Of a stretch of 64,000 bases of DNA, positions 1 to 64,000 are shown in pieces. Source of the DNA: Terriglobia bacterium (GTDB lineage: Bacteria > Acidobacteriota > UBA6911); the NCBI GenBank assembly GCA_020072565.1, contig JAIQGI010000033.1:1-64000 (forward strand). The letters are read 5' to 3'. Below the pieces are notes generated by a model, which worked only from the letters and a program-made list of their open reading frames with translations, was not told where the DNA came from and ran no database searches. The translations under genes and the position numbers were made by a program. Position 1 is the first letter of the stretch, and the number at the start of each line of letters is the position of its first letter.

Positions 1-139
<139 letters not shown>

Positions 140-197
140 ATGTCTCTCCTAGCTTTGCTACAGCCTCGACCTGATGATTGCCTCGATATCGATGACG

Positions 198-775
198 GCC
201 AACTTAAAGAATTTTGGATTTTGGAATTTGGATTTTGGATTGTGGGTCCTGGAAGAAAAGATCACGAAGTCCATTCTGCACCTGGACTCTGCATTGATCC
301 CTCACTTCCATTTGTCCTTTCAAATCAGAAATCCAAAATCTAAAATCCAAAATCCTTATGGATTCCCCACTTCTCATTTGTCCTTTCAAATCCAAAATCG
401 CAAATCCAAAATCTAAAATTCCTAGAGTTGTGGAGCCCACGATCAGAATTGAACTGATGACCTCGTCCTTACCAAGGACGCGCTCTGCCAACTTAAAGAA
501 TTTTGGATTTTGGAATTTGGATTTTGGATTGTGGGTCCTGGAAGAAAAGATCACGAAGTCCATTCTGCACCTGGACTCTGCATTGATCCCTCACTTCCAT
601 TTGTCCTTTCAAATCTAAAATCCAAAATCTAAAATCCAAAATCCTTATTGATCTCCCACTTCTCATTTGTCCTTTCAAATCCAAAATCGCAAATCCAAAA
701 TTCCTAGAGTTGTGGAGCCCACGATCAGAATTGAACTGATGACCTCGTCCTTACCAAGGACGCGCTCTGCCAACT
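198..775. repeat. Tandem duplication of about 285 bp between tuf and tRNA-Thr
   Basis: Two nearly identical units lie head to tail, one starting at 198 and the next at 487 (289 bp), ending at the copy of GCCAACT at 769-775 (282 bp). The 7-base word GCCAACT occurs at 198-204, 487-493 and 769-775, exactly at the unit borders. This is the footprint expected of a microhomology-mediated tandem duplication. Each unit holds TTTTGGATTTTGG tracts, an opposing ATCCAAAATC tract and part of tRNA-Thr(GGU). The units differ by a 7-base deletion and a few substitutions. Confidence 0.9.
431..493 (-). pseudogene. Truncated duplicate of tRNA-Thr(GGU)
   Basis: These 63 bases match tRNA-Thr(GGU) from the D-arm (AGTTGGC) through the anticodon and T arms to the CCA end. 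The first 13 bases, holding the 5' acceptor strand and the start of the D arm, are missing, and TTTAAG-containing repeat sequence stands in their place. No acceptor stem can form, so it should not be a functional tRNA. It is the by-product of the tandem duplication at 198-775. It keeps a T arm and a CCA end, so it could still be seen by RNase Z, RNase P or the CCA enzyme. Confidence 0.92.
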
Positions 776-788
776 GAGCTACGTGGGC
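713..788 (-). tRNA. tRNA-Thr(GGU)
   Basis: A full cloverleaf of 76 bases. The acceptor stem GCCCACG pairs with CGTGGGC, the anticodon loop holds GGT, and the T arm and encoded CCA are present. It is the fourth tRNA of the operon, upstream of tuf, at the position of thrT in E. coli. Confidence 0.95.
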
Positions 789-796
789 TGAAACTC

Positions 797-872
797 TGGA
801 GCGGGAGACGGGACTCGAACCCGCGACCAATAGCTTGGAAGGCTATGACTCTGCCAACTGAGTTACTCCCGC
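797..872 (-). tRNA. tRNA-Gly(UCC)
   Basis: A 76-base cloverleaf with acceptor GCGGGAG/CTCCCGC, anticodon TCC in the loop CTTCCAA, a standard T arm and an encoded CCA. It lies 8 bases upstream of tRNA-Thr(GGU), corresponding to glyT of the E. coli tufB operon. Confidence 0.95.
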
Positions 873-883
873 TCGCCAAAGGA

Positions 884-972
884 TTTTGGATTGTGGCTTG
901 TGGATTTTGGATTGGTTCTTCTCAAGCGTACAAATCCAAAATCGCAAATCCAAAATCTAAAATTCCTAGAGT
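884..972. repeat. Phrase-repeat element between tRNA-Gly and tRNA-Tyr
   Basis: The spacer holds two TTTTGGATT words near 884-915 and an opposing block at 931-972. The block at 931-972 is identical over 42 bases to 387-428, and at 676-710 there is a copy lacking 7 bases. In sense orientation each copy starts 2-3 bases after a tRNA CCA end. The opposed words could pair into a hairpin in the precursor transcript. Confidence 0.85.
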
Positions 973-975
973 CGC

Positions 976-1063
976 TGGTGGAGAGGGAAGGATTCGAACC
1001 TTCGTAGTCCCGAAGGACGCTGGGTTTACAGCCCAGTGCCATTAACCGCTCGACCACCTCTCC
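976..1063 (-). tRNA. tRNA-Tyr(GUA)
   Basis: An 88-base class II tRNA with acceptor GGAGAGG/CCTCTCC, anticodon GTA in the loop CTGTAAA, the long variable arm expected for bacterial tRNA-Tyr (GTCCTTCGGGAC stem-loop) and an encoded CCA. It is second in the tRNA operon, like tyrU in E. coli. Confidence 0.95.
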
Positions 1064-1277
1064 CAAAAACCTGCAGATGCGGGATTCCTGGGCCTGCCCT
1101 CGACCTCAGGAGTGGATCTAAGAACCGCGGAAGCCGAACACCCTTCACGTCTCCGGCCGCTGAACATCGTGCCCAAACAGTCGGACTCTAACAACCTCGC
1201 CCCGCCGCGCCTGGGTTCGCAAATCCTATTCCCGCTGCCGCCGCTATAGCAGAAATGCCGTTCCCGCTCTCCTCAAA

Positions 1278-1353
1278 TGGAGCTGGCGAGAGGATTTGAA
1301 CCCCCGACCCGCTGATTACAAATCAGCTGCTCTACCAACTGAGCTACGCCAGC
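1278..1353 (-). tRNA. tRNA-Thr(UGU)
   Basis: A 76-base cloverleaf with acceptor GCTGGCG/CGCCAGC, anticodon TGT in the loop TTTGTAA, and an encoded CCA. It is the promoter-proximal gene of the tRNA-tuf operon (thrU position). It lies about 215 bases from tRNA-Tyr, and I see no gene in that spacer. Confidence 0.95.
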
Positions 1354-1368
1354 GCTGACAAAGCTATT

Positions 1369-1397
1369 AGTCTAACATTGTCGCGATAGGTCTGCAA
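1369..1397 (-). promoter_or_regulatory. Probable sigma70 promoter of the tRNA-tuf operon
   Basis: On the minus strand TTGCAG (1392-1397) and TAGACT (1369-1374) are separated by 17 bases. The -10 ends 15 bases before the mature 5' end of tRNA-Thr(UGU). The position fits a stable-RNA operon. The -10 is imperfect, so the assignment is moderate. Confidence 0.5.
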
Positions 1398-1484
1398 CCT
1401 TAAAAAAGGACACACTACTCCACGGCAAGCCGAACCAAGTCAACCATATAATACCTTTTTGCCAACCGCTGTCACGGGCTAAAT

Positions 1485-2039
1485 TCAACGATCGAGCCGG
1501 ACCTCGGCCAGCGCCAGCCAGTCGGCAACCAGATCGCCCTGCGGACCGCCCGAAATCCGTATCTCCAAATACGCATCTCCCGCTCCGCTCAGATCGAGCG
1601 CGATTTCGAGCGGGATCCAGTCACGGTCCTCAGCCTTCCTGCCGGCATCAAAGTAGCGCCCGTAGACCTGTTTGAGGGCACCGGCGCCTCCTACGAGCAC
1701 GTCCATCTGCAACCCATCCCCGATATTGAAGACCGGCGTCGCCAGCAACTTCAAGGTGTGGGTCCCTGACAGTCCCGCAAGGCTGGCACGAATCTCAAGC
1801 GGCGCGACCAGAGTCATCGCATCTTCCCGCCTGCCGTTGCGGGTAACCACCGCATGCCGATTGAAGGAACCACTGCTCCCCTCTGCGGCCGAAATGTGCC
1901 GGCCGATGGTGAATCGATCAGCCAGATCGATCGCGCCCGCGGCAGGCCGATGCGGTTGCGGCGGCGGAGTGCATCCCGCCCCGGCTATTTCTCCGCAGAG
2001 GGCGCACAGTATGCTGAGATGGGCGAACGCTCGTTTCAT
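1485..2039 (-). CDS. Small lipoprotein resembling the C-terminal domain of the upstream transferase
   Basis: 184 residues with a lipoprotein-type signal: a hydrophobic stretch at residues 5-20 ending in AGAGC, whose Cys would be lipidated. The rest reads as a beta-rich domain. The stretch RKAEDRDWIPLEIAL and the following GGPQGD parallel RKEDREWQPVRLLL and GPSG near the C-terminus of the protein encoded just upstream. I infer that it is a stand-alone copy of that domain. The start codon overlaps the upstream stop (ATGA), so the two are translationally coupled. No enzymatic motif is seen; a carbohydrate- or membrane-proximal binding role is only a guess. Confidence 0.75.
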   Translation of the reverse strand: MKRAFAHLSILCALCGEIAGAGCTPPPQPHRPAAGAIDLADRFTIGRHISAAEGSSGSFNRHAVVTRNGRREDAMTLVAPLEIRASLAGLSGTHTLKLLATPVFNIGDGLQMDVLVGGAGALKQVYGRYFDAGRKAEDRDWIPLEIALDLSGAGDAYLEIRISGGPQGDLVADWLALAEVRLDR

Positions 2040-4174
2040 TTCGTTTCCTTCGGCGTCAAAAGAGCTTGCGCGAACGCCCCCGTGATCCCGCTCGGCCCGC
2101 TCGCACCATAACGAAATGCAAGCGTCTCACCCGCGGCGACGCTCGCCGGCAGCAAAAGCCGCACAGGCTGCCACTCCCGATCCTCCTTTCGCGTTCCCGG
2201 ACAGAGACCCTTTTCGATCCGCGACAGGATTTTGCCGCGCGCATCACAATGCAGAATCTCGAATTCAAAAACGGTGTCGCCCGCAGACGCGCCATCATGC
2301 AGCACGCCAATTTGAAGGTTCAAAAGCATGGAGTGGCGCAGTTCCCAGGGATATGTAATTCGAGTTCCGGGCTTGGCCAGAACGGCTGTTGTGCCTCCCC
2401 CGATAGGCACCAGGCCAGGCCAGGGCATCACCCCGGAGGCGCTTTCCAGGCGTGCCCATGGAAGCCTTTCCACCATGAAACTGACCTGACGGATCTCAAG
2501 GGTCTCCAGGCTCTGCGCTGAAAGCGAAAATGGGATCAATCCCCATGCGGTGGAGTAGAAGCCTGCCGGTGTACGCCAGTCCATAGTCCGGAAAGGCGTG
2601 CGCAGGTCAAAAGAGAGGCTGGCGTACGGGATGGTCATGGAGACCAGATCCGCAGGTGCATCGTAGGGCATGGCCAACTTCGGTTTGACGAGCAGGCTGC
2701 CTCCGCGCACGGAAGACTCCCGAGCCGGCAGCGGTTCTGCCCCGATCCGCGCGAAGTAGCAGCGGAATCCCCATTCGCCGGTGACATAGGAGTCGAGACC
2801 GGAAGACAGGCGGGAAAAAGCGGCGGCGGCGCGCGGATAAATGCGGGCAAACTCGAAATCCGCCTGAGCCAGGAACAGTCCCCACGCCAGCGACAGGACC
2901 AGGCTGCCACTCGCAACCATGGCCGAATTCAAGATCGGGCTCCGGTCCGAGCGATACTCCGACACCTCGCTGACCTCGAGCCACCGGAAGAAAAAGATCA
3001 AAAGGGGTGGAACCAGCGGCAGGATATAGCGCGCCGAGCCCCCCGTAAAGAGAATCAGGCAATATGCCGCGACGCCGAAATACCAGAGCGCGATGAATTG
3101 CGCCTCCACGCGCGTGAACCCGAACACCTCGTCTGTTCCCCTCACGAAGGCCTTCCTGAGCAGGGCCAGCATGCGCACCGTAATGAACAGACCGGTGACC
3201 AGCCCGACGACGAAAATGGCTTTGTCCACTATGCGATAACCGGGAACTTCCGCCTGGGCCGCGTAAATGGAGACCAGCAGCGCCAAGCCGAAAACGCGTC
3301 CCTTCATTCCCCGCGCAAAGATATAGAGCAGGAAGAACGGAAATACGATCAGCCAGCCCTGGTATTGGAGCAGCGCCAGCGCTTTGGTGCCGAGCAGACC
3401 TGGAGCGGCGGCCTGGTTCGACTGGACGTACGCGAACGTGTCCCGTAGCACAAGCCGGCCATAATGGGCGGAAGTCACTCCGAGCCACGCGCACATGCCG
3501 GCCAGGGGCAGGAGCAGCGAGAACCAGCCGGCAGCCCGCCCGCGTTTGCGGATGTGGTAGAAGCCGAGCAGGGGCACCAGCGCGATGGCCTGATAACTCG
3601 CGAACATGGCGGCAAACTGGAACAGGGCGCTTGCCACATACAGACCCTTCCGACTCAATTCAGTGGCCCACAGGAAACAGGCGCTGGCGGCCAGCCAGAA
3701 GGCCAGCGTCGGCAGGTCCGCCATCAGCGTGTGCTCCATGATCAGGACCAGCGGGCAGACCGACATGACCAGTGATGGCCAGATCGGTCTCTCCACGAAA
3801 ACGGCGGCAATGAAGTACATGGACACGGCCGCGAGCAAGGGGAACAGCAGCGCCACCGTATGAAATATCCATTCCCTGCCTTCTCCCTCGCCGGCAAAAC
3901 GCTGCACAACCGCCAGGAAATACGCCTGCAGCGGCGGGTGGGAATGGGACGCCATGTCGGGCACATGGAAGCCGCCAAAATCGTAAGGCACATCATACGG
4001 GTGCAACGGATGGGCTCGGGCGCCGCGCGCCATGTCCATATAAAAGCTGTCGTCCATGTGAAAGGGCTGAGACAGGAAAGGAACGGCACAGCCGATCACG
4101 ACGAGGACGAGCAATGCCAGGTCGCGATGCACCTGGAAACGCTGCCAGGCCGGGTAACGAGTCGACGCTTTCAT
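2036..4174 (-). CDS. GT39-type polytopic membrane glycosyltransferase with extra C-terminal domain
   Basis: A 712-residue polytopic protein of the ArnT/PMT-like family, which transfers sugars from polyprenyl-phosphate carriers on the periplasmic side of the membrane. The first external loop carries the acidic pair in FHMDDSFYMD, followed by HPPLQAYFL, as in GT39 proteins. About ten to twelve hydrophobic segments follow, then a soluble part from about residue 440. That part contains GEWGFRCYF, a proline-rich segment and TPAGFYSTAWGLIPF, which also occur in the protein at 22619-24391. A last domain of about 130 residues resembles the small lipoprotein downstream. I chose the ATG at 4174 (MKASTRYPAW) because it forms an ATGA overlap with the upstream stop. 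The acceptor is unknown. Confidence 0.85.
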   Translation of the reverse strand: MKASTRYPAWQRFQVHRDLALLVLVVIGCAVPFLSQPFHMDDSFYMDMARGARAHPLHPYDVPYDFGGFHVPDMASHSHPPLQAYFLAVVQRFAGEGEGREWIFHTVALLFPLLAAVSMYFIAAVFVERPIWPSLVMSVCPLVLIMEHTLMADLPTLAFWLAASACFLWATELSRKGLYVASALFQFAAMFASYQAIALVPLLGFYHIRKRGRAAGWFSLLLPLAGMCAWLGVTSAHYGRLVLRDTFAYVQSNQAAAPGLLGTKALALLQYQGWLIVFPFFLLYIFARGMKGRVFGLALLVSIYAAQAEVPGYRIVDKAIFVVGLVTGLFITVRMLALLRKAFVRGTDEVFGFTRVEAQFIALWYFGVAAYCLILFTGGSARYILPLVPPLLIFFFRWLEVSEVSEYRSDRSPILNSAMVASGSLVLSLAWGLFLAQADFEFARIYPRAAAAFSRLSSGLDSYVTGEWGFRCYFARIGAEPLPARESSVRGGSLLVKPKLAMPYDAPADLVSMTIPYASLSFDLRTPFRTMDWRTPAGFYSTAWGLIPFSLSAQSLETLEIRQVSFMVERLPWARLESASGVMPWPGLVPIGGGTTAVLAKPGTRITYPWELRHSMLLNLQIGVLHDGASAGDTVFEFEILHCDARGKILSRIEKGLCPGTRKEDREWQPVRLLLPASVAAGETLAFRYGASGPSGITGAFAQALLTPKETK

Positions 4175-5871
4175 AAAAGCCTCAACGCGGAGCACGCAGG
4201 GCGCGTAGAGGAGCATGGAATGGAGCTCTGACGGTAGGAAGAAACGATGTCCTTCTCCGCATCGACTCTTCGGGGTCCATCCTCCTCAGTGGAGCTGCGG
4301 TGAATGGAGTAGAGGCGCGCGCAACTGCCGTCGGGGAGAATATAGAGTTCCACGAGCCGGAAGGTGCGCGGGTCATCCACAATGATCTCGCTCAGCGCCC
4401 GGCTGAATCCCGTCGTCCATGACATTCCCTGATCGCCGTCGGTCATGACCACATATTGAAAGCCGTCGAATGCCTGAACCCCATCGGGCTGGGTCCTCAG
4501 GTGCCGGACATGCACGGGCCACCCTCGCAACCGTGCCGTAAGAGTGAAATTCATCGCATTAAACCGGGGCAGATCTGGAATCAGAGCAAGGTCCGGAGGG
4601 GCATTTCTGGTTCGGGCATCCTCGGCTACTTTGCCGAGAATCGCCTCCAGCTTCCAGTCTTCGCGGCGTGGCGCTCCCAGAACATGGAAATAGTGCTGAA
4701 GGTAAAGATTCCAGTCCCAACGCAGGCTGCCGCTGTAGCCGTGCGCCAGCACGATCTCCTGCGGGAGCCAGCGCACCCCGAAGTTGGCTGCATACGCCTG
4801 AAAGCCCAGGACCAGGGCCAGCCCGGCCTTGAGCACGTATACCTGCCGGGTGTTGCTCCAGGATTGCAGCCAGGCACCGGCCACGATGAACATGGGTCCG
4901 AGCAGCGGCATGGTGAAGCGGGGATCCTTGGTGCGCAAGAGGGTCATCGCGAGCCAGCCTCCGCACACTGCCGCGATGAGAAACTTACCGTCGCGCAGCA
5001 GGCGCCGCCTCCATGTGAAGACGACGGCAAGGATCAGAAGCAGGAACAGGATGCCGAAAAGCTGGTAGCCTTCCAGCAGCCGAAGGTAATAGATGAGCGA
5101 TTGGAAGGAAAACACTCTCGGTTCGCCTTCCAGCGCGCCGACCTGCGCGTTCTCCATGAAGTAGCGCGTCAGGTTCGGCAGATTCGGGAGGTACCACACA
5201 CCCGCTCCCAGACCTGCAACCAGAAGAGCGTCGGCGAGGTGAAGCATGCGCGCCCGGTCGCGCCAGATCCGGAACCGGATGCCCACATAGAGCAGGGGAA
5301 GAAAGAGAAATGCGGCGAAAAACCACTTTGTGAGCATCCCGAGAGCGCAAGTCAACCCGAAAAGGAAACTGCGAGAATGGGACTCGAACCCTTCCGTCTT
5401 CCGGAGCGCGACGAGGCCGGCCGCCACCCAGGCAGCAAGCCAGTAATCGAGCACCGTCTCGCGGGACATCCACAGCAGATACGGCGTCAGCGCTGTGAGC
5501 AGGCACGCCCACCTCGCCGCTCGCGCACCGGCTAGATCCCAGCCCAGCATGTAGACCGCCCAAAAAAGCAGCATCGTGGCCGGGATGTTGGCCAGAACCG
5601 CGATATGCGGGCTAGGATGAAAGATAAGGAAGCAAAGCGCGATCGTCATATGGACGAAGGGCGGATAGTTTCCGGAACGTGACGCCCACGACATCGCTTG
5701 CGCCGGCTCCCGGGACTGCGGCACGTAGTTGAGGGCATAGCTCTGATGCAGCGCCATGTCCCAAACAGGAGGGCGAGTGTCGCGCTGCAACCAAAGGATG
5801 TTCACGGCCCAGAGGGCGGCCGTGAACGCGAGCACGGTGACCAGGCACTGAGTCTGCCGTCCCATCGGCAT
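4171..5871 (-). CDS. GT39-type polytopic membrane glycosyltransferase (ArnT-like)
   Basis: 566 residues with roughly ten membrane segments. The N-terminal loop has PPVWDMALHQSYALNYV and later SGNYPPFVHMTIAL. This is the pattern of dolichol/undecaprenyl-phosphate-sugar-dependent transferases, with an acidic residue in the first periplasmic loop and a YPP motif in the next. A soluble C-terminal region of about 150 residues follows. The start MPMGRQTQCL at 5871 overlaps the upstream methyltransferase stop as ATGA, and the same coupling links it to the next gene. Together these genes look like the late, membrane-bound steps of a glycan pathway. Substrate unknown. Confidence 0.85.
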   Translation of the reverse strand: MPMGRQTQCLVTVLAFTAALWAVNILWLQRDTRPPVWDMALHQSYALNYVPQSREPAQAMSWASRSGNYPPFVHMTIALCFLIFHPSPHIAVLANIPATMLLFWAVYMLGWDLAGARAARWACLLTALTPYLLWMSRETVLDYWLAAWVAAGLVALRKTEGFESHSRSFLFGLTCALGMLTKWFFAAFLFLPLLYVGIRFRIWRDRARMLHLADALLVAGLGAGVWYLPNLPNLTRYFMENAQVGALEGEPRVFSFQSLIYYLRLLEGYQLFGILFLLLILAVVFTWRRRLLRDGKFLIAAVCGGWLAMTLLRTKDPRFTMPLLGPMFIVAGAWLQSWSNTRQVYVLKAGLALVLGFQAYAANFGVRWLPQEIVLAHGYSGSLRWDWNLYLQHYFHVLGAPRREDWKLEAILGKVAEDARTRNAPPDLALIPDLPRFNAMNFTLTARLRGWPVHVRHLRTQPDGVQAFDGFQYVVMTDGDQGMSWTTGFSRALSEIIVDDPRTFRLVELYILPDGSCARLYSIHRSSTEEDGPRRVDAEKDIVSSYRQSSIPCSSTRPACSALRLL

Positions 5872-6617
5872 CAATTCCCTTCTTTGATCGCGCGTACCCG
5901 AAAGCCGAGCGAAAACTCTCTGTTCTGATCCAGCGGGTCCAGAAAATACAGGAGCAGGGGCAGCAGCAGGCCGAAGAAGGGGGCCAGAGGAACGAACAGA
6001 ATCCACCGCCAGCCTTGTTGAAAAAAGCCCAACAAACTGACACAACGCCGGGCACATACCCAGAAAAAACCACCCATTGGGCAGAGTAGGTCTACCCGAA
6101 GCGGCAAGTTTTCCAGGAGCAGGCGGACGCCGTGACGCGTGAATCGAAGGTAATCATGCGGCGCCTGGTGCTCCTCCCAGAGAAAAGGCACGACGAGAAA
6201 GAGCGAGCCGCCGGCCTTGAGGACACGGGCGAACTCGCTCAGCACTCGTCTGGGATCACGCGTATGCTCAAGGACCACCATGCAGAGAACGCAGTCCACG
6301 GAGCCCGATCCGAGGGGCAGATGTTCCAGATCCGCCTGAACATCGAGGTGAGAGTAGTCCCAATCCGGATCCCCGGTTCCCGAATCCAAGGCCACATAGC
6401 GCCCGCGCGTGAAATATCGTCTATGACGCGCTTCGCCCGCGCCTGCATCAAGCACCACCTGCCCGTCCGCGATCCGGGCTGCAGCGACCTTCGCTTCCGA
6501 TTCGACGATCTCCTGAATCGGATCCAGCCGCGCGACCAGAAAATGCGGCAGCAACTTTTCTGCAAGCGACTTCAGTCGCGGATTTATCAAGCTACTCTCC
6601 TCAAAGTCCCGCTGCAC
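5871..6617 (-). CDS. Class I SAM-dependent methyltransferase with C-terminal membrane segment
   Basis: 248 residues. Motif I is VLDAGAGEA at about 55-63, an acidic motif II lies in YVALDSGTG, and SVDCVLCMVVLEHTRDP is the post-motif typical of methyltransferase type 11. RVLKAGGSLFLVVPF completes the Rossmann core. A long hydrophobic segment near the C-terminus (FVPLAPFFGLLLPLLLYFL) suggests membrane association. It sits upstream of two GT39 genes with overlapping stop/start, so it probably methylates a lipid-linked sugar or similar intermediate. That substrate is inferred from context only. Confidence 0.82.
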   Translation of the reverse strand: MQRDFEESSLINPRLKSLAEKLLPHFLVARLDPIQEIVESEAKVAAARIADGQVVLDAGAGEARHRRYFTRGRYVALDSGTGDPDWDYSHLDVQADLEHLPLGSGSVDCVLCMVVLEHTRDPRRVLSEFARVLKAGGSLFLVVPFLWEEHQAPHDYLRFTRHGVRLLLENLPLRVDLLCPMGGFFWVCARRCVSLLGFFQQGWRWILFVPLAPFFGLLLPLLLYFLDPLDQNREFSLGFRVRAIKEGN

Positions 6618-6804
6618 GGAGTGGAGAAAACACTCCCCAACCCATGCTTCGAAAATAGCTCCTGGCGCCTTCGAGTCTTTGAGTTTTGGCGGTTAGCCGC
6701 CTGCTTGACCGCCAAGACGCCAGGGCTCCAAGACTCTGTGTTCGCTTCCTCTTCATGCGTCGCCGGGTGGGCCCCCAGCTCTTTTGGGACTGTACCTGAA
6801 TTTT

Positions 6805-7860
6805 TCAATCCCGCAGCGCCAAGTCCCTGGCAGAGATCCGATACCTGTGCAGCAACGCGTAGAATTGCCGGTATGTGATCCTCCTGCTGCGGAAAACCAT
6901 CCTCCGCTTCCTCAGGATTTCGCCCAGGCCTTGCAGGCCGGAAAGATAGGCCCGCACCAAGGCAACAAACAGGCTGCCGGCGCTGTACTCCCTAGTCACG
7001 CCGCCCGCCAGACCGCGACTTCTCAGAATGCTGGAAAGATGCCAGAAAAAGCGCCACAAAGTAAACAGCGGAGAGATCAGCAGCAACGGCATCGGGAAAA
7101 GCTTCACGGCCACCCAGAGCCGGTTGCGTTCGACGAGAAATGCTTTTTGGGGGGAATACTTGCCGAGACTCCTCGAGTGGCGGTGGTACACCTTGGCCTC
7201 CGGGGCGTATCTGCAAATCCAGCCGCGCCAGCGCGCCCGCAAACCGAGGTCAGCGTCGTCCCCATAGGCGAAGAACTGCTCGTCGAACATTCCGATATCT
7301 TCGAGCATGCTGCGCCGGTACAGGGCCGCGCAGCCGTCCGGGAAGAAGACATCATCGCTTCGATCATGTTGTCCGCGATCGACATCCCCGGCACCCCGAC
7401 CCCGATTGAGGCCGTCAGGGTAAAGCAGGTGACCGACCTTGTCGATGATCTGGCGCTGTTCGTAAAAGAGTATCTTTGAGGCCGCCATGCCCACCTCGGG
7501 ATTCTCCATGCACGCGGCCAGATTGGCCAGCCAGTTGCTATCGGCGACCGCATCGTTGTTCAGCAAGGCAACGAATTCTCCCTGCGAGGCGCGGATTCCC
7601 GCATTAACGCCCCCCGCGAATCCCAGGTTTGAAGCCAGCTCGATCAGCCTCCACTTCTCGCCGCACCTTGCCTGCAGCCACGGGCGCGAACCGTCGGTCG
7701 AGCCGTTGTCGATCACAAGGAGTTCGGTAGCGAGATACGACTGGCCTTCGATGGAGTCGAGGCACTCTCCGAGATAAGCCAGGCCATTCCAGTTGACGAC
7801 GATGACGGAGACCAGCCCCTTTTCGATTTTGGATTTTGGATTGGGGGTTTCAGGCTGCAA
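6805..7860 (-). CDS. Family 2 glycosyltransferase (rhamnosyltransferase-like)
   Basis: 351 residues. The GT-A core starts with VSVIVVNWNGLAYLGECLDS, and ELLVIDNGSTDGS and NLGFAGGVNAGIRAS give the nucleotide-binding region. The acidic motif and acceptor region lie around VALLNNDAVAD and FFAYGDDADLGLRARWRG. This is the pattern of WbbL/rhamnosyltransferase-like GT2 enzymes that act on cytoplasmic lipid-linked sugars. No ATG suits the start. A TTG at 7860 is preceded at good distance by GGGAAGGA. With that start the first codons (QPETPNPKSKIEKG) are written by an ATCCAAAATC phrase repeat, which has apparently invaded the 5' end of the gene. Confidence 0.85.
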   Translation of the reverse strand: MQPETPNPKSKIEKGLVSVIVVNWNGLAYLGECLDSIEGQSYLATELLVIDNGSTDGSRPWLQARCGEKWRLIELASNLGFAGGVNAGIRASQGEFVALLNNDAVADSNWLANLAACMENPEVGMAASKILFYEQRQIIDKVGHLLYPDGLNRGRGAGDVDRGQHDRSDDVFFPDGCAALYRRSMLEDIGMFDEQFFAYGDDADLGLRARWRGWICRYAPEAKVYHRHSRSLGKYSPQKAFLVERNRLWVAVKLFPMPLLLISPLFTLWRFFWHLSSILRSRGLAGGVTREYSAGSLFVALVRAYLSGLQGLGEILRKRRMVFRSRRITYRQFYALLHRYRISARDLALRD

Positions 7861-8011
7861 AAAGTCCTTCCCTTTGCCGGTTCATCCATCAAATGACAGG
7901 GAACTAGAAACCAATCCTATTCACAGGGGGATACGGGGCGATCGACAATCTTGAAGATCGCGTACATTCCTGGTCGCCACTCTCCCAACCCAGAATCAGC
8001 AATCCAAAATC

Positions 8012-8812
8012 TCACGATTTGTTTCCGAAGATCGCCTCGTGGTAGTGACGGCTGACCACTTCGGGCAGGGTTCGGTTGAAGATCGCCGGGCGGTACAGGC
8101 CCAGGCGCTGGAGCGAAAAGCTGAGCATCACCCCCAGGGTCTTGATCCCATATTTCGTGCTCACACGAAAATTGACGCTTGATGCCTCCGGGAAATAACG
8201 CGCCTGAACGGCAATTTCACGGATCTGGAATCCGTAGTTCAAGGCCTGGGCGATCATCTGCGAATCAAAGACGAAGTCGTCGGAATTGAGCAGGAAGGGG
8301 ACCTTGGTGAGAAGTCTGCGGCTGTATGCCCGGAAGCCGCTGTGGCAATCGGTGAGGCGGGTCCGATAGACGATGTTTTCGAGAATCGTGAGAGCCCTGT
8401 TGGCAACGAACTTCCAGAACGGCATGCCTCCGGCAAGCGCCTGTCCGTTCAAGATCCTCGATCCCATGACCATGTCGGCCTCATTTTCCAGGATGGGACG
8501 AACCAGTTCCGGAACCAGCTTGGAGTCGTACTGGTGATCCGGGTGCAGCATCACCACAACGTCGGCGCCTTCTTTCAGGGCTTCCAGGTAACAAGTCTTC
8601 TGGTTGCCCCCGTAGCCGCGGTTCTGGACGTGGATTACGACTGAGAGCCCGAGCGCGCGCGCAATCTCCACGGTTTGATCGTGGCTCACATCGTCCACAA
8701 GAATAATCTGATGGACCTTGTCCTTGGGAATGTCGGCGTAGGTACGCTCCAGGGTTCGGGCGGCGTTATAAGCCGGCAAAACCACAATAATTTTGGATTC
8801 TGTCGTCGTCAT
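8012..8812 (-). CDS. Family 2 glycosyltransferase (polyprenyl-phosphate sugar synthase-like)
   Basis: 266 residues. KIIVVLPAYNAARTLERTY, IILVDDVSHDQTVEIARALG and GADVVVMLHPDHQYD form the GT-A core, as in DPM1-like enzymes that charge polyprenyl phosphate with a sugar. No C-terminal membrane domain is present. The neighbouring GT39 proteins need polyprenyl-phosphate-linked sugars, so making such a donor is a reasonable inferred role. The ATG at 8812 overlaps the stop of the epimerase gene (ATGA), so the pair is translationally coupled. The last residues (IFGNKS) lie next to a single ATCCAAAATC word in the following spacer. Confidence 0.85.
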   Translation of the reverse strand: MTTTESKIIVVLPAYNAARTLERTYADIPKDKVHQIILVDDVSHDQTVEIARALGLSVVIHVQNRGYGGNQKTCYLEALKEGADVVVMLHPDHQYDSKLVPELVRPILENEADMVMGSRILNGQALAGGMPFWKFVANRALTILENIVYRTRLTDCHSGFRAYSRRLLTKVPFLLNSDDFVFDSQMIAQALNYGFQIREIAVQARYFPEASSVNFRVSTKYGIKTLGVMLSFSLQRLGLYRPAIFNRTLPEVVSRHYHEAIFGNKS

Positions 8813-9807
8813 ATATGATAGAGCTCGCGCTTATATTGAGCCGGGCGCGCCTGAAACCATCGGATGGTCTTCTCGAGGCCATCTGCCAGCGATACCTCAG
8901 GACGCCAGGAGAGGAGTTCGGCCGCCTTGCGGTTGGACGCATACAGCCGCTCAACCTCGCTCGTGCCCGGCCGTTGCCGCTTCGGTTCAAAAACAACCCG
9001 CAGGCGCTTGCCCAGAATGGATCCGATCAAGGCAACCAGCTCTATGACCGAAGTCTCCTGCGCAGAGCCAAGCTGGATGGTCTGGCCTTCGCACGCGGGA
9101 GCAGTCGCAGCCGCTGCGAATCCCCGGGCGGTGTCCTTTACATAAGTAAGGTCCCTGCGCGGGTCCGTGCGCCCGAGATGGATGGTCGAAGACTTCAGCG
9201 CCTGCACTATGATCGTGGGGATGACTGCCCGCGGCGATTGCCTGGGGCCGTAGGTGTTGAAGGGCCGAATGATGACCACAGGCAAGCCATAGGTGCGATG
9301 AAAGCTCTCGGCCAGTTTGTCGGAACCCGCTTTCGATGCGGCATAAGGCGACTGGGGATTCAGCGGATGGCCCTCATCCATGGGCACGAATTGTGCGGTC
9401 CCGTAGACTTCACTTGTCGAGACCTGCACCAGCCGCGAGATGCCGGCCTCGACACCGGCCTGCAGTACGTTCAGGGTGCCGACGACATTCGTCGCCACCA
9501 CGTCTGCGGGATTGGCACAAGAGTAGGGGATACCGATCAAGGCTCCCAGATGGAACACCACAGTGCAGCCCCTGACGGCACCCCGGACCGCCTCGGCATC
9601 GCGCAGGTCGCCGGCGACAACCTCGATTTCCCGCAGTTGTCGCTTGGCCAGGCACTCGAGCATGCCCCAGTCGTTCCGCGAGTTGTAGTGCACGAAGGCG
9701 CGCACACCGGCGCCCTGGGCAAGCACAAGCTCGCAGAGATGGCTGCCGATAAAGCCGCCGGCCCCGGTGACCAGCACCTTTGCCTTCGACAGTTTGATTT
9801 TCTCCAT
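8809..9807 (-). CDS. NAD-dependent sugar-nucleotide epimerase/dehydratase
   Basis: 332 residues of the extended short-chain dehydrogenase family acting on nucleotide sugars. The Rossmann motif is TGAGGFIG (about 14-21), VVAGDLRD binds the adenine, and the catalytic Ser/Tyr/Lys appear in VSTSEVYG and PYAASK (Tyr155, Lys159). RPFNTYGPRQSPRAVIPTII is the typical substrate-loop region of dTDP-glucose 4,6-dehydratase and UDP-glucose epimerase relatives. The start MEKIKLSK at 9807 follows a GGAG at good spacing. The upstream 98-base spacer contains a phrase of the CCGCAGATAGCGCAGAG type. The exact sugar cannot be read from sequence. Confidence 0.88.
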   Translation of the reverse strand: MEKIKLSKAKVLVTGAGGFIGSHLCELVLAQGAGVRAFVHYNSRNDWGMLECLAKRQLREIEVVAGDLRDAEAVRGAVRGCTVVFHLGALIGIPYSCANPADVVATNVVGTLNVLQAGVEAGISRLVQVSTSEVYGTAQFVPMDEGHPLNPQSPYAASKAGSDKLAESFHRTYGLPVVIIRPFNTYGPRQSPRAVIPTIIVQALKSSTIHLGRTDPRRDLTYVKDTARGFAAAATAPACEGQTIQLGSAQETSVIELVALIGSILGKRLRVVFEPKRQRPGTSEVERLYASNRKAAELLSWRPEVSLADGLEKTIRWFQARPAQYKRELYHI

Positions 9808-9905
9808 TGCGACTCCTGCGAATTGAAAACTATAACCGCAGATAGCGCAGAGAAAAACGTAAAAATCTGTTGCCAAAGAAAAAGAAGCGGCGGAGGGAAT
9901 TGCCC

Positions 9906-10952
9906 TCACAGCACACTCTCGTCGTTTTCTGCGCGCTCCGCGTTGATTTTTTGGCTGCGCGCGTGAACCCAGATCGTTCCTCCGTGCCCGCACAGGCTTT
10001 CGATCAGCGCGGGCGGCAGCGCCAGCAGCACGAGCCCGAAATAGCAGAGCTCGAGCGCCCCCTCAACAATCGAGCTCTTGTGCTTCCCGCGCCCCCTGCG
10101 CCCGATCGGATCCAGCCTCGTGGCGAGGCTTGATGCCAGGGAAGCCGGATTGTCCCGGAGCGAAAAACGCGAGACCAGCTGACAGGAAAATCCTGCCTGA
10201 CCTAGAAGAATGGTGAGCGCCTCGGGCGTGAAATTGATCAGGTGGCGCGGTACATCGAGTCCGTACCAGCGCGCGCCGAGCAAGCGCGCCTGAAAGGACG
10301 ATGCGTTCGGCACCTGCAGGATCAGGCTTCCGCCCGGTTTAAGCAGCCGGCCTGCGCAAGTGAGGGCATGCCGTGGATCATGGAGATGCTCCAGCACGTG
10401 GAACATGGTAATGAAGTCGAAACTGTTCCCATCCCAGGCATCTCCGCCGATGTCCCCCTGTCGCACCAGCAGATCGTATTGCTCACGCGCCGCGGCGACC
10501 GCGCGCGCCGACACATCCATCCCGTGGCAAAGAAATCCTCGACGGCGCGCAAGGTGGAGAAAGGTTCCGCTGCCGCATCCGATGTCGAGCAGCGACCGGC
10601 CGCGGGCTCCGGCCGCGCAGCGCTCCAAAAACCGCACGTGATCCATGGCCACGAACTCGCGATAGGCACGTTCCATGCGGCTGAGGGCCCCGGATAGCTT
10701 CGACCCCTGATCTTCCGACCACCAATATTCCTCGGGATAGAATGAAGCAAGGGCGGCAGGTTCAGGAAGAGGGTGCTGGAATATGCAACCGCAGGCCCGG
10801 CACTGGTGCAGGTGGAAACTCCCGGCGGCTATGCCGAACAACCGGTCGGGGACGAGAGCGTAGATCGCGGCGCCCGGTGTGGCGCAGATCGGGCATGCGG
10901 GATGAGCCTCAGGTCTGCTGGAAGGCCGCTCTGCGATCACGGGAGTTCTCAC
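9906..10952 (-). CDS. Zinc-ribbon plus class I SAM methyltransferase
   Basis: 348 residues. An N-terminal zinc-ribbon (Cys20, Cys23, Cys51, Cys54: CPIC and CRAC) precedes a type 12 methyltransferase domain with motif I LLDIGCGSGT (121-130), then FDFITMFHVLEHLHDPRHAL and LLKPGGSLILQVPN. This architecture is common in surface-glycan loci, where such enzymes methylate sugars or act in chain termination. It starts with GTG at 10952, overlapping the stop of the upstream GT2 gene (GTGA). The C-terminus has a hydrophobic stretch (CYFGLVLLALPPALIESL). Substrate not identifiable. Confidence 0.83.
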   Translation of the reverse strand: MRTPVIAERPSSRPEAHPACPICATPGAAIYALVPDRLFGIAAGSFHLHQCRACGCIFQHPLPEPAALASFYPEEYWWSEDQGSKLSGALSRMERAYREFVAMDHVRFLERCAAGARGRSLLDIGCGSGTFLHLARRRGFLCHGMDVSARAVAAAREQYDLLVRQGDIGGDAWDGNSFDFITMFHVLEHLHDPRHALTCAGRLLKPGGSLILQVPNASSFQARLLGARWYGLDVPRHLINFTPEALTILLGQAGFSCQLVSRFSLRDNPASLASSLATRLDPIGRRGRGKHKSSIVEGALELCYFGLVLLALPPALIESLCGHGGTIWVHARSQKINAERAENDESVL

Positions 10953-11671
10953 CCCTGCTTCGCCGTCCTGGCTTCGCGCAGGGCGGAAGGGGTGCGGCTG
11001 CGTGTGAAGCGTTTCCGGATCAGAAAAACGAGGTTGCGATAGCCGTCCCGCCAGGGCTGGAGCTTGATTTCCCCCATCCGGTTGGAATAATCGACGTAGA
11101 TTTCCTTGAAACCGATCCTGCGCTTGCGGATCGCCTCAATCTTGATCTCCTCGCTGAAGGCCATGCCGTCACTCCGCAGATCCATTTCCCGCAAGCTCTC
11201 CCGCTCAAAAACCCACATCCCCGATTGTGAATCCCGAACCCAGCGGAAAAAAAGGATGGACAGGAGCATGCTCAGGAGTTTGTTCCCGACCCAATGCTTC
11301 AGGGACATGGCGCGCCTGTTTTTCAGCGGGAAGCGCGAGGCGGAGAGAAAACGGACCTCGGAGTGGAGGAAGACTTCGAGCAGATAGGATATTGCATCCA
11401 CGGGGTAGGAGTGGTCGCCGTCGAGAGTGACGATGATATCCCCCTGGGCTTGCATCAGGCCGGTCTTGTAAGCCCGACCGTACCCCCGGATCTTCTCATG
11501 AATGACGCGGGCACCCAAGCGGCGCGCCATCTCCGCCGTACGGTCGGTCGAATCGTTGTCGACGACGATGACCTCGTCGACGAAAGAGGGCATGCGCGAG
11601 AGCACCTGCACGATCCCCTCTTCTTCATTGAGGCATGGAATGACAATTGTGATGCGGCGGTCCCTATACAC
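10949..11671 (-). CDS. Family 2 glycosyltransferase, first gene of the glycan operon
   Basis: 240 residues with a GTG start at 11671. ITIVIPCLNEEEGIVQVLSRM, VIVVDNDSTDRTAEMARRLGA and DIIVTLDGDHSYP mark a GT2 fold of the polyprenyl-phosphate glucosyl/mannosyltransferase type. The central part has one hydrophobic stretch (LLSMLLSILFFRWV) that may be a membrane anchor or re-entrant segment. It opens a minus-strand run of coupled genes (GT2, methyltransferase, epimerase, GT2) and is likely to set their common expression. A 158-base spacer separates it from the gene upstream. Confidence 0.83.
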   Translation of the reverse strand: MYRDRRITIVIPCLNEEEGIVQVLSRMPSFVDEVIVVDNDSTDRTAEMARRLGARVIHEKIRGYGRAYKTGLMQAQGDIIVTLDGDHSYPVDAISYLLEVFLHSEVRFLSASRFPLKNRRAMSLKHWVGNKLLSMLLSILFFRWVRDSQSGMWVFERESLREMDLRSDGMAFSEEIKIEAIRKRRIGFKEIYVDYSNRMGEIKLQPWRDGYRNLVFLIRKRFTRSRTPSALREARTAKQG

Positions 11672-11829
11672 GGTGCGAGATCATAACAAAAGACCACCCC
11701 CAGAGAAATGCAGAAAAATTCCCCCGCCCGGGAAGCGTCCATGACGCATAAACGATGCAGAGGGCTGACTGTGCTCGCAGCCGTATGTGAAGGCCCCACC
11801 CGGCAGACGACTCATGAGGTACTCGGCAC

Positions 11830-12885
11830 TCATTTGACGGCATGGCGCTTGTTCCACTCCTCGTCCGACATTATCGTGTCAATCTTGGCTTTCGTCTTGA
11901 GATCGGCGAGGTGTTTTTTGGTGGCCTCCTGCCTGCCTTGGCGTGCGAGGAAGTCCTTGATTTTCGGCTTGGCCGCTTCCAGAGGGATTTTTCCCGCCGG
12001 TTTGAGTTCGATCACGTTGATCAGTTGGTAGCCGATATCAGTCTCTAAGATCGGCGTGAGGGTCCCCGGCCTGGTCGCAAACGCCGCATCCTCGAGGGGC
12101 TTGAGCATAGCCCCGCGTTTGAAAAAACCGAGATCGCCGCCTTTCGGACCAGTCGTCTTGTCATCGGATTCCTTGATGGCAGCTTCGGCAAATGTGATCT
12201 TGTGGTTCTCTATGTCTGCCCGGATAGCCTCGAGTTTCTTCCGGATCTCAGCCTTCTGCTCGGGGGTGGCGTTTTTATCCACTTTCAAAAACAGGTTCGC
12301 GGCGCGCATCTGCTCCGGCTCCTGGAAGGATTGGGAATTTTCATCGTAAAACTTCTGGATCGCGGCATCCGTGGGAGCGGGAATATCTTGAGCCACAAGG
12401 TCGAGCACCTGCTGACATAAAATATTGGTTTCAATCGAGTTGCGCAGATCCGCCTCTTTGAGACCCTGCGTCTGCAGCGCCTGTTGAAACTGGGTTTCGT
12501 TCTGGAACTGTCCCTTCATCGACCGCAAGGTCTCTTCGACTTTGGCTTTGTCGGCGACGAGGTTTTTCTCTTTGGCTTCATTCTTCAACAAGATGGTCCC
12601 GATCAAGGTGTCGAGGGCGTCCCTGTAAAATAGAGTGTTCTTCTGCTGCAGCTGCTGTTCGGTGGCCTGCTGCTTGTTTGCCAGCTGGATCATGAGTTGA
12701 TTGATAGTATCCAGAACCTGCTTTTCGGTAATGGACTCGCCGAGTACTTTGACGACGACCGGATCGGCAATGGCGCCTTGTGTTGCAGGAGCACCTTTGG
12801 CATCCTGACGGCCTTTTTCCACCGACCCTGTCAATGGTGGAAACGCCAGGAACAAGACGATCAGGACCGTCAATTGTTGGATCAT
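11830..12885 (-). CDS. SurA/PpiC-like periplasmic peptidyl-prolyl isomerase
   Basis: 351 residues. The N-terminal hydrophobic segment (LTVLIVLFLAFPPLTGS) is an export signal. A helical chaperone region of the SurA_N type follows (GESITEKQVLDTINQLM; Gln-rich region about 68-85). A parvulin domain spans about 195-310, with EQMRAANLFLKVD, GGDLGFFKRGAMLKPLEDAAF and GYQLINVIEL, the conserved elements of rotamase family PF00639. A charged C-terminal helix ends the protein. It should help fold or escort outer-membrane proteins in the periplasm, which suits a neighbourhood of exported proteins. The ATG at 12885 has GGAG 11 bases upstream. Confidence 0.88.
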   Translation of the reverse strand: MIQQLTVLIVLFLAFPPLTGSVEKGRQDAKGAPATQGAIADPVVVKVLGESITEKQVLDTINQLMIQLANKQQATEQQLQQKNTLFYRDALDTLIGTILLKNEAKEKNLVADKAKVEETLRSMKGQFQNETQFQQALQTQGLKEADLRNSIETNILCQQVLDLVAQDIPAPTDAAIQKFYDENSQSFQEPEQMRAANLFLKVDKNATPEQKAEIRKKLEAIRADIENHKITFAEAAIKESDDKTTGPKGGDLGFFKRGAMLKPLEDAAFATRPGTLTPILETDIGYQLINVIELKPAGKIPLEAAKPKIKDFLARQGRQEATKKHLADLKTKAKIDTIMSDEEWNKRHAVK

Positions 12886-13388
12886 CGAAATAAGTTCTCC
12901 TTGGAAGACTTTGTATCTTGCAACCGATTCCTGAAACGCGTCCGCGCAGCGTCTGGCTCGATCGAATCATGCCGAACGGCAGCGGGCAGGCTCACGGAAA
13001 ATCAGCCCTAATTGTCCATAGACCCGGCGTGTCAGTCAAGGAGTTGAGCTTTGGGGGCGCCTGCGACCTATGATAAGATCCGTTCGGCCTTTACTCGCTC
13101 AGCCGGCGCCAGGGATGAATGCCGCCAGGAGACTTAGCGGCGGATCGCATTATTTTCCTAAGGTTCCCGGAGATAACGAGTTCCGCATGGGCGCTATCGT
13201 TATATTTATGGAACCGATGCGTCTATGACATCGAGCGGATCGACCAACGTGCTGATTTCCGTCGGTCGGTGGTGGGCTTCCGTCCACTCCCCCCTGGAGG
13301 AATAGTTCATCATCCCGATTTAATTTAATTGAACATGACCGATTCCGGACGAGACCGTCGTGGATCCGGTCAGGAGGAGTAGAAAGCA
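12886..13388. other. Divergent intergenic region of about 500 bp
   Basis: This lies between the minus-strand isomerase gene and the plus-strand secreted-protein gene, so it should hold both promoters. On the plus strand TTGAGC and TATGAT lie near 13043-13073 with a 19-base spacer, a weak candidate. A small GCCGC/GCGGC hairpin follows near 13120-13140. Just before the gene is a good ribosome-binding site (AGGAGGAG, 9 bases before ATG). I see no convincing gene: the plus-strand frame at 13119-13328 has no recognisable features. Confidence 0.5.
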
Positions 13389-15740
13389 ATGATTCCCAAG
13401 AAACTCTTCAGGGTGGCAGCCGGCGTTTTGCTGTTGGGGCTCGGCGGGTCCCCGCTTTTCGGGCAGGCGATCTTGACGATCGCATCGATTCCGCGGACCG
13501 CTGCAGATATCGGCGTTACGGAGTTGAGCGGACAGATGGTCATTGGCGTGGTTTCGGGGACGACGGTTTCGCAGCAGCTTCTGATCCAATATTCGACGCA
13601 CATCACCAACAATGCGGCAAGGGAGATTTCGATAACTGGGACGGGAGGCCTTGCGGGCGCCTACGTTCCGGTCCTCGTGGCCGGGGGCGATGGTCTCATC
13701 CTCGATGTCCCCGGCGGCGGCGGACTCGGAGACGCGATCACCATTCGAGGCGTGAGACTGGCCATAGCAGGTCAGAATCTCACCCACGTCATCGCCACCG
13801 TATCTTCGCTGTCGAGTTCCGGCAACGGATTTACTGCAGGTCATAACACAGCCACAGTCATAAGCGACATACAGTCGCCTTTCTCCGTCGATTATGGCGA
13901 GTCTAAACCGCTTTCGTTCACCAATGGCAAAGTGACCAATGGCACCACAGCCTTCGATATCGCCCCGAATTACACCGGAGCCTTTACAGACGCCGTAGGA
14001 GTTTTTGGCCAGACAGTCTCAACCAGGATCCGGATCATCCCGTTCCCTTCCATCCCCGCCGGCGTCAAATGCGTTTTCCCTGGCAGGGTGACTGCCGAAT
14101 CGGGCGCGGTACTGACCACGACTTCCGGTGATGACGAGACGATTCCCCGAGACGATGGCACGACTTCCGTCACCTACATCTTCACCTCGGCCCCAGTCTT
14201 CACGGACGCCCCGGATTCATTTCAGGTATCGGTCACAATGACGGAGATTCCTACCAGCGGAACAGGGACGATATCATTTCAGGCGGCTCTTTTTCCCATA
14301 GGGATCGCCACGCCGAACGAGAACTTTCCGTCGACGGACATTCCACGCTATTGGGAGAACGAGTTACCGAATGCGTCTGACTTGCCGGGCCTGTCGGGCA
14401 CCACGATGCTGGCATTTCCCTTTCGCGCTCTGGTCGATGCTACCTACACCGGCATCGCCCTCACAAATCCGCTGGATCTCGCCGTTAAGGTGACGCTGAC
14501 GCCTTTCGATGCTGCAGGTTCCGCCATCGCACAGCCCGTACTCCTTACCATTCCACCGAAGGGGCAAATGGCAAAGCTGGCCACCGATCCCGGTCTTTTT
14601 GGACCCGGATTCAACATGCTTTCATTTGGCACCATTCTGGCGGTGGCAAAAGCTCCGGTTATGCCGGGATTCTATCTTCTGGGCGATGACCAGGGGTCGA
14701 GGCTGGATGGGGCCACCGCGTATGCAGGCACTCTGCAGAAATGGGTATGGCCCGTCGTCTTCCGTCAGGCCTCAGCTCCTTTTACAGTTTTTGAGCTGTT
14801 CAATCCGAATACCACCTCTGCCGACGCAGCAATGACATTGTACGATGCCAGCGGCGCCCCCATCTCGACGGCTTCGTTAAGCATTGCATCCAATGGGACG
14901 ATGAATCGGAGGCTTCAGGAACTTTTCCCTGGAGTGGTTCTGGACTCGTTCGCAGGCGGCTACATAGCCGGGCAATCCGGGCTCCCTCTGGTCATACGTG
15001 AGACCTTCGGCAACTCCCTCGATTCCAACGTGCTGCCGGGACAACAACCACTGCAGCTGAGCACCTTCTATCTGCCCCACTTCGCATCGGGCGGTGGATA
15101 TACATCAGAGCTGACTTTGGTGAATACCGATGTGAACGTGGTGGCGAATCTCACCGTGACGTTGTTTGACAACAACGGAGCCACACTCGGAAACCCGGCC
15201 AAGATTTCGATTCAGCCGGGCGCGCAGGCGATCCAAACGATCGCAAGCCTGTTCCCTTCCCTGGGTGCAACGTTGGCGACCGGATCTATCCGTGTGGACG
15301 TAGCACCATTCCTGGTGGGGTGGTTCAGTGAGACGCCGGCCGTCGTAGGATCAGTACGATTCAGCGCCGCGAATGGCTCCGGGTCGGCGGCACTCCCGCT
15401 GTCTATTCCTCCGGCCTCCGATTTCGTCTTCTCGCACGTGGCCGAGAATGCAGGTTATTATACCGGTGTGGCAATCCTGAACACCAATCCGTCCGCAGCT
15501 GCTTCAATCTCCCTGGAGGTTTTCAATAACTCAGGGATTCGCATCGGGACTTACTCGACAACGCTGAATCCCGGCCAGAAGATGGCCAAGCTGATTCACG
15601 AATTGGTACCCGCATCGGCGGGCCAGTCAGGAGGTTACATCCACATACTGTCCAGCGTGCCCGTCACGAGTTTTTCTCTTTTTGGAAGCCTCGACGGACT
15701 ATCACTGAGCGCGATCCCAGCGCAAAACATAGGCAACTGA
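13389..15740 (+). CDS. Large secreted protein with an N-terminal beta domain and four repeated modules
   Basis: 783 residues with a signal peptide (AAGVLLLGLGGSPLFGQA). Residues about 27-160 match, motif by motif, the N-terminal half of the protein at 17302-18858 (AYVPVLVAGGDGLILDVPGG, then IRGVRLAIAGQNLTH versus VSGIRVAIAGTSLTS). The C-terminal half has about four copies of a roughly 100-residue module. The module contains FxxxxYTxIALxNP, LTLxDxxGxxI, a PPKGQMAKL-like turn and a GGYIxI-SSxPV-LFG strand. No catalytic motif is seen. A cell-surface or extracellular structural/adhesive role is possible but not shown. A strong AGGAGG site precedes the ATG, and a perfect terminator hairpin follows. 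Confidence 0.8.
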   Translation: MIPKKLFRVAAGVLLLGLGGSPLFGQAILTIASIPRTAADIGVTELSGQMVIGVVSGTTVSQQLLIQYSTHITNNAAREISITGTGGLAGAYVPVLVAGGDGLILDVPGGGGLGDAITIRGVRLAIAGQNLTHVIATVSSLSSSGNGFTAGHNTATVISDIQSPFSVDYGESKPLSFTNGKVTNGTTAFDIAPNYTGAFTDAVGVFGQTVSTRIRIIPFPSIPAGVKCVFPGRVTAESGAVLTTTSGDDETIPRDDGTTSVTYIFTSAPVFTDAPDSFQVSVTMTEIPTSGTGTISFQAALFPIGIATPNENFPSTDIPRYWENELPNASDLPGLSGTTMLAFPFRALVDATYTGIALTNPLDLAVKVTLTPFDAAGSAIAQPVLLTIPPKGQMAKLATDPGLFGPGFNMLSFGTILAVAKAPVMPGFYLLGDDQGSRLDGATAYAGTLQKWVWPVVFRQASAPFTVFELFNPNTTSADAAMTLYDASGAPISTASLSIASNGTMNRRLQELFPGVVLDSFAGGYIAGQSGLPLVIRETFGNSLDSNVLPGQQPLQLSTFYLPHFASGGGYTSELTLVNTDVNVVANLTVTLFDNNGATLGNPAKISIQPGAQAIQTIASLFPSLGATLATGSIRVDVAPFLVGWFSETPAVVGSVRFSAANGSGSAALPLSIPPASDFVFSHVAENAGYYTGVAILNTNPSAAASISLEVFNNSGIRIGTYSTTLNPGQKMAKLIHELVPASAGQSGGYIHILSSVPVTSFSLFGSLDGLSLSAIPAQNIGN

Positions 15741-15753
15741 GGAATTTGGGATC

Positions 15754-15805
15754 AATGACGAGCGGCAAATGACGGGGAGTCGCCATTTGTCGCTCGTCAT
15801 TTTTT
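15754..15805. terminator. Bidirectional intrinsic terminator shared by convergent genes
   Basis: An 18-base stem (15754-15771 with 15784-15801; one G-T pair) is followed by a T-run on the plus strand and preceded by A-rich bases. It lies between convergent genes. The minus-strand gene's stop codon (15797-15799) is inside the 3' arm, so the last codons of that gene are part of the hairpin. Confidence 0.88.
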
Positions 15806-17050
15806 GATCGGCAGGCCGGCTTTGCTCATCCACTCCTCGATTTCCTTCAGCCGAATATCGATCGGCTTTGGTTCCTCGTAGTTGAAAATGACGCCGATGG
15901 TGAGGCCGCCCTTGCCTTCTACCGGTTTGGCAAAGCCCAGAGAGAGCGGTTCCCGGTAGTTTTTATCTGATGTATTCAGGAGCGCGCTCACCTTGAGCCG
16001 GCATTCTCCTCCGGGTGGCAGAGTCTGCGGAAGGGGTTTTACGGCGAAATTGACGCTCTCAGGTGCTGTGATGATCACTTCCGATTTGGAATTGTTCCTA
16101 ACAATTATCTCTTTTTCGCGCTCGCCGCTCAGAAATTTCAAAACCGCGGGAGTGGAGGATACTGGGGCATAAACGAACCCATGGATGTTGAACTGATATG
16201 AAACCCCGACATCCTGCCGGCTGATGACGGTCGTAAACTCCTCATTAATCTCTCCTGCGTAGTTTTCGGTCAGGAGCTCCATCTTTATGTTCCGCCCTTT
16301 CCCGGACGGCAATTTCCTGTCCGGGAGGTTACGAACAAATAGAGCCTCCGGAGAGTTTTTTACGGCAATCCCGAGCGCCTCCTCGCCCGTCAGTTGGTAC
16401 CCCAGGGAGAGACTGACGACATCTCCTTGACGAACGGTCCCGAACTCAAGGGTGCTGGTTTCGAACTGAAGCGCATCCCTGATTGCCTGCTCGCGTTTTT
16501 CAACTTCTCCCGGACTTAATGACGGAGTTTTCGCCTGCCCAGGCGAGTTGGGGAACATGGGCATTGCCGAAACCTTCTCCACCAACACGAACCAGTTCCC
16601 GTTGCGAAAAACCCACTTCTCTGTCACCGGCCAGGAGACGTTTGCAGGCAACATGGGGAATTTTTTCTTTACCTCGACAGTCACGGATACTTCCGCGGGT
16701 TTTCCCGTCAGGGTGAGACCAGTAATCCGGGGCTCGGAAAAATCCGAAGCCTGGCGGTCCTGGAAGTTTTCGCGGGCAGAGGGCTCTACGTACGCCAGCG
16801 CCAGGCGCTTTTGCCCTCGCGCCAGCAAAGACCAATACGAGTTCGCCCTTGAGAGAAGCAGATCGAGTGACGGCTTTGCGGCACTCCTGGGTGGGGAGGC
16901 GCCGGCGCCTTGGGGGGAGGGCTTTGGCGCACCCTGGCCGCCTGCAAAAACGCCTGAAGGCGCCTGCACGAGGAAAACTCCCAGCAAGAATCGAATTGTG
17001 AGCGACCGCAGTCCACCAAGAGGCGTTGGACTGCTGGATAATTGCAGCAT
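15797..17050 (-). CDS. Exported protein with DUF1573-like beta domain, function unknown
   Basis: 417 residues from the ATG at 17050; a TTG at 17119 would add 23 residues. I prefer the ATG, which brings the signal sequence (TIRFLLGVFLVQAPSGVFAGG) near the N-terminus. A Pro/Ala-rich linker follows, then a region rich in beta structure. LEFGTVRQGDVVSLSLGYQL recalls the start of DUF1573/ASH-like immunoglobulin folds, and SGEREKEIIVRNNSKSEVII recalls a second copy. No enzymatic motif is seen. It lies convergent to the 783-residue secreted protein and shares its terminator. Its place between two related secreted proteins may mean a common surface role; this is inference. Confidence 0.7.
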   Translation of the reverse strand: MLQLSSSPTPLGGLRSLTIRFLLGVFLVQAPSGVFAGGQGAPKPSPQGAGASPPRSAAKPSLDLLLSRANSYWSLLARGQKRLALAYVEPSARENFQDRQASDFSEPRITGLTLTGKPAEVSVTVEVKKKFPMLPANVSWPVTEKWVFRNGNWFVLVEKVSAMPMFPNSPGQAKTPSLSPGEVEKREQAIRDALQFETSTLEFGTVRQGDVVSLSLGYQLTGEEALGIAVKNSPEALFVRNLPDRKLPSGKGRNIKMELLTENYAGEINEEFTTVISRQDVGVSYQFNIHGFVYAPVSSTPAVLKFLSGEREKEIIVRNNSKSEVIITAPESVNFAVKPLPQTLPPGGECRLKVSALLNTSDKNYREPLSLGFAKPVEGKGGLTIGVIFNYEEPKPIDIRLKEIEEWMSKAGLPIKK

Positions 17051-17246
17051 CCGGGTCCTACTCTTTCTGAGGCAATCTATCGTTCGTTTTCTTGCAAGAC
17101 GGCCGATGGCCCTTCGCAAAGAGAATACTACACGAGGAGGCCTCTTTGTAGTATCAGATACACCGACCTTATGACCTTCGTGTCTCGGACGCGGTTGACA
17201 ACTTGCCGACCGTATTTATTCATCGAGGGAATCGAAGAGGACGGAT

Positions 17247-17280
17247 AAAAAAAGGGGTTGCCCTCGGGCAACCCCTTTTT
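17247..17280. terminator. Strong bidirectional intrinsic terminator
   Basis: The stem GGGGTTGCCC/GGGCAACCCC is flanked by A7 on one side and T5 on the other, so it can work in both directions. It lies 20 bases past the stop of the minus-strand secreted-protein gene at 17302 and serves as that gene's terminator. Confidence 0.93.
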
Positions 17281-17301
17281 ATCATTGGCAAACCAGGGAA
17301 A

Positions 17302-18858
17302 CTAGTTACCTGTTATTTCGGGCAGGAAAGCGCGATTCGAAAGCACCTGCATCAGCGCGCTCTGACCGAATGTGACGAAATTGCTCAGCACAAAGATCCC
17401 ATGACCGTTCGAGAAGTTTGTGACAGCAATAACGTAGCCATTGAACGGGCCCGGGGTACCGGTTGCTGTCAATAGCTGCGACAACAGCACCACATACGTG
17501 CTGCCGGAGATCACGTTCCCGGAGGAATCCAAGCCTGATCCTGGAGAAGTGCCGACCGTCGTATATGGATTGGGGTGCGTTGCAGTCCCCTGTGGGAAGA
17601 AGTAGAAGGTAATGGTGCCACTCTGAGGAGTTGCAGCAGTGGTCGTTCCCATTACCGCAGCCCCAGGATCCTGTGTGGTGTTCGAGATCGCGATGCCGGT
17701 GTCGAAGCCCGATCCGAACGTGGCATACGGCATCAGCAGGGCAGTCAGGCGACCTGCGATAATCACAAATGGGGCAGGCCCAAGGTCAGTGGCCAGGAAA
17801 CGGGGGACCCGGTTCGTAATAATCGAACCGTCATTGTTGAAGGCATTCCCCGTCGGCGCCAACGATACCTTGTAATTAAGGACCACAGACGCTAACGGCA
17901 AGGTCTCCTGAGTCGGATCGGATGCAATCGCCACCGAGATCGGCAAGAGCTCGAGCACCGAGTCTCCGATGTCGGAGGCGCAATAGTAAAACACCGAAAA
18001 GGAATTGCTGCTGCTGCTGAGGGTCGTTGTCGACGTCACCAATGATCCAGTGCTATCCCCTCTCTGGAACTGGCTGCCTACAGCTGCGCCGCTGGCGGCA
18101 TTCGTGGTTGCCAGCAAATTCGGGAATGTGTAAGTCACCCCCTTCGGCGGCGCATCCACGGTGATCCGGACGCCTACGCCGGTAGTGGCTCCCTGGCCAT
18201 TGATGGTTCTGTCGGTCCACGCCTGCAGGAACCCTTCCTTGATTGTAATCACCGCGGTAGCAACATCAACGGCGCCTGTTACCGCGTTGATCTTTCCAGG
18301 TACGGCCACGGTTATCGGCGGACTGCCACCGTCGGGCACGGCAATCGCGCTAATGCCCGCCGCGATCGAGCTGATCACCAAAGCGGAGGTTTCGCCGGCG
18401 ACGATAGCATTTCCGGTGGTCGTGAGGGTGACGCTCAGGCTGGTCAGTGAGGTACCGGCAATAGCCACGCGGATGCCGCTGACGATAATCACGTTGCCTG
18501 CGGCAACGCCACCCGGAACCGTAATCACCAACAGACCTAAAGCGTTGTTTGAAGCAGTGCTGACAGTCACTCCCGCTCCAATATACCCGGCCGAACTCTT
18601 AGTTAGCAGAGTCTGGCCTGCGGTCTGCAGGTCGGGAGAAGTGATCGGCACGCCATAATTGATCGTGATCGTGCCAGCGGCAGAGGTGCCCGATACCTGA
18701 GTAAAGGTGACGTCTCCCGTTCTCTCAGCCTGACCGGTGTTGATGACTGTCGTCACCGGGATGCTGCCCACGCTGAACGTCGCCGTATTCTGGGCAAAAG
18801 CGGCCGCCGATATAACAACAAAAATCACGGCTGCTATTAAAAGCGTTTTAGTTTTCAT
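17302..18858 (-). CDS. Secreted protein, paralogue of the N-terminal half of the 783-residue protein
   Basis: 518 residues with a clear signal peptide (TLLIAAVIFVVISAAAFAQ). Ser/Thr/Gly/Val-rich and almost free of Lys and Cys, it looks like an extracellular beta-solenoid or Ig-like protein. Residues about 24-170 align with the N-terminal module of the product of 13389-15740: both begin with an xxSIPxT strand, have a GYIGAGV/GAYVPVL strand, and an IRVAIAGTSLTSL motif. The C-terminal third has one copy of the ALTNP-like repeat (YATFGSGFDTGIAISNTT). The ATG at 18858 has AAGGAG upstream, and a strong terminator follows. Function unknown. Confidence 0.8.
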   Translation of the reverse strand: MKTKTLLIAAVIFVVISAAAFAQNTATFSVGSIPVTTVINTGQAERTGDVTFTQVSGTSAAGTITINYGVPITSPDLQTAGQTLLTKSSAGYIGAGVTVSTASNNALGLLVITVPGGVAAGNVIIVSGIRVAIAGTSLTSLSVTLTTTGNAIVAGETSALVISSIAAGISAIAVPDGGSPPITVAVPGKINAVTGAVDVATAVITIKEGFLQAWTDRTINGQGATTGVGVRITVDAPPKGVTYTFPNLLATTNAASGAAVGSQFQRGDSTGSLVTSTTTLSSSSNSFSVFYYCASDIGDSVLELLPISVAIASDPTQETLPLASVVLNYKVSLAPTGNAFNNDGSIITNRVPRFLATDLGPAPFVIIAGRLTALLMPYATFGSGFDTGIAISNTTQDPGAAVMGTTTAATPQSGTITFYFFPQGTATHPNPYTTVGTSPGSGLDSSGNVISGSTYVVLLSQLLTATGTPGPFNGYVIAVTNFSNGHGIFVLSNFVTFGQSALMQVLSNRAFLPEITGN

Positions 18859-18950
18859 CTAGGCTATGCTCCTTATTGAGTGTTGTAAGTACTTACTCAC
18901 CACTAGTGGTCGTGCTGCAAGAATATCAACTACTGCTATGGGTAATTACT

Positions 18951-19067
18951 GGTGCCGCTGGATTCGCCTCTCGCTGTCAGCGGGATGCGCCTCCTGACTC
19001 AGGCACCGGGCCGCTGATGCGTGCCCGGGTAAGCTTTTTCTGATTCCCGCGAACGGGACAGATTTTT
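18951..19067 (+). promoter_or_regulatory. Candidate structured RNA with mutually exclusive stems and a terminator hairpin
   Basis: The segment GGTGCC (18951) can pair with GGCACC (19002). The same 3' arm can instead pair with GTGCCCGG (19021-19028). Next comes TCTG-ATT-CCCG-CGAA-CGGG-ACAGA (19039-19062) followed by T5, an intrinsic terminator reading rightwards. Switchable stems before a terminator recall attenuators or riboswitches, but no known family consensus is recognisable. There is no coding gene on this strand just upstream. It could be a small RNA, a leader of the sigma-factor gene, or chance. Confidence 0.35.
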
Positions 19068-19153
19068 AGCTGTTGATGCACGCCGTACGATGCGTACAGT
19101 CATACAGATGCGCGACCCCTTCAAAGGTGGCTAAAAAGTTTCTGCTTTGCGAC

Positions 19154-19181
19154 TTTACCAGGGGTCGAACATCTGTATAAT
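19154..19181 (+). promoter_or_regulatory. Promoter of the ECF sigma-factor operon
   Basis: TTTACC (19154-19159), a 16-base spacer, and a perfect TATAAT (19176-19181). The sigma-factor ATG is only 9 bases after the -10, so the transcript would start at or next to the start codon. Confidence 0.55.
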
Positions 19182-19190
19182 TGCCGGTCG

Positions 19191-19787
19191 ATGAAGAACG
19201 ACTCGGAGATCAGGAAGCTTGTGCGGGACGCACAGGCGGGAAATCGTGACGCATTCGAAGCGATTTACAGCTGCTTTGTATCCCGCATCTACAACTTCTT
19301 GTATAGGTTGCTGGGTTCGCGCGAGGAAGCCGAAGACCTGACCCAGCAGACTTTCCTGATCGCTCTTAAGCGACTTGTAACCTTGAGAGATCCGGGTCAG
19401 CTTGAGTCGTGGATTTACAGGATTGCGCGTAACGAAGTCTATCAGAAGTTCCGGCGCAAAAAGGTCGATTCTCTGGCCGCTGAAGACCCTGACGGCAGCA
19501 ATTCCATCGAGCCCAAGGAGAACCGGCTGCACGCAAATCCTGAGAAAGTTCTTCTGAATGTGGAGTTGGGACAGAGGCTTCAGGCAGTGCTCGACGGCTT
19601 GCCACTGAAGCTTCGAGAGGTGTTCATCCTGGCTGTGGTCCAGGAGATGAGTTACAAGGATATAAGCGCTGTGGTCGGCCGTTCGTTGTTATCGGTAAAG
19701 ACGGATATTTACCGGGCACGTCTAACCGCCAGGGAAGAACTTGGAGGATACCTCAATTTGAATCCTGGCACCAAGGCAAACGGATGA
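19191..19787 (+). CDS. ECF-family RNA polymerase sigma factor
   Basis: 198 residues. Region 2 contains DAFEAIYSCFVSRIYNFLYRLLGSREEAEDLTQQTFLIAL, with the usual core-binding and -10-recognition residues. Region 4 (about 130-185) contains LPLKLREVFILAVVQEMSYKDISAVVG and a recognition helix near LLSVKTDIYRARLTAREEL. It redirects RNA polymerase to a small regulon, probably in response to envelope signals. It overlaps the next gene, an anti-sigma factor, by 4 bases (ATGA). No ribosome-binding site precedes the ATG, and the -10 box lies 9 bases upstream, suggesting a leaderless message. Confidence 0.92.
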   Translation: MKNDSEIRKLVRDAQAGNRDAFEAIYSCFVSRIYNFLYRLLGSREEAEDLTQQTFLIALKRLVTLRDPGQLESWIYRIARNEVYQKFRRKKVDSLAAEDPDGSNSIEPKENRLHANPEKVLLNVELGQRLQAVLDGLPLKLREVFILAVVQEMSYKDISAVVGRSLLSVKTDIYRARLTAREELGGYLNLNPGTKANG

Positions 19788-20320
19788 TGAGCCACATTTC
19801 CCGGAAACAGATCTCAGCCTGGCTGGACAGGCAGCTGGATAGCAGCTCAGCTCAGCATTTGGAACAACATGTTGAATGCTGTCGCAGCTGTCGTGCCCTC
19901 CGAGACGAGATGTCCGCGATGAACCGGCTGTTCCGCGAAATGGAGTTTTTCGAGCCGCCTGCGTACCTCTGGTCCAGAATTTCCGTGGGTCTTGATCGGG
20001 AAGAACCGGCCTCCAGGGACTGGTTTTCAAATCGCGTGTTCACCCTCGGCAAGCCGGGCTGGCTCCGCTTGGAGGTTTGGGCCCTGGCAGCGACCCTAGT
20101 AATTGGATTAAGCGTGGCGTTCTTTCACTGGTCCGCCGTCCGCGCCGAAGCACAGCAACTGGCCGAAATTGATCGTACCTATCACGCACTTTTGCCGCAA
20201 AATGCGGAATCATACAATCCTTTCGCTACGTCACCTTGGAACAATACCAAGATCAATCCATTCAGGCACGACGGGCCGGACACCGGATCCAGCCCTTCCC
20301 GAACGCTCGAGAAAAGGTGA
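19784..20320 (+). CDS. Membrane anti-sigma factor with zinc-finger domain
   Basis: 178 residues. The N-terminal anti-sigma zinc finger has His-x3-Cys-x2-Cys in HVECCRSC, preceded by ISAWLDRQLD as in zf-HC2 proteins. A membrane helix (VWALAATLVIGLSVAFFHW) separates it from a short periplasmic tail rich in Asn and Pro. It is predicted to hold the sigma factor encoded just upstream at the membrane until a signal releases it. The 4-base overlap with the sigma gene gives coupled synthesis of the pair. Confidence 0.88.
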   Translation: MMSHISRKQISAWLDRQLDSSSAQHLEQHVECCRSCRALRDEMSAMNRLFREMEFFEPPAYLWSRISVGLDREEPASRDWFSNRVFTLGKPGWLRLEVWALAATLVIGLSVAFFHWSAVRAEAQQLAEIDRTYHALLPQNAESYNPFATSPWNNTKINPFRHDGPDTGSSPSRTLEKR

Positions 20321-20334
20321 GAGGAGCGGAGATC

Positions 20335-20856
20335 ATGAATAAGACTAAGTTCGGGAAAATAAGCCACTTACACCGGGGCTGTCTGGTCTTTGTCGTCACT
20401 TTTTGCTTAGCGATAACCTCGCTGGCCGCCCCCCCTGCCCAAACCGGCGCACAATCGGGGCAGCAAGGCAATACTGCGGCCGGAGAAGTAAGCCAGCGAC
20501 AAGTCGATCAGATGCTCTTAAGCGCCGGGGCAAAGCATGAGATTGTCAAGGGTTTGATCGAGCAAGGGCGCTTCGATCGTGTTTTGCCCGAAATGAGGAT
20601 GATCTTCGCGCTCAATCTGCCCGATAAGGAAGAAGACAAGATTGCGCAATCGGCATCCATCATCGCCGACATGCTCGTCACGGCAAAACAGTTCGCGCTC
20701 GCGCATAATGTCTTGGACGAGGCCTTCGCTCGAATGAACAGAAACGTCGACAAGGCCTCCGTGCTTTACATCAAGGCGCATGTCTATGCATCCGAAGGCA
20801 AGGTCGATAAGGCGCTGGAGACATATAGCCGGGCTCAGGCGCTTGACAAGTTGTAA
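20335..20856 (+). CDS. Exported TPR-like protein in the sigma/anti-sigma operon
   Basis: 173 residues starting at MNKTKFGKIS, 14 bases after the anti-sigma stop, with GGAG upstream. A signal sequence (LVFVVTFCLAITSLAAPPA) is followed by a Gln/Gly linker and an alpha-helical region. The last part fits a tetratricopeptide repeat (ASVLYIKAHVYASEGKVDKA, then ALETYSRAQALDKL). The helix pairs before it (QVDQMLLSAGAKHEIVKGLI, RVLPEMRMIFALNLPDKEED) look like degenerate repeats. It may be a periplasmic partner of the anti-sigma factor, a guess from operon position. Confidence 0.78.
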   Translation: MNKTKFGKISHLHRGCLVFVVTFCLAITSLAAPPAQTGAQSGQQGNTAAGEVSQRQVDQMLLSAGAKHEIVKGLIEQGRFDRVLPEMRMIFALNLPDKEEDKIAQSASIIADMLVTAKQFALAHNVLDEAFARMNRNVDKASVLYIKAHVYASEGKVDKALETYSRAQALDKL

Positions 20857-20899
20857 ATCCCCCCTAAGTGATAGAAATCACAGAAATATGCTTTTTCGG

Positions 20900-20927
20900 T
20901 TGCTGTGCGTTTCAGTTTGTGTACAAT
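20900..20927 (+). promoter_or_regulatory. Probable sigma70 promoter of the lipoprotein gene
   Basis: TTGCTG (20900-20905), a 16-base spacer and TACAAT (20922-20927). Transcription would start near 20934 and give a leader of about 90 bases before the ATG at 21023. Confidence 0.55.
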
Positions 20928-21022
20928 AGGGCAGCTATGCCGGGATCGCGTTGAACCTGGGATCCGGTGGTGTAGCCGCAGCGAATTTCGAGTTCAAGCT
21001 GGAGCTTAACCAAGGCTCAATC

Positions 21023-22501
21023 ATGCGAAGTGGAATAGCTGTTTTGCTCGCCGCGATGTCGTTGGTCCTCGGCGGCTGTTTCCAAGAGGATCCTGCAGCT
21101 CCAGGTTCCGCTCGACAACTGTCTCGGGTGAGCCCGAGAGCCCTCCACGGCCCATCATCGTCAGGAATGCCGGATCAGCTCCCCGAGGTCGACCACGCTG
21201 CTCGCGCATCCTGGCGATCTGCCTTTCCGGCCATGGTTTACATGTCCAGCCCCCAGGATCTGGATCTTCCCACAGTGATCGCTCCCGATGCAGAACCGCA
21301 CCTCATCGTCGCCGGGCAGTCGGGCAATGCACGTGGGACTTTCAGTAACAGGGTGGGAATCAATCGATCCTTCCAGCCAAGAAACCAGCTGGCGACACAG
21401 AATTTTGCCGACCTTGTGCTCAATTCCTCTTTCAAATCTCTGTTCACCAGCGTCTTTAATCGCCGCGATGGAGCCTTGACTCGCGACACCCAGGCAGCCA
21501 AAGAGGATCTTCCCAACCCCTTCATTGAAGCCAGGAAGAACAGCGAGATCGAGAAAGCGGAGCCCGCCGCTCCTGCGGCAGCCGCCACGGCACAGCAGTC
21601 GTCGGCCCCAAAAGAAACAAACCAATCTTCCTCCTCCCAGTCGAGGCAGGCACAGGATATTGTGGGGGGGATGTTGGGCTTCCATGAAGAACGATTCACG
21701 TTTCTGGGAGATTTCGACGGCAGCGGTATTCTGCAAAGCGCCTACGCCAAACGTGTCGGCGTAGCCGCATTTTCCTTTGGCGAGACTGAGCGCACGTTTG
21801 TCATTTTTGACAATCAAGCGGCAGTGGAAAACCAACGCTCTTTCGCCATGGAAGACCTGGACGGCAACGGGACCATGGATCTGGTCCAAACCAGCCGGGC
21901 CTCACTGTTCGGCGCCGTGTTTCACGGGGATGGCTCGGGCAATTTTCAATATAATCCGTATACGGGTTATTTTTTGACTGGATACGAACCCACAGTTACC
22001 GTGCCGGGGCCAATGGGAGAGGGGGGACGTGAGATTCTCTCAGTCAACCTCCGCACAGGGTCGTACACAGCCTTCCGCCCCCATGGCGCTTATTGGCCAT
22101 ACCGCCAAGGCAGTCTCAGTTTTGTACCCGACTGTGTCGCCCACCTTGTGGATCTGGGGAGTGGCATGGATTATCTTTGGGCCGCCCGACGCGGGAATGC
22201 GTCGTACGCATATCCATGGCCCGGGGGCGGCAGTTTGCCGGCGGCATCTGAGGTCTTGCCGGCAGACACAAGCATCTCGATCAGCGGAAATCCTCAACTC
22301 GATGAGGGAATGGGTGCCCTTCAAGTGTATCAAATCGGATCCTACGCCTCGGTCGTGCTTACAAACAGCCAGGGGCAGGCATTCAACGTTGCCAACCTGC
22401 GCGTTACGCCCCAGATCTTCCTGGTATTCGGCAACATCGAGAAACGAGGCACGCTCGATGTTGGTATAGCGTACTTGTTGTCAGCTACTCCCTCCAAGTA
22501 A
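21023..22501 (+). CDS. FG-GAP/VCBS-like lipoprotein, function unknown
   Basis: 492 residues starting at MRSGIAVLLAAMSLVLGGCF. The LGGC lipobox marks signal peptidase II cleavage and lipid attachment. The middle has a low-complexity Ala/Gln/Ser stretch. The C-terminal half has DFDGSGILQ and EDLDGNGTMDLVQ, Asp/Gly loops like the calcium-binding turns of FG-GAP/VCBS propeller repeats, then GDGSGNFQYN. It is likely a surface-exposed beta-propeller. An in-frame upstream ATG at 20951 would put 24 residues before the signal peptide and is rejected. The region follows the ECF operon and may belong to its regulon; this is inference. Confidence 0.78.
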   Translation: MRSGIAVLLAAMSLVLGGCFQEDPAAPGSARQLSRVSPRALHGPSSSGMPDQLPEVDHAARASWRSAFPAMVYMSSPQDLDLPTVIAPDAEPHLIVAGQSGNARGTFSNRVGINRSFQPRNQLATQNFADLVLNSSFKSLFTSVFNRRDGALTRDTQAAKEDLPNPFIEARKNSEIEKAEPAAPAAAATAQQSSAPKETNQSSSSQSRQAQDIVGGMLGFHEERFTFLGDFDGSGILQSAYAKRVGVAAFSFGETERTFVIFDNQAAVENQRSFAMEDLDGNGTMDLVQTSRASLFGAVFHGDGSGNFQYNPYTGYFLTGYEPTVTVPGPMGEGGREILSVNLRTGSYTAFRPHGAYWPYRQGSLSFVPDCVAHLVDLGSGMDYLWAARRGNASYAYPWPGGGSLPAASEVLPADTSISISGNPQLDEGMGALQVYQIGSYASVVLTNSQGQAFNVANLRVTPQIFLVFGNIEKRGTLDVGIAYLLSATPSK

Positions 22502-22618
22502 CCTGATTCATCCGATATCTCAAACCCGACCCACCGCCGCTCAGACAGGAGACCATCCGTTGGCAGATTCGGCCTGATATCTGAAACTCCCATTATGAAA
22601 CACACCGGAGAATCCCCC

Positions 22619-24391
22619 ATGAAGCGGCATTCGTCCCCGACCGGAAAATCCCAAAACCAGGCTGCTGCGGCACAAGCGAAGAAACATGGGAGGAAAAACT
22701 TGCGCGGGTCTGCTGTTGCCGGCGAGGGGCTGATCCCGTTCGTCCGTGACTGGCCGCCGCTGCGGTCATGCGTACTTCTGACAGTTGTCACACTCCTTTG
22801 CCTGGTTCCTTTCTCGGGCAGGGCCTTTCACATCGATGACCCGCTCTTCGTCTGGGCCGCGAAGCAGATAGTGAATCATCCATCGGATCCCTACGGTTTC
22901 AAGCTGGTCTGGTACAAAATGGCGGAACCGATGTCGGCAGTGACCAAGAATCCTCCTTTGGCCTCTTACTACGGCGCCGTCGTCGGTTATTTCGCCGGAT
23001 GGTCCGAGCGGGCGTTCCATCTTGCATTTCTCCTGCCGGCACTCGGGATAATCCTCGGCACCTATCGCCTTGCCCGCCGGTTCTGCCGTACGCCTCTTTT
23101 GGCCGCTGCAGCGGCGCTCTTGACACCAGGTTTCCTGGTGTCCGCCGGCACGGTGATGTGCGACACAATGATGCTGGCCTTCTGGATTTTCGCGATTATT
23201 TTCTGGATCGATGGGCTGGAGCCGATAAAACCACTGTACCTGTCCGCAGCGGGTCTGATGATCGCTGCCGGCGCCCTGACGAAATATTTCGGCATGTCTC
23301 TGATCCCGCTCCTGCTGGTATATACGCTGGTCCGGCAACGCCGCTTGGGAAGCTGGGCATGGTTTTTTCTGATTCCGGTCGTCGTCCTTGCCGGGTACCA
23401 AATGTGGACGGGCGCGTATTATGGCAGGGGATTGCTCCTGGATGCGGCTCAGTATGCCAGTTCCTTTCAGGGCACTGAAAACGTCTCTACGCTGGCAAAG
23501 GGACTGGTCTGCCTCGGCTTCATCGGAGGTTGCATGCTGCCGGCACTGACCTTCGCTCCCGTCCTATGGTCGCGCGTTGTGATCCTCATCGGAGCCATGC
23601 TGAGTGGCTGCGCGGCACTGGTCATCGGGATGGACTGGGCGAATGCGGGAGCGCTGGTCGCACCGGACCACGGAGGACTGGTCGGCCTGCAACTGGCCTT
23701 GTTCCTCGCCGGGGGGGGCTGCGTTCTGGCGCTGGCAGCCGCCGACATCTGGAAATGGAGAGACGCGAATTCTCTGTTGCTGATCCTTTGGGTGCTCGGC
23801 ACTCTGCTGTTCGCCGGCTTTTTTAACTGGACGGTCAACATCCGGTCCGTTCTGCCGCTGGTTCCGGCAGCAAGTATTATCCTTGTGCGACGCCTCGAGG
23901 CTGTCGGGGCCTCTCCCGGATACCTTTGCGCACGGCTGGGTGTGCCCCTGCTGGTCTCAGGCCTTCTTTCCCTCTGGGTCGCCTGGGCGGACGCCGACTT
24001 GGCGAATTCCGCGCGGAGAGCAGCCACCCTCATCCAGGAGAGAGCCCAAAGCAGGCCTGGCGCGGTCTGGTTCCAAGGCCACTGGGGATTTCAATATTAC
24101 ATGGAAGCGTTCGGAGCGCGGCCATTGGATACCAGCAAGAAAGAGCTTCGCCCCGGAGACCTCCTGGTGATACCGGAAAACAATAACAATACTTTTGCAA
24201 TACCGGCAGAAGTCGTCGCCTCCCAGGAGACCATCGAAGTGGCGATGCACCAGGGGCTCGCAACCATGAATCGCAACCTGGGCGCGGGCTTTTACTTTTA
24301 TCGCTGGGGCCCGATTCCCTTCGTTTTTGGTTCCGTTCCCCCGGAACGCTACCATCTTCTCCGATTAGCTCCCCTGCCAGGCAGAAAATAG
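22619..24391 (+). CDS. GT39-type polytopic membrane glycosyltransferase
   Basis: 590 residues, related to the product of 2036-4174. FHIDDPLFVWAAKQIVNHP has the acidic pair of the first periplasmic loop, KNPPLASYYGAVVGYF the second motif, and about ten membrane helices follow. The soluble C-terminus shares GHWGFQYYMEAFG, RPGDLLVIPE and GAGFYFYRWGPIPFVFG with that protein but lacks its last 130-residue domain. The start was placed at 22619, 8 bases after GGAG, rather than the ATG at 22595. It converges on the TMTC-like gene. Acceptor and donor unknown. Confidence 0.82.
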   Translation: MKRHSSPTGKSQNQAAAAQAKKHGRKNLRGSAVAGEGLIPFVRDWPPLRSCVLLTVVTLLCLVPFSGRAFHIDDPLFVWAAKQIVNHPSDPYGFKLVWYKMAEPMSAVTKNPPLASYYGAVVGYFAGWSERAFHLAFLLPALGIILGTYRLARRFCRTPLLAAAAALLTPGFLVSAGTVMCDTMMLAFWIFAIIFWIDGLEPIKPLYLSAAGLMIAAGALTKYFGMSLIPLLLVYTLVRQRRLGSWAWFFLIPVVVLAGYQMWTGAYYGRGLLLDAAQYASSFQGTENVSTLAKGLVCLGFIGGCMLPALTFAPVLWSRVVILIGAMLSGCAALVIGMDWANAGALVAPDHGGLVGLQLALFLAGGGCVLALAAADIWKWRDANSLLLILWVLGTLLFAGFFNWTVNIRSVLPLVPAASIILVRRLEAVGASPGYLCARLGVPLLVSGLLSLWVAWADADLANSARRAATLIQERAQSRPGAVWFQGHWGFQYYMEAFGARPLDTSKKELRPGDLLVIPENNNNTFAIPAEVVASQETIEVAMHQGLATMNRNLGAGFYFYRWGPIPFVFGSVPPERYHLLRLAPLPGRK

Positions 24392-24498
24392 CATCCCTGC
24401 TGCAAAAACAGACTTTGCCGGGCGCCCCGACTGTGGGAGAACGACCTGGCATTGGGGATCGACAGCGGGTGGGGTATCGGGCAAAACTCGCGGAAGGC

Positions 24499-26817
24499 TC
24501 AGGGAATCCGTTTTGACCGTCCCAGGCTTGAGAGAATCAGATCACGGTTTCGGCGGGCTTCCGCGTAATCCGGTCTGACGCGCAGCGCCTCCGTGAAAGC
24601 ATCCAGGGCTTTTTGTACCTGCCCCTGGTTGAACAGCAACGTTCCCAGATTATTGTAGGCATCCGCAAAGTCCGGCTTTACGCGGATCGCCTCGATGTAG
24701 TTCGCCACCGCACCCTGGAAATCGCCCTGGCTTCCCAGGGCCACTGCCAGATTGTAGAAAGCGTCTGCATAATCCGGTTTGAGACGTATTGCTTCGCGGT
24801 AATGGACGATCGCCTCGGCCTTCTTCCCCTGGCTGTAAAGGGCAACACCCATATTATAGTGCGCTTCGGCATAGTCCGGCTTGAGCCGCAGGGCCTCAGC
24901 GTAATGGGATAGCGCCTCGTCGATGCGTCCCTGACTGAGCGAGATATTTCCCAGGGTGTCGTAAATCTCCGGGTAATCAGGCTTGATCTGAAGAGCCTTC
25001 TCGAAACTGCGTACAGCATCCGGTGTATTGCCCTGCTGTGCGAGCGCGACGCCGAGGCCGAACTGCGCCTCAACATAAGCGGGCTGCATAGCCAAAACCC
25101 GATTATAGACATCTATGGCTTCCTGATTCTTACCAAGCTTTGCGAGGGCATTGCCGAGGGAGGAACAAAGAACTAGGTTCTCGGGCATCTTAGGCTCGGC
25201 CCTCCTCAGGAGTACCACAGCCTCCTCGAACTTGCCCTGGTCGTAGAGCGCCTGCCCCATGTTCCTCAATGCGATCGGGTAGTCCGGTTTGATCTTGAGC
25301 GCCCTTTGATAGAGTTCCAGCGCCTGATCTTTCTTACCCAGCCTATAAAAAGCATAACCCAGATTGCACATGATCTCAGTATCCGCAGGCTGAAGCCGGA
25401 GCACCTCTAAATAATGCCGTATCGCCTCCTCGTACTTGCCATGCAGAGCCAGATCTGTTCCCGCGATTCCGTGCGCCTGGTAGTTGTCGCCGTCAATCTC
25501 AAGGGCGTGCGCGAAAAGCGACGAAGTGTTCCGCCATAATCGCACCTGAAACCAGGTTGTCACAGAGCAAGCCAATACCATCATCATTCCGGCCGCCGCC
25601 AGGGACCTCTTTGCGCCGGGCCATTTCGCGACCAGATCTGGAACGCCCCAAACGACAACAACAAAAATCCCAATCAACGGGACATAGGTGTATCGGTCCG
25701 CCATCGCCTGTCCCCCGACCTGAACCAGGCCGATCACAGGAACAAGCGTACCCAGGTACCAGAACCATCCGACGGCCAGATAGGGAAAGCGGCCCGCAAA
25801 ATGGAGGGCCAGGACAGAGACACAGAGTAGGAACGCTGCCGCCGCAGTTACTTCCCAGGCTGGATAGCCGCCGAAAGGCAACCGATAAAAGATGCTTAGA
25901 TTGTGAGGCCAGGCTGTCTTCATGAGGTAGGCAACGTAAGAATGGAGCACATTGGCGATCCTGGTGTCGAACGATATAACTTCGACCGTCCTGACCGCCC
26001 CCCCGGCCTTCTGGACAACGAAAGTGATTATGCTGGAGGCGGCCGCGAGCAGGAACAAGGGGATCTTCTCGCGGAGCAGAGGCAGAACAGGCACAAGAAA
26101 TCTATTGATGATTGACGGCGCCGGCGGCCGAGCGCTCCCCTTTCGGACCGGCAAGTCCAGAGCGAAGCGGCGAAGGGGCCAGAAATCAAGGAGGAGGAGC
26201 ACGAAAGGAAGGGTGACCAGCATGGGCTTGGCCATCAAGCCGAACCCGAAGAGGAAGAGCATCAGCAGATACCGGTTGCGGCCCGGATTTCGCACGTAGC
26301 GGGTGTAAGCCCACAGAGTGAGAAGCCAGAACAGAGTGCTCAAGACATCCTTCCGCTCGGCGATCCAGGCGACGGATTCAACGTGAAGCGGGTGAAGGGC
26401 GAAAAGCGCCGCAACAAAAGCAGATTTCCACTCGGCGCGGGTCAGATCCCGGAGCACCAGGAACAGCAGCAGAGTGTTGGCCACGTGGAGGAACAGGTTC
26501 ACCAGGTGTTGCGGCCCGGGATTGAGGCCAAAGACCTGGCAATCAATCATGTGAGAAAGCCAGGTCAAAGGATGCCAGTTTGAGGCATAACCCGTGGTAA
26601 AAGCCCAGATTATATTATTCGCGGTCAGTCCGTTCGCTATACGCCAGTTATCAAGGACGTATGCGCCGTCATCGAAATCAATGAAATCGTGCCGGTACAC
26701 CTGGGCATAGACCGCCAGCGTGGCAACCGCCAGGAAAACGCAAATCCACACCTGATGCCGATCCCAGTTCTTCTCCAACTTGGGAGTGTTTTTATCGCGA
26801 AGGGGACTCGGGCGCAA
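24499..26817 (-). CDS. TMTC-like membrane protein with nine C-terminal TPRs
   Basis: 772 residues. The first 430 or so form a GT-C-type membrane domain (FDDGAYVLDNWRI, NWHPLTWLSHMID, HLVNLFLHVANTLLLFLVL, ALHPLHVESVAWIAERKD), as in TMTC O-mannosyltransferases. Nine tandem TPRs follow, with the usual 34-residue period (for example AHYNMGVALYSQGKKAEAI). This pairs a predicted glycosyltransferase core with a protein-binding arm. No good ATG exists; TTG at 26817 has an in-frame stop just upstream, and TTG or GTG codons 14-23 residues further in are alternatives. It follows the O-antigen-ligase-like gene by 20 bases and is probably co-transcribed with it. Confidence 0.83.
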   Translation of the reverse strand: MRPSPLRDKNTPKLEKNWDRHQVWICVFLAVATLAVYAQVYRHDFIDFDDGAYVLDNWRIANGLTANNIIWAFTTGYASNWHPLTWLSHMIDCQVFGLNPGPQHLVNLFLHVANTLLLFLVLRDLTRAEWKSAFVAALFALHPLHVESVAWIAERKDVLSTLFWLLTLWAYTRYVRNPGRNRYLLMLFLFGFGLMAKPMLVTLPFVLLLLDFWPLRRFALDLPVRKGSARPPAPSIINRFLVPVLPLLREKIPLFLLAAASSIITFVVQKAGGAVRTVEVISFDTRIANVLHSYVAYLMKTAWPHNLSIFYRLPFGGYPAWEVTAAAAFLLCVSVLALHFAGRFPYLAVGWFWYLGTLVPVIGLVQVGGQAMADRYTYVPLIGIFVVVVWGVPDLVAKWPGAKRSLAAAGMMMVLACSVTTWFQVRLWRNTSSLFAHALEIDGDNYQAHGIAGTDLALHGKYEEAIRHYLEVLRLQPADTEIMCNLGYAFYRLGKKDQALELYQRALKIKPDYPIALRNMGQALYDQGKFEEAVVLLRRAEPKMPENLVLCSSLGNALAKLGKNQEAIDVYNRVLAMQPAYVEAQFGLGVALAQQGNTPDAVRSFEKALQIKPDYPEIYDTLGNISLSQGRIDEALSHYAEALRLKPDYAEAHYNMGVALYSQGKKAEAIVHYREAIRLKPDYADAFYNLAVALGSQGDFQGAVANYIEAIRVKPDFADAYNNLGTLLFNQGQVQKALDAFTEALRVRPDYAEARRNRDLILSSLGRSKRIP

Positions 26818-26837
26818 GCGAAATTATGGGAGTGAAG

Positions 26838-29387
26838 TTATCGGGAGGATCGTTTGAGGCTGTCCAGGAAGGTCTGAAGCTCAGCGGCCACCTTTGGCGA
26901 CAGAGTGGCAGCCTTCATTGCGGTTTGGCGTGCGAGGTCCACTTCACCCAGGTCCCGGTACGTGCCGGCCAATCGAGCCAGAACGGTGGCATCGTTGGGG
27001 GTTTCCTTGAGTTGCTCCCTGTAAAGCTCGACTATGGGTTCCAGTTTCTTGCTGGCATCGTAAAAGCTGATCACGCGATCGTAGTCCGCCGCAGTCAGCT
27101 TGAACCCTCGCTCCTTGAGGTCTTGCCATTCTCTCGCAGCGTCGTTAAAACGGCCGCTCGCGATATACAGAGTAATGAGGTCGACGTGCGGTTCCTTGAT
27201 CGCGACGCACAGCGCCGCACCTTTTTCAAATGCGGCTAGTCGATCTTCTGGCCGGCCCAGAAAAAGAAAAGTCTGGCTTCTTTCGAGGTACACCTGCGGG
27301 CGGCTCGGGCTTAGGACTTCTGCTTTCTGCAGCATTGCCAGGGTTGTCTCTGCCAGCGATCCAGCCAACAGCGGATCGGCCTGACGAACGATATCGGACG
27401 TGGCATTTACCAGACTTGCCATGTAGAGGTAGTAACGTGCATTGGCGGGTATCCGTTGAATGCTCTCCTTGAAGAAATCGACTCCCTTCCGGATCACACG
27501 GATCTTCCAGTCGATCGGGATATCGGATGAACGAGCCACGTCCAATGCATAGTTGGCAAACACCTCATGCAGTTCATGGCACCCGGTCGTCTGATATTCA
27601 TCGGCCCGCTGATAAAGCCCCATAAGTCCTTCGCCATAAGCAGTGCGCACTGCGCCTGTTCGCGGATCAATTACTTTGCTGGATAATCTTGCGCGCTGGA
27701 GCAGTCGATTCGATTCGAAAGGCCGGCTGACGGCAAAGGTCCAGGCTGCAGGCAGAATTATCGCGGCCGCTCCGATCGAGGCCCGACCCTTCCAAGTCAC
27801 TCCGGTCTGCACAGGTCTCCGCACCGGATCGGGCTGCGGGCTCTTGGATCCGGCGTGCAGGTAAACGACATACGCCAGGACGAGGTAGAGGGTCACGTCG
27901 GTATTTATGGTATCGAAGGTAAAAAGACCCTGGAGCAGATAGGCCAATAACAAAGCGACAAGTACGAGGCTGCCTGCCGGATCTTTCGTCCGATACCACT
28001 GCCGCATGAGAAATGTGAGGATCAGGCCATAAAAAGTGAGATAAGCCGCCAGCCCGATCAAACCGGTCGTCGTGGCAACATCAATGAACAGGTTGTGAGC
28101 ACGATCGAACCATACTTCCGTGTACAACGAGCGATAGATTTCGTTGGGAAAGTGGGCGTCGAAAGCGTTCTTGAAATTCTCAAGCCCCCAACCGAAGATG
28201 GGCCGGTCCTGAATGGCAACGGCAGCGGCTCTCCACGTGGCGACACGATTTTCGATGGAGGGGTCTTTGAGGGAGAGCGTGGTGTAGCGAAACAGTGTCG
28301 GATGACTCCGCACCCAGGCTGACTGGCGGTTGAGGAGCATGAGCGACGACATCAAAACTACGAATAGGAGCAAACCGCCACACACCAGTTTCGCCTTCCT
28401 GGATGCGCTGCCCCACAAATACCAGCCCAGGAGGAACAGAACGGATCCGACCAGACCGAGCATGGCGCCGCGGGTCTGTGTCAGGTACATCCAGAAAATG
28501 CACCACGCGCCGAAAAGAACGAGGAAAACCTGGCCGGCGCGGACGTTGCGGCGCATGATGAACCAGCAGATGGTCGCGGCATGGAGGATGAGCGCGAAGA
28601 TGGCAACTGGGGGCAGTGCCAGTCCGGAAGTGATACCGGCGCCGCTGAACTGGTCCCAGCATATTGCGAACAGATCCAGCAAGACCAAGAGTGTCAGCCA
28701 CACTTTTGCAATTAGGGGATAGGCCGAGTCCTTATCCTTGCGGCTTAAGAGCCACAGGACAATGAAGAAATTGAGCAGCATGTTGGCGGCAAGAAAGCCC
28801 GCATTCCCCGCGGCCCCTTCGATGCGGCTTTCCTGCGGGAACCGATACAGGTAGCCCAGCCCCAGATACTCCACCATGCCCGAGAATCCCATCAGCACGC
28901 CGAAGAAAAGCGAAGCCGTAAACAGGCTCAGCCAGTCGCGCTCGCGCTTGAGACTCTGACTCAGAACGAAGAAATAGGCTAATAGATGCAACTGCGAGAC
29001 CAGGCCTCCCATGCGCCTGAAGTCTCCCCACCAGCTGGTCCAGGCGTCGACGCTGACGCCTGGCAAAGAGCTGATGAACATAACGCCAAACCAGGCAAGC
29101 AACGCGTAGGAGATAAGGTGAAGCCGGGGTCGGTACGCGGGAGCAAGCGCTGCCAGCACCACATAGAGCAGGAGCATGCACTCAACCACAGCTCGGAACA
29201 GGACGCTTTTCAGGAATATGAGGGAGAAATAAAAGGAATCATTGGCAACTACAGGTAGGAAAAGGGCAAAACCTGCGGCCACCAGGATTGCGCGAGCCAG
29301 AATGGGGATAAGAATATCGTCCCCTCGGTGGGTCGCACCGGCCTGTCTCTTTTGTGGTCCTTTAGCTCTCGAGTGAGCCTTTTTCAT
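26838..29387 (-). CDS. O-antigen ligase/polymerase-like membrane protein with C-terminal TPRs
   Basis: 849 residues with about 12-14 membrane helices. LTQTRGAMLGLVGSVLF, ENRVATWRAAAVAIQDRPIFG, WGLENFKNAF and FDRAHNLFIDVATTTGLIG are the conserved loop residues of the Wzy_C/WaaL ligase family. The Arg and His residues of the large periplasmic loop take part in glycan transfer in studied members. From about residue 590 the protein is soluble and helical, with TPR-like pairs near the end (VLARLAGTYRDLGEVDLARQ). Bacterial ligase-TPR fusions also act as O-linked protein glycosyltransferases, a possible alternative. It lies between gspD and the TMTC-like gene. Confidence 0.85.
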   Translation of the reverse strand: MKKAHSRAKGPQKRQAGATHRGDDILIPILARAILVAAGFALFLPVVANDSFYFSLIFLKSVLFRAVVECMLLLYVVLAALAPAYRPRLHLISYALLAWFGVMFISSLPGVSVDAWTSWWGDFRRMGGLVSQLHLLAYFFVLSQSLKRERDWLSLFTASLFFGVLMGFSGMVEYLGLGYLYRFPQESRIEGAAGNAGFLAANMLLNFFIVLWLLSRKDKDSAYPLIAKVWLTLLVLLDLFAICWDQFSGAGITSGLALPPVAIFALILHAATICWFIMRRNVRAGQVFLVLFGAWCIFWMYLTQTRGAMLGLVGSVLFLLGWYLWGSASRKAKLVCGGLLLFVVLMSSLMLLNRQSAWVRSHPTLFRYTTLSLKDPSIENRVATWRAAAVAIQDRPIFGWGLENFKNAFDAHFPNEIYRSLYTEVWFDRAHNLFIDVATTTGLIGLAAYLTFYGLILTFLMRQWYRTKDPAGSLVLVALLLAYLLQGLFTFDTINTDVTLYLVLAYVVYLHAGSKSPQPDPVRRPVQTGVTWKGRASIGAAAIILPAAWTFAVSRPFESNRLLQRARLSSKVIDPRTGAVRTAYGEGLMGLYQRADEYQTTGCHELHEVFANYALDVARSSDIPIDWKIRVIRKGVDFFKESIQRIPANARYYLYMASLVNATSDIVRQADPLLAGSLAETTLAMLQKAEVLSPSRPQVYLERSQTFLFLGRPEDRLAAFEKGAALCVAIKEPHVDLITLYIASGRFNDAAREWQDLKERGFKLTAADYDRVISFYDASKKLEPIVELYREQLKETPNDATVLARLAGTYRDLGEVDLARQTAMKAATLSPKVAAELQTFLDSLKRSSR

Positions 29388-29457
29388 TGACGGGACAGAC
29401 GAAAGGAGTCAGGGGCAGAATAAATCCCAGTTGTGCAGCGATCCTTGATCAGACTCT

Positions 29458-29489
29458 AGCCCGGGGCGACGCTTCGTTTGCCCCGGGCT
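29458..29489. terminator. Perfect 10-bp inverted repeat after gspD
   Basis: AGCCCGGGGC and GCCCCGGGCT flank a 12-base loop. It lies between the 3' end of gspD and the start of the ligase-like gene, without a long T-run on either side. It may be a weak terminator, an RNA-processing or stability element, or a repeat. It is the only structure noted in this 210-base spacer. Confidence 0.4.
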
Positions 29490-29597
29490 ACCCCTTAAGG
29501 CGCTTTCCTTCGGCGCTATCTTCTCACATCTTCTGAATCCCGCCTTCATAATTTTGACTTCCTGCCGTTTACGCTCTCAGATCGTTGAGCATTCCCT

Positions 29598-32354
29598 TCA
29601 GACGGTCCGATGCGGGAAGTCGAAGTCGGGGATCCGAGGTCGAACGTCGGCTGACGGTTCTTCCTCTTTCTTGATCGGCGGAGGCGGATCGGACTTTTGT
29701 TCCGACTTTTTTATCTGCTTCTGCTGCTGGTCGAAGCGCTCCTTGAGTCCCTTTTCCTGATCTTCCTTGATCTCCTTCTGCTTCTCGTCCGCGTACTTGC
29801 CTACGCTACGCAGGGAATCCTTAATCTGGTCCGTCATTTCCCGGAAGCGTTCCGGCGTCCTGATCACGTGAGGCGTGATCATGATGAGCAGCTCGGTTCG
29901 CGTGTTGCTGCGATTGGTGCTCCCGAAGAGGGCGCCCAGCAGCGGGATGTCGGAAAAAAACGGCACGCCGCTGCGCCCGTTTGTGTTCGCCTCCCTGATC
30001 ATTCCGGCGATGGCAACGCTTTCCCCATCCTTCACCGCCAGAGTGGTCGTCACGTTTGTGGTGTTGAAGGTTGGAGTCGGCTGGCCATTTACCGTAGACG
30101 CCGGTCCGATAGTGGTTACGCCCTGATAAATCATCAGGGTCACGGTGCCGGAGGCCGAGATGCGGGGCGTGATCTCCAACTCCGTGCCGGTCGGCACGTA
30201 GTCCACGCTTGACGTGGCAAGCGTTCCTCCGATAACGGTCTGACCCGGAATCGGCTGTGAACCGCCGACCTGAATATGCGCCGGCATGCCGTCGATCGCG
30301 AGCACCGACGGAGCCTCCAGGATCCTCACTTTTGTCTTGGCGCGCAACGCATTCAAATTCATCAGAATATCGCGCGAGGCCCCGACAAAGGCAAAGCTCT
30401 GCGCGGAAAGGGCTCCGGTACCGGCCGCTATGCTGCCGGTCGTGAGGCCATCTCCCGGCTGCCGTGCCTGCAGGGTCGCCGAGACGCCGAAGCTGAGAGA
30501 TTCCGTCAGGTCGATCTCAAAGATGCGCGCATCGATGATCGCCTGGCGCGGCAGGATGTCCATGCGCTTGATGGTTTCCAGAAGGTATTCATAGTCGGCA
30601 CGGCTCCCCTGGATAATCAAGGCGTTATTCATGTCGTCGGCCACAAGCCGGACGGTCCCCTGCAGACCCGAGAACTGACCGCCATTCAGCACCTGCGCGG
30701 TCATTCCTCCCATTCCCTGATTCAGCCGCGGTCCTCCGATCTGCTGTCCTCCGAAAACCCCTGCACCGTAACCATAGGGGTTGTTAAAGCCACCGTAACC
30801 CTGTTGTCCGTAACCCTGCTGCCCTCCGCCGCCAAACATGGAGCTCCCACCGAGGGCCGATGTCATGGATCTTGAACTACCCGGAGCGCTGGAATAGGGG
30901 ATTCCACCGGTTCCCGTCCCCGTCCCCATGCGGCCGCCCGTGCCTGTACCGCCCGGGGCGCCACCAGAATAGCCGCCGCCTGCGCCCGTCGGTTGCATAC
31001 CAACGGACGTACCGCTCTCGCTGCCTCCATACAGGAGGGAGAGAACCATGGCGATGTTCGACGCGGTTCCGTTCTCGACTGTATAGATAAAGGTTTGAAC
31101 GCTTCTGCCGGTCGTCGTATCCAGCCGCGCAATCCAGCGTTTCACCTCCTCGAGAGCGCGCTTGGAGTTAGCCATCACCAAAATGGCGTTAATGCGATCG
31201 AGCGAAACCATGTAAATCCCGGTGCCGCTGTCTTTGGTGGTGCCGAAAACCTTCTGCAGGTCCTCGAGCACATCGGCCGCCACATTGAATTTGATCTCGA
31301 TCAGCTCGATCAGATCCGGATCGAGGTAGCTGTTATCCAGAAGGTGGACGACCTCGAGCAATTTCTGAACGTTATCGGTGTAGTCGGTAATGATCAGCAT
31401 GTTCTGCCGCTCGTAAGGCATGATCACGCCGCCTTCGGTCATGAACAGTTTGAGCGGTTCGACGAGGCTCTGAACGGGTACGAACTCGACACGAATGATG
31501 TGCGTAGCCAGATGGGGCGGAGCTGGAGCCGTAGGGCGTGTCTGCGAGGGGGGAGTCGCCTGCGGCACGGGCAGCGTCTGCGCAGGCGGAGTCTGAGGTG
31601 CTCCTGCCGCACCGGCAGGAGGTTGCGTGACAGCCGCGCCGGGAGGCGGCGTGCCTGCAGGTGGGACGGTACCGGGCGGGGCGGGCGGTTTGGCCGGGCC
31701 GGCGGCCGCCGGATCCGTTTTCTTCGGAGCATCTTTGTCCGAGGGCGGCTTTGCGGGTGGCGCTGGAGGGGGACTGTCCACAATCTCCAGTCCTTCTCTG
31801 AGCCCCTGCGAAATCGGCACGATCTTATAAAAATTCCCCGATTTTACCAGCGCCGCGTTGTTGTTTTTCAAGACGCTGCTGAATATCGGGAACACGTCCT
31901 CCTTCGCCATGGCGGTGGAGCTGTAGATGGTGGCAGTTCCCTTCACATCCGGGTCGATCAGAATCGGAGTGATTCCCAGCATATCGGCAACATTGGTGAT
32001 GAACTCAAACAACGGCATCGCGTCGAACTTCAGCTGGATTTGGTTGAGCGAGTTAGGCACCAGCGGGGCGATGCCTGGAACGGGTGGGGGATTTTGTGGA
32101 ATCGGGGCCGGAACTGGCGCCTGAACAGGGGTACCGGCTGCCTTCTGCATCTCCTGCAAAAGTTTCTCCAGGTCCTTCTGCCGCTGCTCCAGCAGCGCCT
32201 TCTGTTTTTCCGCTGCGGTCTGGTCTTGAGTCTGGCCTGGCGGGTTGGACTGGGATGGCTCCTGGGATACGGCCCCTTCCATAGTAATGCTGCCTGTTGC
32301 GGCCAAAATAAATGCAAGGCTGGCTATCCATAGATTTCGTTTGAACGTTTGCAC
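29598..32354 (-). CDS. gspD: Type II secretion secretin GspD
   Basis: 918 residues, well above the usual 650-700. The signal peptide is followed by a Gln-rich coil, an N0 domain (QLKFDAMPLFEFITNVADML), N1-N3 domains and the secretin core (PIPGQTVIGGT, GVPFFSDIPLLGALFGS, ELLIMITPHVI). It forms the outer-membrane channel of the system. The extra length comes from a Pro/Ala-rich insert near residues 195-280 and a Gly/Gln/Tyr-rich insert inside N3 near 465-560, plus a charged C-terminal tail after residue 855. GTG start at 32354, preceded by GAGGAAG. It is the last gsp gene of the operon. Confidence 0.95.
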   Translation of the reverse strand: MQTFKRNLWIASLAFILAATGSITMEGAVSQEPSQSNPPGQTQDQTAAEKQKALLEQRQKDLEKLLQEMQKAAGTPVQAPVPAPIPQNPPPVPGIAPLVPNSLNQIQLKFDAMPLFEFITNVADMLGITPILIDPDVKGTATIYSSTAMAKEDVFPIFSSVLKNNNAALVKSGNFYKIVPISQGLREGLEIVDSPPPAPPAKPPSDKDAPKKTDPAAAGPAKPPAPPGTVPPAGTPPPGAAVTQPPAGAAGAPQTPPAQTLPVPQATPPSQTRPTAPAPPHLATHIIRVEFVPVQSLVEPLKLFMTEGGVIMPYERQNMLIITDYTDNVQKLLEVVHLLDNSYLDPDLIELIEIKFNVAADVLEDLQKVFGTTKDSGTGIYMVSLDRINAILVMANSKRALEEVKRWIARLDTTTGRSVQTFIYTVENGTASNIAMVLSLLYGGSESGTSVGMQPTGAGGGYSGGAPGGTGTGGRMGTGTGTGGIPYSSAPGSSRSMTSALGGSSMFGGGGQQGYGQQGYGGFNNPYGYGAGVFGGQQIGGPRLNQGMGGMTAQVLNGGQFSGLQGTVRLVADDMNNALIIQGSRADYEYLLETIKRMDILPRQAIIDARIFEIDLTESLSFGVSATLQARQPGDGLTTGSIAAGTGALSAQSFAFVGASRDILMNLNALRAKTKVRILEAPSVLAIDGMPAHIQVGGSQPIPGQTVIGGTLATSSVDYVPTGTELEITPRISASGTVTLMIYQGVTTIGPASTVNGQPTPTFNTTNVTTTLAVKDGESVAIAGMIREANTNGRSGVPFFSDIPLLGALFGSTNRSNTRTELLIMITPHVIRTPERFREMTDQIKDSLRSVGKYADEKQKEIKEDQEKGLKERFDQQQKQIKKSEQKSDPPPPIKKEEEPSADVRPRIPDFDFPHRTV

Positions 32355-32381
32355 GTGACTTCCTCTTGGTTACAAGGTTCG

Positions 32382-33263
32382 TTACTTTTTCACCGGCTGT
32401 TGCTGGGGCGGGATGGTTTGCTGTTGAACAGGAAAGGTGCCAAATGGTGACTGGGTCATTACCCTGCCCTGAGCATCAATGTATTGGTTCGGATACAACT
32501 GCGTCGGTTGCTGAAACTGAATCGCAGGAGCCTGCTGCGTTGCCTGCGCGCTTCCCCGCTGTTGCGCAGGGGTCTGGGGCTGGGCCGGGCGTGACCCGGC
32601 AGTGGGTGCCGGACTTGAGATCGGCGTTGTCCTGCCGGCGGCAGCCGAAGTCACGACTGCTGCGCCCCCCGGGCTCCGGGCTTGACCAGGGCCGAAATTC
32701 ACTACCTGGGTTGCCAGAATCGGAGTCTTACCCTGCTGAGGGGATTTGCCCGGGGCAAAAAGCGGTACGACTTCCCGGCTCGGGCCGGATTCCAGGACCA
32801 TGCCATTCTGCGTAATATCCGTCACCACAAATCCGCGATAGTTGTCCCCAACCCGCATGGTTTGTGTTCGCCGCGTGCCGGGCACGTTGGGAGCTGTAGG
32901 ATCATTAATCATAGCCACGCGCTGAGAGCCTGAAACCACGATCCCGACCAGAATGGGCGGGTTGTCCAGCTTCTTGGGAGGCTCCGGCGCCGGCGTGTCT
33001 GTCTTTTCCTCCGGCTTGCGGGACTCGGCGAAGAGGTTGGCCGCGGGAATGATGCCATACTCCGCGTCACTGTACTTCTTAACGGGCTGCTGCGCAGGAA
33101 GCGCGGCCTCGGGCGCACTTTTCTTCTTTGCCGCCGGCATTCCCTCCAGCTTGGCAAGGCTGTTTTCGGCGTTGAAACGCTGGGCGGAGACATAGAGCTG
33201 CCAACTCAGCAACCCCGCACCCAGCAGCAGCATCAGGTTGATCGCAATCCATTTCTTGGTCAT
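32382..33263 (-). CDS. gspC: Type II secretion inner-membrane protein GspC
   Basis: 293 residues. One N-terminal membrane helix (INLMLLLGAGLLSWQLYV) is followed by a linker and a homology-region domain (about 65-165): YGIIPAANLFAES, PPILVGIVVSGSQRVAMIND and MRVGDNYRGFVVTDI, as in GspC/PilP proteins that link the inner-membrane platform to the secretin N0 domain. No PDZ domain follows. The last 120 residues are Pro/Gln-rich and probably disordered. It lies 27 bases upstream of gspD, matching its role as the secretin's partner. Confidence 0.85.
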   Translation of the reverse strand: MTKKWIAINLMLLLGAGLLSWQLYVSAQRFNAENSLAKLEGMPAAKKKSAPEAALPAQQPVKKYSDAEYGIIPAANLFAESRKPEEKTDTPAPEPPKKLDNPPILVGIVVSGSQRVAMINDPTAPNVPGTRRTQTMRVGDNYRGFVVTDITQNGMVLESGPSREVVPLFAPGKSPQQGKTPILATQVVNFGPGQARSPGGAAVVTSAAAGRTTPISSPAPTAGSRPAQPQTPAQQRGSAQATQQAPAIQFQQPTQLYPNQYIDAQGRVMTQSPFGTFPVQQQTIPPQQQPVKK

Positions 33264-33288
33264 AACATCCTCAGTATCTTTTCAGCCC

Positions 33289-33876
33289 CTACTTCGCGCC
33301 GGGAGCCTTTTCCGCGGTTTTTGCCGCGAGGGCCGGAATCGCAACGAAACCTGCCACCCAGAGCGAAGGCCGAATCTGGTCTCTGTTGCGCATCCCCGTC
33401 TGCATGATGGAAAGCGCGTCCACTTTCAAGAATTTCTCGTAATTCTCGATCGCGGCGAGAAAGCGGACCAATTGATCCATCGTGCAGGTGACGTCGATTT
33501 GAACGGTGACTTTCGTCAGGTTGTCATCGATCTTCTGCTCAGGTTGGATGTTCTTGCGTGACATCTCGACCTGGTTCGCGTCGGCGAGATCCTGCAGCAC
33601 CTTCTGCAACGCCGGCCCCGCATCGGAAGCCTTCTGGTAAGGTAATAATCGGCTCAGATCCTGATTCAGCCTTTGCTGGTCCTGGTTGATGCGAGCCTTG
33701 ATGGTCTCTTCCTGGGCGATCATATCCCTCTGCCTCTGCAGCAGGTTTTTCTTGTTTTCCACAGTGGCGGAAAGATCTTCCGGAAGAAGCAGCGGCACCA
33801 GGTAAAATGCAAGCACCAAAATCACAGCACCGCCGCCTGCAATCAGAAACTGCCTTTCTCTCATAGATATCTTCAC
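33289..33876 (-). CDS. gspM: Type II secretion platform protein GspM
   Basis: 195 residues of PilO/GspM type: a short cytoplasmic start, one membrane helix (FLIAGGGAVILVLAFYLVPLLL), a coiled coil (about 38-85) and a ferredoxin-like periplasmic domain (VQIDVTCTMDQLVRFLAAIENYEKFLKVDAL). It should pair with GspL, encoded immediately upstream with 3 bases between the genes, to anchor the assembly ATPase to the inner membrane. Confidence 0.85.
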   Translation of the reverse strand: MKISMRERQFLIAGGGAVILVLAFYLVPLLLPEDLSATVENKKNLLQRQRDMIAQEETIKARINQDQQRLNQDLSRLLPYQKASDAGPALQKVLQDLADANQVEMSRKNIQPEQKIDDNLTKVTVQIDVTCTMDQLVRFLAAIENYEKFLKVDALSIMQTGMRNRDQIRPSLWVAGFVAIPALAAKTAEKAPGAK

Positions 33877-33879
33877 GGC

Positions 33880-35283
33880 TTATTTCTCGCACTTAGCTTG
33901 AAAGCTGAAAATGTCTTTGCCCGTCTGGATGTTTTTAAACGTAGCATTTATCGTGATTACATCCTTCAGCAGAGGCGATTTTTCAATTTTGCTGATCAGG
34001 TCCGAAGAAGCAGAGGGAGGACTCTCGCCATTCAGCGTAATCGTGCAATCCTGGTTTCTAAACTGCCTCAGGTAGGTGTCGGAGGGGAGGAGGTTGGTCA
34101 ACTCCCGCAGGATATCCAGGTTTTGATCGCGTCGCTGCAAAACCTCTTCGAGGGAGGCGATTCTTTTCCCGAGCGCTTGCGATTGGGAACGCAACTCCCT
34201 GACGCGATTGGCGGGCGCCTCCAGTTTTTTTATCTCCTGGTCCAGGTTGCGGATAAGGGTTTGCTGCTGAACCATTTGGTGGAAACCGAGTCCAGCCAGA
34301 GCGGCGGCAATGCACAGGCCGAGTATGATGGTGGGGACATAGGCCCAGCGCTTCTGGTGCACTCTGCGCTCGGCTGGCAACAGATTGAGCTTCATGGGCA
34401 GCCGGCGTGTGATGCCCACGTAGGCCAATCCGAGCGACGTCACGGCCTCCTGAAGAAATGCCTTGTTTTCCGGCGACATCTCAAACCGGAGCCTGTCTCC
34501 CATCAGTTCGCAGCCGGGCACGTCTTCCCACAGCTCCTGAAGTGCGCTCTCAGATTCCTCTCCGGCCATGATGATGCCATCGATACTCTCTTCCGGATCG
34601 AGCCGCACCTTCCCGACCGCCACTTCCATCTCGCTCAGCAGGAATTGTTTCAAGGGTACACCGCCTGGTCTGGCAGCCTCCCGGCCGTAGATGAGAGCCC
34701 CGCCGCGCAGAACGGCGAGTTCTATTCCGCCAGGCTTCAGGTCGGCCATGATGAAGGTCTTATCCCGGCCGTCGTTATGTGTTCCCAAAAACATATTGGC
34801 GAGAGCCACCGATCCGGCTGTGACGGCAGCCGGACAGATGCCGAGCTGGCGCATGGTCTCGAGGTGGGCATCCAAAATGGACTTCCGGATCATCATGACC
34901 AGGACATGCAGCCTCTTGTCGGGCTGGCCGTTGCGGATGGGCACGAAGTCGTAATACAGTTTCTCCTCATCCGTCGGCTCAAAGGACTGCACCTGAAAGA
35001 GCATGACCTGCTTGAGGTTATCCTCCACCTCCTTGGGCAGATCCAGGTAGCGCAAGATGACGTCCTGGCGGGGAAGACCGAGCACGATGTTGTCCCGATT
35101 GACTTTTTCCCGCTTGAAAAAACCGTGGATTTCATCGCGCACCTGTTCCGGGTCGCGCTGCCGGTAGCCGGAGACACGCATATAGTTGGTGAATACGCCG
35201 CCGGCAAAGTTGCTCCTGAGACAGGAAATGAGCAGATCCTGCTGCCGGATTTCAATCCCCACGCTGGTTTTCAGATAGATCAC
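33880..35283 (-). CDS. gspL: Type II secretion platform protein GspL (PilM-PilN-like)
   Basis: 467 residues. An actin-like cytoplasmic domain of PilM type (FPRQ-like GLPRQDVILRYLDLP, FIMADLKPGGIELAVLRGG) leads to a membrane helix (IILGLCIAAALAGLGFH, about 345), a coiled coil and a ferredoxin-like periplasmic domain. The GspE ATPase binds the cytoplasmic part in known systems. No ATG fits. A GTG at 35283 (VIYLKTSVGIEI) starts 12 bases after the gspK stop and gives the expected N-terminal strand; longer frames would overlap gspK. Confidence 0.85.
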   Translation of the reverse strand: MIYLKTSVGIEIRQQDLLISCLRSNFAGGVFTNYMRVSGYRQRDPEQVRDEIHGFFKREKVNRDNIVLGLPRQDVILRYLDLPKEVEDNLKQVMLFQVQSFEPTDEEKLYYDFVPIRNGQPDKRLHVLVMMIRKSILDAHLETMRQLGICPAAVTAGSVALANMFLGTHNDGRDKTFIMADLKPGGIELAVLRGGALIYGREAARPGGVPLKQFLLSEMEVAVGKVRLDPEESIDGIIMAGEESESALQELWEDVPGCELMGDRLRFEMSPENKAFLQEAVTSLGLAYVGITRRLPMKLNLLPAERRVHQKRWAYVPTIILGLCIAAALAGLGFHQMVQQQTLIRNLDQEIKKLEAPANRVRELRSQSQALGKRIASLEEVLQRRDQNLDILRELTNLLPSDTYLRQFRNQDCTITLNGESPPSASSDLISKIEKSPLLKDVITINATFKNIQTGKDIFSFQAKCEK

Positions 35284-35294
35284 TTTGTCTCGCC

Positions 35295-36350
35295 CTACCA
35301 GTTTGGAATGTTTTCGTTCCAGTAAAGAATCGTGTATTTTTCCTGCCCGCCGGGATTCAATCGAATGATCGCGCGGATGACTCTGCGCGCCTTCGAGTTC
35401 GTCCTGTGGGCAGACGCAGTCAGGGTGAAAATGCCCGTTCGTGTCCACGATATGTATGAAATAATCGCCGGTCCCGGATTCGGCACCACTTCTTTGCTGA
35501 TCTCATCCCAGCTCGTGAACGGTTTCACCTGCCGCCGCTCGTATATCATCTGGGCTGCCGCGGGGGGCATACCCGGAATCGACAGCAGCACGGGAAGCGG
35601 AGCGGAGTTGATATTGATCCGCAGCGTTGCAGGCGCATATACAGTCAGGCACCGCAACAGGCCGTAACGGTCGACGATTTGCCCATCAGGCGTCTTTTCG
35701 CGGCGCCCATAGAAATACTGCGGCGTGACACCCCGAACAAGCAGGAGCTCCTCCACGGCCTTCATCCTGGGGGCGTCTTTCCACGTCTGGTACGGAGGCT
35801 GCAGAGTCTGGTAGTAGTCATCTTTTGCGCCGTTGGGCCTGGGCATGGTGCCCGAATCGCGCCAGTCCAGGATGGAATCGACGATGACGCTGGCGTCGGG
35901 GTCGCTGATGCCGATCACATTGATCAAGGCCCTGAGCTGCTCCTCCATCACGATGTTCAGATTGATCTTTCCTGATTCGTCCTGAATCTCCACCTCGTAC
36001 TCGCCGTCGCCGAACTGCCCCGTGACTTTTCCGAGGTCGACCGCATCCGGCTGCTGCGCCTGAAGATTCTGCAGTCCTTGCGGCGGGGGGGTCAGGTACA
36101 TCTTCTGGTAGAGTTGGTAGACGGAAGTCGCGATGCCGGCGCGGGCAATATAGTAAGCATCGGCAAGATCGCGATCATTGCGCGCTGCGGCAACTTCGAC
36201 AAATGTCTCGCGCGCAAAGCTGAGCGCAATGACGGAGAGTATCGTCAGAATCCAGAGAAGTGCGATCAAGACGACGCCTCGATCATGGTCTCCTGTGCGC
36301 ATCATCCGATGCGGTCCTCCCACTCTGTCCATCAGGGGGCGAATCGTCAT
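35295..36350 (-). CDS. gspK: Type II secretion minor pseudopilin GspK
   Basis: 351 residues. After a basic leader, GVVLIALLWILTILSVIALSF is the pseudopilin helix. GspK lacks the usual Glu at position 5, as here. The inserted alpha domain follows, with ARAGIATSVYQLYQ, QDESGKINLNIV and INSAPLPVLLSIPGM, the last a helix-hairpin-helix typical of GspK. It would cap the pseudopilus tip with GspI and GspJ. It overlaps the gspJ stop by ATGA coupling. Confidence 0.92.
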   Translation of the reverse strand: MTIRPLMDRVGGPHRMMRTGDHDRGVVLIALLWILTILSVIALSFARETFVEVAAARNDRDLADAYYIARAGIATSVYQLYQKMYLTPPPQGLQNLQAQQPDAVDLGKVTGQFGDGEYEVEIQDESGKINLNIVMEEQLRALINVIGISDPDASVIVDSILDWRDSGTMPRPNGAKDDYYQTLQPPYQTWKDAPRMKAVEELLLVRGVTPQYFYGRREKTPDGQIVDRYGLLRCLTVYAPATLRININSAPLPVLLSIPGMPPAAAQMIYERRQVKPFTSWDEISKEVVPNPGPAIISYISWTRTGIFTLTASAHRTNSKARRVIRAIIRLNPGGQEKYTILYWNENIPNW

Positions 36351-37237
36351 TACCTGCCCCCTCTCCGTCCGCCGGGGGGCGGATTGCCGGGCCCCGGGCC
36401 GCCTCTCCGCCCACCGGGCGGATTGTCAAAGCCGGACCCACCCCGCCGTCCACCGGGCGGATTGTTGGAACCGGGACCACCCCGCCGTCCACCAGACGGA
36501 GGGCCGCCGGGCACGACCATCCGCCCATCGAACGGGTCGATAAAACCCGGTTGCAGACTTTCTACTTCTGCCATAAAAGGAATGACCAGCTTCCGGCTCT
36601 GCAGGGCGCCTACGGCATCACGAGTGTTCAGGGTGATCGACATCGCCGTAGGCAGGCGTCCCAAATCCACGGCACTCCAATCCGTGACCCACTGTGACGG
36701 ACGGTCGGCTGTGCCGGGGTCTAAGTACTCGAAAGTCCCGCTGGTAAGATGGTCGAAAATGGTGGTAGCCGGCTGATCGCCCTCGGCAAAATCGACGTAC
36801 TGGGTCGGGTCCCCGCCCAGGTATCGTGTCTCCTGCTCGACGAGCGCAAACTCCCCTTGGTTTGAGGGTACGATCCCATAGGAGACCACGGTCAAACCGG
36901 GATTATCTCGAAAGCGGAGCGAGCACAGCGAGATGAATTCAACGCTGGTTTGCGATCCTTCGAATATCGGAGCCTGCCCCGCGCCCGTCTGCAGGTCGAC
37001 TGGTGGGATCATCGCGGAAACAGATGCCACCTGCTTCTGCATGAGATCCAACGTCGCGCGGTGTCGCTGGTTGGCATCGATCGATTCCGTGCCGCGCTTC
37101 CAGGAAGCAATGCTGATGCGCAGTACCGCCCAAATAGAAAGCGCCATCAACGCGACTAAGGTCACGGATACCAGCATCTCGAGGAGGGTAAATCCCTCGG
37201 CTCTCAGGATGCGCTGTGTTTGCGGCCGGTTTCTCAT
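36350..37237 (-). CDS. gspJ: Minor pseudopilin GspJ with an RGG-like repeat tail
   Basis: 295 residues. GFTLLEMLVSVTLVALMALSIWAVL is a classic class III signal and pseudopilin helix with Glu at position 5 of the mature protein. The globular domain (about 40-240) matches GspJ in length and strand pattern. The last 50 residues are unusual: three 13-residue repeats of the type NPPGGRRGGxGxx, strongly basic and Gly/Pro-rich. They follow the natural end of the fold, so the pseudopilin itself should be intact. The stop overlaps the gspK start. Confidence 0.9.
   Translation of the reverse strand: MRNRPQTQRILRAEGFTLLEMLVSVTLVALMALSIWAVLRISIASWKRGTESIDANQRHRATLDLMQKQVASVSAMIPPVDLQTGAGQAPIFEGSQTSVEFISLCSLRFRDNPGLTVVSYGIVPSNQGEFALVEQETRYLGGDPTQYVDFAEGDQPATTIFDHLTSGTFEYLDPGTADRPSQWVTDWSAVDLGRLPTAMSITLNTRDAVGALQSRKLVIPFMAEVESLQPGFIDPFDGRMVVPGGPPSGGRRGGPGSNNPPGGRRGGSGFDNPPGGRRGGPGPGNPPPGGRRGGR
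36380..36496. repeat. 39-bp tandem repeat in the 3' end of gspJ
   Basis: Three successive 39-bp units start with CGGATTG at 36380, 36419 and 36458; a diverged partial unit extends on both sides. Because 39 is a multiple of 3, the repeats add 13 residues each in frame (NPPGGRRGG plus four variable residues). Such a tract can grow or shrink by slippage without breaking the frame. Confidence 0.88.
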
Positions 37238-37674
37238 TGTGGCACCCGGGCTTGCCCTGGCTGCGGCGGAGGGCTGATCAATTTCAGGGTTTGCAGTTGA
37301 AAATCCGGCTTGGGGGAATTCGGTTCCATGACATCCACGACATACGAAAGCATGATGGGCGTCAGCATCTGGAGTTGTGTATTGAGCGGCAGCGCCGTTT
37401 GGGGAGCCGGCATTTCAACCTCGCTGACCACGACCGACCAGCGCGTTCCGTCTTCGAAATCGCCGTGAAGCGTGGTTGCGCCCTGGATCCTGTCATCGAG
37501 CAGCGCGGTTTCCATCACCGCCTGGGCGTGGTCGATCAGGCGCGTGTGAGCCCTCACCTTCCGGATGTTGCCGAGCGATCCCGAAATCAGGGATAAAGTC
37601 AGAGCTACTCCTACGGCCATAATGGTAAGCGCCACCAGCACTTCCAGAAGAGTGAACCCCGACTCGCGCTTCAT
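37234..37674 (-). CDS. gspI: Minor pseudopilin GspI
   Basis: 146 residues, the usual length. ESGFTLLEVLVALTIMAVGVALTL is the prepilin-type leader and helix with Glu5. The short globular domain contains RWSVVVSEVEMP. It is expected to join GspJ and GspK at the pseudopilus tip. Both ends overlap neighbouring genes by 4 bases, showing tight translational coupling with gspH and gspJ. Confidence 0.9.
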   Translation of the reverse strand: MKRESGFTLLEVLVALTIMAVGVALTLSLISGSLGNIRKVRAHTRLIDHAQAVMETALLDDRIQGATTLHGDFEDGTRWSVVVSEVEMPAPQTALPLNTQLQMLTPIMLSYVVDVMEPNSPKPDFQLQTLKLISPPPQPGQARVPQ

Positions 37675-38183
37675 GGCGCTTTCTCTCCCTGACTCGGAGC
37701 GACTTGAGCCCCACCTGTGATGGGGTCCAGCACAATCTTCAGGCTGGCGCCGGTCTCCGACCTCAATAGGATCTGTGCGTCTTCCGAGCTCCCATTGGGA
37801 AGAAAACGAATCCTCAGGGGGTCCTGCAGCATCTCCTCCCCGGCGCTCGTCAGCCCGAGGATCCTCACGTCCGCAGGTGGTTGAAACGTCCGGGCGCCAT
37901 CCCCCACATCGTCGGAAACCGTCACTTGTTGTGTCTGGCTGTCAATCGTCACCATCATCACCTTCTGCTCCGTCACCGCCGTCTCCCGGGCAACGCGGAG
38001 AGCATTAATCACATCGCGCCCGATAGCGCGCAGGTGGAACGCCGTCCTGCCGCGCGACAGCGCCGGATAAGTCACCGCCATGACCAGGCTCATCACGACC
38101 AGAACCAGTACCAGTTCCAGAAGTGAGAAACCTCGGTCGCGCGGGCGCGCGCAAGGCTCATTTCCAGTTTCCGATTTCCTCAC
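37671..38183 (-). CDS. gspH: Minor pseudopilin GspH
   Basis: 170 residues from a GTG at 38183. DRGFSLLELVLVLVVMSLVMAVTYPAL is the prepilin leader and helix with Glu5. The globular part includes LRAIGRDVINALRVARETAVTE and a beta-sheet region. The reading frame is open further upstream, but the GTG has GGAAGG at 5 bases and gives the usual short leader. It overlaps the end of gspG by 26 bases. The likely role is a minor pseudopilin linking tip and shaft. Confidence 0.87.
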   Translation of the reverse strand: MRKSETGNEPCARPRDRGFSLLELVLVLVVMSLVMAVTYPALSRGRTAFHLRAIGRDVINALRVARETAVTEQKVMMVTIDSQTQQVTVSDDVGDGARTFQPPADVRILGLTSAGEEMLQDPLRIRFLPNGSSEDAQILLRSETGASLKIVLDPITGGAQVAPSQGEKAP

Positions 38184-38583
38184 CTTGACCTTCCACACCG
38201 CCGGGCCCATACGATAAGAGATCAAAATCGTTCGAGTGGGTTCCTGGGCATCGGTAAACATAAGGCTTTCCCCAAGGATCCATGGGAAGCGCTTTGGCGA
38301 GATACGGCCCCCTCCACGCTTCGAGATTCCCCGGGTTGGAAACCAGAGCCTCCAGGCCTTCGGAATTGGTCGGGTAGCGACCGAGGTCGAAGGCAAACAT
38401 CTGGAGAGCCCCCTCGAGCTCCTTGATCTGGATGCGCGCAATCTGCTCTCTGCTCTTTGACAGTTTGTTGAATATGTTCGGAGCGACGACCGCCGCAAGC
38501 AGCCCCAGGATCACGAGCACGACAATGAGTTCGATGAGCGTGAAGCCCTTCTCCGAAGTTCGGTTATTCTCGTTAACAGACAT
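38158..38583 (-). CDS. gspG: Major pseudopilin GspG
   Basis: 141 residues. EKGFTLIELIVVLVILGLLAAVVAPNI is the nearly invariant GspG leader and helix. The C-terminus keeps GRYPTNSEGLEALVSNPGN, LPMDPWGKPYVYRCPG and DFDLLSYGPGGVEG, including the calcium-site region of known GspG proteins. It builds the pseudopilus shaft after cleavage by a prepilin peptidase not present in this window. I chose the ATG at 38583 (MSVNENN), which follows AAAGGA, over one 9 codons earlier. Confidence 0.95.
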   Translation of the reverse strand: MSVNENNRTSEKGFTLIELIVVLVILGLLAAVVAPNIFNKLSKSREQIARIQIKELEGALQMFAFDLGRYPTNSEGLEALVSNPGNLEAWRGPYLAKALPMDPWGKPYVYRCPGTHSNDFDLLSYGPGGVEGQGEEIGNWK

Positions 38584-38596
38584 ACGTTTTCCTTTA

Positions 38597-39817
38597 TTAG
38601 AGCGGCACATCGTTGATGCTGAATATGGCTATCAGCATCGAGACGACAATGGTGCCGATAATGAGCCCCATCGCCAGGATGAGGGCGGGCTCGAAAAAGG
38701 AGATGAGATTCTTGACTGCATTGCGAACTTCCACGTCATAGACTTCGGCGACCTGGATCAGCATGGTGTCGAGCTTGCCCGACTCCTCGCCCACTTCGAT
38801 CAGATGTATTGCCAGCGGCGGGAAGACACCGCTCTGTTTCATCGGTTGGGCAATGCCCTCCCCTTTCTTGATCCCATTGCGAATCGGCTCGATCGCGATG
38901 GCGATGCCCTGGTTGGAGAGAATCTCCCGCACGATATTCATCCCCTGCAGAAGCGGGACGCCACTGTGGAGGAGCGTACCGAGAGTGCGGGAAAAACGTG
39001 CCACCTCGATCTTGCGCACTACAGCACCCCAGAGCGGAAGCCGGAGCAGCCAGCGATCCCACTTCAAGCGCCCTTCAGGGCTCGTCCGGAACCGGCGCAG
39101 GTAGACACCGGTCAGGATTCCAGCCGCGAGGAGAAGCCACCAGTAAGAGCTGAGAAAGTTCCCCAACCCCTGAAGGATCGCCATGGCAAGCGGGAGGGGG
39201 ACTCCTATGTCACGGAAAACACCAGCAAAGCGCGGCACGACAAACAAGGTCATGATGGACACGCTGGCGATAGCTACCACAGACAAGAGGGCCGGATAAA
39301 TCAGGGCACCGACCACATAAGAGCGAAGGTTTTCGCTGGTCTCCAGGAAAACGGCCAGGCGCCCGAGAATTTCCTCGAGGACCCCGCCCACTTCGCCGGC
39401 GTGCACCATGTTGACGTACACCTTGGGAAACACCTCGGGATATTGCCCGAGCGCTTCAGAGAAAGATTTGCCTTCCTTGACCGCCCTGAGTACATTCGAG
39501 ATCACTTCGGCCAGTGCCGCGCTTTCCGCCAGTTTGGCGAGAACGGCGAGGCTGCGGTCGAGCGGGATGCCGGATCTCACCAGGGTGTGGAGTTCATGCG
39601 TGAAAACCAGGAGGTCCTTGCGCCGCACCTTCTTGCTCTTCCACGGCAATGGAATGTCGCGCGTAAGGGGAGTCCTTCTTGCAGCGGTTCCGACACGGAT
39701 AGGGAGCAGGCCCATCTCCTGGAGTCGCAGGGACACAATGCCCAGGTCCATCGCCTCCATGGTCCCTTCGACCAGCTTGCCCTCCATCGTCGCTGCTTTA
39801 TATGTGTACGCCGCCAT
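38597..39817 (-). CDS. gspF: Type II secretion inner-membrane platform protein GspF
   Basis: 406 residues of the standard length. AYTYKAATMEGKLVEGTMEA at the start and the duplicated GspF domain are clear: FTHELHTLVRSGIPLDRSL in the first copy and FSRTLGTLLHSGVPLLQGM in the second. Three hydrophobic segments are present, the last near the C-terminus (LAMGLIIGTIVVSMLIAIFSI). It forms the centre of the inner-membrane platform, turned by GspE. It lies between gspE and gspG with 13 bases on each side. Confidence 0.95.
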   Translation of the reverse strand: MAAYTYKAATMEGKLVEGTMEAMDLGIVSLRLQEMGLLPIRVGTAARRTPLTRDIPLPWKSKKVRRKDLLVFTHELHTLVRSGIPLDRSLAVLAKLAESAALAEVISNVLRAVKEGKSFSEALGQYPEVFPKVYVNMVHAGEVGGVLEEILGRLAVFLETSENLRSYVVGALIYPALLSVVAIASVSIMTLFVVPRFAGVFRDIGVPLPLAMAILQGLGNFLSSYWWLLLAAGILTGVYLRRFRTSPEGRLKWDRWLLRLPLWGAVVRKIEVARFSRTLGTLLHSGVPLLQGMNIVREILSNQGIAIAIEPIRNGIKKGEGIAQPMKQSGVFPPLAIHLIEVGEESGKLDTMLIQVAEVYDVEVRNAVKNLISFFEPALILAMGLIIGTIVVSMLIAIFSINDVPL

Positions 39818-39830
39818 AAAATCTTCGCCC

Positions 39831-41555
39831 TTAAGCCTCTTGAGTGACGCGCAACACTTCGGAAACCGTCGTCAGGCCGCCCCTCACTTTCAACCAGCCG
39901 TCATCCCGGAGGGAGCGCATGCCGGATTCGAGCGCCTTTTTGCGGATCTGTCCCGAATCCGCCTTGCCGACAGTCAGTTTACGCACCTCGTCATTGATAA
40001 GCATGAGTTCGTAGATGCCGACTCGGCCGATGAAGCCGGTGTTGGCACAGCGCTCGCAGCCCCGGCCTTCATAGAAGCGGTGGGATTGGTGACCGTTGCC
40101 GCGCCGGTAGCCGATCTCATCCAGCATCTCCGGAACCGGGAATACCTCAATCCGGCAGTGCGGGCAGATGACCCTGACCAGGCGTTGTGCCAGAACGCCA
40201 AGCAGCGATGAGGCGATCAGATAGTCCTCCGCGCCCATATCGATGAGACGCGTGATAGCGCTGGGAGCATCGTTGGTGTGCAAGGTCGAAAAGACCAGGT
40301 GCCCCGTGAGCGCGGCTCGGATAGCGATCTCGGCGGTCTCGAGATCGCGGATTTCGCCGACCATGATGACGTCCGGATCCTGGCGCACGATGTGGCGCAG
40401 GCCGGCGGCAAAAGTCAGGCCGATCATCGGATTGACCTGGATCTGGTTGATGCCGTCCATCTGATATTCGACCGGATCCTCGATGGTGATGATCTTTTTA
40501 TCCGGCAGATTGATCGTGTCCAGGGCGCTGTAGAGCGTGGTCGTCTTACCGCTTCCCGTCGGGCCGGTTACCAGGAGAATCCCGTGAGGCCGGCGGATGA
40601 GCGCCTCCAGATCATGCAGTGAATCCTCCGGAAAACCCAGACGCTTGATATCGTAAAGATCACTGTTGCTCTTGTCGAGGATACGCATGACGACACTCTC
40701 GCCATACATCGTCGGCAGGGTGGAGACGCGCAAGTCGATGTCCTTCCCCAGAACCTTCAATTTGATACGGCCATCCTGCGGCAGGCGCCTTTCCGCAATG
40801 TTCAGCTTGGCCATGATCTTGACACGGCTGATGATCGCCGCCTTCAGCTTTTTGGGGGGGGATTCAACATCGTAGAGGATGCCGTCAATGCGGTAGCGGA
40901 CCTTCAGATCCTTTTCAAAGGGCTCGATGTGGATGTCGCTGGCCCTGCCTTCAATAGCTTTGGAGATGATCAGGTTGACCAGCCTGATCACGGGAGCCTC
41001 CGAAGCAAGGTCCTTCAACTGTTCGATATCCTCGATCTCATCCGAAAGGCTCTCGAGGTTCCCCTCGTCAATCCCTTCGATAATGCGGCCGAACGTGGAG
41101 GCGGAGGAGCCGTAGAACTTCTCCAGGACGTCCATGATCTCGCTCTCAGCCCCTAAGACGGCATTCACGGCGTACCCCGTAGTTTGCCGCACCAGGTCCT
41201 GAGTGGCATCGTCCAGGGGATCCGTCATCGCCAGGGTGAGAACGTTGTTTTCCAGCGCCACGGGAACGAACTTGCATTGCTTCATGAATCGCAGCGTGAG
41301 GACGTTTTCCAGAACCGGGACGGCTGGATACTCCACACCGCTGATTGCTGAGATGTTCAGGTGGTCCGCGACCACGGCAAGGCAGTCTTTCTCGGAAACA
41401 TAGCCGAGATCGACGAGCAGCTTGCCGAGTTTCTCCCGCGATTCGGACTGAAGATTGAGGGCTGTGCGGAGCTCCTCGTCATCAATCAGGCCACGTTCCA
41501 GGAAGACTTGACCGATCAGTTTGCGTGATTTGACTGCCTGTACCTTAATACTCAA
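39831..41555 (-). CDS. gspE: Type II secretion assembly ATPase GspE
   Basis: 574 residues. The N-terminal domain is of MshEN/N1E type (KLIGQVFLERGLIDDEELRTAL and GKLLVDLGYVSEKD). The ATPase has the P-loop GPTGSGKTTT (331-340), the Asp box ITIEDPVEYQ, the Walker B region QDPDVIMVGEIRD, and the His box STLHTNDA. A four-cysteine zinc site is present (CPHC 464-467, CERC 500-503). It starts with TTG at 41555, with AAAGGGTG upstream; no ATG is nearby. The start lies inside the end of the upstream gene (11-base overlap). Confidence 0.95.
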   Translation of the reverse strand: MSIKVQAVKSRKLIGQVFLERGLIDDEELRTALNLQSESREKLGKLLVDLGYVSEKDCLAVVADHLNISAISGVEYPAVPVLENVLTLRFMKQCKFVPVALENNVLTLAMTDPLDDATQDLVRQTTGYAVNAVLGAESEIMDVLEKFYGSSASTFGRIIEGIDEGNLESLSDEIEDIEQLKDLASEAPVIRLVNLIISKAIEGRASDIHIEPFEKDLKVRYRIDGILYDVESPPKKLKAAIISRVKIMAKLNIAERRLPQDGRIKLKVLGKDIDLRVSTLPTMYGESVVMRILDKSNSDLYDIKRLGFPEDSLHDLEALIRRPHGILLVTGPTGSGKTTTLYSALDTINLPDKKIITIEDPVEYQMDGINQIQVNPMIGLTFAAGLRHIVRQDPDVIMVGEIRDLETAEIAIRAALTGHLVFSTLHTNDAPSAITRLIDMGAEDYLIASSLLGVLAQRLVRVICPHCRIEVFPVPEMLDEIGYRRGNGHQSHRFYEGRGCERCANTGFIGRVGIYELMLINDEVRKLTVGKADSGQIRKKALESGMRSLRDDGWLKVRGGLTTVSEVLRVTQEA

Positions 41556-42153
41556 CGATTTTCACCCTTTGCTTGAGCTCGCTGTAGCGTTCCTGCTTGT
41601 TCGCCAGTTCGTCCAAATCACTCTTGAGTACGCTCAAAATGAGCGTCTTGCTCAGATTTCCGTCGGGATTGACCGGGTCTCGCTCTTCAAAGACGGCGAT
41701 GATCGCCACGTACTCATCCTTCTGCAGTTTCACCGCTCCATTGCCGGCACTAAGGAGTATACGCACCAGGTTTCCCTTCAATTCCTCGACGCGCTGTTTT
41801 CGCTGCTCGGGCGTCTTATCCGCGTCAGGATCATATGCTCCAAAGGGAGTTTGAACCACGCCGCGGCGAGTATTGACGGCGAAGATGAATTCGTATCCGA
41901 ATCCCGGCATATAGAAGCCTCTCGCCTTCTGTTCCACGCCGAATGGACCCGGGAACGAGGCGGCGGCGGCGATGTTGAGGGCGGTTTCAAAGCCTTGAAT
42001 AAATGGGCGCACCAGCGCGCTTTCGACTTTCACTGCCTTGGTGCTCTGAGCGGTCTGGGTGCTCGGGATGCTCTGGGCTCCCAGCGACAGGCAGAAGCAT
42101 CCAAGAACCAGAGCGCTGAACCATGCTTGTCGTATCCTGCCCTGCGTAGTCAC
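41545..42153 (-). CDS. Exported protein of unknown function between anti-sigma factor and gspE
   Basis: 202 residues from a GTG at 42153, which follows a GGGGGG-type ribosome site; the open frame upstream would overlap the anti-sigma gene. A signal peptide (AWFSALVLGCFCLSLGAQS) precedes a domain with no motif I recognise: VRPFIQGFETALNIAAAASF, PGFGYEFIFAV, then a Lys/Glu-rich helix (RKQRVEELKGNLVRILL) and EYVAIIAVFEERD, ending in a coiled stretch. Its stop lies within gspE, so the two are tightly linked. It may be a periplasmic accessory of the secretion system or of the anti-sigma factor; neither is shown. Confidence 0.72.
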   Translation of the reverse strand: MTTQGRIRQAWFSALVLGCFCLSLGAQSIPSTQTAQSTKAVKVESALVRPFIQGFETALNIAAAASFPGPFGVEQKARGFYMPGFGYEFIFAVNTRRGVVQTPFGAYDPDADKTPEQRKQRVEELKGNLVRILLSAGNGAVKLQKDEYVAIIAVFEERDPVNPDGNLSKTLILSVLKSDLDELANKQERYSELKQRVKIVEY

Positions 42154-42190
42154 CTGTATTTCCCCCCTAATGCGGCCCTGACCGGACCGG

Positions 42191-42748
42191 CTAGTTCTTG
42201 CTGCGGCTCTCTTTGATCTGGCGAGCAATGCTGCGATACTCGGTAGCGCGCTCTTGGTCGACCGTATCCAGCACTTGATGCGCCATCCGGATGTTGTCAT
42301 CCCGAGTTTCCTCCATAATCCTCTGGACAATCGCCTGCGTCTCCTCCTTCGTAAAGAAGTCGGAGGAGGGCAGCGGTGCCGGCGCTGCATTGGGCAGAAG
42401 GCTGGTCCTGAACGAAAAACCATTCCGGTCCCATCGGATGCTGGCATTCGAAAGCCCCAGGAAAGCCAGTGTGACCAGCACCGCAATGGCCGCGTATCGG
42501 GCCATGTGCCAATTGGGAAACCACCAATGGCTGTGGACGGGCTCCGGCCGCGGGATCGTCACCGGCCGCAGCGGCGGCTCGTCCCGCCAGACTTTGAGGG
42601 TCGTCTGGAGATCCTTGAGCTCGGCCAGTTCCTTCTGGCAGTTGGGGCACGATCGAAAGTGCGCCTGCAACTCCGGACTGGCCGAAGGAGTCCCCTGTTC
42701 ATGGTAAAGCAGATCCACAAAGCGTTCCTTGATTTCATCGCATCGCAT
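42191..42748 (-). CDS. Membrane anti-sigma factor with zinc-finger domain
   Basis: 185 residues. The N-terminus is a zf-HC2 finger: MRCDEIKERFVDLLYHEQG, then HFRSCPNC giving His-x3-Cys-x2-Cys. A membrane helix lies at about 85-103 (YAAIAVLVTLAFLGLS). The periplasmic part ends in a long charged helix (ETQAIVQRIMEETRDDNIRM). It should bind and inhibit the ECF sigma factor encoded 23 bases upstream. Downstream come the unknown exported protein and gspE, so the pair stands at the head of the secretion operon. Confidence 0.88.
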   Translation of the reverse strand: MRCDEIKERFVDLLYHEQGTPSASPELQAHFRSCPNCQKELAELKDLQTTLKVWRDEPPLRPVTIPRPEPVHSHWWFPNWHMARYAAIAVLVTLAFLGLSNASIRWDRNGFSFRTSLLPNAAPAPLPSSDFFTKEETQAIVQRIMEETRDDNIRMAHQVLDTVDQERATEYRSIARQIKESRSKN

Positions 42749-42771
42749 GGCAAACTTCCTGGCTAATGGCG

Positions 42772-43320
42772 TTACGAACGAATGCCGATTCGGGCCAGAT
42801 TGCGCTGCACCCCTCTCAAGCCGTGATACAGCCGAGACTTGGCAGTCGATAGGGGGCAGTCCATGACCCGGGCAACCTCCTCGAGATTGAGCCCCACATA
42901 TTCCTTCAAAATGATGGCGGAACGGTGCTCCTCGCTGAGTCCCATTAATGCCTTCCGAATCAGATCGCGGGTTTCGACGCTATCGCGCGGCTCATATCCC
43001 GCCGTCATCGACAGAGTGAGATCCCTTTCACCGTTCGCGCCACCCTGCAGCGGTTCGTCCAACGCCACGTCGGAGGACCGCCTGCGCCAGCGCGATCGGC
43101 AATGGTTAAGGGTGATGCGGTACAGCCAGGTGGGGAAACTGTCCGGATCGCGCAGGCTCTTGGCCGACTTGAAGACGGAGAGAAAGGTTTCCTGAACGAC
43201 ATCCTGCGCGTCTTCCCGGTTGCCCAGATAGCGCCACGCAAAATTGAAAACCTTGGTCTCCCACTGCCTGACAAGCTCGGTGAACGCCTGTTCATCACCT
43301 TCCAAAAATCGTCGGATCAC
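42772..43320 (-). CDS. ECF-family RNA polymerase sigma factor
   Basis: 182 residues from a GTG at 43320. Region 2 is QAFTELVRQWETKVFNFAWRY followed by DAQDVVQETFLSVFKSAKSL. Region 4 is LSEEHRSAIILKEYVGLNLEEVARVMDCPLSTAKSRLYHG, with the usual helix-turn-helix. It resembles RpoE-type factors controlled by zinc-finger anti-sigma factors. It is the first gene of a same-strand run that leads through the anti-sigma factor and an unknown exported protein into gspE-gspD. The 240 bases upstream hold no recognised gene; an ECF-type self-regulated promoter there could not be confirmed by eye. Confidence 0.92.
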   Translation of the reverse strand: MIRRFLEGDEQAFTELVRQWETKVFNFAWRYLGNREDAQDVVQETFLSVFKSAKSLRDPDSFPTWLYRITLNHCRSRWRRRSSDVALDEPLQGGANGERDLTLSMTAGYEPRDSVETRDLIRKALMGLSEEHRSAIILKEYVGLNLEEVARVMDCPLSTAKSRLYHGLRGVQRNLARIGIRS

Positions 43321-43560
43321 CTGGTCTGCCTCATGCCCCTAAGGATCTCCGCTGCAGGCCGACATGATAGGGACGCCGATGGCGGCCAAAAAGTCTAAGC
43401 GAAATCATGAAAGAGGGGGAAAACAGGGCACGTTCCGACTCTCCTCGCGGATCCCGGGATTTTAGGGTGTCCCCCCTGGAGATTCGGGAGGCCCACTTTT
43501 TATGGGACTTACACAGCAATAGTCGGAAAATCAGGATGTCCCCTTCTTGCGCCTTTCTCA

Positions 43561-45039
<1,479 letters not shown>

Positions 45040-45150
45040 TCAGGGATGTTGGGATACCGAGGCAACGAACCAAACCGCGCAGACCTCTAAGACCTCAAAG
45101 CACCTTGTTCATTGAGGTCTCTTGGGCCTTTGTGGTTCAATTGGTGCGAT

Positions 45151-47820
45151 TCATTTTCCGTGACATTTTTTAAACTTCTTTCCGCTGCCGCAGGGGCAGG
45201 GGTCGTTGCGTCCGACTTTGGCGACATCGCGCTTGCGCTGAGCAACGGACCCGTCGCCACCCGAACCATAGACGAGGCTCTGTTCGCGCGCCTGTCTGCG
45301 GCGCATTTCTTCCTGCTGTCGTGCCCGTTCCTGCTGCTCTTCAATACTGATGGGCTCGAACAGGAAGAGGTAGCGGATCGTCTCTTCCTCCCGCCGGGCG
45401 TTGAGAGCTTCGAACATCTCGAAGCTCTCCTTTTTGTACTCAATGAGAGGATCCCGCTGACCGTAGCCGCGCAGGCCGATGCCCTCTTTCAGATGGTCGA
45501 GGGCCAGCAGGTGGTCCTTCCATTGCACGTCGAGCACCTGGAGCATGATCATGCGTTCCTGGTAGCGCATGAACTCCGGGCCGACTCGCTTCTCCTTGTC
45601 CTCGTAAATGCGCTTTATGGTGTCGCTGAGTTTCTCTGACAGCTCCTGGTAGGTCGCCTCCTTGACGTCAAAACCAAGAGCCGTGATGTCGGTACCGAAC
45701 TGATTTCCAACGCTGATGCGCAGGCCCTCCAGATCCCACTCGCCGGGATGCTTGTCGCGGGGGGCATACTTGTCGATCAACTCGATCAGGATGTCCTCCG
45801 CCAGATTCATGATGTATTCCTTCTGGTCGACACCCTCGAGCAGATCGCGGCGGATGGCGTAGATGGCCTCGCGCTGCTTGTTCATCACATCGTCATATTC
45901 CAGCAGGTGTTTGCGGATTTCGAAGTTGCGTGCCTCCACCTGCTTCTGTGCCCGCTCGATTTGACGGGTAATAAGCCTGCTCTCGATCGGAACGCCCTCC
46001 TCCATTCCGAGCGACTGCATGATGCCCGAGATGCGATCACTGGCGAAGATGCGCATGAGATCGTCTTCCAACGAGAGATAGAAGCGCGAGGAGCCGGGAT
46101 CACCCTGGCGCCCTGCGCGCCCGCGCAACTGGTTGTCGATACGCCGGGCCTCGTGGCGTTCTGTGCCCAGGATATGCAATCCGCCAAGCCCGACGACGTC
46201 GTCATGCTCTCTTTGGCAGACGGACTGCCAATGGTCGCGGATGCGGTCATACTCCTGTTTGGCAACGGTCTCCGGAGCCAGGTTCTTCTCGCGCAGGCTC
46301 TGCACGGTGAGGAAGTCGGGATGGCCGCCCAACAGAATGTCGGTGCCCCGCCCGGCCATGTTAGTCGCGATGGTCACAGATTTCTTCCTGCCCGCCTGGG
46401 CTACAATTTCCGCCTCTTTGGCATGGTACTTGGCGTTCAGGACGACATGGGGAACACCGCTGCGCTTCAGCAGCGTGCTGAGCTTCTCCGACTTCTCGAT
46501 CGAGACGGTGCCCACGAGGACCGGCCTGCCCACCTCATGCAGCTCCTTGATCTCCTCAACGACGGCGTTGTATTTTTCCCGTTCGGTGCGGTAGATGATG
46601 TCCTGATGCTCGGTTCGGACTAGAGTCTTGTTGGGCGGAATCACGTTGACTTCCAGCTTGTATATTTTGAAGAACTCCTCCGCCTCGGTTTCCGCAGTTC
46701 CGGTCATGCCGGCAAGCTTCTTGTACATACGGAAATAATTCTGAAAAGTAACGGTCGCGAGGGTCTGGTTCTCGCGTTCGATCTTCACATTCTCCTTGGC
46801 TTCCAAGGCCTGATGGAGACCGTCGCTGTAACGGCGTCCGGGCATCAGACGGCCGGTGAACTCGTCGACGATCACCACCTCGGCATCCTTGACCATGTAG
46901 TCCACATCCCTCTTGAAGAGCAGATGGGCCTTCAGTGCCTGGTAGATGTGGTGGACCCAGTCCATGTTCTGGGGCTCAAACAGATTACCGACTGCAAGGA
47001 GCTTTTCGGCCTTTTCGACCCCCTCCTCGGTCAGGTTCACGGTCCGCGCTTTTTCATCCACCTGATAGTCGACGTCACGACGGAGCCTGGGAACGATGCG
47101 ATCGATCTTGTAGTACTTGTCCGTTGATTCTTCGGCCGGTCCCGAGATGATTAGAGGAGTTCGCGCCTCATCGATCAGGATTGAGTCCACCTCGTCCACG
47201 ATCGCGTAGTTGAATCCCCTTTGTACACAATCGGCCAGGTCGTACTTCATGTTGTCGCGGAGGTAGTCGAAGCCGAACTCGTTGTTCGTGCCGTAGGTGA
47301 TGTCGGCGCCATAGGCAACTTTGCGCTCTTCGTCGGTCAGAGGATGCTGGATGCAGCCGACCGTCAACCCCATGATCCGGTAAACCTTACCCATCCACTC
47401 GCTGTCGCGCCCTGCCAGGTAATCATTGACGGTGACGATGTGGACGCCCTTCCCTTCCAGTGCGTTGAGGTACGCGGGGAGGGTAGCGACCAGGGTCTTT
47501 CCTTCCCCCGTCTTCATCTCGGAGATCTTTCCCTGGTGCAGAACCATGCCGCCGACGAGCTGCACGTCGAAGTGACGCATGTTGAGGGTGCGCCTGCCCG
47601 CCTCCCTGACGGCCGCAAACGCCTCAGGCAAAATGTCGTCCAACGACTCTCCGTCCGCAAGTCGCTGGCGGAATCTGGGCGTCAGCTCCGCCAGTTGCAG
47701 ATCCGAAAGGCGCTGCATTTCCGGTTCCAGCTCATTGATGCTCTGGACCGACGGCGCCAGCTTTTTCAGATCGCGCTCGTTTTTGCTGCCGACGATCTTG
47801 GTGAGAATCGTGTTGAACAT
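45151..47820 (-). CDS. secA: Preprotein translocase ATPase SecA
   Basis: 889 residues. SecA drives secretory proteins through the SecYEG channel. The DEAD motor has the P-loop [10 protein letters not shown] (103-112) and [19 protein letters not shown], and the second nucleotide-binding fold has [15 protein letters not shown] and [21 protein letters not shown]. The preprotein-crosslinking and scaffold regions follow in the usual order. The C-terminal zinc site [15 protein letters not shown], which contacts SecB or the ribosome in other bacteria, is intact. ATG at 47820 with a GGAG upstream. Confidence 0.98.
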
Positions 47821-47853
47821 GCAGGGAGATCTCCGGACGGGTATAAGCGATGT

Positions 47854-47882
47854 AATGTAACAGATAGACCTATCCCAGTCAA
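47854..47882 (-). promoter_or_regulatory. Probable sigma70 promoter of secA
   Basis: On the minus strand TTGACT (47877-47882), a 17-base spacer and TACATT (47854-47859). The start of transcription would fall about 25 bases before the secA ATG. Confidence 0.6.
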
Positions 47883-48046
47883 CGAGTTACGGAAGAGAAA
47901 AGCGCGTTCCCGGCTCGACTTATGCAGACTCCGGGAGGCTCGGATAGCGGCGACGAAAGCCCTCCCGCATCGAAGGGAAAGTGCGGCATTGCATAGAGGG
48001 AACGGAATGCTTGATCGCGGCCAGGATTCTTGGGATGCGGCCGGCT

Positions 48047-48958
48047 TCAGGGCAAGCTGCCGCGGAAGTTCGAAGATGGCTGGAAATATTTCATCGGGTT
48101 AAGACACCGGTCATTTTGCCAAACCTCATAGTGGAGGTGCGGCCCTGTCGCCCTGCCGGTTTTGCCCACGGATCCAATGATGTCGTAACGGGAAACGTGC
48201 TGGCCCACCTGCACGTCCATCCGCATCAGGTGAGCATAACGCGTCGTCATCCCGAACTTGTGGTCGATTACGATAATGTTCCCGTAACCGGCACGCTGGC
48301 CGGCGAATATGACCGTTCCATCAGCCGGAGCGAAAACGCGGCTCCCCATGGGAGCTGATATATCCACCCCTGGATGACTTTCCGTCACGCTTGGATCGAA
48401 GGGGTCGTTCCGGCGACCCCAGCCGGCGGTCACGTATCCCTTGACCGGCTGAATATTGGGAAAGGCAGCCTCGAAGAGAACGCCATCGGTGATCTGATGA
48501 TCAAGGTTCAGGAACTTCTCTTCGAGAGTGACCAGTTTCTTGTCATAGGAGGGGATCGACTGCAGGGTGCCCGCGGAAACCGGCCGGGGCCGGGTCAGAG
48601 TATCCGCCGACATGCCGCCAACACCTCCGACAGCCTTGTCCGAATTATAGCCTGAAAAGACCATCAGTTTGTGAGCGAGATTCTCGAGGGAATCGATCTT
48701 CTCACCCAACTGGGCAGTTTGCACCTTGTACTCGTGGTTTTCGAACCGAAGAGCGTCGTTTTCCGAGAGGCGGTCCTCGTAATCGCCCACCTTGAGGATC
48801 ATCTGCCCGTACTGAAATGCCGCTCCGCCCACCGCGATAATGCCCACGAGCGCGAAAACGCCGAGAATCGCAAGCACCGAGTAAGGAAGCGAAAGGCGCC
48901 AGACCTTTCCATCCGCGTGGCCGGCCACGATGAAAGTATAAAGCCTCTTTTTGAACAT
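48047..48958 (-). CDS. M23-family murein endopeptidase-like membrane protein
   Basis: 303 residues. A membrane helix (LPYSVLAILGVFALVGIIAVGG) anchors it, followed by a coiled coil (about 55-100) and a LytM/M23 domain at 165-285. The zinc ligands are conserved: His195 and Asp199 in SHPGVDIS, and His276 in GPHLHYEVW, with catalytic His274. It should cleave peptidoglycan cross-links or, like other membrane-anchored coiled-coil M23 proteins, control amidases. An M23 gene just upstream of secA is common in several phyla. Terminal residues after YFQPS are not part of the fold. Confidence 0.9.
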   Translation of the reverse strand: MFKKRLYTFIVAGHADGKVWRLSLPYSVLAILGVFALVGIIAVGGAAFQYGQMILKVGDYEDRLSENDALRFENHEYKVQTAQLGEKIDSLENLAHKLMVFSGYNSDKAVGGVGGMSADTLTRPRPVSAGTLQSIPSYDKKLVTLEEKFLNLDHQITDGVLFEAAFPNIQPVKGYVTAGWGRRNDPFDPSVTESHPGVDISAPMGSRVFAPADGTVIFAGQRAGYGNIIVIDHKFGMTTRYAHLMRMDVQVGQHVSRYDIIGSVGKTGRATGPHLHYEVWQNDRCLNPMKYFQPSSNFRGSLP

Positions 48959-49300
48959 TTGGATCCCTTCTTCTCCAAAAGATCAAACTCCGGCGTCAGA
49001 GGACTGCCAGTAACTCAGCTTCCAGGTTGCTGGTTGATTGGGGCATTCTATTTACCACTTATCGGACTGTCAACCTTATTTCATGCAGAATTTTGAATGA
49101 AAAATTCAGAGGCCAAAATTGGGGGTACGAAGGCAACGGACGACGGAGTTCCTCGGATGTTATCCGGTCGCTCTCGAGAATGCTCCACGAGGTCATGCCT
49201 GTTCATTCAATGAATAATGGCGAGAGTCAACTGCGACCTTGGCGGAGTCGCCGGGCTGACGCACAGCTTCTCAAGCCAAACTCCGTTCTCCTGACTCTCA
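48959..49300. other. Intergenic region between the M23 gene and tmRNA
   Basis: These 340 bases separate divergent units. The M23 start has GAAGAAGGG upstream on the minus strand. The middle is AT-rich near 49060-49115 and may hold its promoter. No gene, repeat array or clear RNA structure is recognisable. Confidence 0.4.
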
Positions 49301-49330
49301 TTGACTTAGTCCGGAAAGAGCAAATATGAT
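49301..49330 (+). promoter_or_regulatory. Promoter of ssrA
   Basis: TTGACT (49301-49306), an 18-base spacer and TATGAT (49325-49330). The mature tmRNA begins 20 bases after the -10, leaving a short leader for RNase P to remove. Confidence 0.7.
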
Positions 49331-49350
49331 ATAAATATAGAGTTACTAAT

Positions 49351-49700
49351 GGGGGTGAACTGGATTCGACGGGGGTCAAAGAGGCTGCAGAGGCATGCCG
49401 AGTGCTCCGCGACTCGTAAAATCGTGGAAATAACTTAACTGCTGACACTCAGTTAGCACTGGCCGCTTAGGCGGTCACGTCTCGCCGATCCTGCCTGCGG
49501 GGTTGGATTGAGGCGCCGATCAGCAGGATAGGCGAGGATCCAGGCTCTGAGATCCGAGCCGAAACCCTACAGGGCTAGCGGCGTATCGACCTTGCCGATT
49601 CGATCGCTGCGTCCGCGAAACTCAACGAATACGGATACGCATGTAGGCTTTGCACGCTGAAGGCTCTCGGACGCGGGTTCGATTCCCGCCACCTCCACCA
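49351..49700 (+). ncRNA. ssrA: Transfer-messenger RNA (tmRNA)
   Basis: 350 bases. The ends form the tRNA-Ala-like domain: 5' GGGGGTG pairs with CACCTCC before ACCA, GGGGGTGAACTGGATTCGAC is the conserved 5' start, and GGTTCGATTCCCGCC is the T arm. The internal reading frame at 49426-49470 encodes GNNLTADTQLALAA followed by TAG. ALAA is the proteolysis signal. tmRNA rescues stalled ribosomes with SmpB and marks the unfinished protein. Pseudoknot-rich sequence fills 49480-49660. The first tag residue reads as Gly rather than the usual Ala; the resume codon is inferred from the frame of the ALAA end. Confidence 0.96.
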
Positions 49701-50000
49701 AAACTGCCGGTCTTAGATCTCCGACTCCCTGCCGGACCATGCGAGGAACTTACATACTACCGGTCGTCGGATCCTGGCCGGCCAGCCAAGATCTTCGACT
49801 TCTCAACGCAGCTCGCGGAGAACGCAGAGTAAGACAATTTGACAACACTTCAATCTTCTCTGATCTCCACGGCCCCTGCGTTGAGATATATCGAATGCGG
49901 CTATGCCCTGCCCTGTTCTCCGTGCCTGCTCGTGCCGTCATTCGCTGATGGACTCGCCCGGCCGGTGAGTGACATAATCGCCATCTAAGGCAAATAGACA
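49701..50000. other. Intergenic region after tmRNA
   Basis: A 300-base spacer without a recognisable gene. It contains a phrase of the type CGCAGCTCGCGGAGAACGCAGAG near 49803-49828 and a CCGG-rich stretch near 49740-49785. No clear terminator with a T-run follows ssrA. A weak AAGG lies before the next ATG. Confidence 0.4.
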
Positions 50001-51365
50001 ATGACGGATCTGAAGGCAGCCAGGATGTTGATTGCCGACGATCAGCCCGATGTGGTTGAAGCACTCCTCATGCTGCTCAAGAGTGAGGGCTACCACACGG
50101 AGACCGCTGCTTCGCCCGCCGCGATACTGCAGGCGCTCGAGGCGCGCGATTTCGACGTCCTGCTCATGGACCTGAACTATACCCGCGACACCACCTCCGG
50201 GCTCGAAGGTCTCGACCTCCTGTCGCGCATTCAGATTCTCGATGGAGGGCTCCCCATAGTAGTCATGACGGCCTGGGGCAGCGTTGAGCTGGCAGTGGAG
50301 GCGATGCGGCGCGGAGCGCGGGATTTCATCCAGAAACCCTGGGACAACTCGCGCCTCCTCACAATTCTGCGCACTCAAGTCGAGCTCGGGCAAGCGCTCC
50401 GAAAAGGCCAGCGTCTGGAGGCCGAGAACCGGCTGCTGCGAAGCGAGTCGCGCCCGAAGCTCATTGCCGGTTCTCAGATCATGAAACCGATTCTCGAGCT
50501 CATCACCCGGGTGGGGCCATCGGATGCCAACGTACTCATCACCGGCGAACATGGCACCGGCAAAGAAGTAGTGGCTCAGGCTCTGTACGCTGTTTCGCGG
50601 CGCTCCACCAAACCCATGGTCACCATCAACGCCGGTGGGCTCTCGGAGGGCGTTTTTGAGAGCGAGTTGTTCGGGCATGTGCGCGGCGCTTTCACTGATG
50701 CCAAGGCCGATCGCGTGGGCAGGTTCGAGCTCGCCGAGGGCGGCACTCTGTTCCTCGACGAGATCGCAAACGTGCCTCTCAACCTCCAGGCCAAGTTGCT
50801 GCGGGTTCTTGAACTTGGGGAGTATGAGAGAGTGGGATCCTCCAAGACACGGAAGGCGGACGTCAGAATCCTGAGTGCCACCAACACTGATTTGAGCGAG
50901 GAGGTTCGCGCCGGTCGCTTCCGGCAGGATCTGCTCTATCGCCTCAATACCATCGAGATCCATCTCCCTCCCCTGAGGGATCGAGGCCCCGACATCCTGC
51001 TCCTGGCAGAGCATTTCCTCCGTCAGCATGCTGCCCGGTATCGGAAGGCCCTGACCGGTTTCGACAACCCGGCTCGGGAGATGATCCGAACCCATAGCTG
51101 GCCGGGCAACGTGCGCGAACTGGACCATGTTGTGGAGCGGGGCGTGCTCATGGCGGAAGGGGAGATCGTGAAATCCCAACACCTCTGGCTCAATACTGAA
51201 CACCAGAGCGGCACACGGATAGAGGACATGAGCCTGGAGGACGTCGAGTGCTTCTTGATCCGAAAAGCTCTGGCACGCTTCGAAGGAAATGTAAGCCGCG
51301 CAGCGGAGGCCTTGGGATTGAGCCGCAGCGCGCTCTATCGCCGGCTGCAGCGTTACGGGATCTAG
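50001..51365 (+). CDS. NtrC-family response regulator with variant GAFTDA motif
   Basis: 454 residues: receiver domain (phospho-acceptor Asp57 in LLMDLNY), AAA+ domain and Fis-type helix-turn-helix (VSRAAEALGLSRSALYRRLQR). The P-loop is GEHGTGKE (182-189) and Walker B is LFLDEI (about 250-255). The loop that contacts sigma54 reads GAFTDA (229-234) instead of GAFTGA. It should act as an activator of sigma54 promoters when phosphorylated, subject to that change. The kinase gene begins 10 bases downstream. It resembles the NtrX/AlgB-type regulators. The signal is unknown. Confidence 0.92.
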   Translation: MTDLKAARMLIADDQPDVVEALLMLLKSEGYHTETAASPAAILQALEARDFDVLLMDLNYTRDTTSGLEGLDLLSRIQILDGGLPIVVMTAWGSVELAVEAMRRGARDFIQKPWDNSRLLTILRTQVELGQALRKGQRLEAENRLLRSESRPKLIAGSQIMKPILELITRVGPSDANVLITGEHGTGKEVVAQALYAVSRRSTKPMVTINAGGLSEGVFESELFGHVRGAFTDAKADRVGRFELAEGGTLFLDEIANVPLNLQAKLLRVLELGEYERVGSSKTRKADVRILSATNTDLSEEVRAGRFRQDLLYRLNTIEIHLPPLRDRGPDILLLAEHFLRQHAARYRKALTGFDNPAREMIRTHSWPGNVRELDHVVERGVLMAEGEIVKSQHLWLNTEHQSGTRIEDMSLEDVECFLIRKALARFEGNVSRAAEALGLSRSALYRRLQRYGI

Positions 51366-51375
51366 GTGAAAAACG

Positions 51376-52815
51376 ATGTCAGCGTCTCCGTCGTTGAAGG
51401 AACCTCTCGAGCCTCCGGCTGGGAATGACGCCGGCGGCGGCTTCCTCGCCAGGCGTCACGCCGCCCGGAAGGCGTCCATGCTCCGGCGCCGGGGAATACA
51501 ATTGAGTCACGACTCCCAAATCGTGATCCTGGCACTGGTGGCCGGCTTTCCTGCTGCGCTGGCGGCCATGTTGCTGCTCTGGCTGGGTGACCATACCCCG
51601 AAGGTCGATTGGACCCTCACCGTCGTTATCCTGGGATCCTGGCTCGGATTCTCCTTTGCCCTGCGCAGCCGGGTCGTTCGTCCGCTGCAGACAATCTCCA
51701 ATCTGCTGGCAGCTCTGAGGGAAGGAGATTTCTCGATCCGCGCCCGTGGATACGATCGCGCCGACACTCTCGGTGACGTGATGGCCGAGATCAACGCGCT
51801 CGGCGCCACTCTCCAGGAGCAGCGCCTCGGCGCCGTCGAGGCCACCGCCCTTCTGGGAAAGGTCGTGGAGGAAATCGATGTAGCCCTGTTCGCTTTCGAC
51901 GGCGACCGGATCCTGAGGCTGGTCAATCGTGCCGGCGAGCGGCTTCTCGCACAGCCATCGGACCGCCTGGTCGGACAGGGCGCCGCGGAGCTGGGGCTGG
52001 CGGATTGCCTGGACGCCGAGGACTCGAGGCTGCTCGAGGTTTCCTTCCCTGGAGGCAGCGGGCGCTGGGAGTTACGGCGCACCACTTTCCGACAGGATGG
52101 GCTGCCACACCAGCTGCTGGTCCTGTCGGACTTGACCCGTGCCCTGCGTGAAGAGGAACGGCAGGTTTGGAAACGACTCATCCGGGTTCTTGGTCACGAA
52201 CTCAACAACTCGCTCGCGCCCATCCGTTCCATCGCGGCCAGCCTCGACCGACTGCTGTCACGCGATCCTCGCCCCGATGACTGGAAGGAGGACATGCACC
52301 GGGGATTGGCCATCATCGGCAACCGCGGCGAAGCTCTCAGCCGGTTCATGGACGGCTATTCGCGGCTGTCCCACCTGCCGTCGCCTCAACGACGGCCGCT
52401 GGAAGTGCGCACCTGGGTCCGGCGCGTGGCCAGTCTGGAAACCAGGCTGGCAGTGTCGGTCCTTGAGGGTCCGGATATTGTCATTCAAGCCGACGGAGAT
52501 CAACTGGATCAGCTCCTCATCAACCTCCTGCGCAATGGCGTGGACGCAGCGCTGGTCACCGGCGGCGGCGTAAGTGTCGGGTGGACCACGACGGCGGCTC
52601 AACTCGAAGTCTGGGTGGAGGACGAAGGGCCCGGTCTCCCGAATACGGGAAATCTGTTCGTACCCTTCTTCACCACCAAACCGCACGGCTCGGGAATAGG
52701 CCTGGTTCTGAGTCGCCAGATCGCAGAGGCCCACGGCGGGGCGCTCAGCCTCGCGAACCGCAGTTCCGGGCAGGGGTGCAAGGCACTCCTCCGCCTCCCC
52801 CGCGAGCAGGCTTGA
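51376..52815 (+). CDS. Membrane histidine kinase, NtrY-like
   Basis: 479 residues. Two membrane helices (about 48-70 and 80-97) are separated by a very short periplasmic loop, so sensing is probably in or near the membrane. A HAMP region (about 98-150) and a PAS-like domain (about 160-255) follow. The H-box is VLGHELNNSLAPI with His274, and the ATPase domain has NLLRNGVDA, EDEGPGLP and GSGIGLVLSRQIAEAHGG (N, G1, G2 boxes). It is the evident partner of the regulator upstream. The first 45 residues are basic and Pro-rich. Confidence 0.92.
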   Translation: MSASPSLKEPLEPPAGNDAGGGFLARRHAARKASMLRRRGIQLSHDSQIVILALVAGFPAALAAMLLLWLGDHTPKVDWTLTVVILGSWLGFSFALRSRVVRPLQTISNLLAALREGDFSIRARGYDRADTLGDVMAEINALGATLQEQRLGAVEATALLGKVVEEIDVALFAFDGDRILRLVNRAGERLLAQPSDRLVGQGAAELGLADCLDAEDSRLLEVSFPGGSGRWELRRTTFRQDGLPHQLLVLSDLTRALREEERQVWKRLIRVLGHELNNSLAPIRSIAASLDRLLSRDPRPDDWKEDMHRGLAIIGNRGEALSRFMDGYSRLSHLPSPQRRPLEVRTWVRRVASLETRLAVSVLEGPDIVIQADGDQLDQLLINLLRNGVDAALVTGGGVSVGWTTTAAQLEVWVEDEGPGLPNTGNLFVPFFTTKPHGSGIGLVLSRQIAEAHGGALSLANRSSGQGCKALLRLPREQA

Positions 52816-52889
52816 TAGGAGACCGGCTTCGGCAACCAAGAAATCCGCAAGCGATCCTTATGCGCGCATCTCGCGGTGTCGGGCTCTTC

Positions 52890-53867
52890 TCAAACTCGTG
52901 ATTGCAGAACTCGAAATACCCGTTCTTGAACCGTCTCGAGTGGGATGTTGCCCATACATGTGTGGGCGGCCCCAGGTTCTTCCTCGCAGGCGATACAACC
53001 GCGCGTGTTCCGCACGACGACCACCTGCTTCCCGATCGGGGCCCAGTTTCCAGACGAAGTGGGACCGAAGAGAACCACACACGCGGTCTGCAAACCAGCA
53101 GCCAGGTGCGCGATCCCTGAGTCGTTGCCGACATAGAGGCGGCAGTGCGACAGCACCCCGGCCAGTAAGGGCAAAGGGAGACTGGATGCCAGATACGTGC
53201 CCGGATTGCACGCGCCGGCCAGTTCACGGCCAATCCCAGTCTCGGCGGGGCCTTCTACGACCAGTGGGTCTCCCAGCGTGCCCAGCCACTGCGCCAGTCC
53301 CTGAAACCTCTGCAGCGGCCAGCGCTTCGCGGCACTTCCGGCGCCCGGGTGCAGTGCCAAAACAGGTTTCCTTCCCTGCCAACCCTGTTCCCGCAGCCAT
53401 TCCTCTCCCTGCACTCGAGCCGTCGCCTCGAGCCTGATTCCCGGCGGGACGATCTCCCGCGGTGGAGAGAACCATGGACGCAACGAATCCATGAACAGGC
53501 TCGCGACATGCGCCTCCTCACCGGCGGCCGGCCTCCAGGATGCCACGAGAACGCAGGGATGCAGCTGCGCAAACTGTTTCGTAAATCCTTCCGCGCCTGA
53601 CCCGGTCCAGGAAATGATCCGGTCGTAGGAACGCCAGAGCATCACGTCTTCGAGCGGTATGCTTTCGGAGCCGTGGAGCCGGTGCAGGGGAAGCGCGGAC
53701 AGGGATATGATCTGGTCGGCATAGCCGGTTGCCACCGCGCCGGCAAAGTCGATGTTGGCTGCGAGGGTGATGCGTGCGTGCTGGAACCGTTCGCGCAGCA
53801 CTTGGAGCGTGGGAAGCGAGAGTATGACGTCCCCCAGCGCTCCAGGATGCAGGATCAGTATCTTCAC
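52890..53867 (-). CDS. Family 9 glycosyltransferase (heptosyltransferase-like)
   Basis: 325 residues from a GTG at 53867. ILILHPGALGDVILSLPTLQ is the GT9 N-terminal signature. LALHPGAGSAAKRWPLQRF and YVGNDSGIAHLAAGLQTACVVLFGPTSSGNWAP form the ADP-heptose-binding half. Such enzymes add heptose to lipopolysaccharide inner core. The start codon shares one base with the mrp stop (TAGTG), so expression is coupled to mrp. A Cys pair near the C-terminus (CIACEE) is unusual but not linked to a known function. Confidence 0.88.
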   Translation of the reverse strand: MKILILHPGALGDVILSLPTLQVLRERFQHARITLAANIDFAGAVATGYADQIISLSALPLHRLHGSESIPLEDVMLWRSYDRIISWTGSGAEGFTKQFAQLHPCVLVASWRPAAGEEAHVASLFMDSLRPWFSPPREIVPPGIRLEATARVQGEEWLREQGWQGRKPVLALHPGAGSAAKRWPLQRFQGLAQWLGTLGDPLVVEGPAETGIGRELAGACNPGTYLASSLPLPLLAGVLSHCRLYVGNDSGIAHLAAGLQTACVVLFGPTSSGNWAPIGKQVVVVRNTRGCIACEEEPGAAHTCMGNIPLETVQERVFRVLQSRV

Positions 53868-54964
53868 TACTCTATGACCATGGCACTCAGGTTGTTCTGG
53901 TTGGCAATACTGATCTGAGCCGCTACATTGGCCGCAATTTGCGCAAAGGCCTTCCCTGCCGGTGATCCGGGCTCCTCGAGGACGATAGGCCGTCCGCTGT
54001 CTCCACCTTCCCGAATGCCGAGGTACAGCGGCACTTCTCCCAGAAACGGCACGTCGTACTTCCGGGCAGTAAGCTCGCCGCCGCCGTGGTTGAAGATGTG
54101 AGTACGGGTACTGCACTGCGGGCATTCGAAGTACGACATGTTCTCCACGATACCCAGGATCTCAACCCGCACCTGGCGAAACATCATGATTGCTTTGCGG
54201 GCGTCCTGCAAAGCCACGTCCTGCGGCGTGGTGACAACCACGGCACCCATGAGGGGGACAGTTTGCGTCAGCGAGAGCTGGACATCTCCTGTCCCGGGCG
54301 GGAGATCCACGAACAGGTAGTCCAGCTCGCCCCAATCCACCTGGCGTACGAACTGCTGAATGACGTTGTGGAGCATGGGACCGCGCCAGATGAGCGGCGT
54401 GTCTTGAGCTGCCAGAAAACCCATCGACATGACCTTCACGCCGAGATTGGAGAGCGGCTGAATCCGTTCGTTCACCGCATGAGGCTGCCCCGCGATTCCC
54501 ATCATCAAAGGGACATTGGGGCCGTAGATGTCTGCGTCGAGCAAACCAACATTCGCACCCGTATTGGCGAGGGCCACGGCCAGGTTGACCGTGACGGTGC
54601 TCTTCCCGACTCCGCCTTTGCCGCTGCCGACGGCTATGATGTTCTTGACCCCGGCAATATCCTGTTTGCCCATGCTGTGCCGGCCGGCGGTGACACTGGA
54701 CGACATCCGGATCTCGACCTCCCGAATGCCTTTTACCTGCAGGACCGCCTCACGGGCTTGCTGTTCCATCTCCTTCTTGACCGGACATGCCGGCGTCGTG
54801 AGTTCGATGGTAAAGGATGCCTTGCCCTGATCCACGCTCAGGCCTTTGATGAAGTTGAGTGTGACAATGTCCTTGTGCAGATCCGGATCCTTGACGCGGC
54901 GCAACGCATCGAGAACGGCCTGTTCCAAAGGTGCTACATGACGATTTTCTGAATGCTGTCCCAT
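53867..54964 (-). CDS. mrp: Mrp/ApbC-type iron-sulfur cluster carrier ATPase
   Basis: 365 residues. An N-terminal MIP18 domain (about 12-85; RRVKDPDLHKDIVTLNFIKG, with Cys60) leads into a deviant Walker P-loop ATPase: GSGKGGVGKST (113-123), LLDADIYGPNVPLMMG and FVDLPPGTGDVQLS. The CPQC pair (281-284) bridges a transferable [4Fe-4S] cluster between two subunits. It should deliver clusters to apoproteins in the cytoplasm. Same strand as the sucCD-ndk genes upstream, but separated by a small DUF2905 gene and spacers. Confidence 0.95.
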   Translation of the reverse strand: MGQHSENRHVAPLEQAVLDALRRVKDPDLHKDIVTLNFIKGLSVDQGKASFTIELTTPACPVKKEMEQQAREAVLQVKGIREVEIRMSSSVTAGRHSMGKQDIAGVKNIIAVGSGKGGVGKSTVTVNLAVALANTGANVGLLDADIYGPNVPLMMGIAGQPHAVNERIQPLSNLGVKVMSMGFLAAQDTPLIWRGPMLHNVIQQFVRQVDWGELDYLFVDLPPGTGDVQLSLTQTVPLMGAVVVTTPQDVALQDARKAIMMFRQVRVEILGIVENMSYFECPQCSTRTHIFNHGGGELTARKYDVPFLGEVPLYLGIREGGDSGRPIVLEEPGSPAGKAFAQIAANVAAQISIANQNNLSAMVIE

Positions 54965-55051
54965 GCGGCAAAACTATATGCCGCCGAGGTACACCTGTCA
55001 ACGCGACGAGTCTGCGGATCAGCGAAATGCGGAAACCTGGTGCTGGCGGTT

Positions 55052-55270
55052 CTACTTCTTGAGGAGGTAAACGACCAGGGTCAGAATGAGACTCAGGAGG
55101 ATCGAAGTGGTGATGGGGAAATAGAACCGGAAATTGTCCCGCTTGATTGCGATATCACCCGGAAGGCGTCCAAGCTTGAGAAAAGAGAAAAAATTCGAAT
55201 AGCTCAGGAGGAGACCCAGGACTATAAGGACAATGCCGACGACAATAAGCAGCCGGCCCATGGGAATCAT
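55052..55270 (-). CDS. DUF2905-family small membrane protein
   Basis: 72 residues with two membrane helices (LLIVVGIVLIVLGLLLSY and FPITTSILLSLILTLVVYLL). The loop FLKLGRLPGDIAIKRDNFRFYFP is diagnostic for this family of unknown function. ATG at 55270, with AGGAG 7 bases upstream. It lies between mrp and ndk, with about 90 and 120 bases on either side. Confidence 0.9.
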   Translation of the reverse strand: MIPMGRLLIVVGIVLIVLGLLLSYSNFFSFLKLGRLPGDIAIKRDNFRFYFPITTSILLSLILTLVVYLLKK

Positions 55271-55391
55271 GGGAGTCTCCTGTGAGCGCGGGATCTCCGG
55301 CCATCCCCCTCCGAGCGCTGGTTCGGGGGAGTCACGAAGAGGGAAGCCGGAAAGCCCGAACGCTCACATTAAAGAATCGCAAGATCTCGGC

Positions 55392-55811
55392 TCAGTTGCA
55401 AGCCTCGATCCGGCTGAAAAAGTACGCAGTCTCAAAAGCAGCCGTATCCGGCCCATCGGAGCCGTGGGTCGTGTTGCGCTCGATGGAAATGCCGAATTCT
55501 TTGCGGATCGTCCCCGCGACGGCCTTGGCCGGATCCGTCGCACCCATCAGATCGCGCCAGGAGGAAATGGCTCCCTCACCCGACAGAATCATCAGGACGA
55601 CCGGCCCTTCCGACATGAACGTGGTCAGGCTGTTGAAGAACGGCCTCTCCCTGTGGACCGCATAGAAGCCCTCCGCCTGCTTTTTGGACAGATGCGCCAT
55701 CTTCAGCGCCTTCACGGTCAAGCCCTGCTCCTCGATGCGCCGGATGATGGCACCGATCAGGTTGCGGGCAACTCCATCAGGTTTGATGATCGCAAGGGTT
55801 TGCTCGATCAT
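55392..55811 (-). CDS. ndk: Nucleoside diphosphate kinase
   Basis: 139 residues, standard length. It transfers the gamma phosphate of ATP to other nucleoside diphosphates. ERTL-like [18 protein letters not shown], the substrate loop, and the active-site NTTHGSD with phospho-acceptor His116 are intact. The ATG overlaps the sucD stop (AATGA). The coupling makes sense because the succinyl-CoA synthetase product can be interconverted between GTP and ATP by this enzyme. Confidence 0.97.
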
Positions 55812-56686
55812 TTTTTCCCCTTAAGCGCTCTGGCGACCGCCTCGCCGATGTCGGCGGGACTGGTAACGACGTGCAGCCCGGCACTCCGCATGGCTTCCAT
55901 CTTCTCGGCCGCGGTCCCCTTACCTCCGGAGATTATGGCGCCGGCGTGCCCCATCCTGCGTCCAGGAGGCGCCGTCTGTCCGGCGACAAATCCGACCACC
56001 GGCTTCTTTACGTCTTGCTTGATGTAGGAGGCAGCCTCTTCCTCCGCGGTGCCGCCGATCTCACCGATCATCACGACCGCATGAGTGTCCGAATCGGCGT
56101 TGAACAGCTTGAGCGCGTCGATGAAGTTGGTGCCGATGATCGGGTCCCCGCCAATTCCGATGCAGGTCGATTGTCCCAGGCCCCTGCCTGTCAGCTGGCC
56201 GACTCCTTCATAGGTCAAGGTCCCGCTGCGTGAAACCAGGCCGACGTTCCCTTCCTTAAAGATTCTGCCCGGCATGATCCCGATCTTGCATTTCCCCGGC
56301 GATATGATGCCGGGGCAGTTCGGCCCGATCAGCCGGCTCTTGGAGCCGGCGAGCATGGACGAAACCCGGACCATGTCCAGCGTAGGCACCCCCTCGGTGA
56401 TGCACACGATCAGCGGCATTTGCGCCGCAATGGCTTCCATGATCGCGTCAGCGGCAAATGGAGGGGGAACAAAGATCACGGTGGCGTTGGCACCTTCCTT
56501 GGCGACCGCCTCGGCGACGGTATTGAAGACGGGAATGCCCTCGTGCGAGGTGCCTCCCTTGCCGGGCGTTACGCCCGCGACCACTTTCGTTCCATAAGCA
56601 ATGCACTGCTGGGTATGAAACGATCCCTCACGTCCCGTAATTCCCTGCACTGCCAAACGGGTGTTTTTATCAACGAGTATGGACAA
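55808..56686 (-). CDS. sucD: Succinyl-CoA synthetase, alpha subunit
   Basis: 292 residues. The CoA-binding Rossmann domain ([22 protein letters not shown]) and ligase domain are complete. The phosphorylated histidine is His247 in [10 protein letters not shown], and [12 protein letters not shown] carries the Glu of the power helix. With SucC it makes succinate and ATP or GTP from succinyl-CoA in the citric acid cycle. It starts 11 bases after sucC and overlaps ndk. Confidence 0.97.
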
Positions 56687-56697
56687 GGCGATTCTCC

Positions 56698-57855
56698 TTA
56701 TGTAGCCAGTGCAACAACTTTTTCCGCAGCGTCCTTCATGCCGTCGGCGACCGTGAACTTGAGCCCGGAGGTTTTGAGAATCTCCTGGCCGCGTTCGACG
56801 TTCGTTCCCTCCAGCCTGACCACGATAGGAACGCTGATGCCCATGGAACGTGCCGCCTCGACAACACCGCTGGCAACTATGTCGCAGCGCATGATTCCGC
56901 CAAAAATATTGATGAGGACTGCTTTGACGTTCTTGTCGCCCAGCAGAATCTGGAATGCATTTCGAACCATCTCGGTCGTGGCGCTGCCTCCGACATCGAG
57001 GAAGTTGGCCGGACTGCCGCCCGCAAGTTTGATGATGTCCATGGTGGCCATGGCGAGTCCGGCGCCATTGACCATGCAGCCGATGTTGCCATCGAGCCGG
57101 ATGTAGTTGATGCCGTAACGCGATGCCTGGATTTCGAGCCCGTCCTCCTCGTAATAATCCCGTAGCTCCAACAGTTCCTTGTGGCGGTAGACCGCGTTGT
57201 CGTCGAGGTTGATCTTGGCATCGAGTGCCAGCAGCCTTCCATCCTCGGTGAGGAGAAATGGATTGATCTCGACCAGGGATGCGTCCGTGGCCTCGAATGC
57301 CCGGTAGAGCGCGGTCATGAATTTGGCCGCAGGTGCAAGCAACTCTCCCGTCAATCCCAGGCCGAAGGCCAGGCGACGGGCATTGAAGGCCTGAAAGCCT
57401 ACCTTTGGCTCAATATATTCCTTATTGATCAGATGGGGCGTTTCCGCGGCCACCTTCTCGATGTCCATGCCTCCTTCGGTCGATGTCATAAAGACGGCAC
57501 GCTGGCTGGCCCGATCGATGACGATGCCCAGGTAAAACTCCTTCTTGATGCGCATGCCTTCTTCGATCAGCACACGTCTGACCGTGCGTCCTTCGGGGCC
57601 GGTCTGGTGGGTCACCAGCGTCATGCCGATGATCTGGTGTGCAAGTTTCTCGGCTTCCGCGGGGCTGGCGGCAAGCTTGACACCGCCACCTTTGCCGCGG
57701 CCTCCCGCATGGATCTGCGCCTTCACCACGACGGTCCCGCCGAGTCGAGCGGCGATGTCATAGACCTCGTAGGGATTCGACGCAACTTCGCCGCGGGGAA
57801 TCGGGACGCCGAACTGAGCTAGAATTTTCTTCGCTTGGTATTCGTGTATCTTCAC
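56698..57855 (-). CDS. sucC: Succinyl-CoA synthetase, beta subunit
   Basis: 385 residues. [22 protein letters not shown] opens the ATP-grasp domain. [20 protein letters not shown] binds the nucleotide, and [29 protein letters not shown] with [10 protein letters not shown] forms the interface with SucD. The start codon is GTG at 57855, with GAAGGGGAAG upstream. It is the first gene of the sucC-sucD-ndk operon. The spacer to the divergent methyltransferase is 171 bases; no convincing promoter was found by eye. Confidence 0.97.
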
Positions 57856-58026
57856 GTGACTTCCCCTTCCCTGAGAGGCCCTACGCGTCCCCAGGGATTC
57901 ATCAATAGGTAAGTAAAGAGTGCACTCGCAGGAGCCTGTAGGGAGGCCCCAGGAAAACCGGTAATATTATTTCACTGATGGGCAGCAAGCAATGGAAAAA
58001 CTCGATGCTCTGGGGCACAATGAGCC

Positions 58027-58992
58027 ATGCTCATATGTCCGAGGTGCGGCTCCGCATTGCAGCAGGCCGGCAATAGCGTCGTCTCCTGCCGGTGCGGGGG
58101 AACCTACCCGCGGCTCCCTTCCGGAGGACTCGATTTCCTTCAAGGCGCTGAATTCGCCGACTTCGATCTCGACGAAGAAGACGGCGTGCAGCGCGCCCTG
58201 CTCGAGCAGGAAGCCGATGGCGTCACTGCGCGGATGGACGGATTCCTCACTCCGCTTATCAGGCGTTTTGCCTTGTCCTCGGGGAAGCCCTCAAACCGTC
58301 TTGCGATCCTCGATTGTGGTTGTGGCAACGGGCTGTCGGTCGATATCCTTACAGCGCAGGGTATGGACGCCTGGGGCATCGACGCCGGCAGTGCCCGCCA
58401 TCAACAATGGCGCCGGCGTCTTGCCCCTGGACGCCTCCTGTCAGCAAACGCGCTCCGGATCCCGTTTGCGGACGCAACCTTCGACGTGGTTCTCTCGTCC
58501 GGGCTGGTGGAGCATATCGGAATCCATGAAGAGGAAGGGAACGGCTACCGGGCCCAACGGCTTCCCGATTGCGATGAGCAGCGAGAGCAGTTTGTGCGCG
58601 AGTTAGTTCGAGTACTCAAGATCGACGGCTTCATTTTGATGGATCATCCCAACGGCGCTTTCCCCGCCGATTTCTGGCACGGCGGCGAGGCCGGCAGCAT
58701 CCGCTGGCACAGGCCGCATGGGGACATGCTCCCACGCTTCCCGGAAATCGTGAGGTACTTTCGGCTGGCCGATCCTTCCTTGAATTTGGTGTCGCTGTCG
58801 CCGAGCCGCAGGCTGAGCTTCAACAAGGTCGGCGTCCACTGGTACGGGCGCCTCTTCGCTCCGGCGATGAAAACCTGGCTTCAAGTCATGGACATTCCAG
58901 CGGTTTCGTTTCTGGCGCGCAGCTGCCTGAACCCCTATCTGGTCACTGTCGCGGCAAGACAGCGCGACCTCCGCCGATGGCTTTATCCTTGA
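58027..58992 (+). CDS. Zinc-ribbon plus class I SAM methyltransferase
   Basis: 321 residues. The N-terminus has a small zinc-ribbon (Cys4, Cys7, Cys21, Cys23: CPRC and CRC) of the Trm112/YbaR-like type. The methyltransferase core has motif I ILDCGCGNG (93-101), FDVVLSSGLVEHIGIHEEEG and VLKIDGFILMDHPNG. The last 80 residues are basic and contain aromatic pairs, perhaps for membrane or substrate contact. The domain order is like that of the enzyme at 9906-10952 but sequence similarity is limited to the fold. Substrate unknown. It is a single gene, divergent from sucC. Confidence 0.83.
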   Translation: MLICPRCGSALQQAGNSVVSCRCGGTYPRLPSGGLDFLQGAEFADFDLDEEDGVQRALLEQEADGVTARMDGFLTPLIRRFALSSGKPSNRLAILDCGCGNGLSVDILTAQGMDAWGIDAGSARHQQWRRRLAPGRLLSANALRIPFADATFDVVLSSGLVEHIGIHEEEGNGYRAQRLPDCDEQREQFVRELVRVLKIDGFILMDHPNGAFPADFWHGGEAGSIRWHRPHGDMLPRFPEIVRYFRLADPSLNLVSLSPSRRLSFNKVGVHWYGRLFAPAMKTWLQVMDIPAVSFLARSCLNPYLVTVAARQRDLRRWLYP

Positions 58993-59063
58993 CGCCACAA
59001 GAATCCAACCGGTAGCTGGGCAGATGAGGCTCCGCGGGCATCCTCGTCCATCTGTAGCTCTGT

Positions 59064-62000
59064 CTAGATCCCACTCAAGTCGGGCGACGCCTTCATCCGG
59101 ATCACGATCAGAGTGATATCGTCGTTCTGCGGATGAACCCCGCGCCACTCATCACCCAGGGCGATCAGGTGGTCGATAATTGCCTTGGGCGGAAGCTTCC
59201 CGGACTTCTCGAAGCACTCCAGAACTCTCGGAAAGTCCAGGGTTTCGTCTTGGGCATCGTGCAGGTCCGTCAGGCCGTCCGTCATCAGCAGCAACACGTC
59301 GCCCGTTGAAAGGCGGAAAGCCGTTTCCTCATAAGGAAGGTCGATCGACGATCCCAGGAACATTCCTCCCACCGGAACGGTCTCCACCCTGCCCGATTCC
59401 GCCCGGAAGATAAAAATAGGCGGCATCGCCGCTGCACAAGCCCTTGCCCGCCCCTTCTGGAGGTGGAGCAGGGTCAGGGCCATCAGCATGTTCTGAAGGT
59501 TCATGTTGCGCAAGATGCGGTTGCACTGAACGAGGAAATTGGTCAGGTCGGGGTCACCGCCGAGCGTGCTGAACAAACCTTTCATTACTGCAACCATGAT
59601 CCCGGCGCTGGTACCGTGCCCGGTGGCGTCCCCGACGGCAACCGCCAGGGATCCGTCCTCGGAGAGGCCAAAGTCGAAGTAGTCCCCCCCGACCTCAGTT
59701 GCCGTATGCATGCAGACCGCGATTTCATAATCAGGGTGGTCCGGCAAGGATTCCGGAAGCATCGACACCTGCAGGCGCCTTGCCTCCTCCAGCTCTTTCG
59801 TTTTTCTCTGGTTCTCGGCCTGGATGGCCGCCGCCTGGGTCGCCGCGAGTTTCGCCTGAATTTCTGCCGTACCCGCGCGCAGCTCGGCTTCCCGAACCCG
59901 AGCCTTTTCCCGCTCACGCTGCCTCACGAAGAGCAGGACCGAGCTGAAAATAAATCCCACGAGCAGGGCATAGAGACCAAACGCCCAGCGTGTGCTCCAC
60001 CACGGAGGCCGCACGATGATCCGGAGTGAAGCACCTTCCTGGTTCCAGACCCCGTCACTGTTCGATCCTTTCACCCTGAGGATGTACTCACCGCTCGGCA
60101 GGGTCGTGAACATCACGAAACGCCGCGTCCCGAGTTCGATCCACTCGTCGTTCAACCCTTCCAGGCGATACTTGTACTGATTTTTGATGGGAGACGCATA
60201 ATGGAGCGCAGAAAACTCAAATGAGATTGTCTGGTCCAGATAGGAGAGCGCGATGGATGGACTGAAGGTAATGGACTTGTCGAGAATGCCGCGTCGGCCC
60301 TCGAAGTCGCCGATCGGAACCGCCTTGTTGAGCAGGCGGAAATCGGTGATCACGACCGGGGGAACAAAAGGATTATCCTGAATCCGACCCGGCATGAATG
60401 CGTTGAATCCCCGTACTCCTCCGAAAAACATCTCCCCCTTCGGGCTCCTGTAATACGCGCCTCCGTTGAACTCATTGCTCTGCAAACCGTCCTCAACGGT
60501 GAAGGACCGGAAGATTCCTTCCGCAGGCTTATATCGACACAGACCCGAGTTGGTGCTTATCCAGAGATGGGCCGCATCATCCTCCAGGATTCCGTAAACG
60601 ACATCGTCGGGCAAGCCGTCCGACTTCCGGAGTTGAGTAAAGCTGCCCGTCATGCGGTTCAGCCTGTTGAGACCGCCTCCATAGGTGGCCAGCCAGAGGT
60701 CCCCTCCCTTATCAGGGTGGATGGCGAACACGTAGTCATTGCTCAGACTGCGCGGATCGCGGGGATCATTCCGATAGCGCGTGAACACTCCAGTATCCCT
60801 GTCGAACGCGTTGAGCCCTCCTCCATGCGTGCCGATCCACATAACGCCGGCAGCGTCCTCGCAGATGACCCGGACATAATTGTTGCTGATGCTGTGCGGA
60901 TTGTCGGGATCATGCCTGAAGTGGGTGAATTTCCCGGTAGCGGGATCGAGTCGGTCGAGCCCGCCGCCATAGGTACCGACCCATATTGTGCCCGCTCGAT
61001 CCTCATACACAGTTCGCAGCTCATCGAAGCTGAGACTTCCGGGATCATCCGCATGGTGCCTGTAGTGAGAAAACCGTCCCGTGGCAGGGTCCAGTCGGTC
61101 CAGCCCGCCGCCGTTAGTGGCCAGCCATAGCAATCCCCTGCGATCCTGGATGATCATGCGGATGGAATCAAAGCTCAGGCTGTCGGGATTGCCGGGATCG
61201 TGCCGGTAATGAGCGATGCTGCCCCGGGCGGCATCCAACCGGTTCAGACCACCGTCATTGGTGCCGATCCAAAGGCTGCCGGATGAATCCTCCCAGAAGG
61301 ACCAGACGATGTCACTGTTCAGGCTGTTGGGGTCGTCGGGATCGTTCATGAAGTGGAGGAACTCTTTTTTCTTCAGATCGGTCTTGTTCAGCCCCTCTCC
61401 GTAGGTACCAACCCAGAGCACACCGGACCGATCTTCGAACAGCGAATATATGCGATTGCTGCTCAGGCTGGTTCGATTCCCAGGATCCTGCAGGTATCGG
61501 GTGAAGGTCCCGGTTTCCTCGTCAAACCGGTTCAGGCCGCCTCCGTCGGTGCCGATCCACAGCGTCCCCGTACTGTCCTCCATCAGGGCGAGCACGGCGT
61601 CGCTGCCAAGACTGAGAGGATTCCCGGGATCATGGCGGTAACGGACGAATCTCCCCTTGCCTGGGTCCAGCCGGTTCAGGCCACCGCCGTAAGTGCCGAC
61701 CCACAGGTTGCCACGGCGGTCCATCAAAACCGCCCTCACATCGTTGTTGCTTAAGCTGCGCGGATCTCCAGGCTGGTTGAGGAAGCGCGTGAAATTGCCG
61801 CTCGCCGTGTTCAACCGGTTGAGCCCGCCCCCCTGTGTGCCCACCCAAAGAACTCCGGCGGTGTCACCCGCGATGGCTCGGACATCATTATGGCTCAAGC
61901 TGGATGGGTCCCTGGGATCGTTCAGATAATGAATGAATTCGCCGGTGTCCCTCTTGAGCCGGTTAAGACCCCCATCCGTAGTGCCCACCCAGAGCTCGCC

Positions 62001-62450
62001 GTTGCGATCTTCGAAAATGGCGCGGACGATGTCGCTGCCAAGACTCCGCGGATTGCCCGGATCATGCCTCCAGTGCGTGAATTGTTCCGTCTCGCGGTCG
62101 AAACGCTCGAGGCCCTGGTAGAAGGTTCCTACCCAGATGGTGCCCCGATGGTCGATGCAAACGGCCTTTAGTTCATTGTGAGCCAGGCTGCGGGGATCAC
62201 TGGAGTTGTGCTTGAATATGCGAAAGTTGTATCCGTCGAAGCGGTTGATGCCATCCTCGGTAATGAACCACATGAACCCCGTCTGATCTTGCGCAATGCC
62301 CTCGACAATACTCTGGGAAAGTCCCTGTTCAATGGAGATGTGTTGAAATACCAATGTCGGATGAGACCTGCGCCCGGCGGGATATGCGGTGAGCGTCGAG
62401 ATACCCAGCAATAAGCCGGCAAACAGGATTCCCTTCACTCCAATCCGCAT
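59064..62450 (-). CDS. Two-propeller periplasmic receptor fused to a PP2C/SpoIIE phosphatase
   Basis: 1128 residues. A signal sequence is followed by about 14 propeller blades, each with a LWVGTxGGGLNRLD-type motif and a roughly 48-residue period (Reg_prop); this fits two seven-bladed propellers. A Y_Y_Y domain (about 735-800; YKYRLEGLNDEWIELG), a membrane helix (about 825-845) and a coiled coil rich in Ala, Gln and Glu come next. The cytoplasmic SpoIIE domain has EVGGDYFDFG, VAVGDATGHGTSAG and LLLMTDGLTD, the metal-binding Asp residues of PP2C. Related receptors usually end in a histidine kinase. Here an external ligand would control a Ser/Thr phosphatase, perhaps acting on an anti-sigma antagonist; no such gene is adjacent. 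Confidence 0.92.
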   Translation of the reverse strand: MRIGVKGILFAGLLLGISTLTAYPAGRRSHPTLVFQHISIEQGLSQSIVEGIAQDQTGFMWFITEDGINRFDGYNFRIFKHNSSDPRSLAHNELKAVCIDHRGTIWVGTFYQGLERFDRETEQFTHWRHDPGNPRSLGSDIVRAIFEDRNGELWVGTTDGGLNRLKRDTGEFIHYLNDPRDPSSLSHNDVRAIAGDTAGVLWVGTQGGGLNRLNTASGNFTRFLNQPGDPRSLSNNDVRAVLMDRRGNLWVGTYGGGLNRLDPGKGRFVRYRHDPGNPLSLGSDAVLALMEDSTGTLWIGTDGGGLNRFDEETGTFTRYLQDPGNRTSLSSNRIYSLFEDRSGVLWVGTYGEGLNKTDLKKKEFLHFMNDPDDPNSLNSDIVWSFWEDSSGSLWIGTNDGGLNRLDAARGSIAHYRHDPGNPDSLSFDSIRMIIQDRRGLLWLATNGGGLDRLDPATGRFSHYRHHADDPGSLSFDELRTVYEDRAGTIWVGTYGGGLDRLDPATGKFTHFRHDPDNPHSISNNYVRVICEDAAGVMWIGTHGGGLNAFDRDTGVFTRYRNDPRDPRSLSNDYVFAIHPDKGGDLWLATYGGGLNRLNRMTGSFTQLRKSDGLPDDVVYGILEDDAAHLWISTNSGLCRYKPAEGIFRSFTVEDGLQSNEFNGGAYYRSPKGEMFFGGVRGFNAFMPGRIQDNPFVPPVVITDFRLLNKAVPIGDFEGRRGILDKSITFSPSIALSYLDQTISFEFSALHYASPIKNQYKYRLEGLNDEWIELGTRRFVMFTTLPSGEYILRVKGSNSDGVWNQEGASLRIIVRPPWWSTRWAFGLYALLVGFIFSSVLLFVRQREREKARVREAELRAGTAEIQAKLAATQAAAIQAENQRKTKELEEARRLQVSMLPESLPDHPDYEIAVCMHTATEVGGDYFDFGLSEDGSLAVAVGDATGHGTSAGIMVAVMKGLFSTLGGDPDLTNFLVQCNRILRNMNLQNMLMALTLLHLQKGRARACAAAMPPIFIFRAESGRVETVPVGGMFLGSSIDLPYEETAFRLSTGDVLLLMTDGLTDLHDAQDETLDFPRVLECFEKSGKLPPKAIIDHLIALGDEWRGVHPQNDDITLIVIRMKASPDLSGI

Positions 62451-62815
62451 ATTCGTCTTCTCCCGCGAAGGCGGCCTCGAAGCGAGACAGGTCAGCGGAC
62501 GACGGCACGCGAGCGCTGGAATGCTGCCACGGAAAGGGGAGGAACACGAGCCCGGATTCTGCCGTAGTCAATTCAGGATACTACAACACCTCTCCGGCGC
62601 AGCACAAAAGCAGATTGCAGGGCGCCCAGGCCATGGAAAGACCGTCGGAACACTCTCCCATGGCCGTACACTTCCAGGCTTCGTTGCGGCGCCGCTCCCC
62701 TTATTCGATTGCTCTTTTCACGCGGTCGCGATAAAACTTTTCGACGGCCGCCGGCGGGCATGCCTATGCGAGGATCACCGGCGCCGGCCGAGCCGGCCTG
62801 AATTGTGAGGCGACA
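62451..62815. other. Divergent intergenic region of 365 bp
   Basis: It lies between the receptor-phosphatase gene (minus) and the DUF442-like gene (plus). No gene or repeat family is recognisable. GC-rich palindromic words lie at 62740-62800 (GGCCGCCGGCGG, CCGGCGCCGG). Confidence 0.4.
62709..62737 (+). promoter_or_regulatory. Candidate promoter of the DUF442-like gene
   Basis: TTGCTC (62709-62714), a 17-base spacer and TAAAAC (62732-62737). It would give a leader of about 70 bases. Both hexamers are imperfect. Confidence 0.35.
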
Positions 62816-63361
62816 ATGAAGAATTCGCACAGGCTATTGGTAAATTTAGTCCTGCTTTTGGCGGTGTCCACGGCCCTGCGGGCCCAGGTGCCGGAGGCGG
62901 CACAGGATAAGCCGAAACCGCCGCTCCCCAACTATGTCGAACTCTCGTCCCTCATCGGTACGGGTGGCCAGCCCGACGAGACGGGCATGAAGCAGCTGGC
63001 CGAGAAGGGGTACAAGTGCATCATCAACCTTCGCACCAGTGGCGAGGCGGTCGACCTGGCTGCCGAGGAAAAGCAGGCCAGGCAACTCGGGCTGCGATAT
63101 TACATGGTTCCATTCAGCGGCAAAGAACCCAGCGAGGAGCAGGCGCTGGCCTTCAATGCACTGATGTCGGCGCTGAAGGAAGAAAAGGTCTTCGTCCATT
63201 GTACGATCGGAGCCCGGGTGGCCACCCTCATGACGATCTACTTCGCCCTCGAGCAGGGAATGTCGCCGGACGCGGCCGAGCAGCAGGCTTGGAAAATCGG
63301 CCTGCGAATACCCGAATTACTCGAGTTCTCAAAGCGGGTCATTGAACACCACAAGAAATAG
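62816..63361 (+). CDS. Exported DUF442/beta-lactamase-hydrolase-like phosphatase
   Basis: 181 residues. A signal peptide (LLVNLVLLLAVSTALRAQ) is followed by a dual-specificity-phosphatase-like fold: SSLIGTGGQPDETGMKQLAEKGYKCIINLR is the N-terminal pattern of the DUF442 family. The P-loop is VHCTIGAR with Cys129 and Arg134, the C-x4-R spacing of that family rather than the classic C-x5-R. The general acid is not obvious. The export signal is notable, since many relatives are cytoplasmic. Substrate unknown. It is divergent from the propeller receptor, which carries another phosphatase. Confidence 0.82.
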   Translation: MKNSHRLLVNLVLLLAVSTALRAQVPEAAQDKPKPPLPNYVELSSLIGTGGQPDETGMKQLAEKGYKCIINLRTSGEAVDLAAEEKQARQLGLRYYMVPFSGKEPSEEQALAFNALMSALKEEKVFVHCTIGARVATLMTIYFALEQGMSPDAAEQQAWKIGLRIPELLEFSKRVIEHHKK

Positions 63362-63479
63362 GCCCTTCAGAACCAATGGATTTCTCTCGAACGTCCGGAG
63401 TGCGGGCGCCATGCGATCTCCAGTCGATTCAAGCCATCGGAGAGAGCAGGAACGACCCGGCCATGCGCGGAGGCACACA

Positions 63480-64000
63480 GTGACGGAGAGACAGTCAAGC
63501 AGCGGTCAGGGCAAGCTGATGGTGCTGCTCCCGTTGATCCTGACGGCTCTCGTCTATCTTTCAGCCACGATCCCCCGAGGGGTGATCGATTACGACGAAG
63601 GCAACTACTCACAAGTGGCACGGCAGATGTTCGAAAGCGGCGACTGGGTGACGCCCTACGACAACGGTGTCCGGTTTCTCGAGAAGCCACCGCTCATGTA
63701 CTGGTTGACCGCTGCCAGCTTCCACGTCTTTGGCGCCAATGAGTTTGCGCTGCGGCTGCCGACCGCGCTCGGTGTGATTGCACTTGTGTGGGTGGTGATG
63801 CTGATAGCGCGGCGTGCCGCAGATGAGCGGGCGGCGGTCATCGCGGGGCTGTGCACGGCCTGTTCGGTGGGGACTTATCTGTTCACACGCGAGGCACTGC
63901 ATGACATCTGGCTGGTGCTGTCGGTGACTCTTGCCCTGTATGCGTTTCTCGAGTGGCATTTGGATCCGTTGCATTCATTGCGCCGGGCTCTGCTCTTTTA
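63480..64000 (+). CDS. GT39-type (ArnT-like) membrane glycosyltransferase, N-terminal part
   Basis: The frame opens with GTG at 63480, 6 bases after GGAGG, and stays open to the window end (173 residues seen). The first helix (LMVLLPLILTALVYLSATIPRG) leads to VIDYDEGNYSQVARQMFESGDW, with the catalytic acidic residue pattern DYDEGNY of ArnT-like transferases, and then RFLEKPPLMYWLTAASFHVFGANEFALRLPTA. ArnT moves aminoarabinose from an undecaprenyl carrier to lipid A; other members use other sugars, so the acceptor here is open. It starts 118 bases after the DUF442-like gene. Confidence 0.88.
   Translation, partial: MTERQSSSGQGKLMVLLPLILTALVYLSATIPRGVIDYDEGNYSQVARQMFESGDWVTPYDNGVRFLEKPPLMYWLTAASFHVFGANEFALRLPTALGVIALVWVVMLIARRAADERAAVIAGLCTACSVGTYLFTREALHDIWLVLSVTLALYAFLEWHLDPLHSLRRALLF

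Follow-up and report, generated by a model that had tools for sequence, protein, structure and literature searches.

Probable, fairly recent tandem duplication between seven-base repeats at a heptamer palindrome, with a partial tRNA-Thr gene, in the thrT-tuf spacer of an acidobacterium

The window, meaning the whole stretch of 64,000 nucleotides analysed here, comes from the genome of an uncultured acidobacterium, assembled in draft form into 135 contigs with 3.8% contamination. For one protein of the window, the closest named relatives are found in Acidobacteria MAGs, at 67–84% identity. The window starts at a contig end (G000:C33:1) that lies inside tuf, the gene of EF-Tu, and its positions 1–139 are identical to positions 1–139 of contig C3, which carries the other tuf copy adjoining fusA. 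On the plus strand, the tuf fragment is followed by a spacer of 573 nt (140–712) and then by four tRNA genes, tRNA-Thr(GGT), tRNA-Gly, tRNA-Tyr, and tRNA-Thr(TGT), all of them encoded on the minus strand. A tmRNA gene with the tag ADTQLALAA lies on the plus strand of the window at 49351–49700. The features of the locus are the following.

1–139, minus strand: 5' end of tuf (EF-Tu, first 46 codons, from the translation), cut by the contig end
198–486: tandem unit 1, 289 bp, hairpin plus the 3' part of tRNA-Thr
198–204, plus strand: GCCAACT at the tuf-side border, base of the hairpin
200–430: palindrome copy 1, arms 200–241 and 389–430, directly after the CCA of the partial tRNA
431–493, minus strand: truncated tRNA-Thr(GGT), 63 nt including CCA, between intact thrT and tuf
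487–768: tandem unit 2, 282 bp, shorter than unit 1 by one heptamer
487–493, plus strand: GCCAACT at the hybrid junction
489–712: palindrome copy 2, directly after the CCA of the intact tRNA
713–788, minus strand: intact tRNA-Thr(GGT) (ARAGORN; Rfam tRNA model)
769–775, plus strand: GCCAACT at the thrT-side border, in the D-arm of the intact tRNA
797–872, minus strand: tRNA-Gly(TCC) (ARAGORN)
883–972: smaller related heptamer hairpin after tRNA-Tyr (repeat search, families D2 and I13)
976–1063, minus strand: tRNA-Tyr(GTA) (ARAGORN)
1278–1353, minus strand: tRNA-Thr(TGT), first gene of the cluster (ARAGORN)

The spacer is occupied mostly by a tandem repeat. TRF reports it at 198–775 with a period of 289, 2.0 copies, 95% matches, and a score of 1064, and the repeat search finds two registers, one of 289 with 215 nt at 98% and one of 282 with 122 nt. 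The two units, for which the original prediction gave the same lengths of 289 and 282 bp, are arranged head-to-tail and differ by five substitutions over 282 aligned positions (327, 328, 360, 364, and 365) and by one 7-bp heptamer indel. The heptamer GCCAACT stands at both borders and at the junction, as had been predicted, and its surroundings are gacg-GCCAACT-taaag at 198, ctct-GCCAACT-taaag at 487, and ctct-GCCAACT-gagc at 769. Thus, on its left side the middle copy matches the surroundings of the thrT border and on its right side those of the tuf border, which bears out the predicted joining of both contexts. A duplication between short direct repeats is supported by the exact fit of the borders and the junction; the heptamer palindrome, which makes up most of the unit, was absent from the original prediction, as were similar duplications at other places in the genome. 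An exact 32-base search of the genome contigs with the unit sequence gave no match.

Repeats of 7 bp, ATTTTGG/CCAAAAT, build up an imperfect palindrome that fills most of each unit and in both begins directly after the CCA end of tRNA-Thr. Its arms are 42 nt long, 83% complementary, and closed by CAACT/AGTTG, and 198–486 as single-stranded DNA folds far better than shuffled sequence (z -5.7). The trailer of tRNA-Tyr at 931–972 is identical over 42 nt to 387–428 of unit 1, after the partial tRNA-Thr, and such identical trailers would point to older copying of hairpins within the operon. Since unit 1 has the same heptamer state as this trailer, the loss of one heptamer would most simply be placed in unit 2, after the duplication. 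All five substitutions fall within 39 nt (327–365; p ~0.001 under uniform placement), and the first 129 bp of the two units as well as the tRNA part are fully identical, which suggests few mutational events after the duplication and therefore a fairly young age. Taken as a whole, a real and fairly recent tandem duplication, with the D-arm of tRNA-Thr(GGT) at one end and the tuf-side base of the heptamer palindrome at the other, is well supported.

The duplicated tRNA part at 431–493 agrees with the 63-base tRNA-Thr lacking its 5' acceptor strand that had been proposed from the sequence. It is short of 13 nt, namely the 5' acceptor strand, U8/A9, and the 5' strand of the D-stem. With Infernal, it scores 24.4 bits against the Rfam tRNA model (model positions 8–63), below the gathering score of 29, and ARAGORN does not call it; the only tRNA-Thr(GGT) called here is the gene at 713–788. 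Hence, it has neither the complete acceptor stem and D-arm of a functional tRNA nor acceptance by the model. Over its 3' half, with the T-arm and the anticodon arm, it matches the intact gene without a difference.

Across the phylum, the genes keep the order Thr(TGT)-Tyr-Gly-Thr(GGT)-tuf. The original prediction had placed the fragment in a co-transcribed precursor, and the conserved order fits this, although co-transcription of thrT and tuf itself is something we infer from gene order. In the 14 relatives with a complete readable spacer, the distance between thrT and tuf is only 36–161 nt, compared with 573 nt here. These are more distant relatives with thrT and the start of tuf on one contig, and each of these short spacers comes with one tRNA-Thr. 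A second, partial tRNA-Thr is present in none of 16 relatives with an intact thrT, that is, the 14 with a whole spacer and two further ones. The only congener, G001, has a similar trailer after tRNA-Tyr (GCAACTCGAGGATTTGGGATTTTGGG...), and its contig ends within this trailer, between Tyr and Gly and before Gly-Thr. Among the relatives whose spacer could be read, the duplication is thus seen in this genome only.

The heptamer stands at dozens of places dispersed over the genome. The pattern ATTTTGGATTTTGGATTT with at most two mismatches has 144 matches, whereas the reversed control has 0. At most of the heptamer sites examined, two inverted arrays stand as a pair within a short stretch, and opposed 7-bp arrays lie between genes at many sites. 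Related heptamers are present in many, not all, Acidobacteriota; for instance, G029, G030, G035, G054, and G042 have many arrays with variants of their own (ATTTGGG, ATTTCGG, ATTTTGA), as though the heptamer were particular to each lineage. Tandem repeats with a period of at least 60 bp were counted, and those with at least 90% matches were taken as high-identity. In a hairpin-bearing sample of 464 kb (20 stretches of 20 kb plus the window, with 34 heptamer clusters), tandem repeats occur at four places, all with at least 90% matches, and three of the four lie on heptamer hairpins. A further 400 kb without heptamer clusters contains no tandem repeat at or above 90% and two older ones at 74–78%. 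Over the roughly 860 kb sampled, three of four high-identity tandem duplications are therefore on heptamer hairpins, a figure to be read as two of the three others, as the stretches were picked around heptamers and the case in the window was known beforehand. The two further hairpin-linked duplications are given below.

L103:9330–9837 (G000:C48, about 45330–45837): tandem duplication, period 195 bp, 2.6 copies, 97% matches
L091:9219–9425 (G000:C11): tandem duplication, two copies, period 104 bp, 92%

Each copy of the C48 duplication consists of the last ~30 codons of lpxD and a heptamer hairpin, and the third copy has an insertion in the hairpin loop. The C11 duplication comprises the hairpin and ~20 bp of its upstream flank, and lies after nuoB and before the next nuo gene; the names lpxD and nuoB come from reading the translated ORFs rather than from a database search. 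Two of the three hairpin-linked duplications, therefore, also copy the end of a gene, namely tRNA-Thr and the C-terminus of lpxD. Another tandem repeat on C48 (L103:19507–19886), with three copies of 126 bp at 95%, is unlinked to a heptamer hairpin. In G030, another heptamer-rich acidobacterium, no tandem duplication is found at 23 heptamer sites; therefore, the link between hairpins and duplications may be peculiar to this lineage or to longer palindromes.

The duplication in the window is probably best explained by replication misalignment between two copies of GCCAACT, aided by the hairpin; the partial tRNA would be left over as an inert by-product. During replication, the palindrome would extrude as a hairpin, and extrusion of 200–430 would bring the GCCAACT copies from ~289 nt apart to ~60 nt apart. 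The nascent strand could then slip back from one GCCAACT to the other and recopy the segment, which would leave a truncated tRNA-Thr behind. The breakpoints, the microhomology, the palindrome, and the recurrence of such duplications on hairpins in this genome are seen in the sequence, and strand slippage is the inferred route. By eye, the C48 and C11 junctions have no microhomology comparable to GCCAACT, and hence the hairpins may merely be sites where duplications are tolerated. A broader proposal, in which heptamer palindromes after gene ends repeatedly drive tandem duplication of the gene 3' end plus hairpin in this lineage and place truncated thrT and lpxD copies in operon spacers, is tentative and rather doubtful.

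Other origins of the second unit have been weighed against replication misalignment. Two strain variants of a single unit could have been joined in tandem by the assembler, as the locus lies in a draft assembly with some contamination, 0.2 kb from a contig end and beside a multi-copy gene (tuf), with the whole duplicated segment 0.2–0.8 kb from the assembly break; moreover, the clustering of the substitutions is what strain variants might display. However, the junction CTCT-GCCAACT-TAAAG has only 7 bp in common with each border, far below the overlap used by an assembler, and for this reason the hybrid junction must come from reads. The junction together with the differences between the units is unlike the product of a simple collapse or bubble error, and similar duplications with unique gene sequence are found deep within other contigs, which leaves only a slim chance for an assembly artefact. 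The partial tRNA could alternatively be the attachment-site scar of an integrated element that targets the tRNA gene. Integrating elements commonly leave partial copies of tRNA genes, and tRNA fragments are usually attributed to them (PMC9897764). This reading fails here because the repeat extends ~225 bp beyond the 3' end of the tRNA on both sides and exceeds an attachment site; between the copies there is only the same hairpin, with no space for an integrase gene. An attachment-site scar is refuted by the length and content of the repeat, the fragment does not resemble one left by such a site, and the idea is hardly credible.

A mobile origin of the palindrome itself, as a MITE- or REP-like element whose second copy arose by transposition, would agree with the dispersal of heptamer hairpins over the genome and with the 42-nt stretch common to the Tyr and Thr trailers. 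On the other hand, the repeated unit takes in 56–63 nt of the tRNA, in perfect register and with a microhomology junction, and other genomic copies share heptamer arrays only, rather than a single element with fixed ends. No element core with constant ends and target-site duplications is present at the sites read. Transposition was rejected on these grounds, the tRNA inside the unit, the perfect-register junction, and the lack of a fixed-end element at the sites read, and is very unlikely.

Whether the fragment has a role of its own is a separate question. The original prediction had suggested that it acts as a decoy for tRNA-processing enzymes or alters the expression of tuf, so that the truncated tRNA would be kept for a function, as a decoy for processing or modifying enzymes or by tuning tuf through the spacer RNA. 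The RNA prediction offers a pairing between GGACCCAC, which lies in the spacer upstream of the fragment, and GUGGGCUCC at the fragment's 3' end; this pairing would replace part of the lost acceptor stem and give a makeshift one. Yet the fold is weak (z -2.0, with 5 of 200 shuffles at least as good), and the fragment folded alone does no better than 27 of 200 shuffles. The identity of its T-arm and anticodon arm with those of the intact gene might speak for retention, but is also expectable for a young copy. Additionally, its score lies under the tRNA cut-off, it is missing from the 14 relatives with a readable spacer, and between thrT and tuf the coding strand has neither a predicted promoter nor a predicted terminator. 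The decoy proposal finds no support, as the fragment cannot form a tRNA and is absent from readable relatives; an effect on tuf expression likewise finds none, as the fragment looks like a by-product. A retained function is accordingly a very remote prospect. A fold of the whole spacer RNA, in which the 5' end of the intact tRNA pairs with the 3' end of the partial copy, was not taken as evidence for a decoy, since transcription reaches the intact tRNA before the partial copy, and the two halves of the intact tRNA lie much nearer to each other. Matches of the spacer to Rfam MIR2630 and other microRNA families are far under the respective gathering scores and are due only to the AT-rich heptamer hairpin. 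The partial tRNA-Thr is thus probably inert and non-functional, while the intact thrT upstream still supplies the tRNA.

Comparable arrangements are known from other bacteria. The repeats of the tyrT-tyrV operon of E. coli (rttR region) likewise stand in tandem immediately downstream of a tRNA gene. In E. coli MG1655, the tyrV array reaches the 3' end of tyrV and has 3.1 copies of 178 bp, each repeating the 3' end of tRNA-Tyr. Direct repeats downstream of a tRNA gene, each with its 3' end, are found here too. However, the E. coli array contains only the extreme 3' end of the tRNA, ~20 nt as read, compared with 63 nt of tRNA here. In E. coli tyrT-type repeats, the portion of the tRNA 3' end is 19 nt. 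The E. coli region also carries the annotated small RNA rttR and the ORF tpr, in contrast to the heptamer-palindrome unit followed by tuf. With a different tRNA, a different unit sequence, and a unit of 178 bp instead of 289/282 bp, the two arrays are not homologous; they are products of one kind but do not belong to one family by descent. Dispersed intergenic 7-bp arrays, often in convergent inverted pairs and capable of forming stem-loops, are described in Xanthomonas and Nostoc, with the heptamer GGGAATC and in other phyla, in contrast to ATTTTGG here; the parts of that report consulted contain no tandem duplication of adjoining gene ends linked to these heptamers (PMC4692102). In Pseudomonas fluorescens, tRNA genes are gained by tandem duplication, but these duplications are 45–290 kb long, laboratory-selected, and include whole tRNA genes, whereas the one described here is 0.3 kb long with a broken tRNA (PMC7661048).

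The duplication in the thrT-tuf spacer is genome wear of an everyday sort that was already known from E. coli; in this genome such duplications recur next to one type of hairpin repeat. The partial tRNA itself probably has no effect. The locus provides a clean natural case in which 7-bp repeats at a palindrome bound a small tandem duplication, with copies that differ at just six places, and indicates that no integrating element is needed for partial tRNA genes to arise. That duplications and heptamer hairpins occur together in one genome gives a testable lead on the effects of hairpins on genome stability. If the tentative link to gene ends is true, heptamer hairpins would be a standing source of gene-end duplicates.
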